Assembly (NCBI RefSeq): GCF_024464595.1
Contig: NZ_JANHAW010000002.1
Coordinates: forward strand, 186,001 to 250,000
Direction of reading: 5' to 3'
DNA: 64,000 nt
Origin: Halobellus litoreus
GTDB taxonomy: Archaea; Halobacteriota; Halobacteria; Halobacteriales; Haloferacaceae
Shown: piece after piece, positions 1 through 64,000 of the stretch
How positions within the stretch are numbered: position 1 is the first letter of the stretch
How the letters are laid out: every line of letters begins with the position of its first letter
Position numbers and translations under genes: made by a program
The notes under the pieces: model-generated
What the model saw: the letters and a program-made list of their open reading frames with translations, nothing else
The model's database searches: none
Told to the model about the DNA's origin: nothing

Positions 1-1394
1 AGGAGTTCATCACTGCGGGCGGGCGGGCCCAGGTCGGCCTGACGACGGCTTCGTTCGCCGTGACCTGGATGTGGGCGGGCGACATCTTGGGCGTGCCCCA
101 GTACGTCGGCATCACCGGCGTCGCGGGCACCTGGATGTACGCCGCCCCCGCCGTGCTCTCCTCGTTCGTGGTCATCCCCTTCGCGCTGCGGATGCGCAAA
201 CTCTTCCCGCAGGGGCTGACGTACAGCGAGTACTTCATCGAGCGATTCGGGAAGTGGGCCCATCTCGTCGTGATCTTCGTGATCCTGTACACGATGGTTC
301 TCGGCGGGGTGATCCAGCTGTTCGTCGGTGGGACGGTCATCGGTGGACTGACCGGCATCGATCCTAACGTCGTGATGGCAGTCTTGATGGGCGTCATCGG
401 GGTCTACATCCTCCTCGGCGGCCTCTGGGGGTCGATGACGACCGACTTCGTCCAGTTCGTCAGCGCACTGGTGTTGACCCTGGTCTTCGTCCCGCTGCTA
501 CTGTTCGAAACTGGCGGACCGGGGCAGGTGTACGAACAGATGGTCGCGAACCTCGGGTCGCAGGCGTCGTCGTTCCTCTCGATGGCGAACCTCAACGCCA
601 TCGAGGGGCTGTTCCTCCCCTACGCGCTCGGACTGGGGGTGTGGGGCGTCGTCTCGCTGGCAACCTGGCAGCGAGTGTTCGCGGTCCGCCGCGACAAGAC
701 CTCCCGGTTCCTCACGATCGGCGGCATCGGCGTGTTCACGACCATCGCGATGTACTCCGTCATCGGGTTCGTCGGCCTCGCGGCGTTCACCGACGTCGCA
801 CCGGGCAACCTCTCGATCGAGGCGCTCGGGCTGATGCCCGACTGGGCGGCGATCCTGTTCCTGCTCGTGGCGCTCATGGTCTTGGGGTCGTCCGTCGACT
901 CGTATCTGACGGCGATCGCCAGCCTCACCTCGCGGGACATCTACTACCGGCACCTCAACACCGGGGCATCGGACGATCAGCAACTCCGGGTCGCCCGCGC
1001 CGCGTCGATCGGGTTCGCGGTCGTCATCTTCGTCGCCACGGTGTTCGCGCTCGGTTCGATCAGCTTCGTGCAACTCCTCCTCATCGGCGGCATCGGCGCG
1101 TCCGCACTCGTGGGTCCGTTCGCGCTCTCACTGTTTTGGAAGAAGACCTCGCAGGCCGGGTTCGTCTCCGGCGTCGTCGTCTCACAGCTCGTGACGGGGT
1201 ACCTGCTCGCGGCGAGTTACGGCGTCGTGGTCAGCACGCCGGCGCTCAAACTGTGGGAGATAATGGCCGTCGGTCACCTGGTGTCGACGGGGCTCACGGC
1301 CGTTCTCAGCGCGGCCGCTCCCGACGACTTCCGGTTCGAGTCCATCGCGCAGGAGGGCTCGAAGATCGCCGCTGACGGAGGTGAGGAGCTATGA
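1..1394 (+). CDS. Solute:sodium symporter (SSS family), 5' end outside window
   Basis: This is a sodium-coupled importer in the cytoplasmic membrane. The reading frame is open from base 3 and continues left of the window, so the GTG at 60 is internal; the residues before it (ITAGGR, VGLTTASFA) are the usual SSS start of the core. About ten further hydrophobic segments follow, with a GLTYSEYF motif and a short cytoplasmic tail after the last one. The substrate cannot be read from sequence; the general look recalls amino acid, urea or carboxylate symporters. The stop overlaps the start of the small membrane gene downstream (ATGA), so the two are co-translated. The nearby NrpR-like regulator, aminotransferase and ureohydrolase suggest a nitrogenous substrate, which is inference. 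Confidence 0.9.
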   Translation, partial: EFITAGGRAQVGLTTASFAVTWMWAGDILGVPQYVGITGVAGTWMYAAPAVLSSFVVIPFALRMRKLFPQGLTYSEYFIERFGKWAHLVVIFVILYTMVLGGVIQLFVGGTVIGGLTGIDPNVVMAVLMGVIGVYILLGGLWGSMTTDFVQFVSALVLTLVFVPLLLFETGGPGQVYEQMVANLGSQASSFLSMANLNAIEGLFLPYALGLGVWGVVSLATWQRVFAVRRDKTSRFLTIGGIGVFTTIAMYSVIGFVGLAAFTDVAPGNLSIEALGLMPDWAAILFLLVALMVLGSSVDSYLTAIASLTSRDIYYRHLNTGASDDQQLRVARAASIGFAVVIFVATVFALGSISFVQLLLIGGIGASALVGPFALSLFWKKTSQAGFVSGVVVSQLVTGYLLAASYGVVVSTPALKLWEIMAVGHLVSTGLTAVLSAAAPDDFRFESIAQEGSKIAADGGEEL

Positions 1395-1621
1395 TGAGCC
1401 AGGGCCTCTTCACCGGGATGATCGTCCTGTTCTGGGTGGCCGAGGCGCTCTTCGGCGCGCTCGTCGTGTACTGGTTCCTCACCCAGGGGTTCGACAGCGA
1501 TCGAGACACCGCCGACACGGGACCGGTCGAACTCGAAGACAGCGCGGAGACGCTGCGATCGCTGGGGCTCTGGGCCGCGTTCTTCGGCGTGATCATCCTT
1601 GGGATCGTCGTCGGCGCGTAG
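1391..1621 (+). CDS. Small two-helix membrane protein, symporter partner
   Basis: A 76-residue protein with two hydrophobic helices (about residues 6-28 and 57-75) separated by an acidic loop. It starts inside the symporter stop codon (ATGA overlap), which implies a fixed stoichiometry with the transporter. Small accessory subunits of this kind are known for several SSS and related permeases, but I do not recognise a named family. Its stop is directly adjacent to the stop of the convergent regulator gene, with no base between. Function as an accessory subunit is inferred from context. Confidence 0.75.
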   Translation: MMSQGLFTGMIVLFWVAEALFGALVVYWFLTQGFDSDRDTADTGPVELEDSAETLRSLGLWAAFFGVIILGIVVGA

Positions 1622-2590
1622 TCACAGCCGTTCGCGGAGCGTCGGCGCCGGCTCGAACGCGGCCCGCGGTCGTACGCCGTCAAGCGATTCCCACTCTTGC
1701 AGCAAACCGTGTTCGTGCAACAGCGCGAACGCCGCCTCGCCGACGCCGCCGTACGTGAGCGAGGCGAACTCCCACCCGGACCGCCCGGCCGGTATCTGGC
1801 CGGTTTCCCGCGGGCGGCGGAAGTCGAGCACGCCGCCGAGTTGATCCCGCGCGGCCGTCGAGAGGTCCCGCGCCTCGTCGAACCGGGTCAGCGGGAACTC
1901 ACGGCTGTCGACGATCAGAATGCCCTCGCGGTCGTCCAAGATCGCTCCGACGTCCGTCCGACCAGCCTCGACGAGCAGGCGTACGACGTCCATCGTCGAC
2001 CCCTCCCCGCTGATGGCGTCGATGTAGCGATCGATTTCGCCGTCGTACTCGACGAGACCCCCGGTGACGAGCCGGGCGTTGATCCCGCGAGAGAGGAGGA
2101 TCCCGTCCAGCGTGATACTCGACGGGACGGCGATTTCCACCTCGGAGTCGGAGTCGGTCTCGATCAGCGAGACGGGAACCGGACCGACGGACGACCGGTG
2201 GAGCGCGGTCAGCAACTCGAACGCGTCGTCGACCCGGTCGGCCGGCACCCGACCGGAGCCGAACACCACTTCGCCCCCGTCCTCGGCCGGGTCGTAGGTG
2301 ACCTCGCTCGTCAGCGTCGCGATCCGTTCGCGGATCCGTTCGAACCGTCCGCTCACGTCCCCGCGCCGGAGTTCCTCGCGGCCCTCCGCCGTCAATCGCC
2401 GCCCCTTTCCGGTGACTTTCTCCGTGAGGTTCTCCTCGTCGAGTTCCGACAGCATCAGACGGATCGTCCGATCCTTGATCGAGTAGCCGCGCTGTTGCAT
2501 CAAATCGACCAGCCGGATGCTCCCGATCGGTTCGTTCTCGCCGATGAGGCGGAGCAGATCGTACCGTCGCCTCTCTCCCCCGGTAGCCAT
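1622..2590 (-). CDS. NrpR-like transcriptional regulator (winged helix plus NrpR domain)
   Basis: A 322-residue protein. Residues 1-70 form a winged-helix domain (RRYDLLRLIGENEPIGSIRL, then a wing rich in charged residues). The remainder, from about residue 85, resembles the NrpR regulatory domain (DUF128), including SLIETDSD, GRTDVGAILDDREG and a glycine-rich end. In methanogens NrpR represses nitrogen-assimilation genes and is released by 2-oxoglutarate. This protein has only one regulatory domain. A TATA-like TTTTTATTT lies about 28 bases upstream of the ATG, so the message is probably leaderless. It sits between the symporter unit and the divergent aminotransferase-ureohydrolase pair, whose promoter carries an NrpR-type palindrome. 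Confidence 0.82.
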   Translation of the reverse strand: MATGGERRRYDLLRLIGENEPIGSIRLVDLMQQRGYSIKDRTIRLMLSELDEENLTEKVTGKGRRLTAEGREELRRGDVSGRFERIRERIATLTSEVTYDPAEDGGEVVFGSGRVPADRVDDAFELLTALHRSSVGPVPVSLIETDSDSEVEIAVPSSITLDGILLSRGINARLVTGGLVEYDGEIDRYIDAISGEGSTMDVVRLLVEAGRTDVGAILDDREGILIVDSREFPLTRFDEARDLSTAARDQLGGVLDFRRPRETGQIPAGRSGWEFASLTYGGVGEAAFALLHEHGLLQEWESLDGVRPRAAFEPAPTLRERL

Positions 2591-2739
2591 TGCTTACCCG
2601 AAGCCACGACGGGCCCAAATAAAAAGCCTCGACAACCGCGCCGACAAGCGGCAATAAGTTACCATATCTCGATCCCATCAGTCTGCCACGTGGAGGCACG
2701 CCGAAAGTCGGTATTCAGATTCACTGCCCCTTTTTCAGG

Positions 2740-2771
2740 TGCGTTCGATCACCTCAAGATTTTTGAACGCA
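2740..2771. promoter_or_regulatory. Long-spaced inverted repeat TGCGTTC...GAACGCA
   Basis: A perfect 7-base inverted repeat, TGCGTTC and GAACGCA, separated by 18 bases in the divergent promoter region. It lies upstream of the aminotransferase TATA-like element. It could be an activator or second repressor site; no protein is assigned. Confidence 0.4.
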
Positions 2772-2794
2772 TCGGTACAAGAGCCAATTAAGGT

Positions 2795-2808
2795 GGAATA
2801 CGGGTTCC
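2795..2808. promoter_or_regulatory. Candidate NrpR operator GGAA-N6-TTCC
   Basis: GGAATACGGGTTCC is an exact fit to the GGAA-N6-TTCC palindrome described for NrpR in methanogens. It lies 10 bases before the aminotransferase ATG and just after a TATA-like CAATTAAGG, that is, over the expected transcription start, a position suited to repression. The adjacent divergent gene encodes an NrpR-like protein. Binding is inferred. Confidence 0.6.
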
Positions 2809-2817
2809 ATATCCATT

Positions 2818-4149
2818 ATGTCACAGCAAACAGACTCACCACCGTCGAACGAGCGGATCGAAGCGCAGTACGACGAGTATCTGATGCCCATCTGGAAGAA
2901 TCTCAACGTCCCGATCAAGCGTGCCTCCGGGAGCACGGTCGAGGACTTCGAGGGCAACGAGTACCTCGACGTGTTCTCGGGAATCTCGGTGACCAACGCG
3001 GGCCACAACAACGAGGCCGTCGTCGAGGCGGCCAAGGCGCAGCTCGACGAGTTCGTCCACGGGTGCACGTACGTGCACCCGAACCAGCCGGCCGCGGCGC
3101 TGGCCGAGCGACTCGCGGAAGTCACGCCCGGCGACCTCCAGAAGACGTTCTTCTGTAACTCCGGCACGGAGGCGGTCGAGGGCGCGATCAAACTCGCACG
3201 GAAGTACACCGGCTCGAAGGAGGTGCTGGCTCTGGAGATGTCGTTCCACGGTCGCACCCTCGGGTCGCTGGCGCTGACCGGCAACAAGTCCTACAAGGCT
3301 GATATGGCCCCGACGATCAACGACGTCGCACACGTCGCGCCGCCGTACGCCTACCGCTGTCAGCTGTGCGACGGCGGGCCGTGTTCGTGCGCCTGCGCGG
3401 AGGACGTCGAACGCGTGATCGACACCCACACCGCCGGCGACCTGGCGGCGGTCGTCGTCGAGCCCGTGATGGGCGAGGGCGGAATCATCGTTCCGCCGGA
3501 GGGGTGGCTCTCTCGCGTCAAGGAGATCGCGCACGAGCACGGCGCGCTCCTCGTCGTCGACGAGGTGCAGGCCGGATACGGCCGGACCGGCGAGATGTGG
3601 GCCTCGGACCACTTCGACGTGGTCCCCGACATTATGCCGCAGGCGAAGGGCATCGCGAACGGCCTCCCGCTCGGCGCGTTCACGGCCAGCGCTGAGGTCG
3701 CTGACGCGTTCGAGGCCGGCGATCACCTGTCGACGTTCGGCGGGAACCCCGTCGCGTGCGCCGCGGCGCTGGCGACGATCGACGAACTCGAGGGCGGCTT
3801 GATCGAGAACGCGAGCGAGCAGGGCGCGTGGCTGAGCGACCGACTCGCGGAACTGGAGACGGAGTACGACGTCGTCGGCGACGCGCGGGGACTGGGGCTG
3901 ATGCAGGGGATCGAACTGGTCGACCCCGACGAGACTGGGCCGATGGGCGTCGCGCCCGCCCCGGACGCCGAGCTGGCGAAGTCGGTCGGTACGCACCTCA
4001 GAGAACAGGGGATCATCATCGGCGTCGGCGGGTTCCACAAGAACGTGATGCGATTCCAGCCGCCGCTGTCGATCTCCCGCGACCAACTCGAACGCGCCGT
4101 CGAGGGGCTCCGGACGGCCATCGAGGCGGCTCGCGACGGGGGCGCGTGA
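2818..4149 (+). CDS. Class III (omega) aminotransferase, PLP-dependent
   Basis: A 443-residue fold-type I enzyme of the GABA/ornithine/beta-alanine aminotransferase group. The cofactor-binding residues are visible: NSGTEAVEGA (about 114-123), DEVQ (248-251) and the Schiff-base lysine K277 in PQAKGIANG. An unusual cysteine cluster sits at residues 181-193 (C181, C184, C189, C191, C193), in a loop that is variable in the family. The downstream ureohydrolase begins one base after the stop, so the products are coupled. The likely role is transamination of an omega-amino product such as GABA, beta-alanine or putrescine released by the ureohydrolase. Exact substrate unknown. Confidence 0.88.
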   Translation: MSQQTDSPPSNERIEAQYDEYLMPIWKNLNVPIKRASGSTVEDFEGNEYLDVFSGISVTNAGHNNEAVVEAAKAQLDEFVHGCTYVHPNQPAAALAERLAEVTPGDLQKTFFCNSGTEAVEGAIKLARKYTGSKEVLALEMSFHGRTLGSLALTGNKSYKADMAPTINDVAHVAPPYAYRCQLCDGGPCSCACAEDVERVIDTHTAGDLAAVVVEPVMGEGGIIVPPEGWLSRVKEIAHEHGALLVVDEVQAGYGRTGEMWASDHFDVVPDIMPQAKGIANGLPLGAFTASAEVADAFEAGDHLSTFGGNPVACAAALATIDELEGGLIENASEQGAWLSDRLAELETEYDVVGDARGLGLMQGIELVDPDETGPMGVAPAPDAELAKSVGTHLREQGIIIGVGGFHKNVMRFQPPLSISRDQLERAVEGLRTAIEAARDGGA

Positions 4150-4150
4150 G

Positions 4151-5164
4151 ATGGAGCAAGCGCCGGGCACCAGCCGCGCCGCCGCGTTCCGCGAATCGAA
4201 CCCGGGGAGCGCGGTCGAACTCCCGTACGAGGGCTTCGACACGTTCCTGAAGCGCGAGATCGCCGACGTCGAGGACGTCGCCGGCGCGGACGCCGCCGTC
4301 CTCGGCGCCCCGTACGACGGCGCGGTCAGCAACCGGCCGGGGACGCGCTACGGCCCCCGAGCCCTGCGCCGCGCCAGCGGGTGGCTGGCGTACCTCTCGG
4401 GGTACAAGGGCGGGTTGACGAACGTCCGGACCGGCCGCGAGGTCGACTTCGGCGCGCTCGAGCTGGTCGACTGCGGCGACGTCCCCGTCTTTCCGATGGA
4501 CCGCGAGACGACGGCGGAGTCCATCTCCGCGCACGTCGCGACCGTGGCCGACCAGGGCGTGATGCCGGTCCTCCTCGGCGGCGACCACTACTGCACGTTC
4601 CCGTCGTTCAGGGGGTTCGCCGAGGGGAGCGACCACGAGACCGTCGGACTCGTCCAGATCGACGCCCACACCGATACGGTGGCCGAGAGCGCCGTCCTGG
4701 GCGAGCACTTCCACGGCTCTTCGACCCACCACATCGCCGAGTCGCCGCATACCGACTACGAGCACGTCTCGCAGGTCGGCATCCGCGGCTACGAGTCGCC
4801 CGGCTTCTTCGAGTTCGCCGAGGAGAGCGGGCTGTCGCTGTTCACCGTCCGCGACATCGAGACGCGCGGGATCCGGGACGTCGTCCGGGAGGCCATCACT
4901 GACGCGGCGGCCGACGCCGACGCCGTCTACGTCACCTTCGACATCGACTCGGTCGACCCGTCGGTCGCCCCGGGCACCGGCACCCCCGAACCCGGCGGAC
5001 TGAGCGCGTCGCAGGCGCTGACCGTGATGGAAACTCTCGGCGAGCACGACTCGGTGGGGGCCGTCGATCTGATGGAAGTCTCCCCGCCGCTCGATCCGAC
5101 CGATAACACCTCACGACTGGGCGCGTACCTGCTGACGACGCTGCTCGAACAGCAGTTCGCGTAG
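4151..5164 (+). CDS. Agmatinase/arginase-family ureohydrolase
   Basis: A 337-residue manganese ureohydrolase. The metal ligands are present: H146 in LLGGDH, D171, H173 and D175 in DAHTDT, and D264 and D266 in FDIDSVDP. The usual GGDHS motif reads GGDHY here. Family members cleave agmatine, guanidinobutyrate, guanidinopropionate or related compounds to an amine plus urea; the residues visible do not decide between them. The gene follows the aminotransferase with one base between, so hydrolysis and transamination are probably successive steps. No urease gene is in the window. Confidence 0.85.
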   Translation: MEQAPGTSRAAAFRESNPGSAVELPYEGFDTFLKREIADVEDVAGADAAVLGAPYDGAVSNRPGTRYGPRALRRASGWLAYLSGYKGGLTNVRTGREVDFGALELVDCGDVPVFPMDRETTAESISAHVATVADQGVMPVLLGGDHYCTFPSFRGFAEGSDHETVGLVQIDAHTDTVAESAVLGEHFHGSSTHHIAESPHTDYEHVSQVGIRGYESPGFFEFAEESGLSLFTVRDIETRGIRDVVREAITDAAADADAVYVTFDIDSVDPSVAPGTGTPEPGGLSASQALTVMETLGEHDSVGAVDLMEVSPPLDPTDNTSRLGAYLLTTLLEQQFA

Positions 5165-5230
5165 TCGGGCGCGACTTCCGATCCGTGCCACGCCGCGAGT
5201 TTTTATGTGATGACGGGCCCACTCGGAGGT

Positions 5231-7282
5231 GTGCACGTCAGCGACCTCCCCGTCCCCGCGGCCGTCCGCGAGCACTACCGCGCGTCGGGCATCGAGGAAC
5301 TGTACCCGCCGCAGGCCGCCGCCGTCGACGCCGGGATCACCGAGGGCGAGAACGTAGTCGCCGCCATCCCGACGGCGTCGGGGAAGACGCTGATCGCCGA
5401 ACTGGCGATGCTGACCGCCGACGGCCCGGCGCTGTACGCCGTCCCGCTCCGCGCGCTCGCTCGCGAGAAGTACGAGTCGTTCGCGGAGCTTCCGGGGGTG
5501 AGCGTCGGCATCTCGACGGGCGATTTCGACTCGCCGGACGAGGAACTCGGCGAGGCGGATGTCGTCGTCGCCACGGCCGAGAAGGTCGACTCCGCGATCC
5601 GGAACGGGGCGTCGTGGGTCGAAGACCTCGCCTGCGTCGTCGTCGACGAGGTCCACCTGCTCGGCCGGGAGCGCCGCGGCCCCACGCTGGAGGTCACGCT
5701 CGCGACGCTGCAGCGTCGCGCGCCGGGCGTCCAGATCGTCGCGCTGTCGGCGACGGTCGACAACCCCGAGGACGTGGCGTCGTGGCTCGACGCCGAGCTC
5801 GTCGAGTCGACGTGGCGGCCGGTGTCCCTCCGGACGGGCGTCTACGACGGCAGCGAGGTCCGCTTCGACGACGGATCGGCACTGGGCGTCGACGCCGAGG
5901 CGGCAGACCCCGCGGAGGAGCGAGCCACCGCGGTCACCGCCTCGCTGGTGGAGGGCGCGATCGACACGGGCGGACAGTGTCTCGCCTTCGTCCGCTCGCG
6001 CCGGGAGGCGGAGTCGCTGGCGACGCGACTCGCCGAGGCTGATCTGGCCCCCGACGGCGACGCCGCGGCCGACCTCGCCGACGAGATCCGGGCGGTCGAC
6101 GGCACCGCGACGGCCCGACGGCTCGCCGACGCCGCCGAGTCGGGGATCGGATTCCACCACGCCGGGCTGGTCAACGAGCACCGCGCGCTCGTCGAGTCCG
6201 CGTTCCGGAGGCGCGAACTCGGCGTGATCTGCGCCACCCCGACGCTGGCGGCGGGCGTGAACGTCCCCGCGCGTCGCGTGGTCGTCCGCGACCTCGAACG
6301 CTACACCGGCGAAGAGATGTCGAAGCTCCCCGTCCTCGAAGTCCACCAGATGTGCGGCCGCGCGGGACGCCCCCATCTCGACCCCTACGGCGAGGCCGTG
6401 CTCGTCGGCGACGAACGCACGGCCGACGACCTCTGGGAGCGCTACGTCGACGCCGGCCCCGAGGCCGTCGAGTCGCAACTGGCCGCGCGGGAGGCGCTGC
6501 GTACCCACGTCCTCAGCGTGGTCGCCTCCGGGTTCGCCGACTCCACGGCGGGCGTGCTCGACCTGCTGGACGCGACGTTCTTCGCCCACCAGTCGCCCGA
6601 CGTCGACCTCTCGGGGCTGCTCGCCACGGTCGCGGGCGAACTCGCGGAGATGGAACTGCTCGACGTGGGCGACGACGCTGGCGGCGTCGCGAGCGTCGAC
6701 GCGACCCCGCATCGCGGGGCGGGTCCGGACGCCGCCGCGACCGCCTCGGACGCCCTGGCCGCGACGGATCTCGGCGAGACGGTGTCCCGACAGTACGTCC
6801 GCCCGGAGACGGGCGCACGCCTGATCGAGGGCATCCGAATCATCGAGAGGATGGCGGACGACGACGTCACCGCCCTCACGGCGCTGGGCGTCGTCTGCGC
6901 GACGCCGGACATGCGCGGGACGTACCTCGGGAACCGCGAGCGCGCCGACATCTACCGGTACGCGTCCAAGCACGCCGCGGAGTTCACGACCGCGCCCGAC
7001 GAGGCCGAGGACTTCGAGTCGTGGCTCTGTGCGGTCAAACTGGCCCGCCTCGTCTTCGAGTGGAGCGAGGGCGCGTCCATCGAGGCGCTCGTCGATCGAT
7101 ACCGGATCGGGCCGGGGGACGTCGAGTCACACGTCGAGCGAGTGGTCTGGCTCCTCGGTGCCGGCGACGCCCTCGCGGCAACGCTCGACGCCGAGGTCGA
7201 CGTCTTCGATCGGGTCCGACGGCGACTCGCCGACTCGGCCGACGAGTCGCCCGGCGGCGACGTGGAGCGACAACCGCGCTAG
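5231..7282 (+). CDS. hel308: Hel308-type Ski2-like DNA helicase
   Basis: A superfamily 2 helicase that unwinds forked DNA at stalled replication forks in archaea. Visible motifs are the Q-motif ELYPPQ, Walker A IPTASGKT, DEVH, SATVDNPED, and motifs V-VI (TLAAGVN, HQMCGRAGR), followed by the winged-helix and ratchet domains. I start at GTG 5231 (VHVSDLPVP), giving 683 residues. The frame is open to GTG 5207 and ATG 5210, but those overlap the TATA-like TTTTATG, which places leaderless transcription near 5231; homologues also begin with a similar short sequence. Confidence 0.88.
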   Translation: MHVSDLPVPAAVREHYRASGIEELYPPQAAAVDAGITEGENVVAAIPTASGKTLIAELAMLTADGPALYAVPLRALAREKYESFAELPGVSVGISTGDFDSPDEELGEADVVVATAEKVDSAIRNGASWVEDLACVVVDEVHLLGRERRGPTLEVTLATLQRRAPGVQIVALSATVDNPEDVASWLDAELVESTWRPVSLRTGVYDGSEVRFDDGSALGVDAEAADPAEERATAVTASLVEGAIDTGGQCLAFVRSRREAESLATRLAEADLAPDGDAAADLADEIRAVDGTATARRLADAAESGIGFHHAGLVNEHRALVESAFRRRELGVICATPTLAAGVNVPARRVVVRDLERYTGEEMSKLPVLEVHQMCGRAGRPHLDPYGEAVLVGDERTADDLWERYVDAGPEAVESQLAAREALRTHVLSVVASGFADSTAGVLDLLDATFFAHQSPDVDLSGLLATVAGELAEMELLDVGDDAGGVASVDATPHRGAGPDAAATASDALAATDLGETVSRQYVRPETGARLIEGIRIIERMADDDVTALTALGVVCATPDMRGTYLGNRERADIYRYASKHAAEFTTAPDEAEDFESWLCAVKLARLVFEWSEGASIEALVDRYRIGPGDVESHVERVVWLLGAGDALAATLDAEVDVFDRVRRRLADSADESPGGDVERQPR

Positions 7283-7344
7283 TCTCGGTCGCCGCCGTTC
7301 CGAGCGTCGAGGGGCTGCCGATCCGAACGACGACGGTCGACGCA

Positions 7345-7420
7345 GCGCGTGTCCGACGAACTTTATCACGATTCGGCGTGAAGCGCGTGTCCGACGAAAC
7401 TTATCAGGGTTCGGCGTGAA
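7345..7420. repeat. Tandem 38-bp duplication containing the rbcL promoter
   Basis: Two adjacent 38-base units (7345-7382 and 7383-7420) match at 34 of 38 positions. Both begin GCGCGTGTCCGACGAA, contain a TATA-like TTATCA, and end TTCGGCGTGAA. The second unit's TATA lies about 30 bases before the RuBisCO ATG at 7432. The gene therefore appears to have a duplicated core promoter or regulator site. Confidence 0.85.
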
Positions 7421-7431
7421 CTTCGACGGGT

Positions 7432-8718
7432 ATGGCTGGAATCACCTACGAGGACTTCATCGACCTGTCGTTCGAGCCGGCCGACGCCGACCTGATCTGC
7501 ACGTTCCGGATCGATCCCGCCGACGGGATGGACGTCGAATCGGCGGCCTCCCGCGTCGCCTCCGAGTCGTCGAACGGGACCTGGGCGGCGCTGCCGACGG
7601 GCGAGGGGTTCACCGATATGCGGGCGATGGCGTTCGAGATCGGCGAACTCGACGACGCTGCGGATGTGGACGGCACCGGCGACGCCGCCGAGATACGAGT
7701 GGCGTACCCGGAGGGGCTCTTCGAACCGGGAAGTATGCCGCAGATCCTCTCCTGCATCGCGGGCAACATCATGGGGATGAAGGCCGTCGACACGATCCGA
7801 CTCGTCGACTGCGAGTGGCCCGAGGGGCTCGCGACCTCCTTCTCGGGCCCGCAGTTCGGGTCGGACGTGAGGAGCGAAATCTTCGACGTCGAGGACCGAC
7901 CGATCCTCGCGACGGTCCCGAAGCCGAAAGTCGGCCTCTCGACCGAGCGGCACGCCGAGGTGGGCTACGAGGCCTGGACCGGAGGCGTCGACCTCCTGAA
8001 GGACGACGAGAACCTCACCGACCAGGATTTCAATCCGTTTCACGACCGTCTCGTCGAGAGCCTCGCGCAGCGCGATCGGGCCGAGGAGGAGACCGGCGAG
8101 CCGAAGTCGTACCTGATCAACGTCACTGCGGGCACGAACGAGATGCTCGAACGCGTCGACCAGGTGGCCGCCGAGGGCTGCGAGTACGTGATGGTCGACG
8201 TCATCACGACCGGGTGGGCCGCGGTGCAGACGGTCCGAGAGCGCTGCGAGGAACTGGGGCTCGCGATCCACGCCCACCGCGCGATGCACGCGGCGTTCGA
8301 CCGCCTCCCCGAGCACGGCGTCTCGATGCGCGTGCTCGCGCAGATCGCCCGCCTCGTCGGCGTCGACCAGCTCCACACCGGGACCGCGGGCCTCGGGAAG
8401 CTGGCGAACGAGGACACCGTCGGTATCAACACGTGGCTCCGCGACGATCTCTACGGTCTCGGCGACGTCCTCCCGGTCGCCTCCGGCGGCCTGCACCCCG
8501 GACTGGTTCCGGATCTCCTGGACGCGACCGGCACCAACGTCTGCGTGCAGGCGGGGGGCGGCATCCACGGTCATCCCGACGGGACCCACGAGGGCGCGAA
8601 GGCGTTGCGCGCGGCCGTCGACGCCTACGCCGAAGATCGGTCGCTGGAGTCGAAGGCCGAGGAGAGTCCCGCGCTCCGGGCGGCGATCGACGAGTGGGGA
8701 ACGGAGACGCCGCGGTAG
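7432..8718 (+). CDS. rbcL: Archaeal form III-type RuBisCO large subunit
   Basis: A 428-residue ribulose-1,5-bisphosphate carboxylase. Catalytic residues are intact: K164 in TVPKPKVGL, carbamylated K190 with D192 and E193 in GGVDLLKDDEN, H280, H282 and R283 in HAHRAMHA, loop-6 K323 in GTAGLGKL, and the SGGLHPG phosphate loop. In archaea this form consumes ribulose bisphosphate made from nucleoside monophosphates rather than running a Calvin cycle. Ribose-1,5-bisphosphate isomerase, its partner, is encoded about 0.8 kb away on the other strand. AMP phosphorylase is not in the window. The tandem-duplicated promoter upstream is unusual. Confidence 0.93.
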   Translation: MAGITYEDFIDLSFEPADADLICTFRIDPADGMDVESAASRVASESSNGTWAALPTGEGFTDMRAMAFEIGELDDAADVDGTGDAAEIRVAYPEGLFEPGSMPQILSCIAGNIMGMKAVDTIRLVDCEWPEGLATSFSGPQFGSDVRSEIFDVEDRPILATVPKPKVGLSTERHAEVGYEAWTGGVDLLKDDENLTDQDFNPFHDRLVESLAQRDRAEEETGEPKSYLINVTAGTNEMLERVDQVAAEGCEYVMVDVITTGWAAVQTVRERCEELGLAIHAHRAMHAAFDRLPEHGVSMRVLAQIARLVGVDQLHTGTAGLGKLANEDTVGINTWLRDDLYGLGDVLPVASGGLHPGLVPDLLDATGTNVCVQAGGGIHGHPDGTHEGAKALRAAVDAYAEDRSLESKAEESPALRAAIDEWGTETPR

Positions 8719-8759
8719 GCGCGTGATCCGCGGCGCGACCGCGTGCGTGAGGGTCCGCC

Positions 8760-9371
8760 TCAGTCGGTGTCGGTCCCGACCGGGTCGCCGCCGGGATCGC
8801 CCGTCGTCGATTCCGACCGAACCCGACTCCGATAGACCGCTGTCGCGGCGGCGAACACGACCGCGCCGCTCGTGTTCAGAATGAGGTCGATTGCCGTGTC
8901 CTCGACGTAGAACTCCAGGGTCCAGTGGTGCCAGAAGGCCTTGAAGAGGAACTCGTAGACCTCGAAGCCCGCACCGATCGCGAGCACGGCCGGGACGAGC
9001 CAGAACGGTGACCGCAGCGTCGACCCGCGGAAGGTGAAGGCGAGAAGCGCCGCCACGCCGAGGCCGCCCATCGCGTGGGTCATCAGGTCCCACCACGGCA
9101 TCGCGGTGTAGACGTTGTAGTAGACGCCGCCGAAGTGCAGCCCCGAGACGAGGACCGACCAGAGCGCGACCGCGACCCACGCGGCGGTGAGGTGGTCGCC
9201 GCGGGGGAGTTCGTCCCGCAGCCGTGACCCGAGCGTCTTTGGCCACGCGGGGAGCGACCGCTCAGAGGGGTAGCCCGACGTGCGCATCGTCGCCCACGTC
9301 GCGGCCAGCGTCAGGAGGAGGGAACCGATCCCCACGACGAGCTTCGGGGAGAGGTGCGGGGGAGTCGCCAT
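8760..9371 (-). CDS. Multi-pass membrane protein, YjdF/VanZ-like
   Basis: A 203-residue protein with about five transmembrane helices. The motifs WWDLMTHAMGGLG, GAGFEVYEF and DTAIDLILN resemble the aspartate/histidine- and glutamate-containing membrane segments of YjdF-type (DUF2238) proteins, whose function is not established. A TTTTATC element lies about 25 bases upstream of the ATG, supporting this start. It lies between the RuBisCO and ribose-1,5-bisphosphate isomerase genes, but I see no functional reason for that. Confidence 0.7.
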   Translation of the reverse strand: MATPPHLSPKLVVGIGSLLLTLAATWATMRTSGYPSERSLPAWPKTLGSRLRDELPRGDHLTAAWVAVALWSVLVSGLHFGGVYYNVYTAMPWWDLMTHAMGGLGVAALLAFTFRGSTLRSPFWLVPAVLAIGAGFEVYEFLFKAFWHHWTLEFYVEDTAIDLILNTSGAVVFAAATAVYRSRVRSESTTGDPGGDPVGTDTD

Positions 9372-9498
9372 CGCTCCCGGATCGCCGCCACGTCGATAAA
9401 ACTCTTCTGTGGGAGATCCCCGTCGAGCCCGGAGGTTCGTCCGCGCGGGGCGACGAGCGTCGACAGTCGGCCTCGCAGGCGGCTCCTCGACAGCCCGG

Positions 9499-10467
9499 TC
9501 AGCGCTCCGCCCAGGGCTCCGTCGTGCTCTCGCCGAACAGCTCCCGCATCAGCGAGACGATGCTCTCGGGCGGGAACTGACCGCGTTCGGTAACGATGGC
9601 GTCGACGTACCGCGGCGGCGTCACGTCGAAGGCGGGGTTCAGCACTTCGGGATCGCCGATCTCGTCCGCGGTGTCGGCGTCGACCACCTCGCGCTCGTCG
9701 CGCATCTCGATGTCGACGGTGTGGCCGGTGAGGGTGTCGGGGTGGAGCTTGATCGTCTGTGCGGCGCAGACGATCGGGGTCCCCCGGTCGCGGGCGTTGA
9801 CCGCGAGCCCGCTCGTGCCGATCTTGTTGATCACCGACCCGTCGGCGGCGATGCTGTCGGCTCCGACGAGGACGTGGTCGACGTCGTTGAGGTAGCGCCG
9901 CGCCGCGGAGTCGACGATCAGCGTCACGTCGACGCCCATCTCGTCGAGCGCCTCGGCGGTGATGTGGCCCTGATTCCTGGGTCGGGTCTCCTTGACGAAC
10001 GCCGACAGCGACTTCCCCTGGTCGACGGCGGTCTCGACGCAGGCGAGGACGTCCGTCGAGTGGCAGTGCGTCATGATCGTGTCGCCGTCGCGGAGGCGGT
10101 TCGCGCCGACCCGCCCGAGGTCGTTCTGCGCCGTATCGAGCCGTCGACAGAACTCGGAGACGCTGGCGCGGACGCTGGTGCGCAGTCGTTCGACCGCCTC
10201 GCCCTCGACGTCGCGGAGGACGTACCGGAGCGCGTTCGGGAGGCTGACCGCCGTCGGACGGGTGTCGTAGAGCACGCGGGCGGCCGCTCGGAGTTCCGCG
10301 CGGAACGCCTCGGGGGAGTCGGCCTCGCTCGTCGCGGCCTGTTCGCCGAGCGCCTCCGCCGCTGCGGCGGCGATCGTCGCCGCACCGCGGATCTCCATCG
10401 AGCCGATGTCCTCGGCCGTTCGATGGACCGCCGGCGACACCTCGACGTCGGGTGTGGAATCGACCAT
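9499..10467 (-). CDS. Ribose-1,5-bisphosphate isomerase (eIF2B-alpha-like)
   Basis: A 322-residue member of the eIF2B/MtnA superfamily. Visible are the MEIRGAATIA start, THCHSTDVL, VKETRPRNQG, LIVDSAARRYLNDVDHVLVGADSI and the INKIGTSGLA motif typical of the archaeal R15P isomerase branch. It converts ribose-1,5-bisphosphate to ribulose-1,5-bisphosphate, feeding RuBisCO in the AMP/NMP degradation pathway. The nearby RuBisCO gene strengthens this assignment over a translation factor or methylthioribose-phosphate isomerase role. Confidence 0.88.
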   Translation of the reverse strand: MVDSTPDVEVSPAVHRTAEDIGSMEIRGAATIAAAAAEALGEQAATSEADSPEAFRAELRAAARVLYDTRPTAVSLPNALRYVLRDVEGEAVERLRTSVRASVSEFCRRLDTAQNDLGRVGANRLRDGDTIMTHCHSTDVLACVETAVDQGKSLSAFVKETRPRNQGHITAEALDEMGVDVTLIVDSAARRYLNDVDHVLVGADSIAADGSVINKIGTSGLAVNARDRGTPIVCAAQTIKLHPDTLTGHTVDIEMRDEREVVDADTADEIGDPEVLNPAFDVTPPRYVDAIVTERGQFPPESIVSLMRELFGESTTEPWAER

Positions 10468-10549
10468 AACGACCCTTCGCGACCCCGGCAGAAAAGCGCG
10501 CGCCCGGTTTCGCGCGACCCCACGTGTGGTCGGCCGCGACCGTGAGGCC

Positions 10550-10978
10550 CTAGCTGTACTGCTCGATCAGAGAGCGGAGCGTCGACTCGTCGCGGACGCC
10601 GACGACCTGTTCGACCGCCTGCCCGTCGCTGAACAGTTGGAGGGTCGGCACCCCGCGGACCTGATACTGCTGTGCCAGCTGCTGGTTTTGGTCGATGTCG
10701 ACCTTTGCCACCGCGGCGTCCGTCGATTCGGCCAGCGACTCGACGGTCGGCTCAAGCATCTTGCACGGTCCGCACCAATCTGCGTAGAAGTCGACGAGGA
10801 CGACATCGTACGTCGAAATCGCGTCCTGTAGCTCTTCGGATCCATTGACGTGGATCGGTTCAGCGGGTACAGTAGCCGCTTCGTCGGGTTCTTCGTCCGA
10901 ATCGTCGTTCACTTGTGAAGCGAGTTCCTCGCGTTTCTGCGCGCGGATCTCGTCGATCTCGTTGGGAGATTCGCTCAT
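10550..10978 (-). CDS. trxA: Thioredoxin with acidic N-terminal extension
   Basis: A 142-residue protein with thioredoxin active site WCGPCK (C69 and C72) and the cis-proline loop RGVPTLQ. About 40 residues of acidic, probably disordered sequence precede the fold. I start at ATG 10978; a TATA-like CTATTTTATT lies about 26 bases upstream, so translation is leaderless, and the frame further upstream is not coding. It probably serves disulfide reduction in the cytoplasm. Confidence 0.9.
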   Translation of the reverse strand: MSESPNEIDEIRAQKREELASQVNDDSDEEPDEAATVPAEPIHVNGSEELQDAISTYDVVLVDFYADWCGPCKMLEPTVESLAESTDAAVAKVDIDQNQQLAQQYQVRGVPTLQLFSDGQAVEQVVGVRDESTLRSLIEQYS

Positions 10979-11137
10979 CACCACCTCGTTGGAGCCCGTG
11001 GAATAAAATAGTTTTGCAAATACTGGACAATACAGATGGGTCGGGCGTGCGCCGACGGCGTCGGCTCGCGAGTCGCAATCACGGGAGAACGGTGGACACA
11101 CCGACGGTCCGCATCGGGACCGTCGACAGGACGGCCG

Positions 11138-11431
11138 TCAGTCGGCGTACAGCGAGTAGGTGATGACCGCGAACCCGACGAAGGTGAGGATCGCGTCGAT
11201 GAGGATCCCGGTGGCGAGGTTGACACCGAGGATGAAGTCCAACGTTCCACCCAGGAGCGCACCGAGTGTGATAATGCCGAACCCCATCGCGAGTGCTCGC
11301 AACGCTCTCGTGCCGGTCTTCCGATACGCCTTCAGCGAGAAGTACGTGATGAGGCCGCCGAGGATGAGTATCCCCGTCTTCACCACGATTATTCCGGTCG
11401 CGATGCTCGTCGTCGTCGTCGTGTGTACCAT
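11138..11431 (-). CDS. Small three-helix membrane protein
   Basis: A 97-residue hydrophobic protein with three predicted transmembrane helices (about 12-33, 45-65 and 72-94). Its ATG overlaps the stop of the upstream regulator (TAATG) and is preceded by a good Shine-Dalgarno GGAGG, unlike most genes here. Such regulator/membrane pairs are common in haloarchaea. The function is unknown; a signalling or stress role would be a guess. Confidence 0.7.
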   Translation of the reverse strand: MVHTTTTTSIATGIIVVKTGILILGGLITYFSLKAYRKTGTRALRALAMGFGIITLGALLGGTLDFILGVNLATGILIDAILTFVGFAVITYSLYAD

Positions 11432-11805
11432 TATGTTTCCTCCCGTACTGCGGTCCAGATGTCCGCGAGCCGTTCTTCGGGCCCCTGTTCGAGCCGAGCG
11501 ATCTCGACGTCCAGCTCCCGCGATTCGGTGAGCGCGATCCGAACTTCCTCGAACGCCACGGAGTACGTCGTCGTGTGGTGCCCGTCAGAGCGGATTTCGG
11601 TCCCCTCTTCGAGCAACTCCGCGTCGGTCAGCAGATCGAGCTTTCTGTACGTCGTCGACAGCGGGATGTCGCACTGTTCGGAGAGCTCGCTCGCCGTTCG
11701 CGGTTCGTCCAGCGCTCGGACGATAGCTCTCGCGTCCTCGTCGTCGAGCGCGTCGAGGACGGACTGCAGATCCGCCGACTCGTCCGCGGACGGCTCGCGC
11801 GCCAT
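11431..11805 (-). CDS. Winged-helix (ArsR-like) transcriptional regulator
   Basis: A 124-residue protein whose residues 10-80 form a helix-turn-helix (ALDDEDARAIVRALDEPRTA, then LSEQCDIPLSTTYRKLDLLT). The C-terminus is a short predicted coiled coil. It forms an operon with the small membrane protein that begins in its stop codon. It probably controls its own operon, but no clear operator is visible. Confidence 0.78.
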   Translation of the reverse strand: MAREPSADESADLQSVLDALDDEDARAIVRALDEPRTASELSEQCDIPLSTTYRKLDLLTDAELLEEGTEIRSDGHHTTTYSVAFEEVRIALTESRELDVEIARLEQGPEERLADIWTAVREET

Positions 11806-11934
11806 TATCAGATGCTGGAGTACCGGCCGTATTAATCCCTCGGGATAGGCCCGCCGTCGGGGTAGTCGAATCGTCTTCCAGGGCTGACACGAACCTACCT
11901 GGGACTATACGCCGTTCCCCCGAACGACCCACGT

Positions 11935-12966
11935 ATGAGCGACCCGAAGCCGTTCAGATACGACACCGAGGTCCCGCCGGGGCAGACCCGACACCTCCGC
12001 TACGAGATCAGCGAGACGTACCTCGGCGACCCGGTCGAAATTCCGGTGACAATCATCAACGGCGAGCACGGCGGGCCCACGGCGTTTCTCTCGGCGGCGA
12101 TCCACGGCGACGAACTCAACGGCGTGAAAGTCCTCCAGGAGGTGGCCGACCGGTACGATCCGGCCGCGGTCCACGGGACGGTCGTCTGCGTGCACGTCGC
12201 TAACGTGCCGGGCTACCTCGCACAGCAGCGGTACATCCCGATCTACGATCAGGATCTGAACCGCTCTTTCCCGGGCAACGCCCGCTCCAACACCGCCGAA
12301 CGGATGGCGAACGTGATCTACGAGCGGTTCGTCCGCCCCTGCGACTTCGCGCTCGACTTCCACACCTCGACGCGCAACCGGACGACGATGTACCACGTGC
12401 GGGCGGACACGGCCAGACCGGAGGTCGACAGGCTCGCCCGCGCGTTCGGATCGAATCTCGTTCTCTCGGGCGAGGCCGAGGCGGGGTCGCTGCGCACCGT
12501 CGCGACGAACGACGGCATTCCGACGATCACCGTCGAAATGGGTCGAGCCCACCGGTTCCAGCCGGAATTGATCGACCGCGCGCTCGAGGGCGTCGAGAGC
12601 GTTTTCGCGGAGTACGGCCTGCTGCCCGACGCGGCCGTTCGCTGGCCGGGGTGGACCCGCGTCGTCGACGGCAACGGCGACAAGCGGTGGCTCCGCGCCG
12701 ATACGGGCGGACTCGTCGAGATGCAGTACGGACCCGTCCCACTGGTGTACGAGGGCGATACGGTCTGTACTATTTCCGACCATTTCAAAGAGCGGGAGAA
12801 GCGCGTCGCTGCCCCCTTCACCGGCCTCATCATCGGCTCGTTGCAGAATCCCGTGGCGGCACCGGGACACCCGCTGTGTCACCTCGTCGGCGTCGACGAC
12901 GCGACGCTCCGAGAGATCGAGCGCGAGATCGCGGCGGGAGAGTTCTCCGAACGGCCCTGGGTGTGA
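11935..12966 (+). CDS. Succinylglutamate desuccinylase/aspartoacylase-family zinc hydrolase
   Basis: A 343-residue M14-like metallohydrolase. The zinc-site motifs are AAIHGDELNG (H and E ligands) and LDFHTST, with the family signature DQDLNRSFPG between them. A C-terminal beta domain (APFTGLIIG) follows. Family members remove acyl groups from amino acids or related compounds; the substrate is not evident. It stands alone, divergent from the regulator pair and convergent with the glycerol genes. Confidence 0.83.
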   Translation: MSDPKPFRYDTEVPPGQTRHLRYEISETYLGDPVEIPVTIINGEHGGPTAFLSAAIHGDELNGVKVLQEVADRYDPAAVHGTVVCVHVANVPGYLAQQRYIPIYDQDLNRSFPGNARSNTAERMANVIYERFVRPCDFALDFHTSTRNRTTMYHVRADTARPEVDRLARAFGSNLVLSGEAEAGSLRTVATNDGIPTITVEMGRAHRFQPELIDRALEGVESVFAEYGLLPDAAVRWPGWTRVVDGNGDKRWLRADTGGLVEMQYGPVPLVYEGDTVCTISDHFKEREKRVAAPFTGLIIGSLQNPVAAPGHPLCHLVGVDDATLREIEREIAAGEFSERPWV

Positions 12967-12993
12967 GGGGCAGGGCCGAGCCCCCGTCACCGC

Positions 12994-14067
12994 TCAGAAC
13001 GCGAGATAGCCCGCGTTCGGGAGGAGTCCCGCGAGGTACAGCAGCGCGACGACGAACATCATCACGGCGATAGCCATCGCCGGCGGGTCGACGTGCGTCC
13101 CCGAGTGCGCGTAGAACACGCGCTGGGTCACCTCCCCCACGATTCCGGTGAGTCCGCCGACCGCGCCCGCGACGAGGAGGACCAGCGGATCGCTGCCGAG
13201 GACGGGGAGCGCGATCACCGCACCGACGCTGCCCAAGAGCGTGATGTGGTGGGTGACCGGGATCCGCTCGACGCCCAGATTGAGGAACAACAGGCTCATC
13301 GCCGAGACGGCGTAGCCCAGGAATATGCTCCCGGTTTCGAGCCAGATGTAGCCCGCGAGGACGCCGCCGACCAGTCCGATCGCCGTGACGCCGGTCCAGG
13401 TGTACTGGTGGGGGAGCCACGGCTCCGTCGCCGGTCGCCCCCCGATCGTCCCGCCGTCGGGTGCGGACCGCGACTCGTCGCGCTCGAACGGGGACATATC
13501 GAGGACGTTGCGGCCGGCGATCCGGCCGACGATCGGGTACCCGAAGGCGACGCGGGCGAGCAGTGCGGTCGCGACGACGGACAGCGCGATCGTGTCCGTC
13601 GGTGCCCCGAGACCGCTCGTGAGTCGGGTGATAAGCATCCCCAGGACGCCGAAGATTCCCCCGACCGCCAGGATGTCCGGTTTCGTCCCGAACGCGAAGC
13701 CGATGTTCTTCCCGAAGTGATAGCTCCAGCCGTCGGGCTCCATCTCGGGGTACCGCTTCGCGGCGTAGGCGGCCGCGGCGACGCCTCCCGCGAAGGAGAC
13801 GTGCGGGCCGGTCACCATCCCGAAGCCGATCACGCTCGTCACCCCCGTTGCGAGGTCGCCCTGCGGGACGAGACCGACGGCCTCGATCTCCCGCTGGAGG
13901 ATCCCGAGCCCCTCGCCGAGGAAGACGACGAACCCGGTGAAGATGAACGCCGGGAGCGCACCGAGCGCCGCACCGAACGCCCCGCCGGCGAGAGCAGCGA
14001 TCACTAAGACGGCGAGCCCTTCGACGCCGATCCCGAGCAGCGGCACCTGAAGCGGCAGGTCCAGCAC
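12994..14067 (-). CDS. Polytopic membrane protein, putative glycerol facilitator (GlpX-like of haloarchaea)
   Basis: A 357-residue protein with about eight to ten hydrophobic helices and an internal polar loop near residues 205-230. It begins with GTG six bases after the glycerol kinase stop, with GAGGAG in the end of glpK serving as ribosome binding site. In Haloferax a membrane protein of unknown family follows glpK and has been proposed as a glycerol facilitator; the position here fits. It is not related to the bacterial phosphatase named GlpX. Transport function is inferred from context. Confidence 0.65.
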   Translation of the reverse strand: MLDLPLQVPLLGIGVEGLAVLVIAALAGGAFGAALGALPAFIFTGFVVFLGEGLGILQREIEAVGLVPQGDLATGVTSVIGFGMVTGPHVSFAGGVAAAAYAAKRYPEMEPDGWSYHFGKNIGFAFGTKPDILAVGGIFGVLGMLITRLTSGLGAPTDTIALSVVATALLARVAFGYPIVGRIAGRNVLDMSPFERDESRSAPDGGTIGGRPATEPWLPHQYTWTGVTAIGLVGGVLAGYIWLETGSIFLGYAVSAMSLLFLNLGVERIPVTHHITLLGSVGAVIALPVLGSDPLVLLVAGAVGGLTGIVGEVTQRVFYAHSGTHVDPPAMAIAVMMFVVALLYLAGLLPNAGYLAF

Positions 14068-14073
14068 GGATCG

Positions 14074-15606
14074 CTACTCCTCTCTGGCCCAGTCGAGGGA
14101 GCGTTCGACGGCCTCACCCCATCGCCCGTAGCGTCGATCGGCGGTCGCGCTCGGCATCTCGGGGGCGAACTCCCTGTCGACCTGCCAGTTGTCGCGCAGT
14201 TCGTCGACGGTCTCCCAGTAGCCGACGGCCAACCCGGCGGCGTAGGCGGCCCCCAGCGCAGTCGTCTCGTCGACCTGCGGGCGAGCGATCTCGATCCCGA
14301 GGACGTCGGACTGGAGTTGGCACAGGAACGAGTTCTTGACCGCGCCGCCGTCGACGCGGAGCGAGGCGGTCTCGATCCCCGAGTCGGCCTCCATCGCTTC
14401 GGCGACGTCGCGCGTCTGATACGCGATCGATTCCAGGGCGGCGCGAACGATGTGCTCCTTTCTGGTCCCGCGGGTCATCCCCACGATGGTCCCACGGGCG
14501 CGGCCGTCCCAGTGCGGCGCGCCGAGCCCGGTGAACGCCGGGACCAGATACACGCCGTCTGTCGACTCCACGGACCGCGCGAGTTCTGCAGTCTGGGCGG
14601 CGTTGTTGATGAGATCCACGTCTTCGAGCCACTCGATCGCCGCGCCGGTGATGAAGATCGACCCTTCGAGCGCGTACTGGACGGGCTCACCGGACAGCTG
14701 GAACCCGATCGTCGTCAGCAGACCGTGATCCGAATCGACCGCTTCCGTGCCCGTGTTCATCAGGTAGAACGAGCCCGTTCCGTACGTGTTCTTCGCGTCG
14801 CCCTCGTCGAAGCAGGTCTGTCCGAACAGCGCGGCCTGCTGGTCGCCGAGCGCGCCCGCGACCGGGACCTCGGCACCCAGGAACCCGTCGCGGTCGGTGT
14901 GACCGTAGAGCGCCTCGTCGGAAGAGGGGCGTACTTCCGGGAGCATCGTCGCCGGTACGTCGAACTCCCCGAGGAGGTCCTCGTCCCACGTCAGATCGTG
15001 GATGTTGTACAGCATCGTCCGTGAGGCGTTCGTCACGTCTGTGACGTGGTTACCGGTGAGGTTGTAGATCAACCACGCGTCGATCGTCCCCATCAGCAGT
15101 TCGCCCGCCTCCGCTCGCGACCGGAGGTCGTCGTCGCGGACGCTCTGCATCTTCAGGGGTTCGGCGTTGTCGAGGAGCCACTCGGTCTTCGTCGCCGAGA
15201 AGTACGCGTCGGCTTCGAGGCCGGTCTTCCCGCGGATCCACTCGACCTTATCGGCTGACTCCAGTTCCTCGACGCGGTCGGTGGTGCGGCGGTCCTGCCA
15301 CACCAGCGCGTTGTGGACCGGCCGTCCGCTTTCGGCGTCCCACACGACCGTCGTCTCGCGCTGGTTCGTGATTCCGAGGGCGTCCAGCTGCTCGGGAGCG
15401 ATGCTCGCCTCCCGGAGGCCGCTTTCGACGACGGCTTGCGTGTTCTCCCAGATTTCGACGGCATCGTGTTCGACCCAGCCCGGTTCCGGGTAGATCTGTT
15501 CGTGCTTCTCGTAGGCGTTCGCGACGACCGTTCCGCTGTGATCGAACGCGATGAACCGCGTTCCGGTCGTCCCCTGATCGATCGAACCGACGTAGGTGTT
15601 CGTCAT
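14074..15606 (-). CDS. glpK: Glycerol kinase
   Basis: A 510-residue FGGY kinase that phosphorylates glycerol to sn-glycerol-3-phosphate, the entry step for glycerol use in haloarchaea. Visible are the phosphate loop YVGSIDQGTTGTR, NQRETTVVWD, GTIDAWLIYNLT and the FGGY signatures ending GGAVKNSFLCQLQSD. Length matches the family. The proposed facilitator gene follows directly. An AT-rich regulatory region lies upstream. No glycerol-3-phosphate dehydrogenase genes are in the window. Confidence 0.95.
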   Translation of the reverse strand: MTNTYVGSIDQGTTGTRFIAFDHSGTVVANAYEKHEQIYPEPGWVEHDAVEIWENTQAVVESGLREASIAPEQLDALGITNQRETTVVWDAESGRPVHNALVWQDRRTTDRVEELESADKVEWIRGKTGLEADAYFSATKTEWLLDNAEPLKMQSVRDDDLRSRAEAGELLMGTIDAWLIYNLTGNHVTDVTNASRTMLYNIHDLTWDEDLLGEFDVPATMLPEVRPSSDEALYGHTDRDGFLGAEVPVAGALGDQQAALFGQTCFDEGDAKNTYGTGSFYLMNTGTEAVDSDHGLLTTIGFQLSGEPVQYALEGSIFITGAAIEWLEDVDLINNAAQTAELARSVESTDGVYLVPAFTGLGAPHWDGRARGTIVGMTRGTRKEHIVRAALESIAYQTRDVAEAMEADSGIETASLRVDGGAVKNSFLCQLQSDVLGIEIARPQVDETTALGAAYAAGLAVGYWETVDELRDNWQVDREFAPEMPSATADRRYGRWGEAVERSLDWAREE

Positions 15607-15806
15607 TGATAGCTCTCGGCCGGACGAGCGAGGTCGGCAGTTCCCGACTCTGTCCTACCCCATCGATGGTCCCCACCAGTATAATGATTGTCCGTCTAAT
15701 TCCATCAGTTCAAATTATCTACGGAATCAGAAAAATTATACAATCAATCTCGGCGAAAAGTGATGTATTTGTCGGATATATTCACAGTCACGGATCCGAG
15801 ATTGTA
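15607..15806. promoter_or_regulatory. AT-rich regulatory region upstream of glpK
   Basis: About 200 bases, notably AT-rich at 15680-15790. On the minus strand a TATA-like ATTATACTG lies near 15680, implying a 5' untranslated leader of roughly 50 bases. TGATTGT (15685-15691) and ACAATCA (15740-15746) form a perfect inverted repeat across 48 bases, compatible with looping or paired half sites. No gene is visible. Confidence 0.5.
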
Positions 15807-16013
15807 TCAGCGGTCAGGCTCGGCCTGCGAGTGGGTGTGGTGGTAGAACCGGACTCGCGCCTCGCCGCCGACGAGGACGGGGTCGAAACAGACACGCCGG
15901 TACTGATCGTTGTCGAGGAGGTTCACCATCAACCCCGCGGCGTGTTCGGAGACCGAATCGTAGTCGGCGTCGCACACGGGACAGGTCGCCGGCGCATCGT
16001 CTGGAACGTTCAT
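15807..16013 (-). CDS. Small cysteine/histidine protein, likely zinc-binding
   Basis: A 68-residue protein beginning MNVPDDAPATCPVCDADYD. A CxxC pair, a histidine in VSEHAAGL, a later cysteine in RRVCF and a HHTH run near the end could bind zinc. It starts 20 bases after the macro-domain gene and is probably its operon partner. I do not recognise a named function. The frame extends upstream but that part overlaps the macro gene and lacks coding character. Confidence 0.65.
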   Translation of the reverse strand: MNVPDDAPATCPVCDADYDSVSEHAAGLMVNLLDNDQYRRVCFDPVLVGGEARVRFYHHTHSQAEPDR

Positions 16014-16032
16014 CGGTGGCAGTGGTCGCGCT

Positions 16033-16548
16033 TCACTCGCGAGTCGAACGGATCTCGTCGGCGACGCGCGAGACCGTCTCGTAGCCGGATCCGCTGTAGG
16101 CGATGAACCGGACGTCGCCGAGGGACCGGGGATCGTGCGCCTGAATCTCCTCGGCGATGATACGAGCGCCCTCGGCGAGGTCGAACCCGGCGACGCCGCA
16201 ACCGAGCGCCGGGACCACGAGCGACTCGCAGTCGAGTTCCTCGGCGCGTTCGAGGCTGGCACGGGTCGCATCGCGGATGCTCTCGGCGGTCGCCTCGCCG
16301 TCGCCGTAGTGCGGCATCGCGGCCGCGTGGATCACGTATTCGGCGTCGAGGTCGTAGGCGTCGGTGACGGCGACGCCGCCGAGGTCGACCGGTCCCTTCC
16401 TCACGGCCGCCTGGTTCAATGCCTCGCCGCCGGCACGCCGGAGCGCGCCGGCGACTCCCGATCCCATCTGGAGGCTCGTCCCGGCGGCGTTGACCAGCGC
16501 GTCCGCCGACTGCTGTGCGATGTCCCCCTGTACGACGGTGAAGTCCAT
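16033..16548 (-). CDS. Macro-domain protein (ADP-ribose binding)
   Basis: A 171-residue Appr-1''-p-processing domain. The signature motifs are VVQGDIAQQSADALVNAAGT, GSGVAGALRRAGG, YVIHAAAMPHYGD and VPALGCGVAGFD. Relatives bind or hydrolyse ADP-ribose derivatives, including O-acetyl-ADP-ribose and ADP-ribosylated proteins or nucleic acids. I start at ATG 16548, with a TTTTTGT element about 28 bases upstream. The small cysteine/histidine protein follows, suggesting one transcript. Confidence 0.88.
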   Translation of the reverse strand: MDFTVVQGDIAQQSADALVNAAGTSLQMGSGVAGALRRAGGEALNQAAVRKGPVDLGGVAVTDAYDLDAEYVIHAAAMPHYGDGEATAESIRDATRASLERAEELDCESLVVPALGCGVAGFDLAEGARIIAEEIQAHDPRSLGDVRFIAYSGSGYETVSRVADEIRSTRE

Positions 16549-16669
16549 AGCGTCGGTTTGGTCGTCCGTCGACAAAAACCTCGGCCGCGAAGCCCTTGGG
16601 GGTCGATCGGCGAGGACCGACCCACATCGAACCGAACCGTTCTTTTCACGCACGACCTCTTTGGCGACT

Positions 16670-17518
16670 ATGAACGCACGCTCCGTCGAGCCCCCGCTTC
16701 TGGAGGCGGTCGCCGCGCGAGCGGTCCGCGCGGGCGGCGACTACCTCGCCGACGCGTTCCGGGACGTCGATATCGAGGCCGAGTACGGGACCGACGACGT
16801 GAAGTCGGCGGCGGACCGGGTCGCCGAAGAACGCGCGCTCGCCGTGATCGAAGAGGCGTTCCCGGACCACGCCGTCCACGGCGAGGAGTCCGGCCGCGAC
16901 GGCGACCACCGTTACGAGTGGGTCGTCGACCCCCTCGACGGGACGAACAACTTCGCCGCCGGCATCCCCGCGTTCGCGACGGCGGCGTGCGTCCTGGCGG
17001 ACGGCCGCCCGCTCGTCTCGGCGATCTACGAACCGCTCCCGGACTCGCTGTATCTCGCGCGGCGCGGCGAGGGTGCGACCGCCGACGGCGAGTCGCTGGC
17101 CGCCGCGAGCGACCGCTCGCTGCCGCAGGGGACCGTCTCGTTCGTCGTCGGCCTCCCGGCGGTCCGAGACGACGACCACCGCGCGGTCGCCGGGACGATG
17201 GAGTCGGCCGTCGACGCCCGTTGCAAACGCGTCATCAACACCTGGTCGCCCTGCGTCGACTGGGGGCTCTTGGCCCGCGGCGGACTCGACGGACTCGTCG
17301 CCTACCGCCCGGACGTCTACGAGCAGTACGCCGGCGCGCTGCTTGCCGAGGAGAGCGGCGTGGTTCGTCGGGTGTTCGAGATCGACGGCGACGGCGACGA
17401 CCTCACCGAAGTCACGGACGTGGGAGCGGCGACCGGCGTGGGCGGCCTCTACGTCGCGGCGCCGGACCGCCAGAAATGCGACCAGCTGGTCGAGGCGGCG
17501 AGCGAGGCGCTGTCGTAG
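16670..17518 (+). CDS. Inositol monophosphatase/fructose-1,6-bisphosphatase-family protein
   Basis: A 282-residue lithium-sensitive-type phosphatase. Metal-binding motifs are visible: EESG (about 64-67), WVVDPLDGTNNFA and WSPCVDWGLLARGGLDG. Archaeal members dephosphorylate inositol phosphate or fructose-1,6-bisphosphate; which applies here is not determined. I start at ATG 16670, preceded by a TTCTTTTCA promoter element about 27 bases upstream. It is divergent from the macro-domain gene. Confidence 0.87.
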   Translation: MNARSVEPPLLEAVAARAVRAGGDYLADAFRDVDIEAEYGTDDVKSAADRVAEERALAVIEEAFPDHAVHGEESGRDGDHRYEWVVDPLDGTNNFAAGIPAFATAACVLADGRPLVSAIYEPLPDSLYLARRGEGATADGESLAAASDRSLPQGTVSFVVGLPAVRDDDHRAVAGTMESAVDARCKRVINTWSPCVDWGLLARGGLDGLVAYRPDVYEQYAGALLAEESGVVRRVFEIDGDGDDLTEVTDVGAATGVGGLYVAAPDRQKCDQLVEAASEALS

Positions 17519-17618
17519 GCGGCCGGTCGTATACGTAGACCAACTCCGATCGAAACCCGAGGCGGCCTCCGGACCCGTGCGGAGAAGTCGGAAGTGCCTC
17601 GGGGACTAAGGTTCTCCT

Positions 17619-18302
17619 ATGGACGTCCTTCGAATGCGGTGGACCGACGCCCTGTTCGCACACTGGCCGGTCGACCCGGACGTCGTGTCGTCTCGGCTCC
17701 CCGATGACCTGCAGGTGGCGACCTACGACGGCGCGGCGTGGCTCGGCGTCGTCGGTTTCGTGATGGAAGACATCCGCCCCCGCGGGGCCCCGTTCGGCCT
17801 GTCGTTTCCGGAATTGAACCTGCGGACCTACGTGACACGACCGGATAGCGACGATCACGCGGTGTACTTTTTCAACCTCGACGCGGACGACCGGGTCGGC
17901 GTCGCCGTCGCTCGACGGCTCTTCCGACTCCCCTACTTCCGCGCCGAGATCAGCGTCCGCCGCGAGGACGACGCGGTGACGCTGCGGAGCCGACGGACCC
18001 ATCCGGGGGCTCCGCCGGCGCGGTTCGCGGGGACGTACCGCCCGCGCGAGGAGCCGACGGCCCCCGAACCCGGGACGCTCGACCACTTCCTGACGGAGAA
18101 TTACCGGTTCTACACCGCGGGGAACCGGCTGTACTACGGGGACATCTCTCACCCGCCGTGGCCGCTCGCAACGGCCGAGGTGGACATCGAGTCGAACACG
18201 CTGTTCGCGGCGAACGGGTTCGACCGCCCCGACGGCGACCCGATCGCCCACTACGCTCCCGGAACGGAAGTGACCGCGGGTCGACTCCGCCGCGTCCGAT
18301 AG
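17619..18302 (+). CDS. YqjF/DUF2071-family protein
   Basis: A 227-residue soluble protein. The start RMRWTDALFAHWPVDPDVV, the middle LNLRTYV and YFFNLDADDR, and ENYRFYT match the DUF2071 family, related in fold to acetoacetate decarboxylase. No biochemical function is established for haloarchaeal members. It is a single gene between the phosphatase and the membrane operon. Confidence 0.8.
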   Translation: MDVLRMRWTDALFAHWPVDPDVVSSRLPDDLQVATYDGAAWLGVVGFVMEDIRPRGAPFGLSFPELNLRTYVTRPDSDDHAVYFFNLDADDRVGVAVARRLFRLPYFRAEISVRREDDAVTLRSRRTHPGAPPARFAGTYRPREEPTAPEPGTLDHFLTENYRFYTAGNRLYYGDISHPPWPLATAEVDIESNTLFAANGFDRPDGDPIAHYAPGTEVTAGRLRRVR

Positions 18303-18467
18303 CGACGGGCGCGTCGGTCCGTTTCTGTTCGGCGTGCATCGGTTGGCATCCGTTGGACGTGCGTTGGTTCGTCTCTGCTCGGCCAGTCTCGGTCCGCACC
18401 TGATCCTCACGCGAATCCCACGACCGAACCGCGGGGTTTCAAGCGCCGTCGGTCCTTTCTGCCCGCT

Positions 18468-18923
18468 ATGGTAGTCGACACAGTGATGACGACTCTACAC
18501 GTCCTCCTGGGGGCGCTGTGGGTCGGCAGCGTCGTCTTCGTCGCCGGAGCGATTCTCCCCGCCGCAGTCGAGGGGGCGCTGGACGCCGCCCCGCTGGAAA
18601 CGATCGCCGACCGGCTCGTCTATCTCTCCCGCGGCGCATCGGTCGTGATGTTGCTCACCGGCGGCCACCTCGCCGGCACGCGCTACACCGTCGAGAGCCT
18701 CACCGGCACCGGTCGCGGGCACCTCGTCCTCGCGATGCTCGCGCTCTGGCTGGTCCTCGCCGCGCTCGTCGAGGTCGGGCGGAGCCGCCTCGTCGACGGG
18801 CTGCAGGAGAAGCGCGTCCGGACGCCGGCGGCGGAGGTCACGACGATCTTCCGCGCGGCAGCCGTCGTCGGCATTCTCCTGCTGGTCGACGCGGGACTGC
18901 TCGCCTCGGGGCTCACGCTCTAG
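18468..18923 (+). CDS. CopD-like four-helix membrane protein
   Basis: A 151-residue integral membrane protein with four hydrophobic helices. The first carries HVLLGALWVGSVVF, a pattern seen in CopD and related copper-resistance or heme-associated membrane proteins. Its stop (TAG) overlaps a possible GTG start of the next gene, so it is the first gene of a three-gene membrane operon with two PH-domain proteins. Function unknown. Confidence 0.7.
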   Translation: MVVDTVMTTLHVLLGALWVGSVVFVAGAILPAAVEGALDAAPLETIADRLVYLSRGASVVMLLTGGHLAGTRYTVESLTGTGRGHLVLAMLALWLVLAALVEVGRSRLVDGLQEKRVRTPAAEVTTIFRAAAVVGILLLVDAGLLASGLTL

Positions 18924-18934
18924 TGACCGATCAG

Positions 18935-19402
18935 ATGAATCGACTCGATTCCCGCATCCGATGGCTCTGGATCGGCCGCGCCGTCCTGACGGCCGCGGTC
19001 CTCGCCGGCATCGTCTTCGGTGCCGGTCGCGTCGCCGACCCGGCGTGGCTCCCGGGGTGGGCACCCGCGGCCGTCTTCGTCGCGTTCGCCGGACTCGGGA
19101 CGCTGTCCGCGGTGCTCCGGTACCGAGCGTGGCGCTTCGAGGTCCGCGAGGACTCGCTGTATCTCGAACGCGGCGTCCTCACGAAGGTCCGCACGGTCGT
19201 CCCGTTCGTTCGCATCCAGCACGTCGACACCGCCCGCTCGCCCACCGAGCGGCTCGCCGGCCTCGCGAGCACCGTGGTCTACACCGCCGGCTCGCGCGGG
19301 GCCGACGTCTCGGTGCCGGGACTCACGCCGAGCGACGCCGACGACCTCCGGGAGCGGCTGAAACGGCTGGCGATCCGCTCGGAGGGCGAGGACGCCGTCT
19401 GA
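18935..19402 (+). CDS. PH-domain (DUF304/bPH2, YdbS-like) membrane protein
   Basis: A 155-residue protein with two N-terminal transmembrane helices followed by a bacterial PH-like domain (LYLERGVLTKVRTVVPFVRI, QHVDTARSPTERL). A GTG at 18923, overlapping the previous stop, would add four residues and is an equally possible start. It precedes, by one base, a larger protein with repeated PH-like domains, matching the YdbS-YdbT pair arrangement of bacteria, whose function is unknown. Confidence 0.8.
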   Translation: MNRLDSRIRWLWIGRAVLTAAVLAGIVFGAGRVADPAWLPGWAPAAVFVAFAGLGTLSAVLRYRAWRFEVREDSLYLERGVLTKVRTVVPFVRIQHVDTARSPTERLAGLASTVVYTAGSRGADVSVPGLTPSDADDLRERLKRLAIRSEGEDAV

Positions 19403-19403
19403 G

Positions 19404-21116
19404 ATGCCCCGCTCGCTCTCGCCGCTGTCGGTCCCCTACCGCGTGCTCCAGCGCGGCGGCGGCCTCGCCGTCGCGCTCGCCTTCCTGCTCGGAGGCGGCG
19501 TCAACCTCCCGTTCCTCGGTCCCGCGGGACCGCTGGCCCTGCTGTTCGTCGCCGGCGTGGCGGCGCTCGCACTCGTCGGCTACGAGACGGCGTACGTCCG
19601 ACGGTTCGAGTACGAACTCACCGCCGACACCCTCGACATCGACTCCGGCGTCCTCTCGCGTCGGAGCCGCGAGATTCCGATCCGGCGGATCCAGAACGTC
19701 GACATCTCGCGAAACGTGATCCAGCGTCTGCTGGGCATCGCCGTCGTCTCGTTCGAGACCGCCGGTGGCGGCGAGACGGAGGCGCAGCTCCGGTACGTCA
19801 CATTCGAGGAGGCAAAGCGCCTCCAGCGCGAACTCGCGCGACTGAAGCGGGGCGCGTCGGCGGACGCGGAAGGCGAAGACGCCGAGCGGGCGGCGGTCGA
19901 ACCCGAGTCGACCGAACTGTTCGCGCTCGACCGGAGCGAACTGGCGATCCTCGGCGCCCTGTCGGTCGACCTCCGCGTTCCCGGTATTCTCTTCCTCCTG
20001 GTTTCGACGGTCGGATCGACCGTCATCTCGACGTATCTCTCGTCGATTCCCGGCGTCGCCCTGGTCGTCGTCGCCGGCGCGCTCCTCCTCGCCGTCGCGG
20101 TCGTCTCCTGGGTCGTCGGTGCCGCCGCCGCCATCGTCGAGTACTACGACTTCAGACTGGTCCGCTCCGGCGACGAACTCCAGTACGAGCGGGGGCTCCT
20201 CCAGCGCTACGACGGGTCGATCCCGTTCGACAAGATCCAGACGCTGACGGTCGCCGACAACCCGCTGAAACGGCACTTCGGCTACGCGACGCTGTACATC
20301 GAGACGGCGGGGTACACGCCCGGCAGTTCGACCGGATCGCGGGGCTCGGAGGCGGCGATCCCGCTGGCCGAACGCGAGCACGTCCTGGAGTTGGTCGAGG
20401 AACTCGAACCCGTCGGCGAGGTCGACTTCGAGCGCCCCCCGCGCCGGGCGCGGCGGCGGTACCTCGTCCGCTACTTCCTCGTGGTGGGCGTGCTGACGGG
20501 GATACTCGCCGCCGCGCGCTCGCTGTTGTCGCTGCCGGTACCGTGGTGGCCCCCGCTGCTCCTGGTTCCGCTCGCGGCCCTGTTCGCGCATCTGACGTGG
20601 CGTCACCGTGGACACTGGCTGGGTGATCACCACGTCGTCACGCGGAACGGCGTGCTGCGGCGCGAGACGAAGATCGTTCCCTACTACCGGATCCAGACGG
20701 TCATCGACTCCCGAAGCGTCTTCCAGCGTCGACTCGGCCTCGCGACCGTCACGGTCGACACCGCCGGCTCGCTCTCGCTGGGCGGACAGGACGCGGCCGC
20801 GGTCGACGTGTCGGATGCGACGGCCGACCGACTCCGGGACGAACTCGAGTCGCGCCTCGGGCAGGCCGTCGACGCCTACCGCGCCGGCCGCGCCGGGATC
20901 GGGTTCGAGGACGAGTACGCGCGGTCCGGAGCGGCCTCCGGAGGCGACGGCGACAGTTCGGCGGGAGGCGCCGACGGCGACGACGACCCGGCGGGACACG
21001 CCGACAGCGACGGCGATTCGGCGGGACATACTGACGACGACCCGGCGGGAGGCGCCGACGGCGACGCCAACGATGCACGGACCCCGCGCTCCGACGGGGA
21101 CGCGGACGCTCCCTGA
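19404..21116 (+). CDS. Large membrane protein with repeated PH-like (DUF304) domains, YdbT-like
   Basis: A 570-residue protein. Three PH-like domains, each with the hallmark RIQNVD / KIQTLT / RIQTVID motif, alternate with pairs of transmembrane helices (near 15-60, 190-250 and 355-400). The last 60 residues are a low-complexity acidic tail of repeated D-D-P-A-G-G-A-D-like units encoded by imperfect DNA repeats (20940-21090), probably prone to length change. It forms an operon with the short YdbS-like gene. Proposed roles in membrane stress are not established. Confidence 0.82.
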   Translation: MPRSLSPLSVPYRVLQRGGGLAVALAFLLGGGVNLPFLGPAGPLALLFVAGVAALALVGYETAYVRRFEYELTADTLDIDSGVLSRRSREIPIRRIQNVDISRNVIQRLLGIAVVSFETAGGGETEAQLRYVTFEEAKRLQRELARLKRGASADAEGEDAERAAVEPESTELFALDRSELAILGALSVDLRVPGILFLLVSTVGSTVISTYLSSIPGVALVVVAGALLLAVAVVSWVVGAAAAIVEYYDFRLVRSGDELQYERGLLQRYDGSIPFDKIQTLTVADNPLKRHFGYATLYIETAGYTPGSSTGSRGSEAAIPLAEREHVLELVEELEPVGEVDFERPPRRARRRYLVRYFLVVGVLTGILAAARSLLSLPVPWWPPLLLVPLAALFAHLTWRHRGHWLGDHHVVTRNGVLRRETKIVPYYRIQTVIDSRSVFQRRLGLATVTVDTAGSLSLGGQDAAAVDVSDATADRLRDELESRLGQAVDAYRAGRAGIGFEDEYARSGAASGGDGDSSAGGADGDDDPAGHADSDGDSAGHTDDDPAGGADGDANDARTPRSDGDADAP

Positions 21117-21122
21117 CGGCGC

Positions 21123-21158
21123 TCGTGCTTTCGGACAGGATCGTGCTTTCGGACAGGA
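21123..21158. repeat. Perfect 18-bp tandem duplication
   Basis: TCGTGCTTTCGGACAGGA occurs twice in a row between the PH-domain operon and the convergent dabA. It lies in the short space between two stop codons. It may be a slippage product or a bidirectional termination element. Confidence 0.8.
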
Positions 21159-21221
21159 ATCTGTGCGGAAGTCGGTCACCGTTCCGCAGCGAAGGTCTCG
21201 AAATACGGACGGCCGACAGGA

Positions 21222-23687
21222 TCAGTCGTCAGCGGGCGGTGCCACTGCGGGCTGCGGGGAAGCGGGTTCCGCATCCGCTTCGAGCCCCGTCCACGAGAGT
21301 TCCTCCTCGTAGTGGAAGGCCTCGTGATCCCGGGTCGGATCGACGACCGTCAGCGACAGCCAGTCGTTGTCGAGGAGCGTGGTGAGTGTCGGGTGCTCGG
21401 AGAGGACGTCGGTCACGCGGTCGACCGGCGCGTGGATCACCGTGGAGAGCCGGAGCGGCTGGTGGTAGGGTTCGCCGTCCGTCCCCGTCACCGACTGGAG
21501 CGGGAGGCCGCGCATCAGGTCGCCGCCGTTGCCCTGATACACGCCGACGTTGCCGATCGGGTTGTGGGTCACCTTCGAGCCGCTCCCGTAGGCGGCCGTG
21601 TCGACAGTGGCGAAGTAGTACTGGGTGTTGATCCACTGCGTGACGACCATCGGGCCGGTGAGGATGCCCTCCAGGGCGTCGCCGTCGGGGTCCGCGCGCC
21701 AGTCGTAGGAGTGGAGGAAGGCGCGCCCGTTCAGATCGAGGTCGGCGGTGAGGTCCCGCGGCCCGATGACGAACCCCGCGTTGCCGGCGAGGCCCCACTC
21801 GGGGCGGGTTTCGGCCCAATCGCCGGCGCGACGCGCCGTCTCGCGCCCGGCGTTCGACGAGTCCGCGTTCAGCGATTCGGCGCGCTCTGCGGCCGCACCC
21901 TCGGCGGCGGTCGCGAGGTCGGCGCGCAACTGTTCGACGTCGTCCGCGTGGCTGGCGGGAACCGAATCGTCGTACAGCGACACCTCGTCGGTCGTGGTGT
22001 TGTGCTCGGCGGCGACGAAGACGGTGTCCTCGGGAATTTCGATGCCCCGCGCTGCAAGCGCCGTGCGCACCGCGTCGTCGTTGCAGATCGACGCGAGGAC
22101 GCGGGCGTTCGGACCGCCGGGGTTGCCGGCGCAGGCCCCGCAGTCGAGGCTCGATCCGAACGCGTTGTTCGAGGTCTCGCTCGCGTGACCCGCGAACGCG
22201 ACGACGCGGGCGAACTCGTCCCACCCCATCAGCTCGAAGGCCGTCGCGGCGTACTCGACGCGCTCCTCGAACGCCATCCCCAGCGGGAGGTCGCCGTGGG
22301 AGTCGTCGTCGCGTTCGAGCGTCTGGCGGCAGAACTCCCGAGCGTTCGGCACCCGCTCGTCGACCGCGTTCAGGAGGTTGCGGACGCCACCAGGGAGGAG
22401 CGTCCGGGCCGCGAGCGCCGCCCCGTACCCGCTTCCGGACGTCTCGACGAAACTGAACGCCGTCGCGGCATTCGACTTGAGCGAGTGGAGGAGCGCCTCG
22501 CCCGCCTCGACCGCGTGGGTCCACCGGTCGTGGCTCGCGTGGCGGTGATCTTGGCCGTCTGTCGGCCGCTCTTCGATCCGGTGGGCGGCGTCGACGATCG
22601 GCGGGCACGCGTCGGCCCCGACGTCGGAGCCGTATCCCTGGTAGCGCATCGGGACGCCGAAGAACCCGGCGTAGCCGTGCGTCTCGTAGTTGCCCGTGGC
22701 TTCGACGTGCCGGCGGATGACCTCCGAGCGCGTGTCGATGCAGAAGACCAACTGCGCGTCGGGGCGGTCGCCGTCGTCCGATCTCGCGCGGGTGGCGCTC
22801 TCCTCGGCGACGGCGTCGACCAACTCCTCGCGGTACGTCGCCTCCCAGGCGTTCAGCCAGACCTCGGCCAGCGGGACGCCGCCGTCGGCCTCGGCGCCGG
22901 CGGACGTGCCCGGAGCGTCCGCGGTCCCGTCCGAGACCGCTGCGGGCGCGATGGGCGCGCCGAACGCGTCGGCGAGCGTCAGCCTGACGGCCAGGTACCC
23001 GGGAAGCGTGATCGGGTGCGCCGACTGCCAGGAGTCGCCGTCTTCGACGCGCTGTCTGATCAGGCCGCTCCAGCCGGGGAGGGCGGTCAGGTGATGCTCG
23101 AAGATCGCCACCCACTCGTCCCGCCGGTGCCCGTCGAGGCGGTCGGCCAGGGTCTCGATCGGATCGTCCGGGAGGTCGCCGACTGCCGCGGCGTCTGGGA
23201 TCTCCCGGTCGTGGCGTCCGACTGAACGGAACGCGCGGTAGAACCCCTCCGAGCGATCCGCCATCGGCCACTCCGCGCGGCCCTGATCGAGGAACGAGGC
23301 CAGCCACTTCGTCAGGACGCTGTCGACACGGTCCGACGGGGTCGTCTCGGACTCGGCGGGATCGGCGGACGAGTCGTCGGCGGCCGCCTCGGCGGACATC
23401 CGGTCGAGGGCCGTCTCGGGGTCGGCGTCGTGCCCGTTCCGTTCCAGTTCCTCCCGGAGAATCTCCGGGTCGATCTGGCCGCGCTCCCACGCGCGGCGGA
23501 AGACCGCGGCGCTCGGGTACCCGTCGCCCCCGAACAGCCGCTCGCCGTGCGCCACCGCCTCGTGGAAGGGCCGGTCCTCGAAGCCAGCGAGGGGGTTGGC
23601 CGTCACGAACGAGTGGAGCGGCCAGACGCGGCCCACGGCGGTCGACGCCTGTTCGATACTGTCGTGAATCGCAGTCTCAGTACTCAT
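21222..23687 (-). CDS. dabA: DabA, inorganic carbon accumulation subunit (DUF2309)
   Basis: An 821-residue protein of the DabA family, a carbonic-anhydrase-like partner of DabB that traps CO2 as bicarbonate at the membrane. The four proposed zinc/active-site residues are present: C316 and D318 in FCIDTRSE, H501 in FAGHASE and C516 in LDCGACAG. Translation is coupled: the start lies within the last 11 bases of dabB and has a GGAGG ribosome site. Acidic insertions near residues 100-120 and 255-270 are typical of halophilic adaptation. Confidence 0.92.
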   Translation of the reverse strand: MSTETAIHDSIEQASTAVGRVWPLHSFVTANPLAGFEDRPFHEAVAHGERLFGGDGYPSAAVFRRAWERGQIDPEILREELERNGHDADPETALDRMSAEAAADDSSADPAESETTPSDRVDSVLTKWLASFLDQGRAEWPMADRSEGFYRAFRSVGRHDREIPDAAAVGDLPDDPIETLADRLDGHRRDEWVAIFEHHLTALPGWSGLIRQRVEDGDSWQSAHPITLPGYLAVRLTLADAFGAPIAPAAVSDGTADAPGTSAGAEADGGVPLAEVWLNAWEATYREELVDAVAEESATRARSDDGDRPDAQLVFCIDTRSEVIRRHVEATGNYETHGYAGFFGVPMRYQGYGSDVGADACPPIVDAAHRIEERPTDGQDHRHASHDRWTHAVEAGEALLHSLKSNAATAFSFVETSGSGYGAALAARTLLPGGVRNLLNAVDERVPNAREFCRQTLERDDDSHGDLPLGMAFEERVEYAATAFELMGWDEFARVVAFAGHASETSNNAFGSSLDCGACAGNPGGPNARVLASICNDDAVRTALAARGIEIPEDTVFVAAEHNTTTDEVSLYDDSVPASHADDVEQLRADLATAAEGAAAERAESLNADSSNAGRETARRAGDWAETRPEWGLAGNAGFVIGPRDLTADLDLNGRAFLHSYDWRADPDGDALEGILTGPMVVTQWINTQYYFATVDTAAYGSGSKVTHNPIGNVGVYQGNGGDLMRGLPLQSVTGTDGEPYHQPLRLSTVIHAPVDRVTDVLSEHPTLTTLLDNDWLSLTVVDPTRDHEAFHYEEELSWTGLEADAEPASPQPAVAPPADD

Positions 23688-25173
23688 TGTAGTCCTCCGT
23701 GGAATTCAGCACCGTCGCGGTCGGCGGCTGGGACGCGTTCAGGAGCGTCACGTAGAGACGCCGGCTGCGACGGTGGACTCCCGTCTCGATCGCGAGGTAC
23801 GCCAGGACGAACGCGGCGGCGACGAGGCCGTGTCCCAGGGTCAGCGGTACCGGCGCGGCGACGACTGGCAGCCCCGCCAGGACGGCTCCGACGGCCTGAT
23901 AGACCACCCCGTAGACGGCGATCGCGGGGAGGAACACGAGCGGGACGGCGGCCGCCCGGGTCACCGGCGAGAGCTCGGCCTGTCCGATCGTCTCCCGCGT
24001 CGCGTGCAGCGTCGTCAACACGACGACGAGCGTCAGCAGGAGTCCGGTGTCGAGTCCCGCGCCCTTGCCGGTGAGCAACACGAACACCGCCCCGCCGGCC
24101 GCTGCCGACAGGACCGTCGCGACCGTGCCGACGACTCCGAGGGGGGCGCCGTGTGACTCCGCCGTGGGGCTCGTCCGTTCGACCCGGGCCCCCGACGAGA
24201 GGAACTTGTAGGCCTTGTAGAACCCGTGCAGAATGAGGTGGGTGATCGCCGCGCCGAAGAACCCCAGGCCGGCCTGCATAATCATAAAGCCCATCTGACC
24301 GGTCGTCGAGCAGCCGAGCCGGCGCTTGACGTCGGGTTGAACCGACTTCAGGAGCTTCCCGCCGAGCGCGCTGACGGCTCCGAGCACGACGATCCCGAGC
24401 AGTACCTCCGGGCTCACCGTCACGACGGGGGCGAACCGCACCAGCAGAATCCCGCCCGCGTTGACGAACCCCGCGTGCATCAACGCCGACGCGGGGGTGG
24501 GGGCGGTCATCGAGGCGAGGAGCCAGGTGTGGAACGGAAGCAGCGCCGACTGGATCATCGCCGCCAGGACGAGGAGTGCGGAGACGAGAAGCACCGTCGA
24601 GGTCGGGAGTGACCCGACCGACGCACCGATCCCGGCGACGGTCGTCGCGCCGGTCTGCCACCACGAGACCGCCAGGGCGAGACCCAGCAGGCCGCTGCTC
24701 GCGAGGAAGTACCGACGGGCGAGACTCGCCGCCGACCCCGCCTGCGGCCACTCGCGGACGTGCCCGATCAGATCGGCCATCACGAGGCCCATCGCCAGCC
24801 ACGCGGCCGCGAAGAGCGCCGCGTGGTTCGCCGCGACGAGCACCATCACGACCAGCGTGAAGGCGAACACTCTGGTAAAGAACCGCACGAACCCGCTGTC
24901 ACCGGCCATATACCGGCGCGAGTAGCTGTGGACGATCCCGCTGAAGAAAGTCACGACGACCCACAGCAACAGCGTCAGTCCGTCGACCGCGACGGCGTCG
25001 CCGAGTGCAACGGTCGCCGGCCACCATCCCAGCAGTCGCGCGCCGACCGCGACGAGACTCACAGCGCAGAGCCCCCACACGAGTCGCGTGAGCACGACCG
25101 GCACGAGCGTCGTCCGCTCCGGATTAGCGTTCGGCAACTCTCCGATCGTCGTCGACTGATTCTCTCCTGTCAT
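23677..25173 (-). CDS. dabB: DabB, proton/cation-conducting NuoL-like membrane subunit
   Basis: A 498-residue polytopic membrane protein of the NuoL/MrpA family with about fourteen helices. Conserved features include HSYSRRYMAGD and the HAGFVNAGGILLVR segment of the cation channel. Paired with DabA it forms the DAB dissolved inorganic carbon system, in which an ion gradient drives CO2 hydration and bicarbonate accumulation. Its promoter region contains an array of AGAAC/GTTCT half sites. Confidence 0.9.
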   Translation of the reverse strand: MTGENQSTTIGELPNANPERTTLVPVVLTRLVWGLCAVSLVAVGARLLGWWPATVALGDAVAVDGLTLLLWVVVTFFSGIVHSYSRRYMAGDSGFVRFFTRVFAFTLVVMVLVAANHAALFAAAWLAMGLVMADLIGHVREWPQAGSAASLARRYFLASSGLLGLALAVSWWQTGATTVAGIGASVGSLPTSTVLLVSALLVLAAMIQSALLPFHTWLLASMTAPTPASALMHAGFVNAGGILLVRFAPVVTVSPEVLLGIVVLGAVSALGGKLLKSVQPDVKRRLGCSTTGQMGFMIMQAGLGFFGAAITHLILHGFYKAYKFLSSGARVERTSPTAESHGAPLGVVGTVATVLSAAAGGAVFVLLTGKGAGLDTGLLLTLVVVLTTLHATRETIGQAELSPVTRAAAVPLVFLPAIAVYGVVYQAVGAVLAGLPVVAAPVPLTLGHGLVAAAFVLAYLAIETGVHRRSRRLYVTLLNASQPPTATVLNSTEDYNEY

Positions 25174-25485
25174 ACTCGAATTCGTCGCCGGTCAGACGCC
25201 GTGGGCTTCGATCCGAAGCTCCCTCGCACGGTATCCGACCGAATCAGCCTATCGTAGAACAGAACGTCTATTAAATCTGTTTATCTGAACAGATCGTTCT
25301 CTAATAGGACATTATAGAACATTATGTTCTTTGCGTTACGGACGGTCGCCGGTCAGTTCATCTCGGAAACCGATGAGAAACGGGTCCTCAACGCGCTGCG
25401 GACGGTTGCTGCGTTCCGCTCGTCGATTCGGGCGTTCTAGTGATCCCCGCCCCCAGTCGCCGGGACGGGACGACACCGGTCAGAA
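25174..25485. promoter_or_regulatory. dab promoter region with AGAAC/GTTCT half-site array
   Basis: The stretch 25255-25330 is AT-rich and packed with inverted half sites: AGAACATTATGTTCT (25316-25330), GAACAGATCGTTC (25287-25299), CTGTTTATCTGAACAG (25277-25292) and GTAGAACAGAACG near 25257. A minus-strand TATA-like TTTAAT lies at about 25268-25275. These are likely binding sites of a dimeric regulator; the Lrp-type protein encoded just upstream is the obvious candidate. The rest of the interval contains only a doubtful 38-codon frame. Confidence 0.6.
25324..25440 (+). CDS. Possible 38-residue small protein (doubtful)
   Basis: An ATG-initiated frame of 38 codons with TAG stop, antisense to the dab promoter region. 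The peptide contains ALRTVA twice and is amphipathic. GC at third positions is lower than in neighbouring genes and it begins inside the inverted repeat AGAACATTATGTTCT. It may be a chance frame; no ribosome site is visible. Confidence 0.2.
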   Translation: MFFALRTVAGQFISETDEKRVLNALRTVAAFRSSIRAF

Positions 25486-25950
25486 TCAGTCGGGGTCGAA
25501 CTCGCCGAACGGCTTCGTCTCGTGACTCCGGACGAGCACCTCGTCGGCGACGGTCAGGCCCATCTCCAACAGTTCCTGCGCGACGGGGGTGATGTCGTCG
25601 TCCGTGTGCCCGACGACGGTTACGAGGAGGTTCTGCTCGCCGGTGACCAACTCCTGGACCGAGACGACGCCGTCGATCTCCAGGATCTCCGGGATGAGCT
25701 CCCCGCGGTCGGGGATCGACGCGGTGCAGAAGAGCAGCATTCGGAGCGGATAGCCCGACGCCTGATAATCCACCTCGGCGCTGTAGCCCTTGACGACCCC
25801 GTCCTTCTCGAGTCGCTGAATCCGCTTGCGGACGGTGCTGTCTGACGTCCCCGTTCGCTCGGCGATGTCACCTGACGACATGTTCCGCGCGTCCTCCTGA
25901 AGCGCGTGGAGGATCGCCCTGTCGACGTCGTCGATCTCCCGTTCGGCCAT
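25486..25950 (-). CDS. Lrp/AsnC-family transcriptional regulator
   Basis: A 154-residue regulator with an N-terminal helix-turn-helix (DDVDRAILHALQEDAR, SDSTVRKRIQRLEKDG) and a C-terminal ligand-binding domain (GVVSVQELVTGEQNLLVTVV). Such proteins act as dimers or octamers that sense amino acids or other small molecules. The gene lies immediately upstream of dabBA on the same strand, separated by the half-site array, so it is a candidate regulator of carbon uptake. That link is inferred. Confidence 0.88.
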   Translation of the reverse strand: MAEREIDDVDRAILHALQEDARNMSSGDIAERTGTSDSTVRKRIQRLEKDGVVKGYSAEVDYQASGYPLRMLLFCTASIPDRGELIPEILEIDGVVSVQELVTGEQNLLVTVVGHTDDDITPVAQELLEMGLTVADEVLVRSHETKPFGEFDPD

Positions 25951-26026
25951 ACTCGACGTTCGCGGGGCGCAGACTAAGGTACTTCGCCTCGCTGGCCGTG
26001 ACGGTAGCTATCGACCGCGGCGTGCC

Positions 26027-26686
26027 TCAGTGCTCACGCGCGTCGTCGATCGCTCGCCTGAACTCGCGAGCCGTCTCGGTGATCGCCTCGAAGTCGCCCG
26101 CGGCGATCGCCTCGCCGTCCATTATCGCGCTGCCCGCGCCGACGACCACCGCGCCGGCGTCGACGTAGTCGGCGACGTTGTCGAGGCCGATCCCGCCGGT
26201 CGGCATCAGCGGGATCTGCGGCAGCGGGCCGGCGATGCTCGACAGGTGCGACGGCCCCATCGACGACGCGGGGAAGATCTTCACGAGGTCCGCGCCCGCC
26301 TCGTAGGCGGTAATCGCCTCCGTTGGGGTGAGCGCGCCGGGTGCAACGAGCGTCCCGTACCGGTTGCAGGTCTCGACGACGCCCTCGTCGACCGTGGGAC
26401 CGACGACGAACTCCGCGCCGCTGGCGATGGCCGAACGGGCGGTCTCGCTGTCGAGGACCGTGCCCGCGCCGACGATCGCCTCCCCCTCGGAGAACGACGC
26501 CGACACCTCCTCGATCAGGACCATCGCGTCCGGATTGTCTGCGGTGATCTCGTAGGCCGTGACGCCCCCCGCTTCGAGCGCGTCCGCCACCTGGATGATC
26601 GTGTCCGCGTCCGCGCCGCGCATCACCGCGACGACGCCGCTGTCCACCAGTCGCTGCATCTCCTGGCTCGCGTCGAGTGTGCCCAT
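26027..26686 (-). CDS. eda: 2-dehydro-3-deoxy-phosphogluconate (KDPG) aldolase, Eda type
   Basis: A 219-residue class I aldolase. The Schiff-base lysine K136 lies in LVKIFPAS; E46 in AYEIT and R23 in VAVMRG are the other expected active-site residues. It splits KDPG to pyruvate and glyceraldehyde-3-phosphate in the semiphosphorylative Entner-Doudoroff pathway used by haloarchaea; activity on 4-hydroxy-2-oxoglutarate is also possible. It stands as a single gene. Confidence 0.88.
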   Translation of the reverse strand: MGTLDASQEMQRLVDSGVVAVMRGADADTIIQVADALEAGGVTAYEITADNPDAMVLIEEVSASFSEGEAIVGAGTVLDSETARSAIASGAEFVVGPTVDEGVVETCNRYGTLVAPGALTPTEAITAYEAGADLVKIFPASSMGPSHLSSIAGPLPQIPLMPTGGIGLDNVADYVDAGAVVVGAGSAIMDGEAIAAGDFEAITETAREFRRAIDDAREH

Positions 26687-26727
26687 CTCCCCTCAGTGTG
26701 CGGGCCACGTCGGGATAAATCCGACCG

Positions 26728-27489
26728 TCAGTCCGTCCGCGGGACGGAGCGCGCGCCGGCGACGAAGAACGCGACGGCGAGGACCGCCACCACCAGGAGG
26801 TTCGGGAGCGCGGCCGTCGTCGCGTCGGCGTACGTCACCGCGCGGATCCCGCGGGCGACGTAGGTCAGCGGCGAGAGTTCGAGCGCGGGACGGAACCAGG
26901 CGGGCAGGAGATCCGGGGTGACGAACGTCTCAGAGAGGAACAGCAGCGGGAGCGCGATGGCGTTCGAGGCCGCGATAACGCCGTCCTGGGAGTCAGCGAC
27001 CCGCCCGATGATCGCGCCGAGGCCGCAGAACAGCGCGACGCCGAGCGCGACGAACGGGACGACGAGCAGCGTCGCGGGCGTCGTCGGCAGCGCGGTCCCG
27101 GTGACGAGCACCGAGAGCGCCAAAAGCAGGAGCGCGGCGATGCCGATGACCACGACGTTGACGAGCGACTGGGCGAACAGCCACTCGCTCCGGGTCAGCG
27201 GCGTCGTCGCGAGTTTCTCGAATCGGCGACCCTCTCGGTATCGCGCCACGGTGCTCCCGATCCGCGAGAGCGGCGTGAACAGGACGACGACGGCGAGATA
27301 GCCCGCGACGTAGTAGCCCTTCGGCTCCGCGAAGAGCCCCCCGCCGGTCGGCTGGGTCTGTACCAACGCCCCGAATATCACCACGATGATCGCCGGGAAG
27401 AAGAACGTGAAGAAGACCGCCGTCCGGCGACGGAGGAACGCGTGCCAAGACGCCGTGAACTCCGCGCGAACGCGTCCGAGGCGGGTCAT
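26728..27489 (-). CDS. ABC-2 type transporter permease
   Basis: A 253-residue membrane protein with six hydrophobic segments and the ABC-2 signature region (ELSPLTYVARGIRAVTYAD). Together with the ATPase encoded upstream it forms an exporter. The ATPase stop and this start overlap (ATGA). The substrate is unknown; relatives export drugs, lipids or copper-related compounds. Confidence 0.87.
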   Translation of the reverse strand: MTRLGRVRAEFTASWHAFLRRRTAVFFTFFFPAIIVVIFGALVQTQPTGGGLFAEPKGYYVAGYLAVVVLFTPLSRIGSTVARYREGRRFEKLATTPLTRSEWLFAQSLVNVVVIGIAALLLLALSVLVTGTALPTTPATLLVVPFVALGVALFCGLGAIIGRVADSQDGVIAASNAIALPLLFLSETFVTPDLLPAWFRPALELSPLTYVARGIRAVTYADATTAALPNLLVVAVLAVAFFVAGARSVPRTD

Positions 27490-28424
27490 CGCCTCCCCTC
27501 CTCAGCCACGGCGGCGATGTCGCCGTTCCCGTCGAAGGACTCGCCGGTGAGTTCGAGATAGACGTCCTCGAGGTCGGGCTGTTTCCACGTCAGCGAGTCG
27601 AAGTCGACGCCGCGGGACTCGAACGCCTCGACGACGTCGCCGATCCTCCGGGGTCCGACGCCCTCGACGACGAGGTGACTCTCGGCCGCCGAGACGGCGA
27701 AGCCGAGTCCGGTGAGTTCGGTGGTGGACGCTTCGGCGTCGGTCTCGACGAGCAGCCGACTCCGACCGCCGTGCGTTTCGATCAAATCGCGGGGCGATCC
27801 GACCGCCACCAGTCGACCGCTCTTCAGGAAGCCCACGCGATCGGCGAGCCGTTCGACCTCGGCCATCGAGTGACTGGTGAGAAACACCGTGGTCCCGTCC
27901 GCGGCGAGTCCCTCCAGGAGTTCCCAGAGGTCGCGGCGGCCGGCCGGATCGATGCCGGTCGTCGGCTCGTCGAGGAAGAGCACCTCAGGGTCGTTCACGA
28001 GGGCGATGGCGACACAGACGCGGCGCTTCTGCCCACCCGAGAGCGTCTCGTACCACTGGGCCGCCGTCTCGTCGTCGATACCGACGTCCGCGAGGACGGC
28101 GTCCGGGTCGCGGGCGTCGTCGTAGAGACCGGCGTACTGCACGAGCAGTTCGCGCGCGGTGAGCCGCGCGGCCGGCGAGAACGACTGCGGCAGGAGTCCG
28201 ATCCGGGATTTCGCGACCTCGGTCGGCCGCTCGCCTAGGACCGAAACGCTTCCCTCGGTCGTCGTGGTTCCCGTGAGCGCGCGGACCAGCGTCGTCTTGC
28301 CCGCGCCGTTCGGGCCGACCAGACCGAACACCTCGCCGGCGTCGACGGAGATCGAAACGCCGGCCAGCGCCGTCACGTCGCCGTAGGACTTCTCCACGCC
28401 GTCGGCGACGAGTGCCCCTGTCAT
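27486..28424 (-). CDS. ABC transporter ATP-binding protein (ABC-2 exporter)
   Basis: A 312-residue ATPase with Walker [10 protein letters not shown], signature LSGGQKRRV, Walker B VLFLDEPTTGIDP and the H-loop LTSHSM. A C-terminal domain of the DrrA/CcmA type follows (EDVYLELTGE). I start at ATG 28424, behind a GGAGG ribosome site; the frame runs open about 1.6 kb further upstream but only as antisense of the sugar dehydrogenase. It is translationally coupled to the permease. Confidence 0.92.
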   Translation of the reverse strand: MTGALVADGVEKSYGDVTALAGVSISVDAGEVFGLVGPNGAGKTTLVRALTGTTTTEGSVSVLGERPTEVAKSRIGLLPQSFSPAARLTARELLVQYAGLYDDARDPDAVLADVGIDDETAAQWYETLSGGQKRRVCVAIALVNDPEVLFLDEPTTGIDPAGRRDLWELLEGLAADGTTVFLTSHSMAEVERLADRVGFLKSGRLVAVGSPRDLIETHGGRSRLLVETDAEASTTELTGLGFAVSAAESHLVVEGVGPRRIGDVVEAFESRGVDFDSLTWKQPDLEDVYLELTGESFDGNGDIAAVAEEGRR

Positions 28425-28574
28425 ACCTCCCTGTCGGGGCGGTCGGGTGGTAAGCCGTTCGGATCGGGTTCGTCGGCTCCGACCGCGAACCCGCTCGACG
28501 CCCGCCGGACGACTGCCCGACACGAACCCGGCGTCGGCCGAATCGCCCTTGTGCCCGGGGACCGTCGTGCGGAT

Positions 28575-29999
28575 ATGGACCGTCGCCGCCGCCGATTCCT
28601 CCGGACCGGCCTCGCCGCCGGGGTCGCCTCGCTCGCCGGGTGTACGACCTTCGAGAGACACGAAGCGACCGGGAGTCCGTCGGGATCGGAAACGCCCGAT
28701 ACGGAGATGAGGTCCGACTCCGAGTCCGGCGCCGACGACACAGGAACCGAACCGCGGATTCCGACGCCGCGCGAGACGGGCGGTCCCCGTCCCGAACTCG
28801 ACGACGCTGCGGTCGCGCTCGAACCGGTGGCGTCCGGACTCGCGGCCCCGCTCGACTTCTTCGCGCCCGCCGGCACCGACCGGCGGTTCGTCGTCGACCG
28901 CGACGGACGAATCTGGGAAGTCACCGACGACGGCCGGCGCTCCTCGCCATTTCTCGACCTCACAGAGCGGATCGTCCTCGGCGGCGAACGCGGCCTCCTC
29001 GGCACCGCACCGCACCCCGACTTCGCCGACAACGGGCGCCTCTACGTCAGGTACAGCGCGCCCGCCCGGTCGGGAACGCCGAGCGGCTACAGTCACACGG
29101 CCGTCCTCGCGGAGTTCACCGTCGATCCGGACGCGGACGTCGCCGCCGACGCCGAGGAACGAACCCTCCTCGAAGTGCCGCAACCGCAGTCGAACCACAA
29201 CGCCGGCGCGGTCGCGTTCGGTCCCGACGGCCATCTCTACGTCGCGTTCGGCGACGGCGGCGGGGCGAACGACGTCGGCACGGGCCACGTCGACGACTGG
29301 TACGACGCCGTCGAGGGCGGCAACGGGCAGGACGTGACCGAGAACCTCCTGGGGAGCGTGCTCCGAATCGACGTGGACGGCCGCAGCGGCGTCGACGGCG
29401 ACGGAGAAGAACCGTACGCGATTCCCGACGACAACCCGCTGGTCGGCCGCGAGGGTCGCGACGAGCAGTACGCCTGGGGCTTCCGGAACCCCTGGCGGTT
29501 CTCCTTTCACGGCCGGGACTGCTACGTCGCCGACGTGGGACAGAACGCCTGGGAAGAGCTCAATCTGCTCGAACCGGGCGGCAACTACGGCTGGAACGTC
29601 CGCGAGGGCGCGCACTGCTTCCGCGCGGAGACGTGCCCGACGGCGACGCCCGCGGGCGAGCCGTTCGTCGACCCCGTCGCGGAGTACCCGCACGACGGCG
29701 ACGACGTCAGCGGCATCTCGATCATCGGGGGCGTCGTCGTCGAAAGCGAAGCAGTCCCCGGCCTCGGGGGCGCGTACCTGTTCGCGGATTACGTGGCGCA
29801 GGGGCGACTGTTCGCCGTCGATCCCGGCGCGGAACCGCCGTGGACGATTCGCACCGTCCCGGTCGTCGGCGACGCCGACCTCGGGCGGTTCGTCCTCGGC
29901 TTCGGGCGCGACCCGAACGGCGACGTGTACGTCCTCACGACCGACGGGAGCGACGGCGAGGGGAACGCCGGACGGGTAGCCCGACTCGTCGCGCCCTGA
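28575..29999 (+). CDS. PQQ-dependent-type sugar dehydrogenase, Tat lipoprotein
   Basis: A 474-residue exported protein. The N-terminus carries a twin-arginine motif (RRRRFLRTG) and a lipobox LAGC with C23, so it is exported folded and lipid-anchored outside the membrane. The rest is a six-bladed propeller of the soluble glucose dehydrogenase/sorbosone dehydrogenase family (ERGLLGTAPHPDF, YGWNVREGAHC, WGFRNPWRFSF). It probably oxidises aldoses or other sugars; cofactor use in haloarchaea is not proven. An acidic, Ser/Thr-rich linker follows the lipobox. Confidence 0.83.
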   Translation: MDRRRRRFLRTGLAAGVASLAGCTTFERHEATGSPSGSETPDTEMRSDSESGADDTGTEPRIPTPRETGGPRPELDDAAVALEPVASGLAAPLDFFAPAGTDRRFVVDRDGRIWEVTDDGRRSSPFLDLTERIVLGGERGLLGTAPHPDFADNGRLYVRYSAPARSGTPSGYSHTAVLAEFTVDPDADVAADAEERTLLEVPQPQSNHNAGAVAFGPDGHLYVAFGDGGGANDVGTGHVDDWYDAVEGGNGQDVTENLLGSVLRIDVDGRSGVDGDGEEPYAIPDDNPLVGREGRDEQYAWGFRNPWRFSFHGRDCYVADVGQNAWEELNLLEPGGNYGWNVREGAHCFRAETCPTATPAGEPFVDPVAEYPHDGDDVSGISIIGGVVVESEAVPGLGGAYLFADYVAQGRLFAVDPGAEPPWTIRTVPVVGDADLGRFVLGFGRDPNGDVYVLTTDGSDGEGNAGRVARLVAP

Positions 30000-30038
30000 G
30001 CCGGCCATCTGACCCGTTTTCCCGCCGCCTCGACACAC

Positions 30039-31178
30039 TCAGCGTTCGACGTCAGTGGTTTCGTCCGCGCCGCCGGTGTCGTCAGTGTCGCCTTCGTCGT
30101 CGGTGTCTCCGGTATCGCCTTCGTCGTCGGTGTCGCCCTCGCCGTCGATACCGGTTTCGTCCTCCGAGTCGCCCTCGACCGCGTCGCCGGCGTCCTCGGC
30201 TGCGGCTTCGTTCCGGTCTCCGTCCCCGTCCGCGGTCTCCGCTGGTTCGTCTTCCGCGACCGCGTCGACCGCTCCGGAGCCCCCGCCCCGCGGCTCGACC
30301 TCCTCCTTGATCGACGCCAGCTCAGCCTCGACGTCGATCTCCGACGTGCCCGCGGACGCGTCCACGTCCGGAGCATCTGATTCGTTCCGGTCATCGCCCG
30401 CCGCGTCGGCCGGCGACGCCGAGTCGCCGGAGTCGGGTTCGCGCTCCGCTCCCGCCTCGGTGACGTCGATTTCGACGGGGCCGGAACCGTCGCTCCGGTC
30501 CGCGCTGGTCGACGCGCCGCCCCCGGAATCCACTCGGTGGTCCGAGGGACGCCGAGAGCCCCGGTCGCGGTCCACTTCTCCGGACGCCTCGGCGAGCCGG
30601 TCGGACACCTCCTCGGAGAGCCGACGCGCGTCTTCGAGCAGGTCCCTGGACGGATCGTCCTCCGGGAACTCGGACTCCGATAACGCCGTCTGGAGTTCCG
30701 AGAGGGCGCGTTCGACGCCGGTGACCGCACCGCGTCCGACGCCGGTGACCGCCTCTCGCCCGACGCCGGCCACCCCGTCCGTCAAGCGCGTCGCGGAGGA
30801 TCGCTGGGACCGGCTGTCCGGACCGAACGCCGACCGCTCGGGGTCGGCGAGTCGGAGGACGCCGCGGAGCAACTCCAGGGACTGGATCGCCGCCTCGAGC
30901 GTCGAGATGAGCGTCGGCAGCGTGTACTGCTCGGTGAATCGGAACAGCTCCGAGAGCGACGGCGGCCGCGGTCGAGCGGGTGTCGAACGCGATCGCGCCT
31001 CCCCGGCGTCGCGGGCGCGCTCGCCGGCCGGCCTGCGACCGACGGGTCCTCGCCCCGTTCCGGCTCTGTCGTCGCGGTCCCCGTCTCGTCGACGGAGCTC
31101 CGACCTGAGTTCCGCGAGCGTCGCTTCGAGTTCTTCCACCTGATCACGGAGGTCGTCGTCGGCGTCGGAAGGGGGCAT
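30039..31178 (-). CDS. Acidic coiled-coil protein with low-complexity tail, unknown function
   Basis: About 379 residues. Residues 5-35 form a coiled coil, and residues about 75-110 a hydrophobic helical segment (SLSELFRFTEQYTLPTLIST) that looks like the conserved core. Repeated GVGREAVTGVGRGAVTGV follows. The C-terminal half is highly acidic and repetitive, ending in GDTDDEGDTGD-like units encoded by DNA repeats near 30060-30150. I do not recognise a function. It is convergent with the sugar dehydrogenase. Confidence 0.72.
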   Translation of the reverse strand: MPPSDADDDLRDQVEELEATLAELRSELRRRDGDRDDRAGTGRGPVGRRPAGERARDAGEARSRSTPARPRPPSLSELFRFTEQYTLPTLISTLEAAIQSLELLRGVLRLADPERSAFGPDSRSQRSSATRLTDGVAGVGREAVTGVGRGAVTGVERALSELQTALSESEFPEDDPSRDLLEDARRLSEEVSDRLAEASGEVDRDRGSRRPSDHRVDSGGGASTSADRSDGSGPVEIDVTEAGAEREPDSGDSASPADAAGDDRNESDAPDVDASAGTSEIDVEAELASIKEEVEPRGGGSGAVDAVAEDEPAETADGDGDRNEAAAEDAGDAVEGDSEDETGIDGEGDTDDEGDTGDTDDEGDTDDTGGADETTDVER

Positions 31179-31253
31179 ATCGGAGCCTTGGGGTCGTGCG
31201 GGCAAAAGGGTGTGCGCTGCGGTGGGATCGGTTCCCCGCGGCTCCGCGACCGC

Positions 31254-32342
31254 TCAGCGGAAGCGCCCGCGCTCGTACTGCTTCGGCCAGTCGACGTCGA
31301 CGCCGAGTTCGTGCGCCGCCTCCAGCGTGAAGTACGGGTTCCGGAGGTGCTCGCGGCCGACGACCGCCAGGTCCGCGCGACCGTTTCGGATCAGCTGATC
31401 GGCCTGCTCGGCCGTCGTGATTCCGCCCACGGCACCGACCGCGGCGTCGGTGGCCTCGTTCACCCGTTCGGCGTACGGGACCTGGTAGCCGGGGCCGCTC
31501 TCGGGGACCCGCTGGTCGGGGTGGATGCCGCCCGAACTGACGTCGATCAGGTCCGCGCCCGCCTCGGCGAGCAGGGGCGCGAGCCGGGCGGAGTCGTCGA
31601 GATCCCACGACGGCCGGTCGGGCAGCCAGTCGGTCGCAGAGATCCGTGCGAACACCGGTTGGTCGTCCGGCCAGACCTCCCGGACCGCCTCGACGACTTC
31701 GAGCGGGAAGCGGGCGCGGTTCTCGAAGGAGCCGCCGTACTCGTCGTCCCGGTCGTTGGTGACGGGCGAGAGGAACTCGTGGAGGAGGTAACCGTGCGCC
31801 AGGTGGATCTCAGCGATTCCGAACCCGGCGTCCCGCGCGCGCTCCGCCGCGAGGCGGAACTGCGCGGTCACCCGATCCAGATCGTCTCGCGTCATCGCCC
31901 GGGTGGGAACCGTGTCTCCCTCCGGGTGCGGGTACGGGTTCGCGCTCGGCGCGAGCGTCTCCCAGCCGCCCGCTTCTTCGGGGATGGGACCGCCGCCGTC
32001 CCAAGGGCGCTCGACGCTGGCCTTGCGTCCGGCGTGGGCCAACTGGATTCCGGGGATCGCCCCCTGCTCGCGCACAAATTCGACCGTGTTCGACAGGGCG
32101 TCGGCGCGGTCCGCCGACCAGATTCCCAGGTCGCCCGGCGAGATTCTGCCGGTCGGCGAGACCGCCGTCGCCTCGGCCATCACGACCCCCGCGCCGCCCA
32201 CCGCGCGACTCCCGAGGTGGACCCGATGCCACTCCGTCGCGAACCCGTCCTCGGCGGAGTACTGACACATCGGCGAGACCATCACGCGGTTCGGGATCTC
32301 CGTCCCGCGGAGTCGCAGCGGCGTGAAGAGCGAATCGGTCAT
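31254..32342 (-). CDS. NADH:flavin oxidoreductase, old yellow enzyme (YqjM-like)
   Basis: A 362-residue FMN-dependent ene-reductase. Visible motifs are NRVMVSPMCQYSAEDG with the YqjM-type cysteine near the flavin, IQLAHAGRKAS, AEIHLAHGYLLHEFLSP, and DEYGGSFENRARF. It reduces activated carbon-carbon double bonds, often in stress responses; the physiological substrate is unknown. A TATAC element lies about 26 bases upstream of the ATG. Confidence 0.9.
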   Translation of the reverse strand: MTDSLFTPLRLRGTEIPNRVMVSPMCQYSAEDGFATEWHRVHLGSRAVGGAGVVMAEATAVSPTGRISPGDLGIWSADRADALSNTVEFVREQGAIPGIQLAHAGRKASVERPWDGGGPIPEEAGGWETLAPSANPYPHPEGDTVPTRAMTRDDLDRVTAQFRLAAERARDAGFGIAEIHLAHGYLLHEFLSPVTNDRDDEYGGSFENRARFPLEVVEAVREVWPDDQPVFARISATDWLPDRPSWDLDDSARLAPLLAEAGADLIDVSSGGIHPDQRVPESGPGYQVPYAERVNEATDAAVGAVGGITTAEQADQLIRNGRADLAVVGREHLRNPYFTLEAAHELGVDVDWPKQYERGRFR

Positions 32343-32469
32343 CGTCGGCTCCTCGTCCCGAGCGAGTATACGCTTGGCGTCCCCGGAACGGCGAGGGGAG
32401 TTCTCCGACGACCCTCCGATTTTAGGTAGACCAAAAGCGTTTTATCCGACCCAGAGCCACACTCTCTCA

Positions 32470-32655
32470 ATGGACGGAACGGATGTCGTCGATCGGGAAC
32501 ACACGAACCGACGGGCCGAAAGCGAGTCGCGGCCGGCAGCGCCGCCCGTCTCGGCCCTCCGATCGTCGCCGGACCGCGTTGTCTTCACGGAGGACGGAAA
32601 CGCCGACGGCTGGATTTCTATCGACGCGGACCTGACGGCGTCGATAGAGCGGTAA
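32470..32655 (+). CDS. Small haloarchaeal protein, 61 residues, unknown function
   Basis: A 61-residue hydrophilic protein ending in RVVFTEDGNADGWISIDADL, a motif I recognise from many short haloarchaeal proteins of unknown role. The start at ATG 32470 is supported by the promoter element GCGTTTTATCC about 27 bases upstream, giving a leaderless message. An imperfect inverted repeat TTTTAGG/CCAAAA lies just upstream of the TATA element (32422-32438). Confidence 0.72.
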   Translation: MDGTDVVDREHTNRRAESESRPAAPPVSALRSSPDRVVFTEDGNADGWISIDADLTASIER

Positions 32656-32871
32656 CGGCGGGAGCGACGACCGGTCGCCGTCGATCGGACTCGTCGCACC
32701 GCCGAGTCGACGGTCGGCGTGTCGCCTTCGAGGTAACCGCAGCGGTGACGGACTGTCTCGCCGAAGAACGAAGGCGGTGGGAGGACTCCGGGTCCCGACG
32801 CTCCTTCGACGTTCCTGCAACCGACGTCCCGAGGGGCTGTCGGTTCGCGATTCGACCAGCCCCGGCCGAGT

Positions 32872-33669
32872 TCAGTCGGTCGCGACCTCGACGCCGTCGA
32901 CGGGACGGCTCAGTTCGACGACCGTGCCCTCGTGGCGACACGTTTCGAGCGCGTGTTTCGCGTCCATCCCGGCGGTGTGTGGGTCCGCGGCGATGCCGAC
33001 GCCGACTTTGAGTTCGACGCCCGCCTCGGCTTCGACGTGATCGATGGCGTCGCGGTAGTCGGCGGCGTCCATCGCCGGACAGATCGAGATGATGTTGTCG
33101 CCGCCGACGAAAAAGGAAAGTGCGCCGTACTCCTCCCGGAGGTATCGCATCAGCGTCGCGTACCCCTGTTCGATCTGAATGAACGAATCGAACTCGTTGA
33201 GCTGATCGGTGTACTTCCCGGTCGCGTCGTTGACGTCGAAGTGGGCGATCTGAACGTCGGAACTCGTTCGTTCAGGTCCTGACAGGTAGCCTCCCGACAG
33301 CACCTCGCGGCGGTCGCCGTCCTGCGCCGATCCGGCGTGCTGGAGCCCCGCAGTGGCCGTTTCGAGCGCCTCGACGGGCGACGCGTCGATGCCGGTTCCC
33401 AGACTGATCGTGACGGGATAGCGGTTCCCGATCGACTCCTGGAGGAGCCTGTGATCGTCGGCGTCGAGGCCGTTGGTGATCGCGACCATATTGTCGAACC
33501 GGGTGAAAAAGACGTAGCCGTCGCGGCTCCCCACGAACTGGGCCAGATCGGCGAAGAGCCGAGACTGGAGCGTCTGGAGGTCCATCTCGCGTCGCGGTTC
33601 CGGCGTCACGGTCCACGGCCCATAATTGTCGATCTGAACGAGAGTGAGCTGGGAGTTCGTCACATCCAT
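32872..33669 (-). CDS. gch3: GTP cyclohydrolase III (archaeal)
   Basis: A 265-residue protein of the GTP cyclohydrolase IIa/III family. It opens GTP to 2-amino-5-formylamino-6-ribosylaminopyrimidinone phosphate, the first step of riboflavin and coenzyme F420 synthesis in archaea. The tandem ferredoxin-like halves are visible, each with a nucleotide motif (VFFTRFDNMVAI and SFFVGGDNIISI, the latter with the GGDN signature). It stands alone. Confidence 0.92.
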   Translation of the reverse strand: MDVTNSQLTLVQIDNYGPWTVTPEPRREMDLQTLQSRLFADLAQFVGSRDGYVFFTRFDNMVAITNGLDADDHRLLQESIGNRYPVTISLGTGIDASPVEALETATAGLQHAGSAQDGDRREVLSGGYLSGPERTSSDVQIAHFDVNDATGKYTDQLNEFDSFIQIEQGYATLMRYLREEYGALSFFVGGDNIISICPAMDAADYRDAIDHVEAEAGVELKVGVGIAADPHTAGMDAKHALETCRHEGTVVELSRPVDGVEVATD

Positions 33670-33841
33670 TCCCTGGGACCTCGCATATATGCCTCTTTCC
33701 GTATCAGATCAGTTTGCCTTCTCAGTTCTGTGATGGAAGACTGAACGCGGTCGATGAGCACTGGTCACACACCACGCTCGGGCGGACCGGGACGCGACCC
33801 CGCCCGCCACGTTCAACACCTCCTCGCCCCTAGGGGGTTCG

Positions 33842-34657
33842 ATGGGTGTTCGCGGGGTCATTTTCGATGTGGACGGCACGCTGGTGCGCGGGGACGAACC
33901 GATCGGGGGCGCCGAGGCCGGCCTCAGCGCCGTCGACGCAGTCGGTCTTCGTCGACTTCTGGTCTCCAACAACCCGACGAAACCGCCCGAGGCGTACGAG
34001 CGCCGACTCCACCGGGCGGGGGTCGCCGTCGATCCGAGCGACGTGCTCACGGCCGGATCCGTGACCGCGCGCTACCTCTCGGAGCACCACTCGCAGGACC
34101 GGATCGCCGTCGTGGGCGAGTCCGGACTCGTCGACCTGCTCCGGTCGGCGGGCCTGTCGGTCGATCCACTCGGCGGCGACTCGTTCGATCTGCCGACCCC
34201 CGACGTGCTCGTCGCCTCCGTCGACAGAGCGTTCTCCTATCAGACCCTCCAGCGGTGCCTGCGAGTCCTCGACGATCGAACGGTCACCTTCCTCGGCACC
34301 GACCCCGACGTCGTCATCCCCGCGGCCGACGGCGACGCGCCGGGGTCGGGCGCGATCATCGACGCCATCGCGAACGTCGCGGGTCGCGACCCGGCCGTCG
34401 TCCTCGGCAAGCCCGGCGAGACCGCGCGGCGGATGGCCCTCGACCGACTCGGACTCCCGCCGGAGGACGTCCTCGTGGTCGGCGACCGACTCGACACCGA
34501 TATCGCGCTCGGTGAACGCGCAGGGATGACGACGGCGCTCGTTCTGACCGGCGTGACCGGCGCGGCGGATCTGGACGCTTCGCCGATCGAACCGGACTAC
34601 GTGCTCGACTCGCTGGCGGGACTCGAGTCCGTCCTCGACGACCTCCCGACGTCCTGA
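33842..34657 (+). CDS. HAD-superfamily phosphatase, NagD-like
   Basis: A 271-residue hydrolase. The nucleophile motif is FDVDGTLVRG, followed by LVSNNPTKPP, GKPGE with its lysine, and the magnesium motif VVGDRLDTDI. The large cap between the first and second motifs is type C2, as in NagD and 4-nitrophenylphosphatases. Substrate unknown; sugar or nucleotide phosphates are typical. Confidence 0.87.
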   Translation: MGVRGVIFDVDGTLVRGDEPIGGAEAGLSAVDAVGLRRLLVSNNPTKPPEAYERRLHRAGVAVDPSDVLTAGSVTARYLSEHHSQDRIAVVGESGLVDLLRSAGLSVDPLGGDSFDLPTPDVLVASVDRAFSYQTLQRCLRVLDDRTVTFLGTDPDVVIPAADGDAPGSGAIIDAIANVAGRDPAVVLGKPGETARRMALDRLGLPPEDVLVVGDRLDTDIALGERAGMTTALVLTGVTGAADLDASPIEPDYVLDSLAGLESVLDDLPTS

Positions 34658-34730
34658 TCGGCGAGACCCGACAGACTGTGAGCAACAATAGTTATTGATA
34701 CGGCGACGAAGTGTTCAACGAGGTAAAACG

Positions 34731-35321
34731 ATGGGTAAACAGATCCTGATGATCGTCGGCGACTTCGGCGAGGACTACGAGACGATGGTACCGTACCAGG
34801 CCCTGGAGATGGTCGGCCACGAGGTCGATACCGTCTGTCCGGACAAGGAGGCCGGAGACACGATCAAAACGGCGATCCACGACTTCCGCGGGGACCAAAC
34901 GTACCTCGAAACCCGCGGGCACGACTTCGAGGTGAACGCGACGATGGAGGAGATCGATCCGGCCGCGTACGACGCGCTCGTCGTCCCCGGCGGTCGGGCC
35001 CCGGAGTACCTCCGCACGTACGACGAGGTCCTCGACGCGGTGAGGCACTTCTTCGAGGAGAACAAGCCGGTCGCGGCGGTCTGTCACGGCCCGCAGATCC
35101 TGGCTGCGGCGGGCGTCCTCGACGGGTACGAGATGACGGCGTACCCCGCGGTCCGCGCCGAGGTCGAGGCGGCGGGCTGTTCGTGGGTCGACGAGGTCAC
35201 CGTCGACGGCAACCTCGTCACCGGACAGGCCTGGCCCGACCACCCCGAGTGGCTGGCGGCGTTCCTCGACCTGCTCGGGACCGAAATCGAGACGGGCGAG
35301 CCGGCCGTCGCCGACGATTAG
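34731..35321 (+). CDS. DJ-1/PfpI-family protein (putative glyoxalase/amidotransferase-like)
   Basis: A 196-residue protein beginning MGKQILMIVGDFGEDYE. The nucleophilic elbow AAVCHGPQIL carries the catalytic cysteine; ALVVPGGRAPEYLR is also typical. Relatives act as glyoxalase III-type deglycases or peptidases. I start at ATG 34731; a GAGGT ribosome site and a TATA-like TTATTGATA upstream support it, suggesting a short leader rather than leaderless translation. Confidence 0.87.
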   Translation: MGKQILMIVGDFGEDYETMVPYQALEMVGHEVDTVCPDKEAGDTIKTAIHDFRGDQTYLETRGHDFEVNATMEEIDPAAYDALVVPGGRAPEYLRTYDEVLDAVRHFFEENKPVAAVCHGPQILAAAGVLDGYEMTAYPAVRAEVEAAGCSWVDEVTVDGNLVTGQAWPDHPEWLAAFLDLLGTEIETGEPAVADD

Positions 35322-35354
35322 GCGCCCCGCGACGCCCGCATCGTCGAACCGTGT

Positions 35355-35400
35355 CCTGAGATGTCGTCGCCGAGCACGCCCTGAGATGTCGTCGCTGAGC
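35355..35400. repeat. Direct repeat in the region after the PfpI gene
   Basis: Two copies of CCTGAGATGTCGTCGC[C/T]GAGC at 35355-35375 and 35380-35400 differ at one position of 21. They lie in the 190-base interval between the DJ-1/PfpI gene and a small gene. Their role is unknown. Confidence 0.7.
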
Positions 35401-35511
35401 GTCGACCCGGCCGATAACTGCTGGTGGCTACCGAGTGCGAGCAGGGGACAAATCTAGTGGTGTGGTAACGTCTGACAAACCTTTATATACTATCGGCGCG
35501 TTCCTCCCTGT

Positions 35512-35685
35512 ATGGAGAGTCAGCCGAACAGTCCGTACGTCTACTCCGAGGACGTCTCGGAGCCGGCCGAACCGTACGTCTCACACGACGAAGTCGAAGA
35601 AGATGCCTTGCCCGACCCCGAGGGCCGGGACGTGATCATCGCCGACGGGCAGGCGATGAGCTACCGGGCGTATCACCGGCGCTGA
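35512..35685 (+). CDS. Small acidic protein, 57 residues
   Basis: A 57-codon gene beginning MESQPNSPYVYSEDVSEPAE and ending in YRAYHRR. A strong TATA element CTTTATATAC at 35481-35490 lies about 25 bases before the ATG, the typical leaderless spacing, which is the main support for its reality. Composition is acidic with a basic end and third-position GC is high. I do not recognise a function. Confidence 0.7.
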   Translation: MESQPNSPYVYSEDVSEPAEPYVSHDEVEEDALPDPEGRDVIIADGQAMSYRAYHRR

Positions 35686-35730
35686 ACTCTTCTCTCGAAC
35701 CGCTCGACGCCGAACCGGCGACCGGTCGGT

Positions 35731-36129
35731 CTAGAACGCGTCGCCGTGGACCGTCGCGTCCGCGTGGAGTTCCTCGCGGAGCGCCGAGTGGACGTGGCAG
35801 ATGCCCTCTGCTCGGTCGAGGATCTCTTCGAACGTCTCCCCGTCGAGGTCGGCCTCGACGTAGATGTCGAAGCTGATCGATTCGAGGTCGTCGTCGTCGT
35901 CGAGGTCGGCGTCGGCGTCGATCTGGATCTTGCCGAGGTCGTCGTGACCGCGCTGTTGGCCGCCGACGCGGAACGCCGGCAGGAAACAGGCGGCGTAGTC
36001 CGCGACGAGGACCGCGTTGGGGTTCGGCCCCTCCTCGTCGGTCGCGTCGATGGTGAGTTCGAAGTCGCCCACCTGGCTGGTGCTCGCGAAACCCGCGTCA
36101 CTGACGGTCGAAGTCTGAATGTCGCTCAT
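35731..36129 (-). CDS. OsmC-family protein
   Basis: A 132-residue protein of the OsmC/Ohr family. The two active-site cysteines are visible: C48 in DYAACFLPAF and C111 in EGICHVHSALREE. Such proteins reduce organic hydroperoxides or related electrophiles. A CTTTAGG promoter element lies about 25 bases upstream of the ATG. The aspartate-rich loop (residues 71-81) is typical of halophilic proteins. Confidence 0.88.
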   Translation of the reverse strand: MSDIQTSTVSDAGFASTSQVGDFELTIDATDEEGPNPNAVLVADYAACFLPAFRVGGQQRGHDDLGKIQIDADADLDDDDDLESISFDIYVEADLDGETFEEILDRAEGICHVHSALREELHADATVHGDAF

Positions 36130-36230
36130 TCTGTCGGAACCGAGGGGCGGGACCGTCCTAAAGGTTGGCTACCGGGTCGTTTTCGCCCCGATCTACGAGG
36201 GGGACGGACGGCGCGGACGCTGACCGTTCG

Positions 36231-36953
36231 CTACTCCAAGGTGAACGATTCGTCGCCGTCGAGAACGTGGACTTCAGCCGACGAGCCGGTCGCCTTTACC
36301 TCGCGGACGAAGTCGTCGGTGTCGATCTCGATCGGCGGGAACGAGTCGTAGTGCATCGGGAAGACGTGATCCACGTTCAGCCAGTCCGTGGCGATGGCGG
36401 CCTGCACCGGCCCCATCGTGAAGTGATCGCCCACGGGTAGCGCCGCCGCGTCCGGTTCGAGATACGGCCCGATGACGTCCTTCATCTCGGACATCAGCCC
36501 GGTGTCGCCGGCGTGATAGAACGTCGTCGCGTCCGCGTCCGACTCCTGCGTCGGCTTTTTGTCGCTGAGGAGGAACCCGGTCGGCATACCGAGGCTGGTC
36601 TCGTAGCCCGTGTTGAGCCCGTTCGTGTGATCCGCGCGGTGCATCGTCACGAAGGCGTCGCCGCACTCGACGGTGCCGCCGATGTTCATCCCGATGCTGT
36701 CCTCGAAGCCGATCTCGGACTCCATATAGCCGGTCATCTCCGGGACGCCGACGACCGTCGCGTCCGTGAACGCGCCGGCGTCGCTGATGTGGTCGGCGTG
36801 ACCGTGCGTGAGGAGCAGGTAGTCCGGCGTCTCGACGTCCGAGGCGGCGATCTCGGTCATCGGGTTGTCGAAGAACGGGTCGATCAGAAAGGTCGTACCG
36901 TCGACGTCGACGTGCCACGTGGAGTGGCCGTGCCAAGTGAGTTCCATCGTCAT
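36231..36953 (-). CDS. Metallo-beta-lactamase-fold hydrolase, UPF0173 type
   Basis: A 240-residue metal-dependent hydrolase. Motifs are LTHGHADHI, with H/D metal ligands, THGHADH-proximal WHGHSTW, and [11 protein letters not shown] start at the second ATG (36947, MELTWHGHS) is also possible. The family is widespread and its substrate is not known. Confidence 0.85.
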
Positions 36954-37113
36954 CGTCCGTTCGCACGTTCAACTGGAACGACAATAAAGCGTACTGTCGG
37001 CGGAGGGCAGGGGCAGCGGCCGCTGTGAGTTGGTCCGCACACGCATCTGCGCCCGTGCGAACGCGGCGACACCCACTGCATACGTATTTATTCTCAAACG
37101 ACATTTTTCACCT

Positions 37114-37788
37114 ATGGATTTCGAGATCGAGTATCAGCCGTCGTTCGCCCTCCTGACCGTCTCGCTCGACGTCGACGAATCGATACGCGCCGAGGCGGGG
37201 GCGATGGTGTCGCACGACACGACGATCGGAATGGAGACGGCCGCCACGGGCGGGTTCCTCTCGTCGATCAAGCGGTCCCTCGGCGGCGAGAGCTTCTTCC
37301 AGAACACGTTCACGGCCGAGGCCGCCGGCGACGTGCAGTTGGCGCCGCCGCTCCCGGGCGACGTCACGCACCTGGACTTGCAGGACGAGACCGTGTACGT
37401 CCAGTCCGGTTCGTATCTCGCCGGGACCACCGACCTCGATGTCGACACAGAGTTCGGCGGCGGGCGGACGTTCTTCGGCGGCGAGGGGCTGTTCCTCCTG
37501 AAGGTGAGCGGCACCGGACCGCTGTTCCTGTCGAGTTACGGCGCGATCCACGCCGTCGAGGTCTCCGAGGAGAAGCCGTTCGTCGTCGACACGGGTCACA
37601 TCGTCGCGTTCGAGGACTCGCTGACGTTTTCGGTGCGCCGCGTCGGCGGCCTGCGGTCGACCCTCGCGAGCGGCGAGGGGCTGGTCTGCGAGTTCGACGG
37701 GTCGGGGACGGTCTGGCTCCAGTCGCGGAGCGCAGACGCGTTCATCTCTTGGCTCGCCCCGCAACTGCCGACGCAGTCGAGCAACTGA
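37114..37788 (+). CDS. AIM24/TIGR00266-family protein
   Basis: A 224-residue beta-rich protein. It begins MDFEIEYQPSFALLTVSLD and carries the glycine-rich core (ATGGFLSSIKRSLGGESFF, GTGPLFLSSYG, VVDTGHIVAF) characteristic of this family, which includes mitochondrial AIM24. Function unestablished. I start at ATG 37114, with promoter element GTATTTATTC about 25 bases upstream. Confidence 0.87.
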   Translation: MDFEIEYQPSFALLTVSLDVDESIRAEAGAMVSHDTTIGMETAATGGFLSSIKRSLGGESFFQNTFTAEAAGDVQLAPPLPGDVTHLDLQDETVYVQSGSYLAGTTDLDVDTEFGGGRTFFGGEGLFLLKVSGTGPLFLSSYGAIHAVEVSEEKPFVVDTGHIVAFEDSLTFSVRRVGGLRSTLASGEGLVCEFDGSGTVWLQSRSADAFISWLAPQLPTQSSN

Positions 37789-37868
37789 CCGCCACCGCGG
37801 CGAGGATCCGAAACGCCCCCACGGCTCGATAGAAAGAACGAAGCGCCGCGCGGACGACACCCCGAGGT

Positions 37869-38609
37869 ATGCACACGGTCAGATTCAGAGATCCCGCGGG
37901 ATCGGTTCGAGCGGGCGAGTGGCACGGAGACAGCGTCTCCTTCGGCGGCGAGACCCACCACCTCGACGACGTCGATATCCTGCCGCCAGCCGAACCGACG
38001 AAGATCGTCTGTATCGGCCGCAACTACGCCGATCACGCCGCGGAGATGGACAACGAGATCCCCGACCGGCCGTTGCTCTTTCTGAAGCCGCCGAACGCCC
38101 TCTCCTCGCACGGCGACACGGTGACGCTGCCGGCCGGCAAAGAGCGAATCGACCACGAGGCGGAGATCGCGGTCGTGATCGGCGAGGCGGCGCGGAACGT
38201 CGCGGCCGACGAGGCGATGGACCACGTCGCGGGATTCACCTGTATGAACGACCTCTCGAACCGCGACGACCAGCGCCGAGAGACCAACTGGGTGCGCGGG
38301 AAGGCCTTCGACAACGCCGCCCCGCTGGGGCCGGTCGTCGCGACCCCCGACGAGGTCCCGATGGACGCCGACATCGAACTCCGCGTCAACGGCGAGACCA
38401 GACAATCTTCCTCGCGAGATCACCTCGCCTTCTCGGTCCCGGAACTCATCGAGGAGATCACGACGTATCTGACGCTGGAACCGGGCGACGTCGTCGCGAC
38501 CGGGACGCCCGGCGGCGTCGGGCCGCTCGAAGACGGCGACACCGTCGAGGTCGAACTGGAAGGCGTCGGAACCCTCGAACACGACGTTCGCATTCCGGAA
38601 CCGAGGTGA
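37869..38609 (+). CDS. Fumarylacetoacetate hydrolase-family protein
   Basis: A 246-residue enzyme. Visible motifs are KIVCIGRNYADHAAEM, the metal-site region IDHEAEIAVVIG, GFTCMNDLSNRDDQ and VVATGTPGGVGPL. Relatives are acylpyruvases, oxaloacetate decarboxylases or hydratases of aromatic degradation; the neighbours do not narrow this down. Acylpyruvase/oxaloacetate decarboxylase is the commonest role of stand-alone members. Confidence 0.87.
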   Translation: MHTVRFRDPAGSVRAGEWHGDSVSFGGETHHLDDVDILPPAEPTKIVCIGRNYADHAAEMDNEIPDRPLLFLKPPNALSSHGDTVTLPAGKERIDHEAEIAVVIGEAARNVAADEAMDHVAGFTCMNDLSNRDDQRRETNWVRGKAFDNAAPLGPVVATPDEVPMDADIELRVNGETRQSSSRDHLAFSVPELIEEITTYLTLEPGDVVATGTPGGVGPLEDGDTVEVELEGVGTLEHDVRIPEPR

Positions 38610-38697
38610 GTCCAGGCCGCGCCGGAACTGCAACGCGTCGGATCAGTGGTCTGCGGCCGTACTGCATTCGGCGATTCCGAAAGGGCAACCCCTAAGT

Positions 38698-38711
38698 TTA
38701 GGTTTGCCTAA
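38698..38711. promoter_or_regulatory. DtxR-type iron box overlapping TATA element
   Basis: TTAGGTTTGCCTAA is a palindrome with five-base arms and resembles the metal-dependent DtxR-family box (TTAGG-N4-CCTAA). It overlaps the TATA-like AAGTTTAGG about 25 bases before the GTG start of the dehydrogenase operon, so binding would block transcription. A near-identical element occurs in the promoter of the BtuFCD-type transporter. Confidence 0.6.
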
Positions 38712-38720
38712 TCCGGGAAC

Positions 38721-39332
38721 GTGGAACTGACTCGACGCGACGCCCTGGCGGCGCTGGCGGCCGCGGGCGCGACGATCGGCGGCGGCGTCCTCGCCGGGCG
38801 GATGGAGCCGCCGCGCGCGCGCACTGAGGGATCGACATCCCTCGACTCGGACTCCTCGGCAGCGCCGTCGCTGTCGACGGACCTCCTCGACCTCCTGGAG
38901 GCGCTCTCCGCAGTCCTCTATCCCGACGAGGTCGACGGCCGCCGCGAGTTCGTCGAGACGTACGTCCTCGGCCGGGTCTCGGACCGTCCCGACTACCGCG
39001 ACGGAGTTCGGGAGGCGGCCGCCCAACTCGACGCCGTCGCCCGCGACTGGGAGGACTCAACGTACGCCGACCTCGACGCCGACGCTCGCGACCGACTACT
39101 CCGGAACCTCGGCGTCGAGACCGCCGACCCCGACCCCGAGGGACCGATCTCGGACCGGATCCGCTTCTTCCTCGTCGACGACCTGCTCTTCGCCTTCTAC
39201 TCCTCGCCCGCGGGTGGCCGACTCGTCGGCATCGAGAACCCGATCGGTCACCCCGGGGGGATCGAGAGCTACCAGCGCGGGGCGATGCCGGGCGCGGAGA
39301 GCGACGCCGAAGGGGGTGCAAGCGATGGCTGA
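38721..39332 (+). CDS. Gluconate 2-dehydrogenase subunit 3-like Tat protein
   Basis: A 203-residue protein starting with GTG. A twin-arginine signal (LTRRDALAALAAAGATIG) opens it, and the body resembles the gamma/subunit 3 partner of gluconate and related membrane-bound dehydrogenases (LSAVLYPDEVDGRREFVETY). It overlaps by 8 bases (ATGGCTGA) with the GMC oxidoreductase, its predicted catalytic partner, which lacks its own signal and so may be exported by hitch-hiking. An iron box overlies the promoter. Confidence 0.8.
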   Translation: MELTRRDALAALAAAGATIGGGVLAGRMEPPRARTEGSTSLDSDSSAAPSLSTDLLDLLEALSAVLYPDEVDGRREFVETYVLGRVSDRPDYRDGVREAAAQLDAVARDWEDSTYADLDADARDRLLRNLGVETADPDPEGPISDRIRFFLVDDLLFAFYSSPAGGRLVGIENPIGHPGGIESYQRGAMPGAESDAEGGASDG

Positions 39333-40932
39333 GGACGGCGGCGTCGGCGACGGCGTCGACCGCACGCCCGCATCCCACGCCGATGTCTGCGTGGTCGGCT
39401 CCGGGCCCGCCGGCGCGCTCGTCGCCCACCGACTCGCCGAGCAGGGGTCCGACGTCGTCGTCCTCGAAGCCGGCCCGCGGTTCGACTTCGCGAACCGACG
39501 CGAACAGCAGGAGCGACACATCCGGCCGGGGATGGAAGATCCCTGGGAGATGGGCGGCCCGCGGGACGCGTACACGACCGCCGGGCGGCACTACCCGCTG
39601 AACGCCGCCCGCGTGAAGGGCGTCGGCGGGTCGACCCTGCACTGGCAGGGGATGGTGATGCGTCTGCACGAGCGCGACTTCGAGATGGAGACGCGACACG
39701 GTGTCGGCGTCGACTGGCCGATCGACTACGAGGACCTGCGGCCCTACTACGTCGAGGCCGAGCGAGCGCTCGGCGTGGCGGGCGCGATGGACAATCCCTA
39801 CGCGCCGCCGCGGGAGGAGCCCTTTCCCCTCTCTGCGTTTCCGCCCTCCTACTCCGACTCGCTCTTCGCCGAAGCCTGCGAACGCCTCGGGATCGATATG
39901 CACTCGGTGCCGAACGCCCGCAACTCCGAGCCGTACGACGGCCGCGCCGCCTGTCAGGGGTACGGGACGTGTCGGCCGGTCTGCCCCTCGGGCGCGAAGT
40001 ACACCGCCGAATCCCACGTCGAAAAGGCCGAGTCGACCGGGGCGCGCCTGATCGACCGCGCACCCGTGCAACGACTCGAACACGACGCGGCGGGCGACGC
40101 GGTCGAGGCCGCGGTCTACGCGACGCCGGACGGCACCGAGCACCGCCAGCCCGCCCGGCGGTTCGTCCTCGCCTGCGGCGGCGTCGAGAACGCGCGCCTG
40201 CTGTTGCTCTCCGAATCCGAGCAGTACCCAGACGGCCTGGCGAACACCTCGAACGCAGTCGGTCGCTTCTTTATGGATCACCTGTTCGCCGGCGCGGGCG
40301 GTCGCCTTGACGAACCGACGCGGCAGAACCACGTCGGGTTCATCACCAGCGAGTGCCACCAGTTCTACGACGACGAGGATCCCGTCGAGGGGACGAAACT
40401 GGAGTTCCTCAACTACGCCGGACCCTCTCCCGTGATCGAGGCCCTCCACGCCGAGACGTGGGGCGACGAACTCTTAGAGCAGCTCCGGGAGTCCTACGGC
40501 ACGCACATCGCGATGGGCGGACTCGTCGAGCAGTTACCCGACGCGGAGAACCGGATCACGCTGGACCTGAACCGCCGCGACGACCACGGGAACCCCGTGC
40601 CGCACGTCGAGTGGTCGCTCGCGGATCGAACGAAGCGCGCGATCCGACGGGCGAACGACGTCCAGCACGCGATTTTGGAAGAACTCGGCGTCGACATCGA
40701 GTGGACCGTCGGCCCGGACGCGACGGGCCCGGCGTACCACCAGATGGGCACCACGCGGATGGGGACGGACCCGACCTCCAGCGTCGTCGATGCCGAGTGC
40801 CGGACGCACGACCTCTCGAACCTCTGGATCGTCGGCTCCTCGGTGTTCCCCACCGGCGGTGCGATGAACCCGACGCTCACCATCGCCGCGCTCTCGCTTC
40901 GCGCGGCGGCGTCGCTGTCGGCGTCGCTGTAG
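39325..40932 (+). CDS. GMC-family FAD oxidoreductase (gluconate dehydrogenase-like)
   Basis: A 535-residue flavoenzyme. The FAD motif GSGPAGALVAHRL with VVVLEAG lies at residues about 24-50, followed by KGVGGSTLHWQGM. A cysteine-rich stretch, CQGYGTCRPVCPSGAKY, is typical of the gluconate/sorbitol dehydrogenase branch, and the C-terminal YHQMGTTRMG ... NPTLTIAAL contributes catalytic His/Asn. It probably oxidises a sugar or sugar acid and passes electrons on. I start at ATG 39325, overlapping the subunit 3 gene; AGGGGGT precedes it. Confidence 0.87.
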   Translation: MAEDGGVGDGVDRTPASHADVCVVGSGPAGALVAHRLAEQGSDVVVLEAGPRFDFANRREQQERHIRPGMEDPWEMGGPRDAYTTAGRHYPLNAARVKGVGGSTLHWQGMVMRLHERDFEMETRHGVGVDWPIDYEDLRPYYVEAERALGVAGAMDNPYAPPREEPFPLSAFPPSYSDSLFAEACERLGIDMHSVPNARNSEPYDGRAACQGYGTCRPVCPSGAKYTAESHVEKAESTGARLIDRAPVQRLEHDAAGDAVEAAVYATPDGTEHRQPARRFVLACGGVENARLLLLSESEQYPDGLANTSNAVGRFFMDHLFAGAGGRLDEPTRQNHVGFITSECHQFYDDEDPVEGTKLEFLNYAGPSPVIEALHAETWGDELLEQLRESYGTHIAMGGLVEQLPDAENRITLDLNRRDDHGNPVPHVEWSLADRTKRAIRRANDVQHAILEELGVDIEWTVGPDATGPAYHQMGTTRMGTDPTSSVVDAECRTHDLSNLWIVGSSVFPTGGAMNPTLTIAALSLRAAASLSASL

Positions 40933-41024
40933 ACCCCAGCAGAGACCGGTGAATAGCGGTGGAAACCCGCCTCGGGCGAACCGGAGACGCACCCTTAAAG
41001 ACCCGCGGGCGACAGGATACGCGT

Positions 41025-42122
41025 ATGCAACCCAGGGACCTCTCCGCGCACGAGGCGTACGTACCCGGCCGCGGGGCCGAGGAGGTGGCCCGCGACCTCG
41101 GAATGGATCCCGAGGAACTGACGAAACTGTCCTCGAACGAGAACCCGCACGGGCCGAGTCCGGACGCGGTCGCAGCCGTCGAGGCCGCCGCGCCCGACGT
41201 GAACGTCTATCCGAAGGCCTCTCACACGGACCTCACCGAACGGATCGCTGAGAAGTGGGGGCTCGACGACTCCCAGGTGTGGGTCAGCGCCGGCGCTGAC
41301 GGCTCGATCGACTACCTCTCTCGTGCCTTCCTGGAACCCAACGACGACATCCTCGTGCCGGCACCGGGATTCTCTTATTACTCGATGTCGGCGCGGTACC
41401 ACCACGGCGACGCGTCGACGTACCCCATCTCGAAGGACGACGATTTCGAGCAGACCGCCGACTCGATCCTGTCGGCGTACGACGGCGAGCGAATTCTCTA
41501 TGCGACCACACCGCACAATCCCACGGGGTCGGTGCTCGCACGCGACGAGATTCGGGAACTCGCAGAGCGCGTCGACGAACAGACCCTCGTCGTCGTCGAC
41601 GAGGCGTACGCGGAGTACGCCGCGGAGCCCTCCGCGATCGATCTGCTCGCGGAGTACGATAACCTCGCCGTCCTCCGGACGTTCTCGAAGGCCTACGGAC
41701 TCGCCGGGCTACGGATCGGCTACGCCGCCGTCCCGACGGCGTGGGCCGACGCCTACGCACGGGTGAACACCCCGTTCGCGGCCAACGAACTCGCCTGTCG
41801 CGCCGCGCTCGCCGCGCTCGACGACGAGGAGCACCTCGAACGCTCGATCGAGACCGCTCGCTGGGCCCGCGAGCACTACCGCGAGGAACTCGACGTCCCG
41901 ACGTGGGACTCCGGCGGAAACTTCGTCCTCTGCGAGGTCGGTGACGCGACCGCCGTCGCCGAGGCGACCCAAGAGCGGGGCCTCATCGTCCGCGACACCA
42001 CCAGTTTCGGGCTTCCCGAGTGCGTCCGGGTCTCCTGCGGGACGCGCGAGGAGACGCGCGAGGCGGTCGAAGTGCTCAACGACGTCGTCGCCGAACTCCG
42101 ACCGGAGGCCACTGAACCGTGA
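41025..42122 (+). CDS. hisC: Histidinol-phosphate aminotransferase
   Basis: A 365-residue class I/II aminotransferase. The start MQPRDLSAHEAYVPGRG, LSSNENPHGPSP, PHNPTG, VDEAYAEY and the PLP lysine in RTFSKAYGLAGLRIGY are the hallmarks of HisC. It transaminates imidazole acetol phosphate in histidine synthesis. I start at ATG 41025; a CCCTTAAAG element lies about 30 bases upstream. Its stop overlaps the GTG start of the adenylate kinase gene (GTGA). Confidence 0.92.
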   Translation: MQPRDLSAHEAYVPGRGAEEVARDLGMDPEELTKLSSNENPHGPSPDAVAAVEAAAPDVNVYPKASHTDLTERIAEKWGLDDSQVWVSAGADGSIDYLSRAFLEPNDDILVPAPGFSYYSMSARYHHGDASTYPISKDDDFEQTADSILSAYDGERILYATTPHNPTGSVLARDEIRELAERVDEQTLVVVDEAYAEYAAEPSAIDLLAEYDNLAVLRTFSKAYGLAGLRIGYAAVPTAWADAYARVNTPFAANELACRAALAALDDEEHLERSIETARWAREHYREELDVPTWDSGGNFVLCEVGDATAVAEATQERGLIVRDTTSFGLPECVRVSCGTREETREAVEVLNDVVAELRPEATEP

Positions 42123-42679
42123 GCCGCATCGCGCTCACCGGGACGCCGGGCACCGGGAAGACGACGGTCTCGGAACTGGTCGCCGAGGAGCTGGGAATCG
42201 AGGTCGTCCACCTGAACGAGGCGATCCGCGAGGCCGAACTCTTCGAAGACCGGGACGCCGAACGCGACTCGCTGGTCGCGGACCTCGACGCCGTCGAGGC
42301 GTGGCTCGCCGACCGGGAGCCGGACGGCGCCGGCGGAGCCGACGCTGACGGGGGAAGCGGCCGCGACGTCCTCGTCGAATCGCACCTCTCGCACCTCCTC
42401 GACGCCGACCGCGTGATCGTGCTTCGCTGTCAGCCGGACGAACTGCACCCGCGGCTCCGCGAGCGCGGCGAGTCCGAGGACTCGATCTCCGAGAACGCCG
42501 AGAGCGAGGCGCTCGACGTGATTCTCGCGGAGGCGGTCGACCGACACGGCGCGGCGTCGGTCTGGGAGATCGACACGACCGGACGCGATCCCGAAACCGT
42601 CGCCGACGACGTGGCGGCCGCTATCGAGGGCGAAATCGACCCCCGCGTCGGCGTCGTCGATTTCGTCGAATACCTATGA
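42119..42679 (+). CDS. Adenylate kinase family protein (AK6/Fap7-like)
   Basis: A 186-residue P-loop kinase. The Walker A TGTPGTGKTT lies at residues 8-17. Archaeal members of this branch are close to AK6/Fap7, which act in adenylate balance and in small ribosomal subunit maturation. An acidic insertion near residues 70-82 distinguishes it. It is the middle gene of the hisC operon, with 4-base overlaps on both sides. Confidence 0.87.
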   Translation: MSRIALTGTPGTGKTTVSELVAEELGIEVVHLNEAIREAELFEDRDAERDSLVADLDAVEAWLADREPDGAGGADADGGSGRDVLVESHLSHLLDADRVIVLRCQPDELHPRLRERGESEDSISENAESEALDVILAEAVDRHGAASVWEIDTTGRDPETVADDVAAAIEGEIDPRVGVVDFVEYL

Positions 42680-43299
42680 CGCTGGATCAGTACCGCGAAC
42701 TGGCGGACCGACTGCTCGGTCCGTTCGTCGCCGCCGCGGACCGCCTAGGATTGACTCCCGACGGCGTCAGCGTCGTCGCGTTCGGCTTCGCGGTCGCCGC
42801 CGGCGGCGCGTTCGCGGTCGCGACCCCGCTGTGGTACGTCACCGGCGCGCTGTTCGTCCTCTGTAACGGGTGGCTCGACCTCGTCGACGGCGCGCTCGCG
42901 CGGGCCCAGAACGTCGAAAGCGACGGCGGCGACCTCCTCGATCACGTCTTGGACCGCTACGCCGACATCGCGATGCTCGTCGGACTCGCGGCCGGCATCG
43001 ACGCCTACGCGCTGGGGTTGGCGGCGGTCACTGGCGTCCTGATGACCTCCTACCTCGGGACGCAGATCCAGGCCGTCGGTCTCGGGCGCGCGTACGGCGG
43101 TCTCGTCGGGCGGGCGGACCGCCTCGCGATAATCGGCGTCGTCGCCTTCGCCGCGGCACTGTCACTCGCGCTGGCGGCCGTTCCCCCGCGACCGTTCGGC
43201 CTGTCGCTGGTCGGCTGGCTCCTCGTCTTCTTCGCCGTCGTCGGGCATTTCACCGCGCTGCAGCGGTTCTGGGGCGCGTGGTCGGATCTGTCGGCGTAG
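42676..43299 (+). CDS. CDP-alcohol phosphatidyltransferase
   Basis: A 207-residue integral membrane enzyme. The signature D-X2-D-G-X2-A-R-X8-9-G-X3-D-X3-D is complete: DLVDGALARAQ followed by GDLLDHVLDR. About six hydrophobic segments are present. It transfers a polar head group onto CDP-archaeol; the archaetidylinositol or archaetidylglycerol phosphate synthase role is not resolved here. It is translationally coupled to the adenylate kinase-like gene. Confidence 0.88.
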   Translation: MTLDQYRELADRLLGPFVAAADRLGLTPDGVSVVAFGFAVAAGGAFAVATPLWYVTGALFVLCNGWLDLVDGALARAQNVESDGGDLLDHVLDRYADIAMLVGLAAGIDAYALGLAAVTGVLMTSYLGTQIQAVGLGRAYGGLVGRADRLAIIGVVAFAAALSLALAAVPPRPFGLSLVGWLLVFFAVVGHFTALQRFWGAWSDLSA

Positions 43300-43540
43300 C
43301 CGGGTTAGAAGACCGATCTCGGGAAGATGCACGCTGGCGGACAGTCGGCACTCCGTTCGCGACGGCGTCCTGACAGCGCCGTCGCTTTCGGGCCCGCGCC
43401 GACGTGCCGAACAACCGCGACCCGGCGCGGGGTGGGTCTCAACTCACGGGGCGTCTGGTCACGGGATCGTATATAAACCTCCGTCGACGGAGCGGCCGCG
43501 CGGGACAAAACTGATACCGCTCTCCCGACTGCTGACACGT

Positions 43541-43759
43541 ATGGTCCCCGAACCAGACGCAGACCGCGGATGCCCGAAGTGCGGTCACACCGAGACCGAC
43601 GTCGGAACGATCTCGACGACCGGCGGCGGCCTCTCGAAGATGTTCGACATCCAGACGAACAGTTTCAAGGTCGTCTCGTGTACGAACTGCGGCTACTCGG
43701 AGCTGTACCGCGACGCGACGGCCGGCTCTAGCGACATCGTCGACGTGTTCCTGGGGTGA
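43541..43759 (+). CDS. Small zinc-ribbon protein
   Basis: A 72-residue protein with two CxxC knuckles (CPKCGHTETD and CTNCGYSELY) forming a zinc ribbon of the nucleic-acid-binding type common in short archaeal proteins. A promoter element (ACAAAACTG) lies about 32 bases upstream of the ATG. Its stop overlaps the start of a small membrane protein (TGATG). Confidence 0.85.
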   Translation: MVPEPDADRGCPKCGHTETDVGTISTTGGGLSKMFDIQTNSFKVVSCTNCGYSELYRDATAGSSDIVDVFLG

Positions 43760-43932
43760 TGATTGCCGGCCCGTTACTCCTCTTCCTCGTCCTGTTCGCG
43801 GTCGTGGCCCCGCTGGTCCTCTACCTACTTGTCCGAGCCGAACACGATCAGCGGTCGACGATGGACCGTCGCGACGCCGAGCGGGCGGCACGGCGGGATA
43901 CGCGCGACGACCACGACTCCCGCGATCCCTGA
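43759..43932 (+). CDS. Small single-helix membrane protein, 57 residues
   Basis: A 57-codon gene whose ATG overlaps the zinc-ribbon stop (TGATG). It begins MIAGPLLLFLVLFAVVAPLV, one transmembrane helix, followed by a charged tail rich in arginine and aspartate (RRDAERAARR). It is short and easily missed. The overlap with a clear gene and the helix-plus-tail design support it; function unknown. Confidence 0.65.
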   Translation: MIAGPLLLFLVLFAVVAPLVLYLLVRAEHDQRSTMDRRDAERAARRDTRDDHDSRDP

Positions 43933-43979
43933 GAGACTCCGGAGCACGGATAAGTCCCACCGCCGAAAAACGGCCACAG

Positions 43980-45104
43980 ATGGACGACCGAACCCCGACG
44001 CGCAGACGGGTCCTCGAACTCGGCGGGGCGGCGTTCGTGGCTGCGCTCGCGGGCTGTAACACGGACGCGCCGCGAGCGGAGACGCAGCCGCCGGATTCGA
44101 CGGCGGCGGTGAACGCGACACGTGAGGGCGCGTCCCCACCGTCGTCCGCCACGGAGGAACCGACCGGGTCGGAGACGCCGACGAGCCCGTACACCCGGGT
44201 GTACCGGCAGGCGGTAGACTCGGTGGTGCTGGTCAGGACCGACGGCGGGAGCGGTTCGGGGTTTCTCGTCGAACCCTCGTACGTCGTCACGAACGCCCAC
44301 GTCGTCGGAGAGGCATCGACCGTCGACATCCGTTTCAGCCGCGCTCGGTGGAGCGGGGGCGACGTCCTCGGAACGGATGCCGAGAGCGATCTAGCGGTGA
44401 TCGAACTCCCGGAATCGGCACCGAGTCCGGAACCGCTGTCGTTCGCCGCGTCCGAACCGGCCGTCGGACAGGAGGTCGTCGCGGTCGGCTCTCCGTTCGG
44501 TCTCGACGGGGCTGTCACGACCGGTGTCGTGAGCGGCGTCGACAGGTCCGCACCCGCCCCGACGGGCGCGCAGATTCCGGACGCGATCCAGACTGACGCC
44601 GCGATCAATCCCGGGAACAGCGGCGGACCGTTGCTGTCGCTGGACGGGCGCGTCGTCGCGGTGATCAACTCCGAGCGGGGAGAGAACGTCGCGTTCGGTA
44701 TCTCGGCCGCGCTCGCCCGACGCGTAGTCCCGCGACTCATCGAAGACGGTTCCTACGACCACCCGTTCCTGGGCGTGGCGCTCGCGGCGATCACCCCCGA
44801 CTTGGCTCGCGCGCTCGGACTGTCGAGCCCGCAGGGCGTGCTCGTGACGACTGTCCTCGATGGCGGGCCGGCGGCGGGACGCCTTCGAGGAGGCACCGAG
44901 ACGCGGCTCGTCGGCGGTTCGCGCGTCAGCGTCGGTGGCGACGTGCTCCTGTCGATAGACGGCGAGACGCTCAGAACCGTCGAGGACCTCAGCAGTCACC
45001 TCGAACTCGAAACGCGGCCGGGAGACACGGTCGAGCTAACGGTCCTGCGGGACGGGTACGTGACAGTGGTCGAGGTCGAGCTCGGAACTCGACCCAAGCA
45101 GTGA
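43980..45104 (+). CDS. HtrA/DegP-like trypsin-family protease, Tat lipoprotein
   Basis: A 374-residue S1C serine protease. Its N-terminus has a twin-arginine motif (TRRRVLELGG) and a lipobox LAGC with C26, so it is anchored outside the cell after Tat export. The catalytic triad is intact: H107 in TNAHVV, D137 in ESDLAVI and S214 in GNSGGPL. A PDZ domain follows (about 265-365). It probably degrades or holds misfolded surface proteins. Confidence 0.9.
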   Translation: MDDRTPTRRRVLELGGAAFVAALAGCNTDAPRAETQPPDSTAAVNATREGASPPSSATEEPTGSETPTSPYTRVYRQAVDSVVLVRTDGGSGSGFLVEPSYVVTNAHVVGEASTVDIRFSRARWSGGDVLGTDAESDLAVIELPESAPSPEPLSFAASEPAVGQEVVAVGSPFGLDGAVTTGVVSGVDRSAPAPTGAQIPDAIQTDAAINPGNSGGPLLSLDGRVVAVINSERGENVAFGISAALARRVVPRLIEDGSYDHPFLGVALAAITPDLARALGLSSPQGVLVTTVLDGGPAAGRLRGGTETRLVGGSRVSVGGDVLLSIDGETLRTVEDLSSHLELETRPGDTVELTVLRDGYVTVVEVELGTRPKQ

Positions 45105-45200
45105 CCTCGGCGACCGCCCCAACAGTCTCGGCCGCACGAACGGTGACGTTCCGGTGCCGGCGGCGTGTGCTTTATATCGCCCCCTCGACTACGACGGAGT

Positions 45201-45740
45201 ATGCCCCAGTGCGAGATGTGCGGCAGTGAGCGGCCGTCCCTGACGACGGTCAAGGTCGAGGGGGCCGAACTCGAACTGTGCGACGACTGCAAGGAGTTCG
45301 GCACCGAGGTCCGCACTGAGTCGAGTTCCTCCCAGTCGACGAAGTACTCGACGTCGAGCTCCTCCCAGTCCTCGGGATCGAGCGGCTCTTCGAGCACGTC
45401 CTCTTCGGCGGGGAGCGGCTCCTCCGGCGGTTCGACCCGCCGCCGCGATATGTTCGACGATATGGACGAAATCGCCGCCGACTACGATCGGCGGATCCGC
45501 GAGGCGCGGGAGGACCTCGGGCAGAGTCAGGAGGAACTCGCGCAGTCGCTCAACGAGAAGGCGAGTCTGATCCGCAAGCTCGAACGCGGTGACATCCTCC
45601 CTTCGGACGACGTCCAGAAGAAACTCGAACGGAAGCTCGAAATCACCCTCGTCGAGGGCGGTGACACCGACGACAGCGACTGGTCGAGCGGGTCCTCGAC
45701 GACGACCACGCTCGGCGACGTGGTCAAGCGGAAGGACTGA
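45201..45740 (+). CDS. mbf1: Multiprotein bridging factor 1-like protein (MBF1)
   Basis: A 179-residue protein. The N-terminal zinc ribbon has CEMCGSE and CDDCKEF; a long serine-rich, disordered linker (about residues 38-75) follows; and the C-terminal helix-turn-helix (REDLGQSQEELAQSLNEKAS) is of the Cro/MBF1 type. Archaeal MBF1 is associated with ribosomes and translation stress. I start at ATG 45201, with promoter element GCTTTATATC about 25-30 bases upstream. Confidence 0.9.
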   Translation: MPQCEMCGSERPSLTTVKVEGAELELCDDCKEFGTEVRTESSSSQSTKYSTSSSSQSSGSSGSSSTSSSAGSGSSGGSTRRRDMFDDMDEIAADYDRRIREAREDLGQSQEELAQSLNEKASLIRKLERGDILPSDDVQKKLERKLEITLVEGGDTDDSDWSSGSSTTTTLGDVVKRKD

Positions 45741-45824
45741 CTTTCGAACGCGACTCCCGAACGGAAATATCGGTATTGATTCCGAGCAGCAATTTATTTC
45801 GTTGCGGGCGTCTCTACACCGGAC

Positions 45825-46469
45825 GTGTTCATCGTAGTCAATCTCAAGGCCTATCCCTGTGATCCGATCGAGGTAGCGACCGCTGCCCGGGACGTGGCCG
45901 ACACCTCCGACGTTCGCATCGCCGTCTCGCCACAGGCGGCCGACATCGCCCGCGTGTCAGAGACCGGCGTCGAGACGTGGGCGCAGCACGTCGATCCGAA
46001 CGGCTATGGGAGCCACACCGGGAGCACGCTCGCCGAGTCGGTCGCGGAGGCCGGCGCAGTCGGAACGCTCGTCAACCACTCCGAGAAGCGGCTGAAACTG
46101 GCCGACATCGACGGGGCCGTCCGCGCGGCGGAGCGCGCCGGACTCGAGACTTGCGTCTGTGCCAACAACCCGGCGCAGATCGGCGCGGTCGCGGCCCTCG
46201 GCCCCGACAGCGTCGCGGTCGAACCCCCGGAACTGATCGGCGGCGACGTGTCCGTCGCGACCGCCGACCCGGGCATCGTCGAGGACGCCGTCGCCGCCGC
46301 CGCGAACGTCGACGAATCCGTCGACGTCTACTGCGGTGCGGGAATCTCCTCGGGCGAGGACGTCGCCACCGCGGGTGACCTCGGTGCAACGGGGATCCTG
46401 CTCGCCTCCGGCGTCGCGAAAGCCGACGACCCCCGCGCAGCGCTCGAAAACTTGGTCGCGCCGCTCTGA
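45825..46469 (+). CDS. tpiA: Triosephosphate isomerase
   Basis: A 214-residue enzyme, short as in other archaea. K8 in VVNLKAY, H85 in LVNHSEKR, E133 in [10 protein letters not shown] and the phosphate loop [10 protein letters not shown] are the active-site features. It interconverts dihydroxyacetone phosphate and glyceraldehyde-3-phosphate. It begins with GTG; promoter element AATTTATTTCG lies about 27 bases upstream, so it is leaderless. The DICT-domain gene follows 28 bases after the stop. Confidence 0.93.
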
Positions 46470-46497
46470 ACGGACCATCGATGTTGGACGATCACGT

Positions 46498-47250
46498 ATG
46501 ACACTCAGGCGATTCCTCGATCGAATCGATAACCCGGACCGGTCGCTCGTCGTGCTCAACAGGCAGGCACCGGACCCCGTCCAACAGATGCTGGGAAGCC
46601 TCTTCGCCAACCAGCCGGTTTCGATCGAGGAGGTCGAAGTCCCCGAGGGCGACGACGACGTGGTTCTCCTCGTCGAGGACGGATCGATCGTCGCGCAGTC
46701 GCCGCTCCAGAAACTCCAAGAGTCGATCCTGTTGATCAACTCCGATCTGTTCGTCACCGGCGCGCGAGCGTTGGAGGAGGTCGAACTGCCGTCGGTAATA
46801 CAACGACTCGACGACGTGCCGTTCTTCCTCCGGGGCTATCCCCAATCACACTCCGAGAAACTGCTGTTGATCCTCCTGTCTCGGTACATCGAACGCAGGG
46901 CGTGGGAACGAGAGGCGGGGACGCTCCGAGCGTCGTTCCAGCAGCTCTCCCGGATCGAAGACGAGATCGGAACGAATCAGGTGTACCGCACGCTCGACGA
47001 TACCCCGGTCGACGTGCACGTGTACGGGAAACCGGGATGGGAACCCCCGCGGGACTCGACGATCACGATTCACGCCGGCTACGAGGAGGACTTTCGGGAC
47101 TCCTGGTTCGTGGTGTACACGCCGCCGGACGGAGACGGGCACATCGCACTGCTCGCGCTCGAAGAGGAGGCCGACAAGTGGTCCGGATTCTGGACCTACC
47201 GGCAGTCACTGGTCGAAGACATCAACGAGTACATCGTCCGCCAACTGTAG
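46498..47250 (+). CDS. DICT sensory domain protein
   Basis: A 250-residue protein carrying a DICT domain (FLRGYPQSHSEKLLLILLSR, then RIEDEIGTNQVYRTL, DSWFVVYTPP and WSGFWTYRQ). DICT domains are found with light or stress sensors and transcription regulators in bacteria and halophilic archaea. No DNA-binding domain is visible here, so it may act by protein partners. It is close behind tpiA and convergent with the HerA-like gene. Confidence 0.83.
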   Translation: MTLRRFLDRIDNPDRSLVVLNRQAPDPVQQMLGSLFANQPVSIEEVEVPEGDDDVVLLVEDGSIVAQSPLQKLQESILLINSDLFVTGARALEEVELPSVIQRLDDVPFFLRGYPQSHSEKLLLILLSRYIERRAWEREAGTLRASFQQLSRIEDEIGTNQVYRTLDDTPVDVHVYGKPGWEPPRDSTITIHAGYEEDFRDSWFVVYTPPDGDGHIALLALEEEADKWSGFWTYRQSLVEDINEYIVRQL

Positions 47251-47257
47251 CCTGCGA

Positions 47258-49084
47258 TCAGTCGTCTGCGGCCTCGGCGTCCCGTTCGCCGTCCTCGCCG
47301 CCGCTCCCGCCGACGCGATCCGATTTGGTCCCCCCGGTCGCGCCGTCACGCTCGCCCGTCTCGTCGCTGTCCCCGGGTCGGAAGGCGGCTTCGACGGCGG
47401 TGACGACCGCCCGCAATTCGTCGTCGTCGAGGCGGTCTGCGAACTCCTCGCGGACGAGTTTCGGCAGCGCGTAGGCGTAGCGCCCGCGACCGACGTGCTC
47501 GACGAACCCCGCACGTCGGAGGAGGCCGTTGCGGCTGTACGCGAGCTGTTTATCGCCGATTTCGCCGGCGGCGACGTGCGCGTCGACCGGATCGCAGGCG
47601 TCGATCTCGCGGTAGAACGCGAGCATTCGTCTCGCCGCGGGCGGCAGCGATCGGACGACGTCGCGGAGGCGCTCGATCACGTCCGAGCGGCCGTTCAGGA
47701 CTGCCGTCTCCTCGTGGGTGCGCTCGGGGGCGACGTCGGGTTCGGGGCGGTCGTCCTCCGACTCGTCCGAGTCGTCGTCGAGCGCACCCTCGAGATCGAT
47801 CTCGCCGTCGCTGCCGACGTCCATATCGAGGCCCGGATACGCGCCGGCGGCGGCCTCGCTGACGGCGACTTCCTCGTCGTCGACGGCGTCGTCTGACGGG
47901 GACGAGTCGCTGTCGGTGCCCTGACCGTCGGCCTCGGTGACGGGGACGTCCGGATCGTACTGGTCGAGCGCGGCCTGCTGCTCTTCGGGCCGGCTGAGGT
48001 TTCTCCCGCTCCCGCCGCGGTATGGCGACTCCGCCGTCTGGAACATCGCCTGCGTGAATTGCTCGGCCATCTGCGAGAGGTCGCGCGCCTCCTCGAGTTC
48101 GGCTTCGAGCTGTCTGATTTTCGTCTCTTTCTTCTCCAGTTCCTGCTTCAGATCCGCGATCTCGCTCTCCCGGCGCGCCTTCTCGTCGGAGATGTCCTGT
48201 AACTCGGAGACGAGGTCGCCGTCGATCGATTTCAGATCGGGTCGCTGGAAGTCGTCCAGCCCGGGCGTCGCGCCCGCGTCGAAGGTCCGCTTCTTGTGGA
48301 ATTTGACCCGTCGGAGCGACTCCGACCAGTCCGTGACGAGGAACGCCTCGCCGTCGCCCATCTCCTCGATCGCGTCGGCGTATTCGGAGCCGAGGATGCG
48401 GCCGACGACTTTCGTGTCGTTGTTCCACGTCAACCGGTGCCAGACGAGCCAGTCGCATTGGGTGATGAAATCCTTCTTCACGTCGGCCGGACGCTGAGAG
48501 ATGCCGACGATCCCCAGGCCGTGTTTCCGCCCGCGCTTGCCGATCTTGATGAGCATCTTGCCCGCTTCGGTCATCCCACCGCCCTCGGGGATGTACTCGT
48601 GGCACTCCTCGACGAGCATCAGGAACGGTTTCTTGAGTTTCTTCTCCTTGGCGAACAGTTTCTTCGCGACCTCCGTGAGCAACTCCTGGGCCTCGTCCTC
48701 TTCGAGATACCCCGAGACGTCGAGGATGATCGGAACGTTCTGTTCGAGCGCGAGGTGAGCGAGCTTCTCGGCGTGTTCGGGACTGACGACGATGTCGCAC
48801 TCCTCGTCGGCCCCCGCGTGGAGGAGTTCGAACTGTTCTTTGAGGCCGTAGTATTCCCCGTCGGTGTCGACGATGAGCACGGGAAAGTTCTTCGAGAGGA
48901 GGTTCTCGATCATCACCGACGCGGTGTTCGACTTTCCGGACCCGGACTTGCCGGTGACGAACCCCCGCCCGGTGAGGATGTCGACGACGGGGAGTTCGAC
49001 CTCCGTTCCCGGCTCCTGGCTCCCGTCGCCACCCGGCCCCTCGCTGACGGTCGCGACGCCGATGGTCTCGGTGTCCTCGGTCAT
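47258..49084 (-). CDS. HerA/VirB4-type ATPase (DUF87)
   Basis: A 608-residue ATPase of the HerA-FtsK superfamily. Walker A is TGKSGSGKSN (about 44-53), Walker B VLIVDTDGEY and MLVEECHEY, with the arginine-rich RGRKHGLGIVGISQRP motif. A coiled coil (about 295-345) and an acidic linker with a C-terminal winged-helix-like region follow. HerA partners with nuclease NurA in recombination, but no nurA is adjacent, so this may be a distinct haloarchaeal branch. Confidence 0.85.
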   Translation of the reverse strand: MTEDTETIGVATVSEGPGGDGSQEPGTEVELPVVDILTGRGFVTGKSGSGKSNTASVMIENLLSKNFPVLIVDTDGEYYGLKEQFELLHAGADEECDIVVSPEHAEKLAHLALEQNVPIILDVSGYLEEDEAQELLTEVAKKLFAKEKKLKKPFLMLVEECHEYIPEGGGMTEAGKMLIKIGKRGRKHGLGIVGISQRPADVKKDFITQCDWLVWHRLTWNNDTKVVGRILGSEYADAIEEMGDGEAFLVTDWSESLRRVKFHKKRTFDAGATPGLDDFQRPDLKSIDGDLVSELQDISDEKARRESEIADLKQELEKKETKIRQLEAELEEARDLSQMAEQFTQAMFQTAESPYRGGSGRNLSRPEEQQAALDQYDPDVPVTEADGQGTDSDSSPSDDAVDDEEVAVSEAAAGAYPGLDMDVGSDGEIDLEGALDDDSDESEDDRPEPDVAPERTHEETAVLNGRSDVIERLRDVVRSLPPAARRMLAFYREIDACDPVDAHVAAGEIGDKQLAYSRNGLLRRAGFVEHVGRGRYAYALPKLVREEFADRLDDDELRAVVTAVEAAFRPGDSDETGERDGATGGTKSDRVGGSGGEDGERDAEAADD

Positions 49085-49385
49085 CTATCGGGTGCTCGCC
49101 CCCGCGGGGCATAGTTCCTTCCCCGTCGACCGGCGTAGGACTCCGCTCGGTTCGGATTCGGCGTACGTTTATATGCCAGAAGGGGACCAGGGTCGCCGTG
49201 ATCTGACAACTGCCCCGCGTCGGCGAGCGATCGCTCGGCACACCGACGTGGGAGCGGACGGACGAGCGTCCACTGCTGGTGTCGACTGTTCGCCAGACAT
49301 AGCCTTCGAGCCCCGCGACCGCAACTCAGACGTTCTTCGACCTCTACGACCGCAACTCGGCCGTCTCTCCGTCGTGGTCCGGGTC
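49085..49385. other. Gene-free interval with orphan promoter, hairpin and repeats
   Basis: A plus-strand TATA element CGTTTATATG (TTTATAT at 49168-49174) has no gene behind it. About 45-75 bases downstream lies a stem-loop: CGTCGG (49218-49223), the perfect palindrome CGAGCGATCGCTCG (49224-49237) and CCGACG (49243-49248). Two tandem 31-base imperfect repeats (49303-49333 and 49334-49364, 24 of 31 identical) share CGACCGCAACTC. A small RNA antisense to the end of the polymerase gene is possible. Confidence 0.4.
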
Positions 49386-50690
49386 TCACGCGCCGTCGCC
49401 GAGGTCGTCGAAGGAGAGTTGCCCCTCCGGCTCGGCGTTGACCGCGCCATCCTCGTCGATGGGAGCGGACCGCCTCTCAGCCCCCTCGCCGCCATCCACC
49501 TCGCCCCCCTCCCACCCGTCGAGCCGAGCCTGCTCGCCCGACGCGAACGACAGATTCGAGACGCGGACGCCGAGCTTGCGGACGGCCTCACCGTCGAACT
49601 CTGTGAGTAGTTCGAGCGCGACCTCCTCGACGAGTTCCGGGTCGTCGACCGGCCCCGGGAGCGACCGCTCTCGGGTGTTGACGTCGTAGGGCGGCACGAC
49701 GGCCTTGATCCCGATCGTCCGGTAAGTCGCGTCTCGACTCCGAGCGCGGGCCGCCACGTCGGCCGCGAGCGCCGCGAGCGTCTCCCGCTTCTCTCCCCGG
49801 TCGTCGGTCGCCTCGGCGAACGCCGACTCCCGCGAGAGGCTCTTCGGTCGGCCGGTCGGCGTCACCTCACGGTCGTCGATCCCGCGCGCCCGGTCGTGCA
49901 GTTCCACCCCGCGGGATCCGAACGCCGAGCGGAGCGCCGTCGGGTCCGCCTCGGCGAGGTCGCCGGCGGTCTCGACGCCCATCTCCGCGAGCCGATCGGC
50001 CGTGACCGGTCCGACGCCGTGAACCGCATCGACGGGGAGCGGCGCGAGGAACTCCTCCACGTCCCCGGGTTCGACGACGACCAGGCCGTCGGGCTTGTCG
50101 TGATCGGAGGCGATCTTCGCTGCGGACATATTCGGAGCGACCCCCACGCTCGCCGGCACGCCCACCTCCCGGCCGATCCGCTGTTTCACGTGCCGTGCGT
50201 ACCCCTCCGCGAGCGTCCGGTCGCCGTCTGGGACACGCCGCCAGCCGGTCTCCTCGGTGACGTCGAGGTACGCCTCGTCGATGCTCACCTCGCGGACGAC
50301 GTCGGCGCACTCGTGGAGGATCTCCTTCACCGACGTCGCGACCGACTTGTAAAAGTCCAGGTCGACCGGTCGGTAGTGACCGACGTCGGCGTCGCGGTCC
50401 GCCTCCGTCGACGGCTCCGGCGTTCCGGCCTCCGCACGGGGAAGCCGTTCCAGCGCCTCCGAGATCGGCTGGGCGCTCTCGACGCCGTACTCCCGCGCCT
50501 CGTAGCTCGCGGTGGCGACCGCCCCGAAGGTTTCGCCGGACTCGTACCCCATCCCGACGACGACGGGCTCGCCGCGGAGTTCCGGCTCGCGCAGTCGCTC
50601 GCAGGAGGCGTAAAAGCAGTCCATATCGACGTGGAGGACGATTCGAGAGGGCGTCGACTCCTCGACGCCGGGGAGGGTTTCCCCGCTCAT
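49386..50690 (-). CDS. dinB: Y-family DNA polymerase IV (DinB/Dpo4)
   Basis: A 434-residue translesion polymerase. The catalytic motifs are LHVDMDCFYASCE (first carboxylate) and REVSIDEAYLDVT (SxDE), with the little-finger region at about 270-380. It bypasses damaged template bases. The C-terminal QLSFDDL could be a sliding-clamp interaction motif. An acidic insertion (residues 87-105) and a long acidic tail are halophile-typical. Confidence 0.92.
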   Translation of the reverse strand: MSGETLPGVEESTPSRIVLHVDMDCFYASCERLREPELRGEPVVVGMGYESGETFGAVATASYEAREYGVESAQPISEALERLPRAEAGTPEPSTEADRDADVGHYRPVDLDFYKSVATSVKEILHECADVVREVSIDEAYLDVTEETGWRRVPDGDRTLAEGYARHVKQRIGREVGVPASVGVAPNMSAAKIASDHDKPDGLVVVEPGDVEEFLAPLPVDAVHGVGPVTADRLAEMGVETAGDLAEADPTALRSAFGSRGVELHDRARGIDDREVTPTGRPKSLSRESAFAEATDDRGEKRETLAALAADVAARARSRDATYRTIGIKAVVPPYDVNTRERSLPGPVDDPELVEEVALELLTEFDGEAVRKLGVRVSNLSFASGEQARLDGWEGGEVDGGEGAERRSAPIDEDGAVNAEPEGQLSFDDLGDGA

Positions 50691-50900
50691 CGTCCGTCTG
50701 CCGTCTGGCCCGGGGGCCGGTCTGTGCGTGACATCGGTGCTCGTCCGCGGTCGGCGAACAGTCGTCCAGACGTGGAGCGGCCACTATAGCGTTCTCAAAC
50801 CGGAGCGAAAGTGGAGCGGACCGAGTCGAACGAGACGGGCAGGCGCGACGGAACGGGTGGGATGACGGGACCTCGTGGCCGGAGCGAGCGGACTGTCGTC

Positions 50901-51329
50901 TTACTTCAGGCGTTCCTGCAGGAACGAGGGATGTGCCGCGGTGATGCCGTCGATCGAGAGCAACGTCTCCGAGATGACCTCGCCGAGGGCGTCGCCGTCG
51001 GGGGCTCGAACCTCGGCCATCAGCATGTGATCGCCCGACGACGTGTACAGCGACTCGACGGCGTCCAGGTCCTTGAGTTCGCGGGTCGCCTCGACGTATC
51101 GCTCCGAGGCCACGTCGAGGCCCACGAGCGCGATCGACGTCTCCGAGAGCTTCTTCGGATCGACGTCCGCGGAGTAGCCGACGATGATCCCCTCCTCTTC
51201 CATCTGTCTGATGTACTTCCGCACGGTCGGCTTCGAGACGTCCGCCCGCTCTGCGATCTCGGCGTACGACGCCTGGGCGTCCTCCTCGAGAACGTCGAGG
51301 ATGCGCCCTTCCGTCGATGTGGCTTCCAT
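50901..51329 (-). CDS. Lrp/AsnC-family regulator (LrpA-type)
   Basis: A 142-residue regulator with a helix-turn-helix (EGRILDVLEEDAQASYAEIA, VSKPTVRKYIRQME) and an RAM ligand-binding domain. Its promoter has TATTTTTT about 25 bases upstream, bracketed by CCGAA/TTCGG half sites. The pyruvate:ferredoxin oxidoreductase genes lie directly upstream on the same strand; a palindrome with the same half sites lies at their promoter, so it may regulate them. Confidence 0.9.
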   Translation of the reverse strand: MEATSTEGRILDVLEEDAQASYAEIAERADVSKPTVRKYIRQMEEEGIIVGYSADVDPKKLSETSIALVGLDVASERYVEATRELKDLDAVESLYTSSGDHMLMAEVRAPDGDALGEVISETLLSIDGITAAHPSFLQERLK

Positions 51330-51338
51330 ACTCGTATC

Positions 51339-51354
51339 TTTCGGGTGGCGGAAA
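51339..51354. promoter_or_regulatory. Imperfect palindrome at the lrp promoter
   Basis: TTTCGGGTGGCGGAAA overlaps the TATA-like region of the Lrp-family gene (minus strand). CTTCCGAA and ACCGAA follow within 25 bases. These half sites resemble those of the palindrome at the porA promoter, suggesting autoregulation by the same protein. Confidence 0.35.
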
Positions 51355-51533
51355 AAATACCTTCCGAATATGAAAACCGAACTCCCGACGACGAAACCGC
51401 CATCGGAACTGGGCGCTCGCGGCCCGGAGTCGACCCGGTTATCCAGTCGAACCGACGAATCACGCCGCGAAAGCGACCGATAATCTGCTGAAAATCCCGG
51501 GAGAGACGGGCCGCGGACGAACTCGGATAGCGC

Positions 51534-52472
51534 TTATTTGTGCTTGTCGAGGAACGTGTCGTAGACGCGTTCCCACTCGTAGTCGTCGTCGAAGTACCGC
51601 TCCGCGAGCGGTTCCTCGGGGATTTCGCCGATCCGCTGCTTCTCCTGTTGGTAGGACGGACGGTCCTCGTCGACGTAGTACCGACCGGTGAGGACGGTCC
51701 CCTCGTGGAGGACGTTCTCCGTCTCGTGCATCATCTCGGAGGCCTCCGAGCGATCGGTGTTGTCGAACTCGTAGTCCTCGGACTCGTTGATGTCGATGTA
51801 CGGGACGTACTGCTTGGCGTCCTTGTTCCAGGTCGGACACTGCGTGAGGAAGTCGACGTGGGAGAACCCGTCGTGCTCGACGGCCTCGACGATGATGTCC
51901 TTCGCCTGGTTGGGGTTGACGGCGGCCGTCCGGGCGATGTAGGACGCGCCGGCCGTCAGCGACAGCGACAGCGGCCGGATCGGGTCCTTCGCCGACCCGT
52001 GCGGTTGGGTCTTCGACTTGTGGCCCTTCGGCGACGTCGGCGACGTCTGTCCCTTCGTCAGCCCGAAGATCTCGTTGTTGAACACGATGTAGGTCATATC
52101 GTGGTTCTCGCGGGCCGTGTGGGTGAAGTGGTTGCCGCCGATCCCGTAGCCGTCGCCGTCGCCGCCGGCGGCGACGACCGTCAGGCCGGGGTTGGCCAGT
52201 TTGGCCGCGCGGGCGACCGGCAGCGACCGGCCGTGGATCGTGTGGAAGCCGTAGCTCTCGAAGTAGCTGTTCAACTTGCCCGAGCAGCCGATGCCCGTGC
52301 AGACGAGCATCTCCTCGGGGGAAAGGCCCAGTTCGGCCGCGGCCCCTTTCAGGGCCTTCAGGACCCCGAAGTCGCCACAGCCCGGACACCACGTCGGCTG
52401 CGGTTCGAGGCCCGGCGTGTACTCGTTACGGTCGCGTTCGGCGTCTTCGCCGATTGCACTGAATGCGCTCAT
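51534..52472 (-). CDS. porB: 2-oxoacid (probably pyruvate):ferredoxin oxidoreductase, beta subunit
   Basis: A 312-residue thiamine-diphosphate subunit. C29 and C32 in TWCPGCGDFG and C63 in GIGCSGK belong to the iron-sulfur site; the TPP motif is GGDGDGYGIGGNH, and FNNEIFGLTKGQTSPTS is conserved. The subunit length (312) matches the haloarchaeal pyruvate enzyme better than the shorter 2-oxoglutarate enzyme, so I prefer Por over Kor. It follows the alpha gene with two bases between. Confidence 0.85.
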   Translation of the reverse strand: MSAFSAIGEDAERDRNEYTPGLEPQPTWCPGCGDFGVLKALKGAAAELGLSPEEMLVCTGIGCSGKLNSYFESYGFHTIHGRSLPVARAAKLANPGLTVVAAGGDGDGYGIGGNHFTHTARENHDMTYIVFNNEIFGLTKGQTSPTSPKGHKSKTQPHGSAKDPIRPLSLSLTAGASYIARTAAVNPNQAKDIIVEAVEHDGFSHVDFLTQCPTWNKDAKQYVPYIDINESEDYEFDNTDRSEASEMMHETENVLHEGTVLTGRYYVDEDRPSYQQEKQRIGEIPEEPLAERYFDDDYEWERVYDTFLDKHK

Positions 52473-52474
52473 TG

Positions 52475-54382
52475 TTAATCACTCGCTGCGGGGACGAACT
52501 TGGTCTCGTGGCCGGGCAGCGTCCCGTCCTCGACGATGCTGGTGACGAACCCGTCGACGATCTCTTCGGGCTCGAAGGGGTTGCCGTTGTACTTCAGGAG
52601 GCTCGAGAGCTTCTCGCCGAAGCGACCGAGCTCCTTCTGCGTCAGACCGCGGAACTGCGCCGACGCGTTCATCTCGATGACGAGCACCTCGTCGACGCTC
52701 TGGATGAACTCGGTGACCTCCTCGACCGGATACGGTGCGAGTTCGGAGACGCCGAGCATCTTCACAGAATGGCCCGACTCGTTCAGCCGGTCGACGGCCT
52801 CTTCGGCGGTCCCCTGCTGGGAGCCGAACGTCATAATCCCGTACTCGGCCTCTTCGGGGCCGTAGTGGGTGTTCGTTCCCTCGTCGCCGTCGAGGTCGGC
52901 GCGGATCGCGTCCATCTTCTGCATCCGCCGGTCGACCTGATTGACGCGGTTGTCGGGGTCCTCCGAGATGTGACCGGCGGGCATGTGTTCGTTACCGGTC
53001 GCGAGGTACCGTCCGCCCTTCTGTCCGGGGATCGACCGCGGGCTCACGCCGTCGTCGACGTCGTACTGGAAGCGGTTGTACTTCCCGGAGGGATCGTGCG
53101 GCGCGTCCGCCAGATCGGCCTCGGCGATGACCGAACCGAGGTCCGGGTTCGGCTCCTCGTCGAAGACGCTCGCGGGGATGTTCCGCATCTCGCCGCCGTT
53201 CTTCTGGTCGTAGAGGACGATCGACGGGATCTGGTACTCGTAGGCGATCTGGAACGCCCGCCGCGTCTGCCTGTACGCTTCCTCCGCGTCCGCCGGTGCG
53301 AAGACGACCCGATGAGAGTCCCCCTGAGACGTGTACAAGACGTGTTCGAGGTCGGCCTGTTCCGGCTTCGTCGGCATTCCGGTCGATGGACCGGCGCGCA
53401 TCGCCTCGACGAGGACGACCGGCGTTTCGGTCATCTCAGCGAGGCCGAGCGGTTCCGACATCAGCGCGAAGCCGCCGCCTGAGGACCCCGACATCGCCTT
53501 GACGCCGGCGTGAGAGGCACCGACCGCGAGCGCCGCTGCCGCGATCTCGTCTTCGACCTGCTCGGAGATCCCGCCGACCTCCGGGAGGTTCTGCGACATA
53601 ATCGTGAAGACCTCCGTCCACGGCGTCATCGGGTAGCCGGCGATGAAGCGACAGCCCTCGTCGAGCGCGCCGTAGGCGATGGAGTCGGAGCCGGAGATGA
53701 GCACCTGTTCCTCGTCGTGCTCGCCCTCCGGCACCGATACGTCGGGGGCGTCGGCGTCGTACTCTTCGAGGACGGTCTCGTAGGCGTCGTCGAACACCGA
53801 CATATTCGGCTCGAACACCTTCTCCGGCATCGAGTCCTCCATCAGGCTCTTGATGACGTCGGGTTCGATCCCGGCGATGGCACAGGTGACCGCGACGCCC
53901 GCGGTGTTCCGCATCACTTCGCGGCCGTGTTCGCGGGCCATCGTTCGGAGGTCGATATCGTAGACGTGCCACCCGTTCTCCTCGACCCGCTCGTCGAAGT
54001 CCGGGATGTCGTCGGTGTCGAGCAGCCCCGAGTCGTAGACGATGACGCCGCCCTCGTCGAGGTCCGCGAGGTTCTCCGACAGGGGTTTTACCTCCTCGTT
54101 GCCGTAATAGGCGTTCTCCTGGGGATTCCGAGCGAAGGAGTCGCCCAGCGCGAGGAGGAAGTTGTACCCGTCGCCGCGCGACTTGACTGGGTCCGACGAG
54201 ACCCGAACCTCCGTGTAGGTGTGGCCGCCGCGGATGCGTGACGGGTAGTGACGATGCGTGAATACGTGTAGGCCCGCTCGCATCAGGGCCTTCGCGAAAT
54301 TCTGGCTCGTCGAGGCGATTCCGTCGCCGGAACCACCCGCGATTCGCCAGATGAGTTCGTCGTCAGTCATATCTGAGCTCAC
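52475..54382 (-). CDS. porA: 2-oxoacid (probably pyruvate):ferredoxin oxidoreductase, alpha subunit with fused gamma domain
   Basis: A 635-residue subunit. The N-terminal 190 residues are the gamma domain (IAGGSGDGIASTSQNFAKAL, RIRGGHTYTEVR), fused ahead of the alpha domain (ISGSDSIAYGALDEGCRFIA, YPMTPWTEV, SGSSGGGFALMSE). With PorB it oxidatively decarboxylates pyruvate to acetyl-CoA, reducing ferredoxin, in place of pyruvate dehydrogenase. Length supports Por over Kor. The promoter contains a CCGAAAACTTTCGG palindrome. Confidence 0.85.
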   Translation of the reverse strand: MSSDMTDDELIWRIAGGSGDGIASTSQNFAKALMRAGLHVFTHRHYPSRIRGGHTYTEVRVSSDPVKSRGDGYNFLLALGDSFARNPQENAYYGNEEVKPLSENLADLDEGGVIVYDSGLLDTDDIPDFDERVEENGWHVYDIDLRTMAREHGREVMRNTAGVAVTCAIAGIEPDVIKSLMEDSMPEKVFEPNMSVFDDAYETVLEEYDADAPDVSVPEGEHDEEQVLISGSDSIAYGALDEGCRFIAGYPMTPWTEVFTIMSQNLPEVGGISEQVEDEIAAAALAVGASHAGVKAMSGSSGGGFALMSEPLGLAEMTETPVVLVEAMRAGPSTGMPTKPEQADLEHVLYTSQGDSHRVVFAPADAEEAYRQTRRAFQIAYEYQIPSIVLYDQKNGGEMRNIPASVFDEEPNPDLGSVIAEADLADAPHDPSGKYNRFQYDVDDGVSPRSIPGQKGGRYLATGNEHMPAGHISEDPDNRVNQVDRRMQKMDAIRADLDGDEGTNTHYGPEEAEYGIMTFGSQQGTAEEAVDRLNESGHSVKMLGVSELAPYPVEEVTEFIQSVDEVLVIEMNASAQFRGLTQKELGRFGEKLSSLLKYNGNPFEPEEIVDGFVTSIVEDGTLPGHETKFVPAASD

Positions 54383-54400
54383 GGCCCGTGTGGGCCACTA

Positions 54401-54414
54401 CCGAAAACTTTCGG
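54401..54414. promoter_or_regulatory. Palindrome CCGAAA-AC-TTTCGG at the porA promoter
   Basis: Six-base arms with a two-base spacer, 19 bases upstream of the porA ATG. It lies near the expected transcription start set by the TATA-like TTTAAT at about 54425. Related half sites flank the lrp gene's promoter. It is a candidate Lrp operator. Confidence 0.5.
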
Positions 54415-54705
54415 AAGGAATCGATTAAAGCCTTTGCTATAAGTTACCAAGGAAAGATGATGATGTTCCTAATATGTGTCCACAACACACGAAATATTTG
54501 TATTTAGTATTCATACGACCAGCTTCACCCCTCATATTTTAACGCGTTCGAATCACAGCCACAAAGCTTACGTATAACAGCACAACGGGCGCTGCGATAC
54601 TCGCGGCTTTCTCGGTTGTTTTTGAGATTATCGGAGGGGCGTCCGATATATCCGCACTGCGCTGTTCACCCGCGAGTAGCGAAGATAGCCCCCCGTTGTG
54701 GGTAC
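54415..54705. other. AT-rich interval with possible gene remnant
   Basis: Unusually AT-rich for this genome (54420-54660). Besides the porA promoter, the minus strand at about 54540-54700 keeps an open frame without an ATG or suitable GTG start. Its end reads like a C-terminal membrane helix (AAPVVLLYVSFVAVIRTR). This suggests a decayed or truncated membrane-protein gene. No repeats or transposase motifs are visible. Confidence 0.4.
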
Positions 54706-55857
54706 CTACTCGTTGTCGGGACTCGACGGATGGTAGTCGGTGTCGTACTCGCCGGGTTCGTCGTCGAGGCGGTCGGGGTTTATCCGTCCGCCCAGGAGCA
54801 TAAAGTCGAGGATCGTGAGGTTGAGCATCGCCTCGACGACCGGCACCGCGCGCGGCGGAAGTACGGGGTCGTGGCGACCGACGACCTGGATCTCCTTCTC
54901 CTCGCCGGTCTCCCAGTCGACCGTCTTCTGCTTCTTCGGGATCGAGGTCGGCGCGTGCCAGGTGACCTCGCCGTAGATCGGCTGCCCGGTCGTGATGCCG
55001 CCCTGGAGGCCACCGTGTTTGTTGCCCTCGGGGACCGGGTCGCCGTCGGAGTCGAACTCCCAGTCCTCGTTTCTGTCCTTGCCGGCCCACTCGCGGGCCT
55101 CCTTCCCGAGCCCGAACTCGAAGGCGGTCGTCGCCGGGATCGACATCATCGCCTGGCCGAGTCGGGACGGGAACGAGTCGAACCGCGGTGCGCCGAGTCC
55201 GCGGGGGACGCCCCGCGCCTCGAAGTAGATCGATCCGCCGATGGAGTCGCCGGCCTCCTGGTACTCGTCGATCAGCTCGCGCATCTCCTCGGCGGTCTCG
55301 GGGTCGGCGCATCGAACCGGGTTCTCCTCGCTGTGTTCGAGCATCTGCTCGAAACTGACGTCGGGTGCTTCGATGTCGTCTATCTGATTCACGTGCGCCT
55401 TCACCCGAACGTCCTCGGTCTCCAAGATCTTCTTCGCGATGGCGCCCGCGGCGACCCAGTTCACCGTCTCGCGCGCCGAGGAGCGCCCGCCGCCGCCCCA
55501 GTTGCGCGTGCCGAACTTCGCCGAGTAGGTGAAGTCGCCGTGACTCGGGCGCGGGGCCGTCACGTACGGTTCGTACTTCCCCGAACGGGCGTCCTTGTTC
55601 TCGATGACCATCCCGATCGGGGTCCCAGTCGTGTACCCGTCCTGCGTCCCGGAGTTGATCGAGACCGCGTCGGGTTCGCCCCTCGAAGTCGTGATCATCG
55701 ACTGGCCCGGCTTTCGTCTGTCCAGTTCCGCCTGGACGTCGTCCTCGTCGAGTTCGAGCCCGGCCGGACAGCCCGACACCGTCACGCCCATCGCGTCGCC
55801 GTGGCTCTCGCCGTAGGTGGTGACCTGGAAGAGCCGGCCGAATCGGTTCCCGTTCAT
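54706..55857 (-). CDS. aroC: Chorismate synthase
   Basis: A 383-residue FMN-dependent enzyme converting EPSP to chorismate. The signatures are GRLFQVTTYGESHGDAMG, FGTRNWGGGGRSSARETVN and the C-terminal GRHDPVLPPRAVPVVEAM. It completes the shikimate pathway; EPSP synthase, the preceding step, is encoded 0.7 kb away on the same strand with a flavin-binding-type gene between on the other strand. Confidence 0.96.
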   Translation of the reverse strand: MNGNRFGRLFQVTTYGESHGDAMGVTVSGCPAGLELDEDDVQAELDRRKPGQSMITTSRGEPDAVSINSGTQDGYTTGTPIGMVIENKDARSGKYEPYVTAPRPSHGDFTYSAKFGTRNWGGGGRSSARETVNWVAAGAIAKKILETEDVRVKAHVNQIDDIEAPDVSFEQMLEHSEENPVRCADPETAEEMRELIDEYQEAGDSIGGSIYFEARGVPRGLGAPRFDSFPSRLGQAMMSIPATTAFEFGLGKEAREWAGKDRNEDWEFDSDGDPVPEGNKHGGLQGGITTGQPIYGEVTWHAPTSIPKKQKTVDWETGEEKEIQVVGRHDPVLPPRAVPVVEAMLNLTILDFMLLGGRINPDRLDDEPGEYDTDYHPSSPDNE

Positions 55858-56001
55858 TACCTCGCCGTCGTGGTTCCGGGCATATATACGTTGCAGAAAG
55901 CCGCAATCGGCGGGCGTCGAGACGAACGTACGCCCCGACTGGGGGAACGAATATGCGGCGCGCCCACGAAAGACACGTTACGGGACCTCCCGGAGCCTCG
56001 C

Positions 56002-56463
56002 ATGGACAACATCGAATACGCGTACACTCTCGGAATGGACGACGCGGCGGTCGAAGAGCGACTGGAGACGGCCGAGACGGGCGTGCTCGCCCTCTCGGAC
56101 GGGGACGACAGCTACGCGATTCCGCTCGCGCACTACTACGACGGCGAACGGCTCTACTTCCGACTCGGCGTCACCGACGGGAGTCGGAAACAGCAGTACC
56201 TCGAGACGACGGACACCGCGTCCTACGTCCTCTACGGGACCGAGGACACCGACGATCCGCGCGGGATCGACTCCTGGAGCGTCCTCGTCACCGGCCACCT
56301 CACCGAACTCCCGGAATCCGAATACGAGCGGTTCGACACCGCCGAAATAAACCGCGCGTTCTCGCCGATCCGGGTATTCGACGAGGACGTCGAAGAGATG
56401 GACATCGTCATCGTCGAACTCGAAATCGAGTCGATCACCGGACGACACACCTCGGACGCGTAG
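56002..56463 (+). CDS. Pyridoxamine 5'-phosphate oxidase-like FMN-binding protein
   Basis: A 153-residue split-barrel protein beginning MDNIEYAYTLGMDDAAVEER. The YAIPLAHYYDGERLYFRLG and SWSVLVTGHL segments match the PPOX/nitroimidazole-resistance-like family common in haloarchaea. It probably binds FMN or F420; substrate unknown. Its stop directly precedes an array of 25-base tandem repeats shared with the convergent aroA end. Confidence 0.82.
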   Translation: MDNIEYAYTLGMDDAAVEERLETAETGVLALSDGDDSYAIPLAHYYDGERLYFRLGVTDGSRKQQYLETTDTASYVLYGTEDTDDPRGIDSWSVLVTGHLTELPESEYERFDTAEINRAFSPIRVFDEDVEEMDIVIVELEIESITGRHTSDA

Positions 56464-56563
56464 TCGGCGGGAACGCCGGCCGAACCGTTCGGCGAGACCG
56501 CCGGCCGGACCGTTCGGCGAGACCGCCAGTCGAACTACTCGGCGGGAACGCCTGCCGAACTAC
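56464..56563. repeat. Four 25-bp tandem repeats with hairpin cores
   Basis: Units at 56464, 56489, 56514 and 56539, each starting TCGGCG. Every unit holds a GGCG/CGCC stem around a four-base loop: GGAA in units 1 and 4, AGAC in units 2 and 3. They fill the space between two convergent stop codons, with the last unit running over the aroA stop (56560-56562). A termination or transcript-stability role is plausible. Confidence 0.85.
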
Positions 56564-57861
56564 TCGGTGCGCTCGACGTCGACGCCGAGCGACGCCATCG
56601 CGTCGAAGAAGTCGGGGAACGACACGTCGACGTGCTCGCCGCCCTCGATGACGGTCTCGCCGTCGGCGACGAGGCCGGCGACCGCGAGCGACATCACGAT
56701 CCGATGGTCCGCGCGGCCATCGACGCGGGCCCCGACGAGATCGGTCTCGCTGCCGTGGATCGTCAGGCGGTCCGCCTCTTCGGTGACCGACGCGCCCATC
56801 TTCGTCAGCTCCTCGGCCATCGCGCTCACGCGGTCGGTCTCCTTGTAGCGGACGTGCTCGCAGTTCTCGATGACGGTGTCGCCGTCGGCGACGGCCCCGA
56901 GCGCGGCGATGGTCGGGAGCAGGTCGGGCGTGTCGCCGACGTCGACGGTCGTCCCCGACAGCGACGACCGCGGAACGGTGATCTCGCCGGCCTCGCGGTC
57001 CCACTCGATCGACGCCCCCATCGATTCGAGGATTGCCACGATGGCGCTGTCGCCCTGCGCGCTCGGTCGCGCGCCCTCGACGACCACGGATTTACCGTCC
57101 GCCGCGGCGACCGCGCCCGCGGCGAGCAGATACGACATCGACGAGAAGTCCCCGGGGACGGCGTACTCGCCGCCGACCGGGTCGTAGGACTGTCCGCCGG
57201 GAACGGCAAAGCCTTCGGCCGTCCGCTCGGCCTCGATGCCGAAGTCCCGGAGGACTTCCAGCGTGATGTCGACGTACGGCGCGGACTTCAGCTCCGTCTC
57301 CAGATCGATCTCGATCCCCTCGTCGGTGACCGCGCCGGCCATCAGCAACGCGGTGATGTACTGCGAGGAGACGTCCCCCGGGATCGACACCCTTCCGCCG
57401 CCGGTGTCGCCGCCGACCACGAGGGGCGCCTGCCCGTTGCCGCGCGTCGACTCCGCGCGCCCGCCGAGCTGGTCGATGGCGTCGAGCAGGGGCCCTTGCG
57501 GTCGCGAACGGAGGGAGTCGTCGCCGGTGAAGACGCAGAGGCCGTCGGCGAGCGCGCCGCACGCGGTGACGAGGCGCGTCGTCGTCCCGGAGTTCGCGCA
57601 GTCGACGACGTCGTCCGGGACGCCCGGTCGACCGTCGAAGCCCGAGATTTCGAGCCGCGAGTCGTCGCCGGAGCGGTCGACTGACCCGCCGAAGGCTTCC
57701 ACCGCGCGCATCGTCGCGCGGGTGTCGGCGCTCACGAGCGGGTCGGACACGACGGCCTCGCCGCCGTAGCCGGCCGCGAGGATCGCTCGGTGCGTGTAGC
57801 TCTTCGAGGGCGGCGCGCGGACCCGCCCCTCGACGCGCGACTGCGAGATGGTGACGTCCAT
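56560..57861 (-). CDS. aroA: 3-phosphoshikimate 1-carboxyvinyltransferase (EPSP synthase)
   Basis: A 433-residue enzyme of the shikimate pathway. The signatures are [25 protein letters not shown], the loop [10 protein letters not shown] and the C-terminal [13 protein letters not shown] and [15 protein letters not shown]. It joins shikimate-3-phosphate and phosphoenolpyruvate. Its 3' end runs into a 25-base tandem repeat array. Confidence 0.95.
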
Positions 57862-57940
57862 ACGGGTCGTTCTCGGTGGCGGGGGTATGATACTTACTGT
57901 CGGCGGCCTCGTCGCGGCCGCGCGGGAATCGCTCGTCGCG

Positions 57941-59167
57941 TCAGCGACGCGTCGCCAGCAGCGCGGCCGCCGCGAGGGCGGCGAGCGTCACAACCGGGCC
58001 GAACCCGGGCGAGTCGGCCGCGGTCGTCGGCGACGGCTCGGTGACCGTCTCGACTGTCGTCTGCGGTTCCGACGTCTGCTCCGCGCCGGCAGTCGCCGTC
58101 GATTCCTCGGACTGGAGCCTCCGGTACTCCGCGTAGGCCTCGGGGTGGACGTTCTCTAGGATCGTCTCGGCGGCTTGCACTGACCGCGGTGCGGGCTGCT
58201 GGAGCAGGTTCGTGTCGATGCGGATCACGTTGTCCTCCTGCACTGCGGTCGTACGCTCGTAGGCCGGCGTGTCGGGGATCGAACTCCCCGTCGGCGCGAC
58301 GATCCACTCGGGGTTGATCCGAACGACCGCCTCGTCGTTGATCATCTGGAAGCCGGTGAAATCCTCCGCAGCGCCGTTCTGCAGGCCACCGGTGGTCATC
58401 ACGTCGCCGATGAAGGTGTTCGCGCCGGAAGTGTAGCCGTAGAAGACGTTGAGTCCGACCGGTCGATCCGTCCCGTCGAGCGCCCGTTCCATATCGTCCA
58501 CCGACTGGCGGATCTCCGCGGCGCGCTCGACGCCCGCGTCGCAGTTTCCGGTGAGTCGGCCGATCCGCTCGGTCTTGTCGGCGACGAACTCGAGCGACTC
58601 CGGCTGGCCGAATACGTACACGGGGACGCCGGTATCCCGGATCTGCTCGACCCGTTCGGCGGCAGCGCCGTAGGAACTGTTCGGGACGAGAACGAGGTCG
58701 GGGCTGGCGTTCAGCACCGTCTCCACGCTCGGCCCGCCGGCCCCGGAGACGTTCGCCCGCTTGTCTGCCCCCTCCAGGTACGAGGCGTACTGGGAGACGC
58801 CGACAACCTCGTCTCGCGCGCCAATCTCCCACATCGTCTGGGCGGCGCTCGGGTTGAGGGTCACGACCCGGTCGGGGTCGGATTCGATCGCCACGTCGGC
58901 CCCCGTGGCGTCAGTCGTCTCGTACGGGAACGTGCAGGTCGCGGTGCTGGAGTCGGTACCGGAGTCGGACCCGGAGTCCGACTGGTGATCCTGCGGCGGT
59001 GCGTCGTTGAGGGCGTCGACGCCGCTCTCCGGAGTCGTGACGTCGCCGGCGGCGACTGCTGCGGAACCACCGGACGGGTCGACCGTCGCGCCCGCGGTAG
59101 GTGCGACCGCCGTACCGAGCGCGGCGACGACCAGTAGCACCGAGAGAACGACTGCGCTGCGTTGCAT
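57941..59167 (-). CDS. ABC transporter substrate-binding protein, BtuF-like, PGF-CTERM anchored
   Basis: A 408-residue surface protein. A Sec-type signal peptide (residues 1-27) precedes a threonine/serine/acidic linker, a BtuF/FepB-type periplasmic-binding fold ([38 protein letters not shown]), a second linker, and a C-terminal PGF motif with helix ([19 protein letters not shown]) for archaeosortase processing. It captures a corrinoid, siderophore or heme. The gene is divergent from its permease and ATPase. Confidence 0.87.
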
Positions 59168-59189
59168 ACACCCCGATCCACGCTATTGC

Positions 59190-59229
59190 AACAAGTATTT
59201 GCCTAATCCAACTGAGGTTGAGATACTCG
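59190..59229. promoter_or_regulatory. Divergent promoter with partial iron box
   Basis: Between the binding-protein and permease genes (61 bases), AAGTATTTGCCTAATCC shares the 12 bases TTTGCCTAATCC with the palindromic iron box at 38698. The other half is degenerate. TATA-like elements for both directions overlap here, about 25-30 bases from each start, so one bound regulator could control the whole system. Confidence 0.5.
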
Positions 59230-60248
59230 TGGGCATTCGAACACGCACCGTCGGCTGGTCGGGAGCCCTCCTTGGCGCACTCGTAGCCGTCGTCGTCGCC
59301 AGCGCCGGCATCGGCCCGGTGTCGATCCCGCCGGCGACGGTCGCGAAGGCGCTGCTCTCGGCGGACCCGCTCCCGTTCGCCTTCGACGTGGGACGGACGC
59401 AGCGGATCATCGTCCGCGACGTCCGCCTCCCGCGGATCGCGCTGGCGGCGTTCGTCGGGTTCGCGCTCGCGACCGCCGGGACCGTGATGCAGGGGTTCTT
59501 CCGGAACCCGATGGCCGATCCGTCGATCATCGGCGTCTCCTCTGGCGCGGCCGTCGGGGCCGTCGCGACCATCGTCCTCCCGTACGCGCTCCCGTTCGGG
59601 CTCGAACTCCAGAGCGCGGCGTTCGTCTCGGCGGTCCTCACCGCGTTCGGCGTCTACCTCATCGGGACCCGGGACGGCCGGACGCCGACCGCGACGCTGC
59701 TCCTGGCCGGCGTGGCGGTCCAGACCTTCCTGGGCGCGATCATCTCGCTCCTGCTCCTTCAGAGCGGGCAGAGCATTCGGCGCGTCGTCTACTGGCTGAT
59801 GGGTCACCTCGGGGGAACGACCTGGGCCGAAGTGCGGGTGATCGCGGTCGTCCTCCCGCCGCTGTTCCTCCTCTTGCTTCTGTACGCCCGCGACCTGAAC
59901 GTCCTGTTGCTCGGCGAGGAGGACGCCCACGCGCTCGGGATCGAGGTCGAGCGGACGAAGCGGCTGTTGCTCGCGGCCTCCAGCGTCGTCACCGCGGCGG
60001 CGGTCGCCGTGACCGGCGTGATCGGCTTCGTCGGGCTGATCGTCCCGCACGCGATGCGCCTCCTGGTCGGACCAGACCACCGGATCCTGCTCCCGACGAG
60101 CGCGCTCGCCGGGGCCTCCTTCCTCGTCGCGACCGACACGCTGGCGCGCTCCGGTCCCACGGAGATCCCGGTCGGCATCGTGACTGCTGCCCTCGGCGCG
60201 CCCTTCTTCCTCTATCTCCTCCGCTCGCGGGAGGTGACGGGGCTGTGA
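59229..60248 (+). CDS. BtuC/FecCD-type ABC transporter permease
   Basis: A 339-residue membrane permease with about ten helices. Typical motifs are [22 protein letters not shown] with the [11 protein letters not shown] signature, and [17 protein letters not shown] start at GTG 59229, the first suitable codon after the promoter; alternatives upstream overlap the divergent promoter. It is coupled to the ATPase by a GTGA overlap. Partner of the BtuF-like protein. Confidence 0.88.
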
Positions 60249-61702
60249 GCGATCGGGTCGGCATCGGCGGCGACGCACGAAACGGCGCCGACGACGTTCC
60301 CAACGGCACCGGCGATGCGAACGACGGACTTGGCGATGCGAACAACGTCGACGGCGACAGCCGGATCAACGCGGACGACCCACTCGTCGGCGTCGACGGT
60401 CTACAGGTCGATCTCGGCGGAAAGACGGTCCTCGACGGCGTCGACGCCGCGATCGATTCCGGCTCCTTCGTCGGCCTCGTCGGTCCCAACGGCGCCGGAA
60501 AGACCACGCTGCTCCGCACGCTCAACGGGGCGCTATCGCCGGCCTCGGGAACGGTCACCGTCGCGGGCGAACGGGTCCACGACCTCTCTTCGAAGGCCGC
60601 CAGCCGGCTCGTCGCGACGGTCCCGCAGGACACGACCGTCGCCTTCGACTTCGACGTCAGGACCGTCGTCGAAATGGGCCGAAACCCGCACCGCTCGCGG
60701 ATCGGCGGGTGGGACGAGGCGGACACCGAGGCCGTCGAGCGCGCGTTCGAGTGGACTGACACCGATCAGTTCGCCGACCGCGGGATCGGGACTCTCTCCG
60801 GCGGGGAGCGCCAGCGCGTCCTCCTCGCGCGGGCGCTCGCTCAGGAGAGCCCGCTGCTCCTCCTGGACGAACCCACCGCGAGCCTCGACATCAACCACCA
60901 GGTCCGGACGCTGGAACTGGTCAGGGAACTCGTCTCCCGCGGGAAGACCGCGGTCGCGGCGATCCACGACCTGAATCTCGCGGCGCAGTACTGCGACGAA
61001 CTCCTCCTGCTCTCCGACGGCGACGTCGCCGCTTCCGGGCCCCCCGAGGCGGTGCTCACCGAAGAGACGCTGAGCGGGGCTTTCGACGCCAACGCCGTCG
61101 TCTCCAGCCATCCAGTCACCGGGTCGGTGTACGTCACCGCCCTCCCGGATGGACGCCGGTCCGGGTCCGCAGCGCCGACCGGACGCGTCCACGTCGTCGG
61201 TGGCGGCGGGACCGCCGCGCGGTACCTCCACGTCCTCGATGCCGCGGGCTACGAGGTGACGGCCGGCGCGCTGAACGAGGGCGACACCGACACCGAGGCG
61301 GCGAGAAGCCTCGCGCTGGACGTCGTGACGGTCGACCCCTTCGCCGGCGTCGACAGCGAGGCCCGCGAGGCGGTCGATGAACGGATCGCCGCCGCCGATT
61401 GCGTCCTCGTCGCCGACGTGGAGGTCGGGGCGGGCAACCTCCCGAATCTCCGCGCCGCGACGAACGCCGACAGCGTCGTCCTCGTCGAGGAGCGCCCGTT
61501 CGCGGACCGAAATTTCGTCGGACCGGAGGCGACACGGGTGTACGAGGCGCTTCGCGCCCGAGGGCGCGTCGTCGAGCCGTCAGCGGTCCCCGCGGCCGTC
61601 GCTGCCGCAGTTTCGGAGTCAGCGCCCGCCGAGTCGTCGACCACCCGGCCGCACCCACCGTCGACGGACGGCGGACGCGGCACTGACGACGGTGATCGAT
61701 AG
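60245..61702 (+). CDS. BtuD/FecE-type ABC ATPase with extra C-terminal domain
   Basis: A 485-residue ATPase, about twice the usual length. A low-complexity N-terminus (residues 8-45, with GDAN repeats) precedes the nucleotide-binding domain: Walker [10 protein letters not shown] (80-88), [20 protein letters not shown]. After about residue 310 an unusual domain follows ([55 protein letters not shown]), resembling a nucleotide- or ligand-binding fold. It drives the transporter; the extra domain may sense the cargo. Confidence 0.85.
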
Positions 61703-61941
61703 TACTCCTCGGACGGCGCTTTTGTCCCCCATCGACATACGTCAGTTGGTGAGCACATCCGAACTGTCGTGGCACTGTATCACACGCGTACCGCCCTCAT
61801 CGCGAGTTGACGCGTGTCGAGAGACGTATCGCCTCGGTATTGTGTTCGCACATGGCCGACACATTTTTTTAGGCGCGCCTACAAATACCGTATTGAGAGC
61901 GAGGCGGTGGTACGGTTCTCACCGTCCTCACGTGAAACAAA
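61703..61941. promoter_or_regulatory. tfb promoter region with TTAGGCGCGCCTAC palindrome
   Basis: The 239-base interval holds TTAGGCGCGCCTAC at 61869-61882, whose inner 12 bases TAGGCGCGCCTA are a perfect palindrome and whose arms match the TTAGG-N4-CCTAA iron box at four or five bases each. It lies about 60 bases before the TFB start, next to a TATA-like CAAATAC and a T-run. The rest contains nothing I can assign. Confidence 0.5.
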
Positions 61942-63006
61942 ATGAGTGACGCCCTTCACACGCGCGCGCGAGACGGAACTGAGCGAAAACGAGAGTGGCG
62001 CGACCACGACGCGGACGCAGCGGAGAACGCCCAAACGGAGTCCGAGAAAGGGACCGAAGAGTCGAACGAAGAGGAGACGCTTCGGTGCCCCGAATGCGGT
62101 TCGACGGACCTCCAGACCGACGACGAACGGGGCGAGACCGTCTGTGGTGCCTGCGGCCTCGTCGTCGACGAGGACTCGATCGACCGCGGGCCGGAGTGGC
62201 GCGCCTTCGACAGCGCCGAACGCGACGAGAAGTCCCGCGTCGGTGCGCCGACGACGAACCTGATGCACGACAAGGGGCTGTCGACGAACATCGGCTGGCA
62301 GAACAAGGACGCCTACGGCAACTCCCTGTCGTCGACCCAGCGCCAGAAGATGCAGCGGCTGCGCACCTGGAACGAGCGCTTCCGGACGCGCGACTCCAAA
62401 GAGCGCAACCTCAAGCAGGCGCTCGGCGAGATCGATCGGATGGCCTCCGCGCTCGGCCTCCCCGAGAACGTCCGCGAGACCGCCTCGGTCATCTACCGCC
62501 GCGCCCTCGACGAGGACCTGCTCCCCGGCCGCTCCATCGAGGGGATCGCGACCGCCTCGCTGCACGCCGCCGCCCGGATGGCACAGGTCCCTCGGAGCAT
62601 CGACGAGGTCGCGCGCGTCTCCCGCGTCGACGAGGACGAGTTCGAACGTGCCTACCGCTACGTGGTCCGGGAGCTCTCCCTGGAGATCCAACCGGCAGAC
62701 CCCGAGGAGTACGTCCCCCGGTTCGCCTCCGACCTCGAAATCCCCAAAGAGACCGAGCGGACGGCCCGGGAACTGCTCGAAAACGCCAAGCGGAAGAACG
62801 TCCACTCGGGGAAGTCCCCGGTCGGACTCGCCGCCGCCGCCCTCTACGCCGCGGCGCAGTTGACGAACGTGGAACTGACCCAGGCGGAGGTGAGCGACGT
62901 GACTGACATCTCGGAAGTCACGATCCGCAACCGCTATCAGGAACTGCTCGAAGCCTGGGACCTCGACTCGCCGCGCGGCGGCCGGCAGAGCGCCGCCGAA
63001 GCCTGA
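61942..63006 (+). CDS. tfb: Transcription initiation factor IIB (TFB)
   Basis: A 354-residue general transcription factor. After an unusually long, acidic N-terminal extension (about 45 residues) comes a zinc ribbon (C49, C52, C68, C71), then the B-finger region (RGPEWRAFDSAERDEKSRVG) and two cyclin folds (about 160-350). Haloarchaea have several TFBs, used with different promoters. A DtxR-like palindrome in its promoter suggests one environment-specific copy, which is inference. Confidence 0.94.
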   Translation: MSDALHTRARDGTERKREWRDHDADAAENAQTESEKGTEESNEEETLRCPECGSTDLQTDDERGETVCGACGLVVDEDSIDRGPEWRAFDSAERDEKSRVGAPTTNLMHDKGLSTNIGWQNKDAYGNSLSSTQRQKMQRLRTWNERFRTRDSKERNLKQALGEIDRMASALGLPENVRETASVIYRRALDEDLLPGRSIEGIATASLHAAARMAQVPRSIDEVARVSRVDEDEFERAYRYVVRELSLEIQPADPEEYVPRFASDLEIPKETERTARELLENAKRKNVHSGKSPVGLAAAALYAAAQLTNVELTQAEVSDVTDISEVTIRNRYQELLEAWDLDSPRGGRQSAAEA

Positions 63007-63069
63007 TTACGCGTCCCGCGGGGCTCGCGGAGCTACTTTTAACTGTCCGCCGCGACCCCTTAGAGCCGT

Positions 63070-63285
63070 ATGCTCGACCGCGACGTCGACAGGATCAGAG
63101 CCGATCGCCTGCGGACCTTCGTCGAGCGTCGGACGCGTGAGGCCGAGCAGGATCGGATCGAGGCTGTCGAACGGGACAGTCCCGACGCCGCGTTCGAGGC
63201 GACGAGCAAGATCGCGGCGTACGAAGAAGTCCTGCAGTACCTCGATGCACGTACCGGTGACGACGACCTGATCGAGCGAAAATAG
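63070..63285 (+). CDS. Small charged helical protein, 71 residues
   Basis: A 71-residue protein, almost entirely helical and highly charged (DRDVDRIRADRLRTFVERRT). It is likely a small coiled-coil partner or regulator. A CTTTTAACTG element about 35 bases upstream supports transcription. Its tail ends DDLIERK. No named function. Confidence 0.7.
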   Translation: MLDRDVDRIRADRLRTFVERRTREAEQDRIEAVERDSPDAAFEATSKIAAYEEVLQYLDARTGDDDLIERK

Positions 63286-63346
63286 TCCGTCGCCGCTTCG
63301 CTGCGCCTCCCGATCGTTCGGCGGCAACGCCGAGAGCGACTGCCGG

Positions 63347-63880
63347 CTATCCCTCGACGATCACGACGCCCTTCATCCCGATCGTCGCGTGCGGCGTACA
63401 GTAGTACTTGACCGTTCCCGCCTCCTCGAACGGCTGGGAGAACGTGTGGCCGGCCTCCTGCACCTGTTCGGACTCGAAGGAGCCGTCCTCGGCGACGACG
63501 TTGTGGAGACTACCCTTGCCGTTCCACTCCCAGACGACCGTCGTTCCCGAGGAGACCCGTACTGCCGCCGGTCCGAATCCGAAGTTGCCGCCGTTGGCCT
63601 CCGCGCCGACGGTCACGGTCACCTCGTCGGTCCCCGTGCGGTCGACGACGCCGTCGTAGTTCGAGGTGCCCGAGAGGTAGCCGTCGAACGAGGGCGTCGA
63701 TCCGCCGTTGCCGGATCCGCCGCCGGACCCGTCGCCGCTGGAACTGTCGGACCCGCCGCCATCGCCGTCGCCGCCGTCGGTTGTGCCGCCGCTGGAACCG
63801 CCCGAACACCCGGCGAGGGCGGCAGTGAGCGCGGCGGTCGCGCCGAGAACCGTCCGACGTGTGAGATTGGGTCGTGACAT
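63347..63880 (-). CDS. Halocyanin-like blue copper protein, Tat lipoprotein
   Basis: A 177-residue protein. A twin-arginine signal (NLTRRTVLGATAAL) and lipobox LAGC with C25 anchor it outside the membrane; a long glycine/serine/aspartate linker follows. The copper ligands are H126 in GSLHNVV, and C161, H164 and M169 in YYCTPHATIGMKG. It carries electrons in the respiratory chain. I start at ATG 63880, not the TTG before it, with a CTTAATG element about 27 bases upstream. Confidence 0.92.
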   Translation of the reverse strand: MSRPNLTRRTVLGATAALTAALAGCSGGSSGGTTDGGDGDGGGSDSSSGDGSGGGSGNGGSTPSFDGYLSGTSNYDGVVDRTGTDEVTVTVGAEANGGNFGFGPAAVRVSSGTTVVWEWNGKGSLHNVVAEDGSFESEQVQEAGHTFSQPFEEAGTVKYYCTPHATIGMKGVVIVEG

Positions 63881-64000
63881 CAATCGCGTTAGGGTCCTCA
63901 GCCATTAAGCGGGATCGAATCGTTCCCAATCTCCGAAAACGGGCGGAACTCGTTCGGGGGTCGACCTACCCGTATGGAACGATGACGGACTCGAAGAGAA

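Follow-up and report, generated by a model that had tools for sequence, protein, structure and literature searches.

A candidate operator of an NrpR-like regulator at a putative guanidino/polyamine catabolism locus of Halobellus litoreus

Organization of the locus

The stretch of DNA analysed here, referred to as the window, comprises 64,000 nt of Halobellus litoreus (assembly GCF_024464595.1, contig NZ_JANHAW010000002.1, positions 186,001-250,000 of the forward strand). The features concerned are listed below, the last two, in contig coordinates, being located before the window:

1..1394, plus strand: sodium:solute symporter gene, 3' part, its start lying before the window (family assignment)
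1391..1621, plus strand: small membrane protein, staying beside the symporter in relatives
1622..2590, minus strand: NrpR-like regulator of 322 aa, winged helix (HTH_12) and one NRD (Pfam, predicted structure)
2617..2625, minus strand: likely nrpR TATA box, reading AAATAAAAA on the plus strand, 27-35 bp upstream of the ATG (sequence and inference)
2650..2663, no strand: O_nrpR, second candidate operator, GGCAATAAGTTACC, matrix score 15.7, 145 bp from O_AT
2753..2767, plus strand: likely BRE/TATA of the aminotransferase promoter, CTCAAGATTTTTGAA (sequence; A+T-rich peak in aligned promoters)
2795..2808, no strand: O_AT, putative operator, GGAATACGGGTTCC, weight-matrix score 19.2 (pattern match, conservation in orthologous loci)
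2818..4149, plus strand: class-III aminotransferase of the GABA/putrescine/acetylornithine aminotransferase family (family assignment)
4151..5164, plus strand: ureohydrolase of the agmatinase/guanidinobutyrase group, in the same operon as the aminotransferase (family assignment)
C2:185835: O_SSF, GGTAATACATTACC, in the symporter promoter, 166 bp before the window (weight matrix)
C2:185091: O_AOR, GGCATAGATATGCC, before the aldehyde ferredoxin oxidoreductase gene (weight matrix)

The sequence-only reading, which had reported an exact GGAA-N6-TTCC at 2795-2808 adjoining a divergent NrpR-like gene, was right on both counts: the palindrome is present in the sequence, and the gene at 1622-2590 on the minus strand encodes a protein matching both HTH_12 and NRD. 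The symporter gene is convergent with nrpR, the small membrane protein (1391..1621) being a probable partner of the symporter. The aldehyde ferredoxin oxidoreductase gene with its own site, O_AOR, belongs to the same locus, albeit upstream of the window. Between it and the symporter gene lies a putative cyclase-family (PF04199) gene on the minus strand (C2:185114-185779; L034:9114-9779), whose promoter region has a GGTGGCA half-site beside the start codon.

Concerning the aminotransferase gene, it is shortened or lost in several relatives, with the operator, the gene start and a short piece of the N-terminal part still standing before an intact ureohydrolase gene. The remnant in L049 (5415-5693, minus strand) counts only about 93 residues; others are found in L048 around 6295 and as short frames downstream of the operator in L037, L056, L058, L060 and L061.

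The palindrome and its position

O_AT is situated 9 bp upstream of the aminotransferase ATG (2818) and may be extended to TGGAA-N6-TTCCA (2794-2809). It should be pointed out that the bare GGAA-N6-TTCC occurs at chance frequency—two copies in the window with 0.82 expected, two being reached in 18 of 100 shuffles, and 56 copies over the whole genome of 3.86 Mb—so the motif count alone proves nothing and was rejected as evidence; the significance of O_AT comes from its position and conservation. The second copy in the window, at 3481-3494, lies within the aminotransferase coding sequence, where the codons of a GGIIVPP stretch spell the match, and was not retained as an operator. This palindrome, with the extended form GGCGGAA-N6-TTCCGCC and weaker counterparts in L050 and L071, probably reflects coding constraint, an intragenic operator being possible.

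The palindrome had also been placed over the expected transcription start, a claim that agrees with the 62 promoters aligned on the operator, in which an A+T-rich, TATA-like peak is seen 25-35 bp upstream, with A/G-rich columns just before it, in agreement with a BRE followed by a TATA box. The corresponding TATA-like element of the window is located at about 2759-2766. This spacing indicates that the operator begins close to the transcription start, a common location for archaeal repressor sites.

The NrpR-like protein

The regulator is encoded by the sole NRD (PF01995) gene of the genome and is, by its architecture of one HTH and one NRD, of the NrpRI type. Its matches to HTH_12 (PF08461; E=1.1e-10, 41.7 bits, cut-off 21.4) and to the NRD (NRD1_2, PF01995; E=2.6e-26, 92.8 bits, cut-off 25) are both well above the thresholds. 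The haloarchaeal proteins share 24-30% identity overall with those of methanogens, including the R-x-[VI]-R pattern of the DNA-contact helix and, between the haloarchaeal proteins and methanogen NrpRI, the winged-helix residues R41, R44, L47, L50, D51, T56, K58, G63, R64 and T67.

The AlphaFold model (pLDDT 91.2) superimposes on the NRD of MJ0159 (3nek) with a Z of 23.4 and 2.6 A over 219 residues, at 19% identity in the aligned part, while the best fit of its winged helix is DNA-bound CggR (0.8 A over 72 residues). Within the NRD, residues S158, D162, G163, G169, R230 and P233 are retained. The column of S157, belonging to the conserved stretch [CS]-S-I-T-x-D-G, contains serine in 41 of 41 haloarchaeal rows versus cysteine in 9 of 9 methanogen NrpRI rows, a difference that is possibly tied to effector specificity.

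Conservation of the site across haloarchaeal loci

A locus search with the single protein gave only two loci; the NrpR-like loci were therefore gathered by whole-genome searches of haloarchaea. An NrpR-family protein is present in 46 of 392 genomes, i.e. in about one of eight, and the genes fall into two sets. The first one, NrpR1, includes the protein of the window and usually has the ureohydrolase gene as a neighbour; the second one, NrpR2, forms one clade with full support, its gene following that of a second class-III aminotransferase within one operon. In L054, L056, L057 and L058, two NrpR-like genes face each other at about 5 kb, enclosing in L056 and L057 a polyamine-type ABC transporter.

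In the 300 bp upstream of the NrpR1 genes, towards the divergent gene, GG[A/C]A-N6-T[T/G]CC was found in 30 of 32 promoters (200 dinucleotide shuffles: mean 0.48, maximum 3), the same halves at other spacers, from 2 to 12, occurring in at most three loci. The exact GGAA-N6-TTCC lies upstream of all ten NrpR2 operons. Among genomes fetched after the pattern had been fixed, the site was present in 13 of 14 NrpR1 and 7 of 7 NrpR2 promoters, the fourteenth NrpR1 promoter having GGCA-N6-TACC. The palindrome, whose absence from orthologous promoters had been set as a refutation test of the sequence-only reading, is thus present, pooled, in 43 of 46 NrpR1 and 17 of 17 NrpR2 promoters, with a spacer of almost always six, these counts not being fully independent since several promoters come from close relatives. 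As for the two of the 32 NrpR1 loci with no strict match in the region searched, a site immediately precedes the aminotransferase gene in L052, and L044 has GGTA-N6-TTCC. A pattern-free search for spaced trimer pairs ranked TGG-N10-CCA at the top for NrpR1 (36/46) and GGA-N8-TCC for NrpR2 (17/17).

The idea of a methanogen-type operator conserved in haloarchaea holds for the core and the spacer, but not for the exact spelling, GGAA/TTCC being in the minority in the orthologue group of the window, which more often has GGCA/TGCC and also includes mixed sites. Since haloarchaeal sites comprise GGAA/TTCC, GGTA/TACC, GGCA/TGCC and mixed forms, what they share is a frame of GG-N-A and T-N-CC with six bases in between. 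The paralogues differ in their flanks, GTGG...CCAC versus CCGGAAG...CTTCCGG. In L056 and L057, which possess both paralogues, sites of the NrpR1 type precede the ureohydrolase side and the polyamine-type ABC transporter, and those of the NrpR2 type, CCGGAAG-N4-CTTCCGG, precede the second aminotransferase.

Co-occurrence of the regulator and the site

A close orthologue of the aminotransferase is present in 60 of the 392 genomes. With a site called at an NrpR1 weight-matrix score of at least 12, it was found in 20 of 21 aminotransferase promoters of NrpR-bearing loci, part of which had trained the matrix. None of the 42 promoters from genomes without any NRD gene reached 12 or contained the core, nor did any of the four unlinked aminotransferase paralogues in NrpR-bearing genomes have a site. 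The association between regulator and site gives a Fisher p = 1.6e-15, a value overstating independence, the species being related. A genome of the same genus (G216), with an 80% identical aminotransferase, has neither the regulator nor the site.

Four sites and a probably local regulon

The weight matrix trained on NrpR1 sites revealed four sites at the locus, preceding four genes or operons, namely the aminotransferase-ureohydrolase operon, nrpR, the symporter and the aldehyde oxidoreductase. The complete set is also seen in L002, L003, L047, L049, L050 and L075, O_nrpR of L002 being weak (11.7). O_nrpR, absent from the sequence-only reading, shares the intergenic region with O_AT and has counterparts in the same six loci and L080; its distance to O_AT is 141-146 bp in the eight loci having both. 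Since the likely TATA box of nrpR lies between O_nrpR and the gene, the role of this site may be more auxiliary than autoregulatory. Elsewhere in the window, beyond the aminotransferase gene and the intergenic region before it, no matrix score exceeds 11.7.

A global nitrogen repressor of the NrpR type would be defined by a regulon including glnA and glnK-amtB (and nif). No site was detected near the two glnA-family and two amtB genes of the same genome, so the regulator looks local rather than a global nitrogen regulator. Concerning wider searches, TGGMA-N6-TKCCA matches the genome four times, three of these matches falling within long open frames, and its reversed control is commoner (11 versus 4 matches); no wider regulon is therefore claimed. 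The pattern GGTGGMA-N6-TNCC, with 14 matches versus 10 for the control and only two borderline scores (13.4 and 13.5) off the locus, was likewise rejected.

Interpretation

Judged from sequence, the best reading of the protein is that of an NrpR-family repressor of guanidino and polyamine uptake and catabolism, and the palindrome is very probably the operator through which it would repress the neighbouring cluster until released by an effector. A dimer of the 322-aa protein would bind GGNA-N6-TNCC at the transcription start via the winged helix and block transcription of the aminotransferase and ureohydrolase, the symporter and the aldehyde oxidoreductase; an effector binding the NRD would make the protein leave the DNA. 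This effector may be 2-oxoglutarate signalling nitrogen shortage, by homology, or, given that the regulon is local, a pathway compound. Once derepressed, the cluster would allow the cell to use guanidino or polyamine compounds as nitrogen sources, the order suggested by the families being import by the symporter or a polyamine-type ABC transporter, release of urea by the ureohydrolase, transamination and aldehyde oxidation.

Several observations weigh against this reading of a neighbouring repressor and its operator, i.e. the minority spelling in the orthologue group of the window, the low identity between the haloarchaeal and methanogen proteins and the fact that O_nrpR is separated from nrpR by the likely TATA box of that gene. 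The motif, moreover, is not diagnostic alone: GGAA-N6-TTCC has also been published for a Caulobacter myo-inositol module, and if other families may use it, the palindrome could belong to another regulator, the NrpR-like gene being a mere neighbour. That is very unlikely, the site being gone where the regulator is gone (0/42), NrpR2 having a flanking code of its own before its own operon and the core being that of methanogen NrpR. Even less credit, practically none, can be given to a chance palindrome in a GC-rich promoter; it would suit the chance frequency of the bare motif in window and genome, but it is refuted by the comparative counts, in which both position and conservation stand out.

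The alternative deserving serious attention, its probability only a little short of even, concerns the signal and not the site: the protein would bind the palindrome, but sense a pathway compound—an amine, a guanidino compound or an aldehyde—instead of 2-oxoglutarate, being a catabolic repressor on an NrpR scaffold. The local regulon, with glnA and amtB loci devoid of sites and the extended pattern recurring only in long open frames, argues for it, as do the paralogues, each beside its own catabolic genes with its own operator flanks, and the serine at position 157. On the other hand, the protein keeps the fold of the NRD together with many of its residues, and the aminotransferase reaction probably uses 2-oxoglutarate, so that a 2-oxoglutarate signal would also be sensible.

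In evolutionary terms, sequence comparison suggests that an ancient protein-DNA pairing has been reused as a local switch. A more detailed scenario, held tentatively and as somewhat less probable than its opposite, is that of a haloarchaeal NrpR-like lineage whose duplicated members became tied each to a local catabolic cluster, keeping the methanogen operator frame, with sites told apart by the third base and the flanks, and the effector switched from 2-oxoglutarate to a pathway compound.

Comparison with the NrpR systems of methanogens

The NrpR-type master regulator was stated in 2019 not to be conserved in haloarchaea (PMC6801745), whereas the proteins described here occur in 46 of 392 haloarchaeal genomes. 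The NRD family was not found in Haloferax volcanii, included as control rows of the genome searches. No paper describing haloarchaeal NrpR-like regulators was found, subscription journals lying mostly outside the search. Although the proteins are only 24-30% identical, the methanogen core is maintained in the presumed operator; seldom can a transcription factor and its presumed DNA code be followed together from one archaeal group to a distant one, here with two paralogues of different flanks. The case offers a direct way of finding out which came first, the global nitrogen sensor or the local catabolic switch.

At the level of sequence, the haloarchaeal system has the winged helix, the NRD and GGNA-N6-TNCC at promoters that characterize the NrpR family. 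Autoregulation of NrpR is not expected in methanogens, and no consistent site was seen upstream of their NrpRI genes; the methanogen operators compared here are the published ones. M. maripaludis NrpR contains two NRDs, unlike the haloarchaeal protein with one NRD and 322 aa, and acts on nif, glnA and glnK-amtB, unlike the haloarchaeal regulon of one catabolic cluster. Both have a winged helix and the NRD family, as well as the core GGAA-N6-TTCC, the M. maripaludis operator being GGAAN6TTCC (PMC2723118), and both have more than one operator per control region, the nif promoter of M. maripaludis having two according to the title of Lie et al. 2005 (cited in PMC2723118).

Most methanogen genomes searched contain two NRD genes. 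Unlike M. mazei NrpRI, the protein from H. litoreus has no NrpRII partner, i.e. no second NRD protein without HTH, its genome possessing a single NRD gene. It shares the NRD fold with MJ0159 (3nek), a chain covering only an NRD. With M. mazei NrpRI it has in common the architecture of HTH and one NRD in about 320-340 aa, and O_SSF (GGTAATACATTACC) is spelled GGTA-N6-TACC, identically to an M. mazei NrpRI operator (PMC3177094).

Follow-up and report, generated by a model that had tools for sequence, protein, structure and literature searches.

Introduction

The targets described for Lrp-type regulators are clusters of imperfect sites whose centres are spaced two or three helical turns apart, and most Lrps are reported to regulate their own genes (PMC2995911). 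In a study of an Acidianus Lrp, atomic force microscopy depicts an octamer around which a three-site intergenic region is apparently wrapped (PMC10201364). On the side of inorganic-carbon transport, bacterial DAB is described as carrying out vectorial CO2 hydration, and the regulation treated in the part of that account consulted here is enzyme gating, not transcription (PMC13144422). The dabAB genes of Hfx. volcanii are listed as HVO_2410/2411, a predicted CO2 transporter (PMC8305020). Literature searches on dabAB, on the Hfx. locus tags and on transporter regulators, which covered few subscription papers and some sources in part, returned no regulator of an archaeal DAB.

Here we describe a phased array of semi-palindromic sites, spanning roughly 90 bases and strongly conserved among haloarchaea, in front of dabBA in a 64,000-nucleotide stretch of Halobellus litoreus contig NZ_JANHAW010000002.1 (the window, to which coordinates refer unless another locus is named). 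We propose that positions 25255-25330 are the operator-promoter of dabBA, where a multimer of the adjoining Lrp protein probably binds the phased sites and represses transcription while inorganic carbon is sufficient.

Results

Layout of the array

On the minus strand, lrp is followed by a 312-bp gap, dabB and dabA; the initial annotation had placed the Lrp gene directly upstream, and across this gap that is where it lies. The features are as follows.

Lrp/AsnC-type regulator: 25486-25950, minus strand; candidate binder of the array
Site A: 25316-25330, minus strand; 15-bp perfect inverted repeat AGAACATAATGTTCT, family core CATAATGTTCTATAAT
Site B: 25286-25300, minus strand; imperfect inverted repeat AGAACGATCTGTTCA, just upstream of the TATA-like box
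TATA-like element TTTAATA: 25269-25275, minus strand; 15 bp from the reference G of site B and of site C
Site C: 25256-25270, minus strand; strong half-site TGTTCT (25256-25261) plus a weak second half
dabB: 23677-25173, minus strand; Complex-I-like membrane subunit (Proton_antipo_M and _N)
dabA: 21222-23687, minus strand; probable inorganic carbon transporter subunit, PF10070, E 1.5e-264

DabA and DabB are encoded side by side, the arrangement by which DAB is recognized, and together they form a probable CO2/bicarbonate pump.

Within the lrp-dabB gap, GAACA occurs at 25257, 25287 and 25317, that is, in exact 30-bp steps, and the pattern GAACA-N25-GAACA-N25-GAACA is found once in the 3.86-Mb genome, at this locus. 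Two of the copies fall within 15-bp inverted repeats, the one at 25317 in the perfect repeat AGAACATTATGTTCT and the one at 25287 in TGAACAGATCGTTCT (25286-25300), and the third, at 25257, is part of the half-site at 25256-25261. The centres of sites A, B and C are thus 30 bp apart, and there is no overlap between A and B. Midway between B and C is the TATA-like box, and site C in turn falls between this box and the inferred transcription start. The GAAC half of site B is the half conserved in the family.

The three strings quoted in the initial annotation are all present (AGAACATTATGTTCT at 25316-25330, GAACAGATCGTTC at 25287-25299 and CTGTTTATCTGAACAG at 25277-25292), and with the genome-unique GAACA triple the array that it described upstream of dabBA is real. 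Its description of at least three overlapping inverted pairs stands in part: two inverted repeats, A and B, are there, but they do not overlap, and the third pair, CTGTTTATCTGAACAG, was rejected as a conserved element, being absent from the family consensus.

Individual palindromes carry little weight. The lone zero-mismatch place for AGAACANNATGTTCT in the window is the site A palindrome, and with up to three mismatches this string has 15 matches against 2.7 expected (both strands, palindromes counted twice), a number reached in none of 100 shuffles. A lone palindrome nevertheless says little, because GAACA is overrepresented window-wide (133 against 66.8 expected), GAACNNNNNGTTC occurs 255 times in the genome, and the sole other exact AGAACANNNTGTTCT in the genome falls inside a 243-aa ORF; isolated AGAACANNNTGTTCT was accordingly rejected as a regulon marker. 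It is the phasing, not the single inverted repeats, which are common genome-wide, that sets the array apart.

A 38-codon ORF (25325-25441) starts inside site A and reads rightward. As a candidate gene it has no Pfam match and is, by eye, absent in the nearest relative (L009); we treated it as probably a chance ORF.

Conservation in the Haloferacaceae

We gathered 126 dabB upstream regions from the family and seeded a nucleotide profile with 12 of them. At a loose threshold all 126 have a forward match, and 122 reach at least 19 bits; the remaining four score 15.3, 12.2, 5.0 and 4.2 bits, and in the weak loci L123, L120 and L040 B- and C-like sites are still visible by eye. The family consensus on the dabB sense strand reads roughly ACCATAATGTTCTATAAT, some 8-10 variable bases, and CGAACGATTTGTGAATATAGATAGATTTAATAGACATTCTGTTCTC. 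The initial annotation had named conservation of the sites and of half-site phasing in relatives as a check on its reading, and both are found. A strict pattern placed all three sites in 106 of the 122 loci (16 not located), with A-B spacings of 30 (83 loci) or 31 (23 loci) throughout, B-C spacings of 30 in 101 loci, 31 in four and 25 in one, and the TATA-like box 15 bp from both B and C in 89. These counts favour a total of 60 bp, since the script took the set nearest that total among several candidate sites; an ungapped family alignment shows the same spacing without this rule.

Conservation is uneven along the array. Nine of the 106 loci, seven of them from the window's own genus, have the left half of A (GAAC) in full, and the GTTC of site C is among the most conserved positions. 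Over 63 positions, the array, located in 37 of 41 neighbourhoods and missed in four, has a mean pairwise identity of 0.70. Three control stretches score lower: 0.28 for the one immediately upstream, 0.32 for the lrp promoter and 0.35 for the bases that precede the dabB start. Alignment explains part of this contrast, because the array was aligned by its own motif, whereas a start codon served as anchor for the last two controls. A shift of 30 bp was the best of those tested, and the best shift of shuffled columns equals or beats it in 748 of 2000 cases; at shift 30 alone, 14 of 2000 column shuffles reach the observed value. In 81 ungapped family loci, the observed mirror symmetry about the TATA box is matched in 16 of 2000 column shuffles with all dyads considered, and that about site B in six of 2000.

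Relatives of the window carry further conserved bases downstream. A candidate half-site D (GACC, ~82 bp after site A) is conserved among them and may be counted as a site only tentatively, a start-site element being the alternative. GTAGAGACGACC is conserved in relatives ~10-15 bp after site C, near the likely start, and is missing in the window (25230-25250); it may represent either a start-site element or a fourth half-site. In one MAG (L120 / L205), extra GAAC/GTTC words extend beyond the usual three sites upstream of dabB.

Confinement of the array to dabB promoters

A sequence-only profile trained on 60 family loci and run over 167 family genomes gave 123 matches with E 3.7e-5 or better in 120 genomes, every one of them less than 400 bp upstream of a same-strand DabB gene. 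When 128 family DabB places were compared with these matches, five had no strong match: G160 and G158, whose arrays are divergent (L040, L120), G002, whose gene is partial, and the second dabB of G069 and of G079. Weaker matches (E 4e-4 to 0.1) comprised scattered noise and, at the same loci, matches on the opposite strand, which palindromic arrays can produce.

Outside the family, where the profile was untrained, 72 genomes yielded 73 matches with E 1e-3 or better, and 72 of these matches lie less than 400 bp upstream of DabB. Seen from the gene, 72 of 73 DabB loci have an array match, corresponding to 71 of 71 DabB genomes; the locus that lacks one is the second dabB of G284. In 22 of these 72 loci (16 of 25 genomes in family f4) the match sets in only past site A. 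What holds generally is therefore the core made up of B, TATA box and C, whereas site A can be recognised in the other 50. One match (G246, E 4e-4) belongs to a genome that lacks DabB and is flanked by genes with no relation to dab; it is a chance match or a relic. At the level of the profile, then, the array is confined to dabB promoters.

The second dabB copies without an array match (G069:C1:43237, G079:C3:338331 and G284:C3:424689) are divergent, at 49-54% identity, and possibly represent a dab subtype under other control; within the 4-kb stretch around that of G284 (L276) neither array nor Lrp was detected.

An Lrp gene that accompanies dabB and the array

By tblastn, all 41 neighbourhoods of 20-24 kb have an Lrp gene on the dabB strand no more than 2.6 kb upstream of dabB. 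In a crude gene clustering of these neighbourhoods, with an antisense ORF cluster over dabB disregarded, dabA appears in 39, Lrp in 34 and the next family, an amidohydrolase, in 15, which makes Lrp the only general neighbour besides dabA. The Lrp ortholog is also present where it is unlinked to dabB (G095, and G193, at a distance of 54 kb), and the second dabB copies of G049, G072, G140 and G201 are each accompanied by an array and by an Lrp ortholog close by.

The association extends over the class. With thresholds of E 1e-60 or better for DabB, E 1e-3 or better for the array and at least 214 bits for the Lrp ortholog (among the Lrps listed, the next-best score at most 161 bits), DabB is encoded in 125 of 194 genomes, of which 124 have the array and 124 the Lrp ortholog, and the 69 genomes without DabB include one with an array match (G246) and one with an Lrp ortholog (G250). 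These counts are not independent, as the genomes share ancestry and the lrp-dabB linkage alone yields part of the association. The DabB genome without an array match is G160; the one without an Lrp ortholog is G181, which has dabB and the array, with dabB starting 1.1 kb from a contig end. Within the family, the ortholog was found in 121 of 127 DabB genomes. Three exceptions (G107, G121, G133) are outside the 167 searched genomes, yet have Lrp beside dabB; two (G002, G062) have partial dabB genes, and the last (G097) is 72% complete.

Searching named records with the Lrp protein returned 80 loci, of which 51 held distant bacterial Lrps and were left out. The other 29, all haloarchaeal, have both an array match (E 4e-4 or better) and DabB; they come from Halobellus, Halorubrum, Halovenus, Haloarcula (and Halomicroarcula), Halomicrobium, Natronomonas, Halapricum, Haloglomus, Haloquadratum and Halogeometricum.

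The ortholog of G250 is 68% identical and resides in a genome without DabB or array (L273 4136-9561). Its neighbours are genes for a CO-dehydrogenase-family enzyme (Prismane, PF03063), which catalyses a reaction that likewise involves CO2, for a MinD-type ATPase and for an MFS transporter; this is another carbon-oxide context for the pump-less ortholog.

Other genes occasionally intervene between lrp and dabB. Carbonic-anhydrase-like genes stand directly upstream of the array in four of the 41 neighbourhoods, between lrp and the array and on the same strand as dabB:

L149: 8333-9070, carbonic-anhydrase-like gene, above the Pfam cut-off
L153: 8332-9063, carbonic-anhydrase-like by similarity clustering alone, without a Pfam match
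L154: 8427-9110, carbonic-anhydrase-like gene, above the Pfam cut-off
L171: 11020-11721, carbonic-anhydrase-like by similarity clustering alone, without a Pfam match

In 15 of the 41 neighbourhoods the amidohydrolase gene (for example L163 11069-12091) lies between lrp and dabB and reads away from dabB, so the array could serve two divergent promoters in some genomes.

Features of the Lrp protein

Judged by its domains, the protein is a member of the Lrp/AsnC family. It has an AsnC-type HTH (PF13404, E 2.2e-14) that was matched in 30 of 30 orthologs scanned. The predicted structure (mean pLDDT 67) consists of three helices followed by b-a-b-b-a-b, and this element order, together with alignment of the RAM-only entries 2cvi and 2e1a (TMt 0.78 and 0.80), identifies a RAM domain; the Pfam RAM model PF01037 is absent among the families shown for the Lrp and its orthologs. 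Foldseek returned 44 matches at E 0.001 or better, PDB Lrp/FFRP entries among them, and we take all 44 to be Lrp/AsnC-type proteins or like-built siroheme decarboxylases. Full-length superpositions were poor (rmsd above 10), and the domain arrangement of the model is therefore not trusted.

Orthologs in the family are 74-100% identical to the Lrp of the window and are more conserved than DabB. The core of the recognition helix is largely common to paralogous Lrps, and specificity is therefore not readable from the helix. As a special mark of these proteins we also considered the N in the TGxxN loop of the RAM domain and rejected it, as it is common to orthologs and paralogs (147 and 18 sequences).

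No common array was found in the lrp promoters: GAACA/AGAAC-type words occur in 15 of 41 lrp upstream stretches at scattered positions, and three Halobellus share such a word at -12. With the words scattered and no strong profile match at lrp promoters, autoregulation through the same array was rejected.

Proposed mechanism and alternatives

By its architecture, with 13-15-bp semi-palindromic sites whose centres are 30 bp apart, the array is an Lrp-type operator of putative occupancy. Comparison across genomes supports well the Lrp-type multimer suggested by the initial annotation, through co-occurrence, linkage, the unlinked orthologs of G095 and G193 and the three-turn spacing. We infer Lrp binding, wrapping, the direction of repression and the signal as follows. 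Lrp (25486-25950) would bind as a multimer of dimers, one dimer per site; the three sites, ~three helical turns apart, would present one DNA face, with a weak fourth half-site downstream possible in relatives. The bound multimer would cover or wrap the core promoter, the TATA-like box lying between B and C, and dabBA would be repressed when inorganic carbon, or its metabolic read-out, is sufficient. When inorganic carbon runs short, a ligand or a change in the amount of the protein might loosen the complex.

Control of dabBA in response to carbon, as the initial annotation had put forward, is plausible; the signal is suggested by the role of DAB and by the carbonic-anhydrase-like neighbours in a few genomes. 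A competing account, compatible with the binding part of our explanation and with a substantial though lesser claim to be right, is that a general nutrient signal (amino acid or nitrogen) drives Lrp and that dabBA is a feast/famine output. Characterised Lrps are often tied to amino-acid metabolism (PMC2995911), and a pull-down with nasABC, a nitrate-assimilation promoter, recovered a haloarchaeal Lrp (PMC8143581). Such a signal sits less easily with the finding that all strong family array matches are at dabB, by which a wide regulon acting through the array is not seen, and with the carbonic-anhydrase-like genes beside the array in a few genomes.

The direction of control is less certain than the binding, with repression somewhat preferred to activation. 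Archaeal transcription starts ~25 bp downstream of the TATA box, and a protein bound between the two is expected to hinder initiation. It is because site C lies between the TATA box and the likely start, an argument from position only, that we favour repression. The same Lrp on the same sites might activate instead, with dimers on A and B helping to recruit TBP/TFB and C an auxiliary contact, a scheme that departs from our explanation in nothing except direction. That A and B are upstream of the TATA-like box would suit it, as would the related Lrp Ah-BarR, which is described as repressing one promoter and activating another from a single intergenic region in a reporter host (PMC10201364); the highly conserved GTTC of site C, between the TATA-like box and the inferred start, tells against it, and we regard activation as the minority prospect.

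We consider it improbable that another, unlinked regulator binds the array and that Lrp is merely a linked gene. The recognition helix of Lrp is not distinctive, which leaves room for such a factor, but Lrp is the sole general neighbour besides dabA, tracks dabB and the array class-wide and is present though unlinked in G095 and G193, and the site architecture matches that described for Lrp operators. Finally, a functionless chance cluster of common GAAC/GTTC words in an AT-rich gap, for which the abundance of GAACNNNNNGTTC (255 in the genome) might speak, can be practically dismissed: 122 of 126 family loci retain both the sequence and its spacing, and beyond the family the profile recovers 71 of 71 DabB genomes.

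Beyond repression of dabBA by an Lrp multimer, we entertain as a speculative extension, on balance doubtful, that Lrp is itself the sensor of inorganic carbon, detecting CO2/bicarbonate or a direct product of carboxylation with its RAM domain, and acts as a one-target switch. If true, this would be an inorganic-carbon-responsive Lrp that stayed with the DAB pump through the haloarchaea.

Discussion

The locus offers a candidate regulator-operator pair that has been kept across a whole class and whose exact sites are defined, in a field, the control of inorganic-carbon uptake in archaea, that is undescribed within the literature reached. As an Lrp case it is also unusually clean: there is a single strong target, and the geometry, with its three-turn phasing and central TATA box, is fixed. 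It would be suited to studying how an Lrp multimer acts on an archaeal core promoter.

Among known systems, the DabAB / MpsAB complexes share with this locus a DabA (PF10070) beside a Complex-I-like DabB, to which the window adds an associated Lrp and a putative operator. The haloarchaeal LrpA1 and Lrp equivalogs (NF041395, NF041396) belong to the same protein superfamily, but the dab-linked protein scores 51.9 and 43.9 bits against them, far under the cut-offs of 250 and 190, and would thus be a distinct haloarchaeal Lrp that no NCBIfam equivalog covers. Lrp HFX_0246 of Haloferax mediterranei is, likewise, a haloarchaeal Lrp on a metabolic promoter, nasABC; it differs in being encoded next to glutamine synthetase and in its link to nitrogen instead of a carbon pump (PMC8143581).

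The closest likeness is to Lrp/AsnC regulators and their operators. The dab-linked protein has the AsnC-type HTH and a RAM-like domain of these regulators, and the operators of FL11, Ptr2, Ah-BarR and E. coli Lrp comprise several 13-15-bp semi-palindromic sites with two- or three-turn spacing (PMC2995911, PMC10201364). Compared with these, the dab array targets an inorganic-carbon pump and has no strong family copy away from dabB; a TATA-like box is fixed midway between two of its sites, sequence conservation is deep, and no common array is present at the dab-linked lrp itself. The dab array and Lrp thus appear to work in the manner of other pairs of Lrp and operator; what is unusual about them is the target and the depth of conservation.
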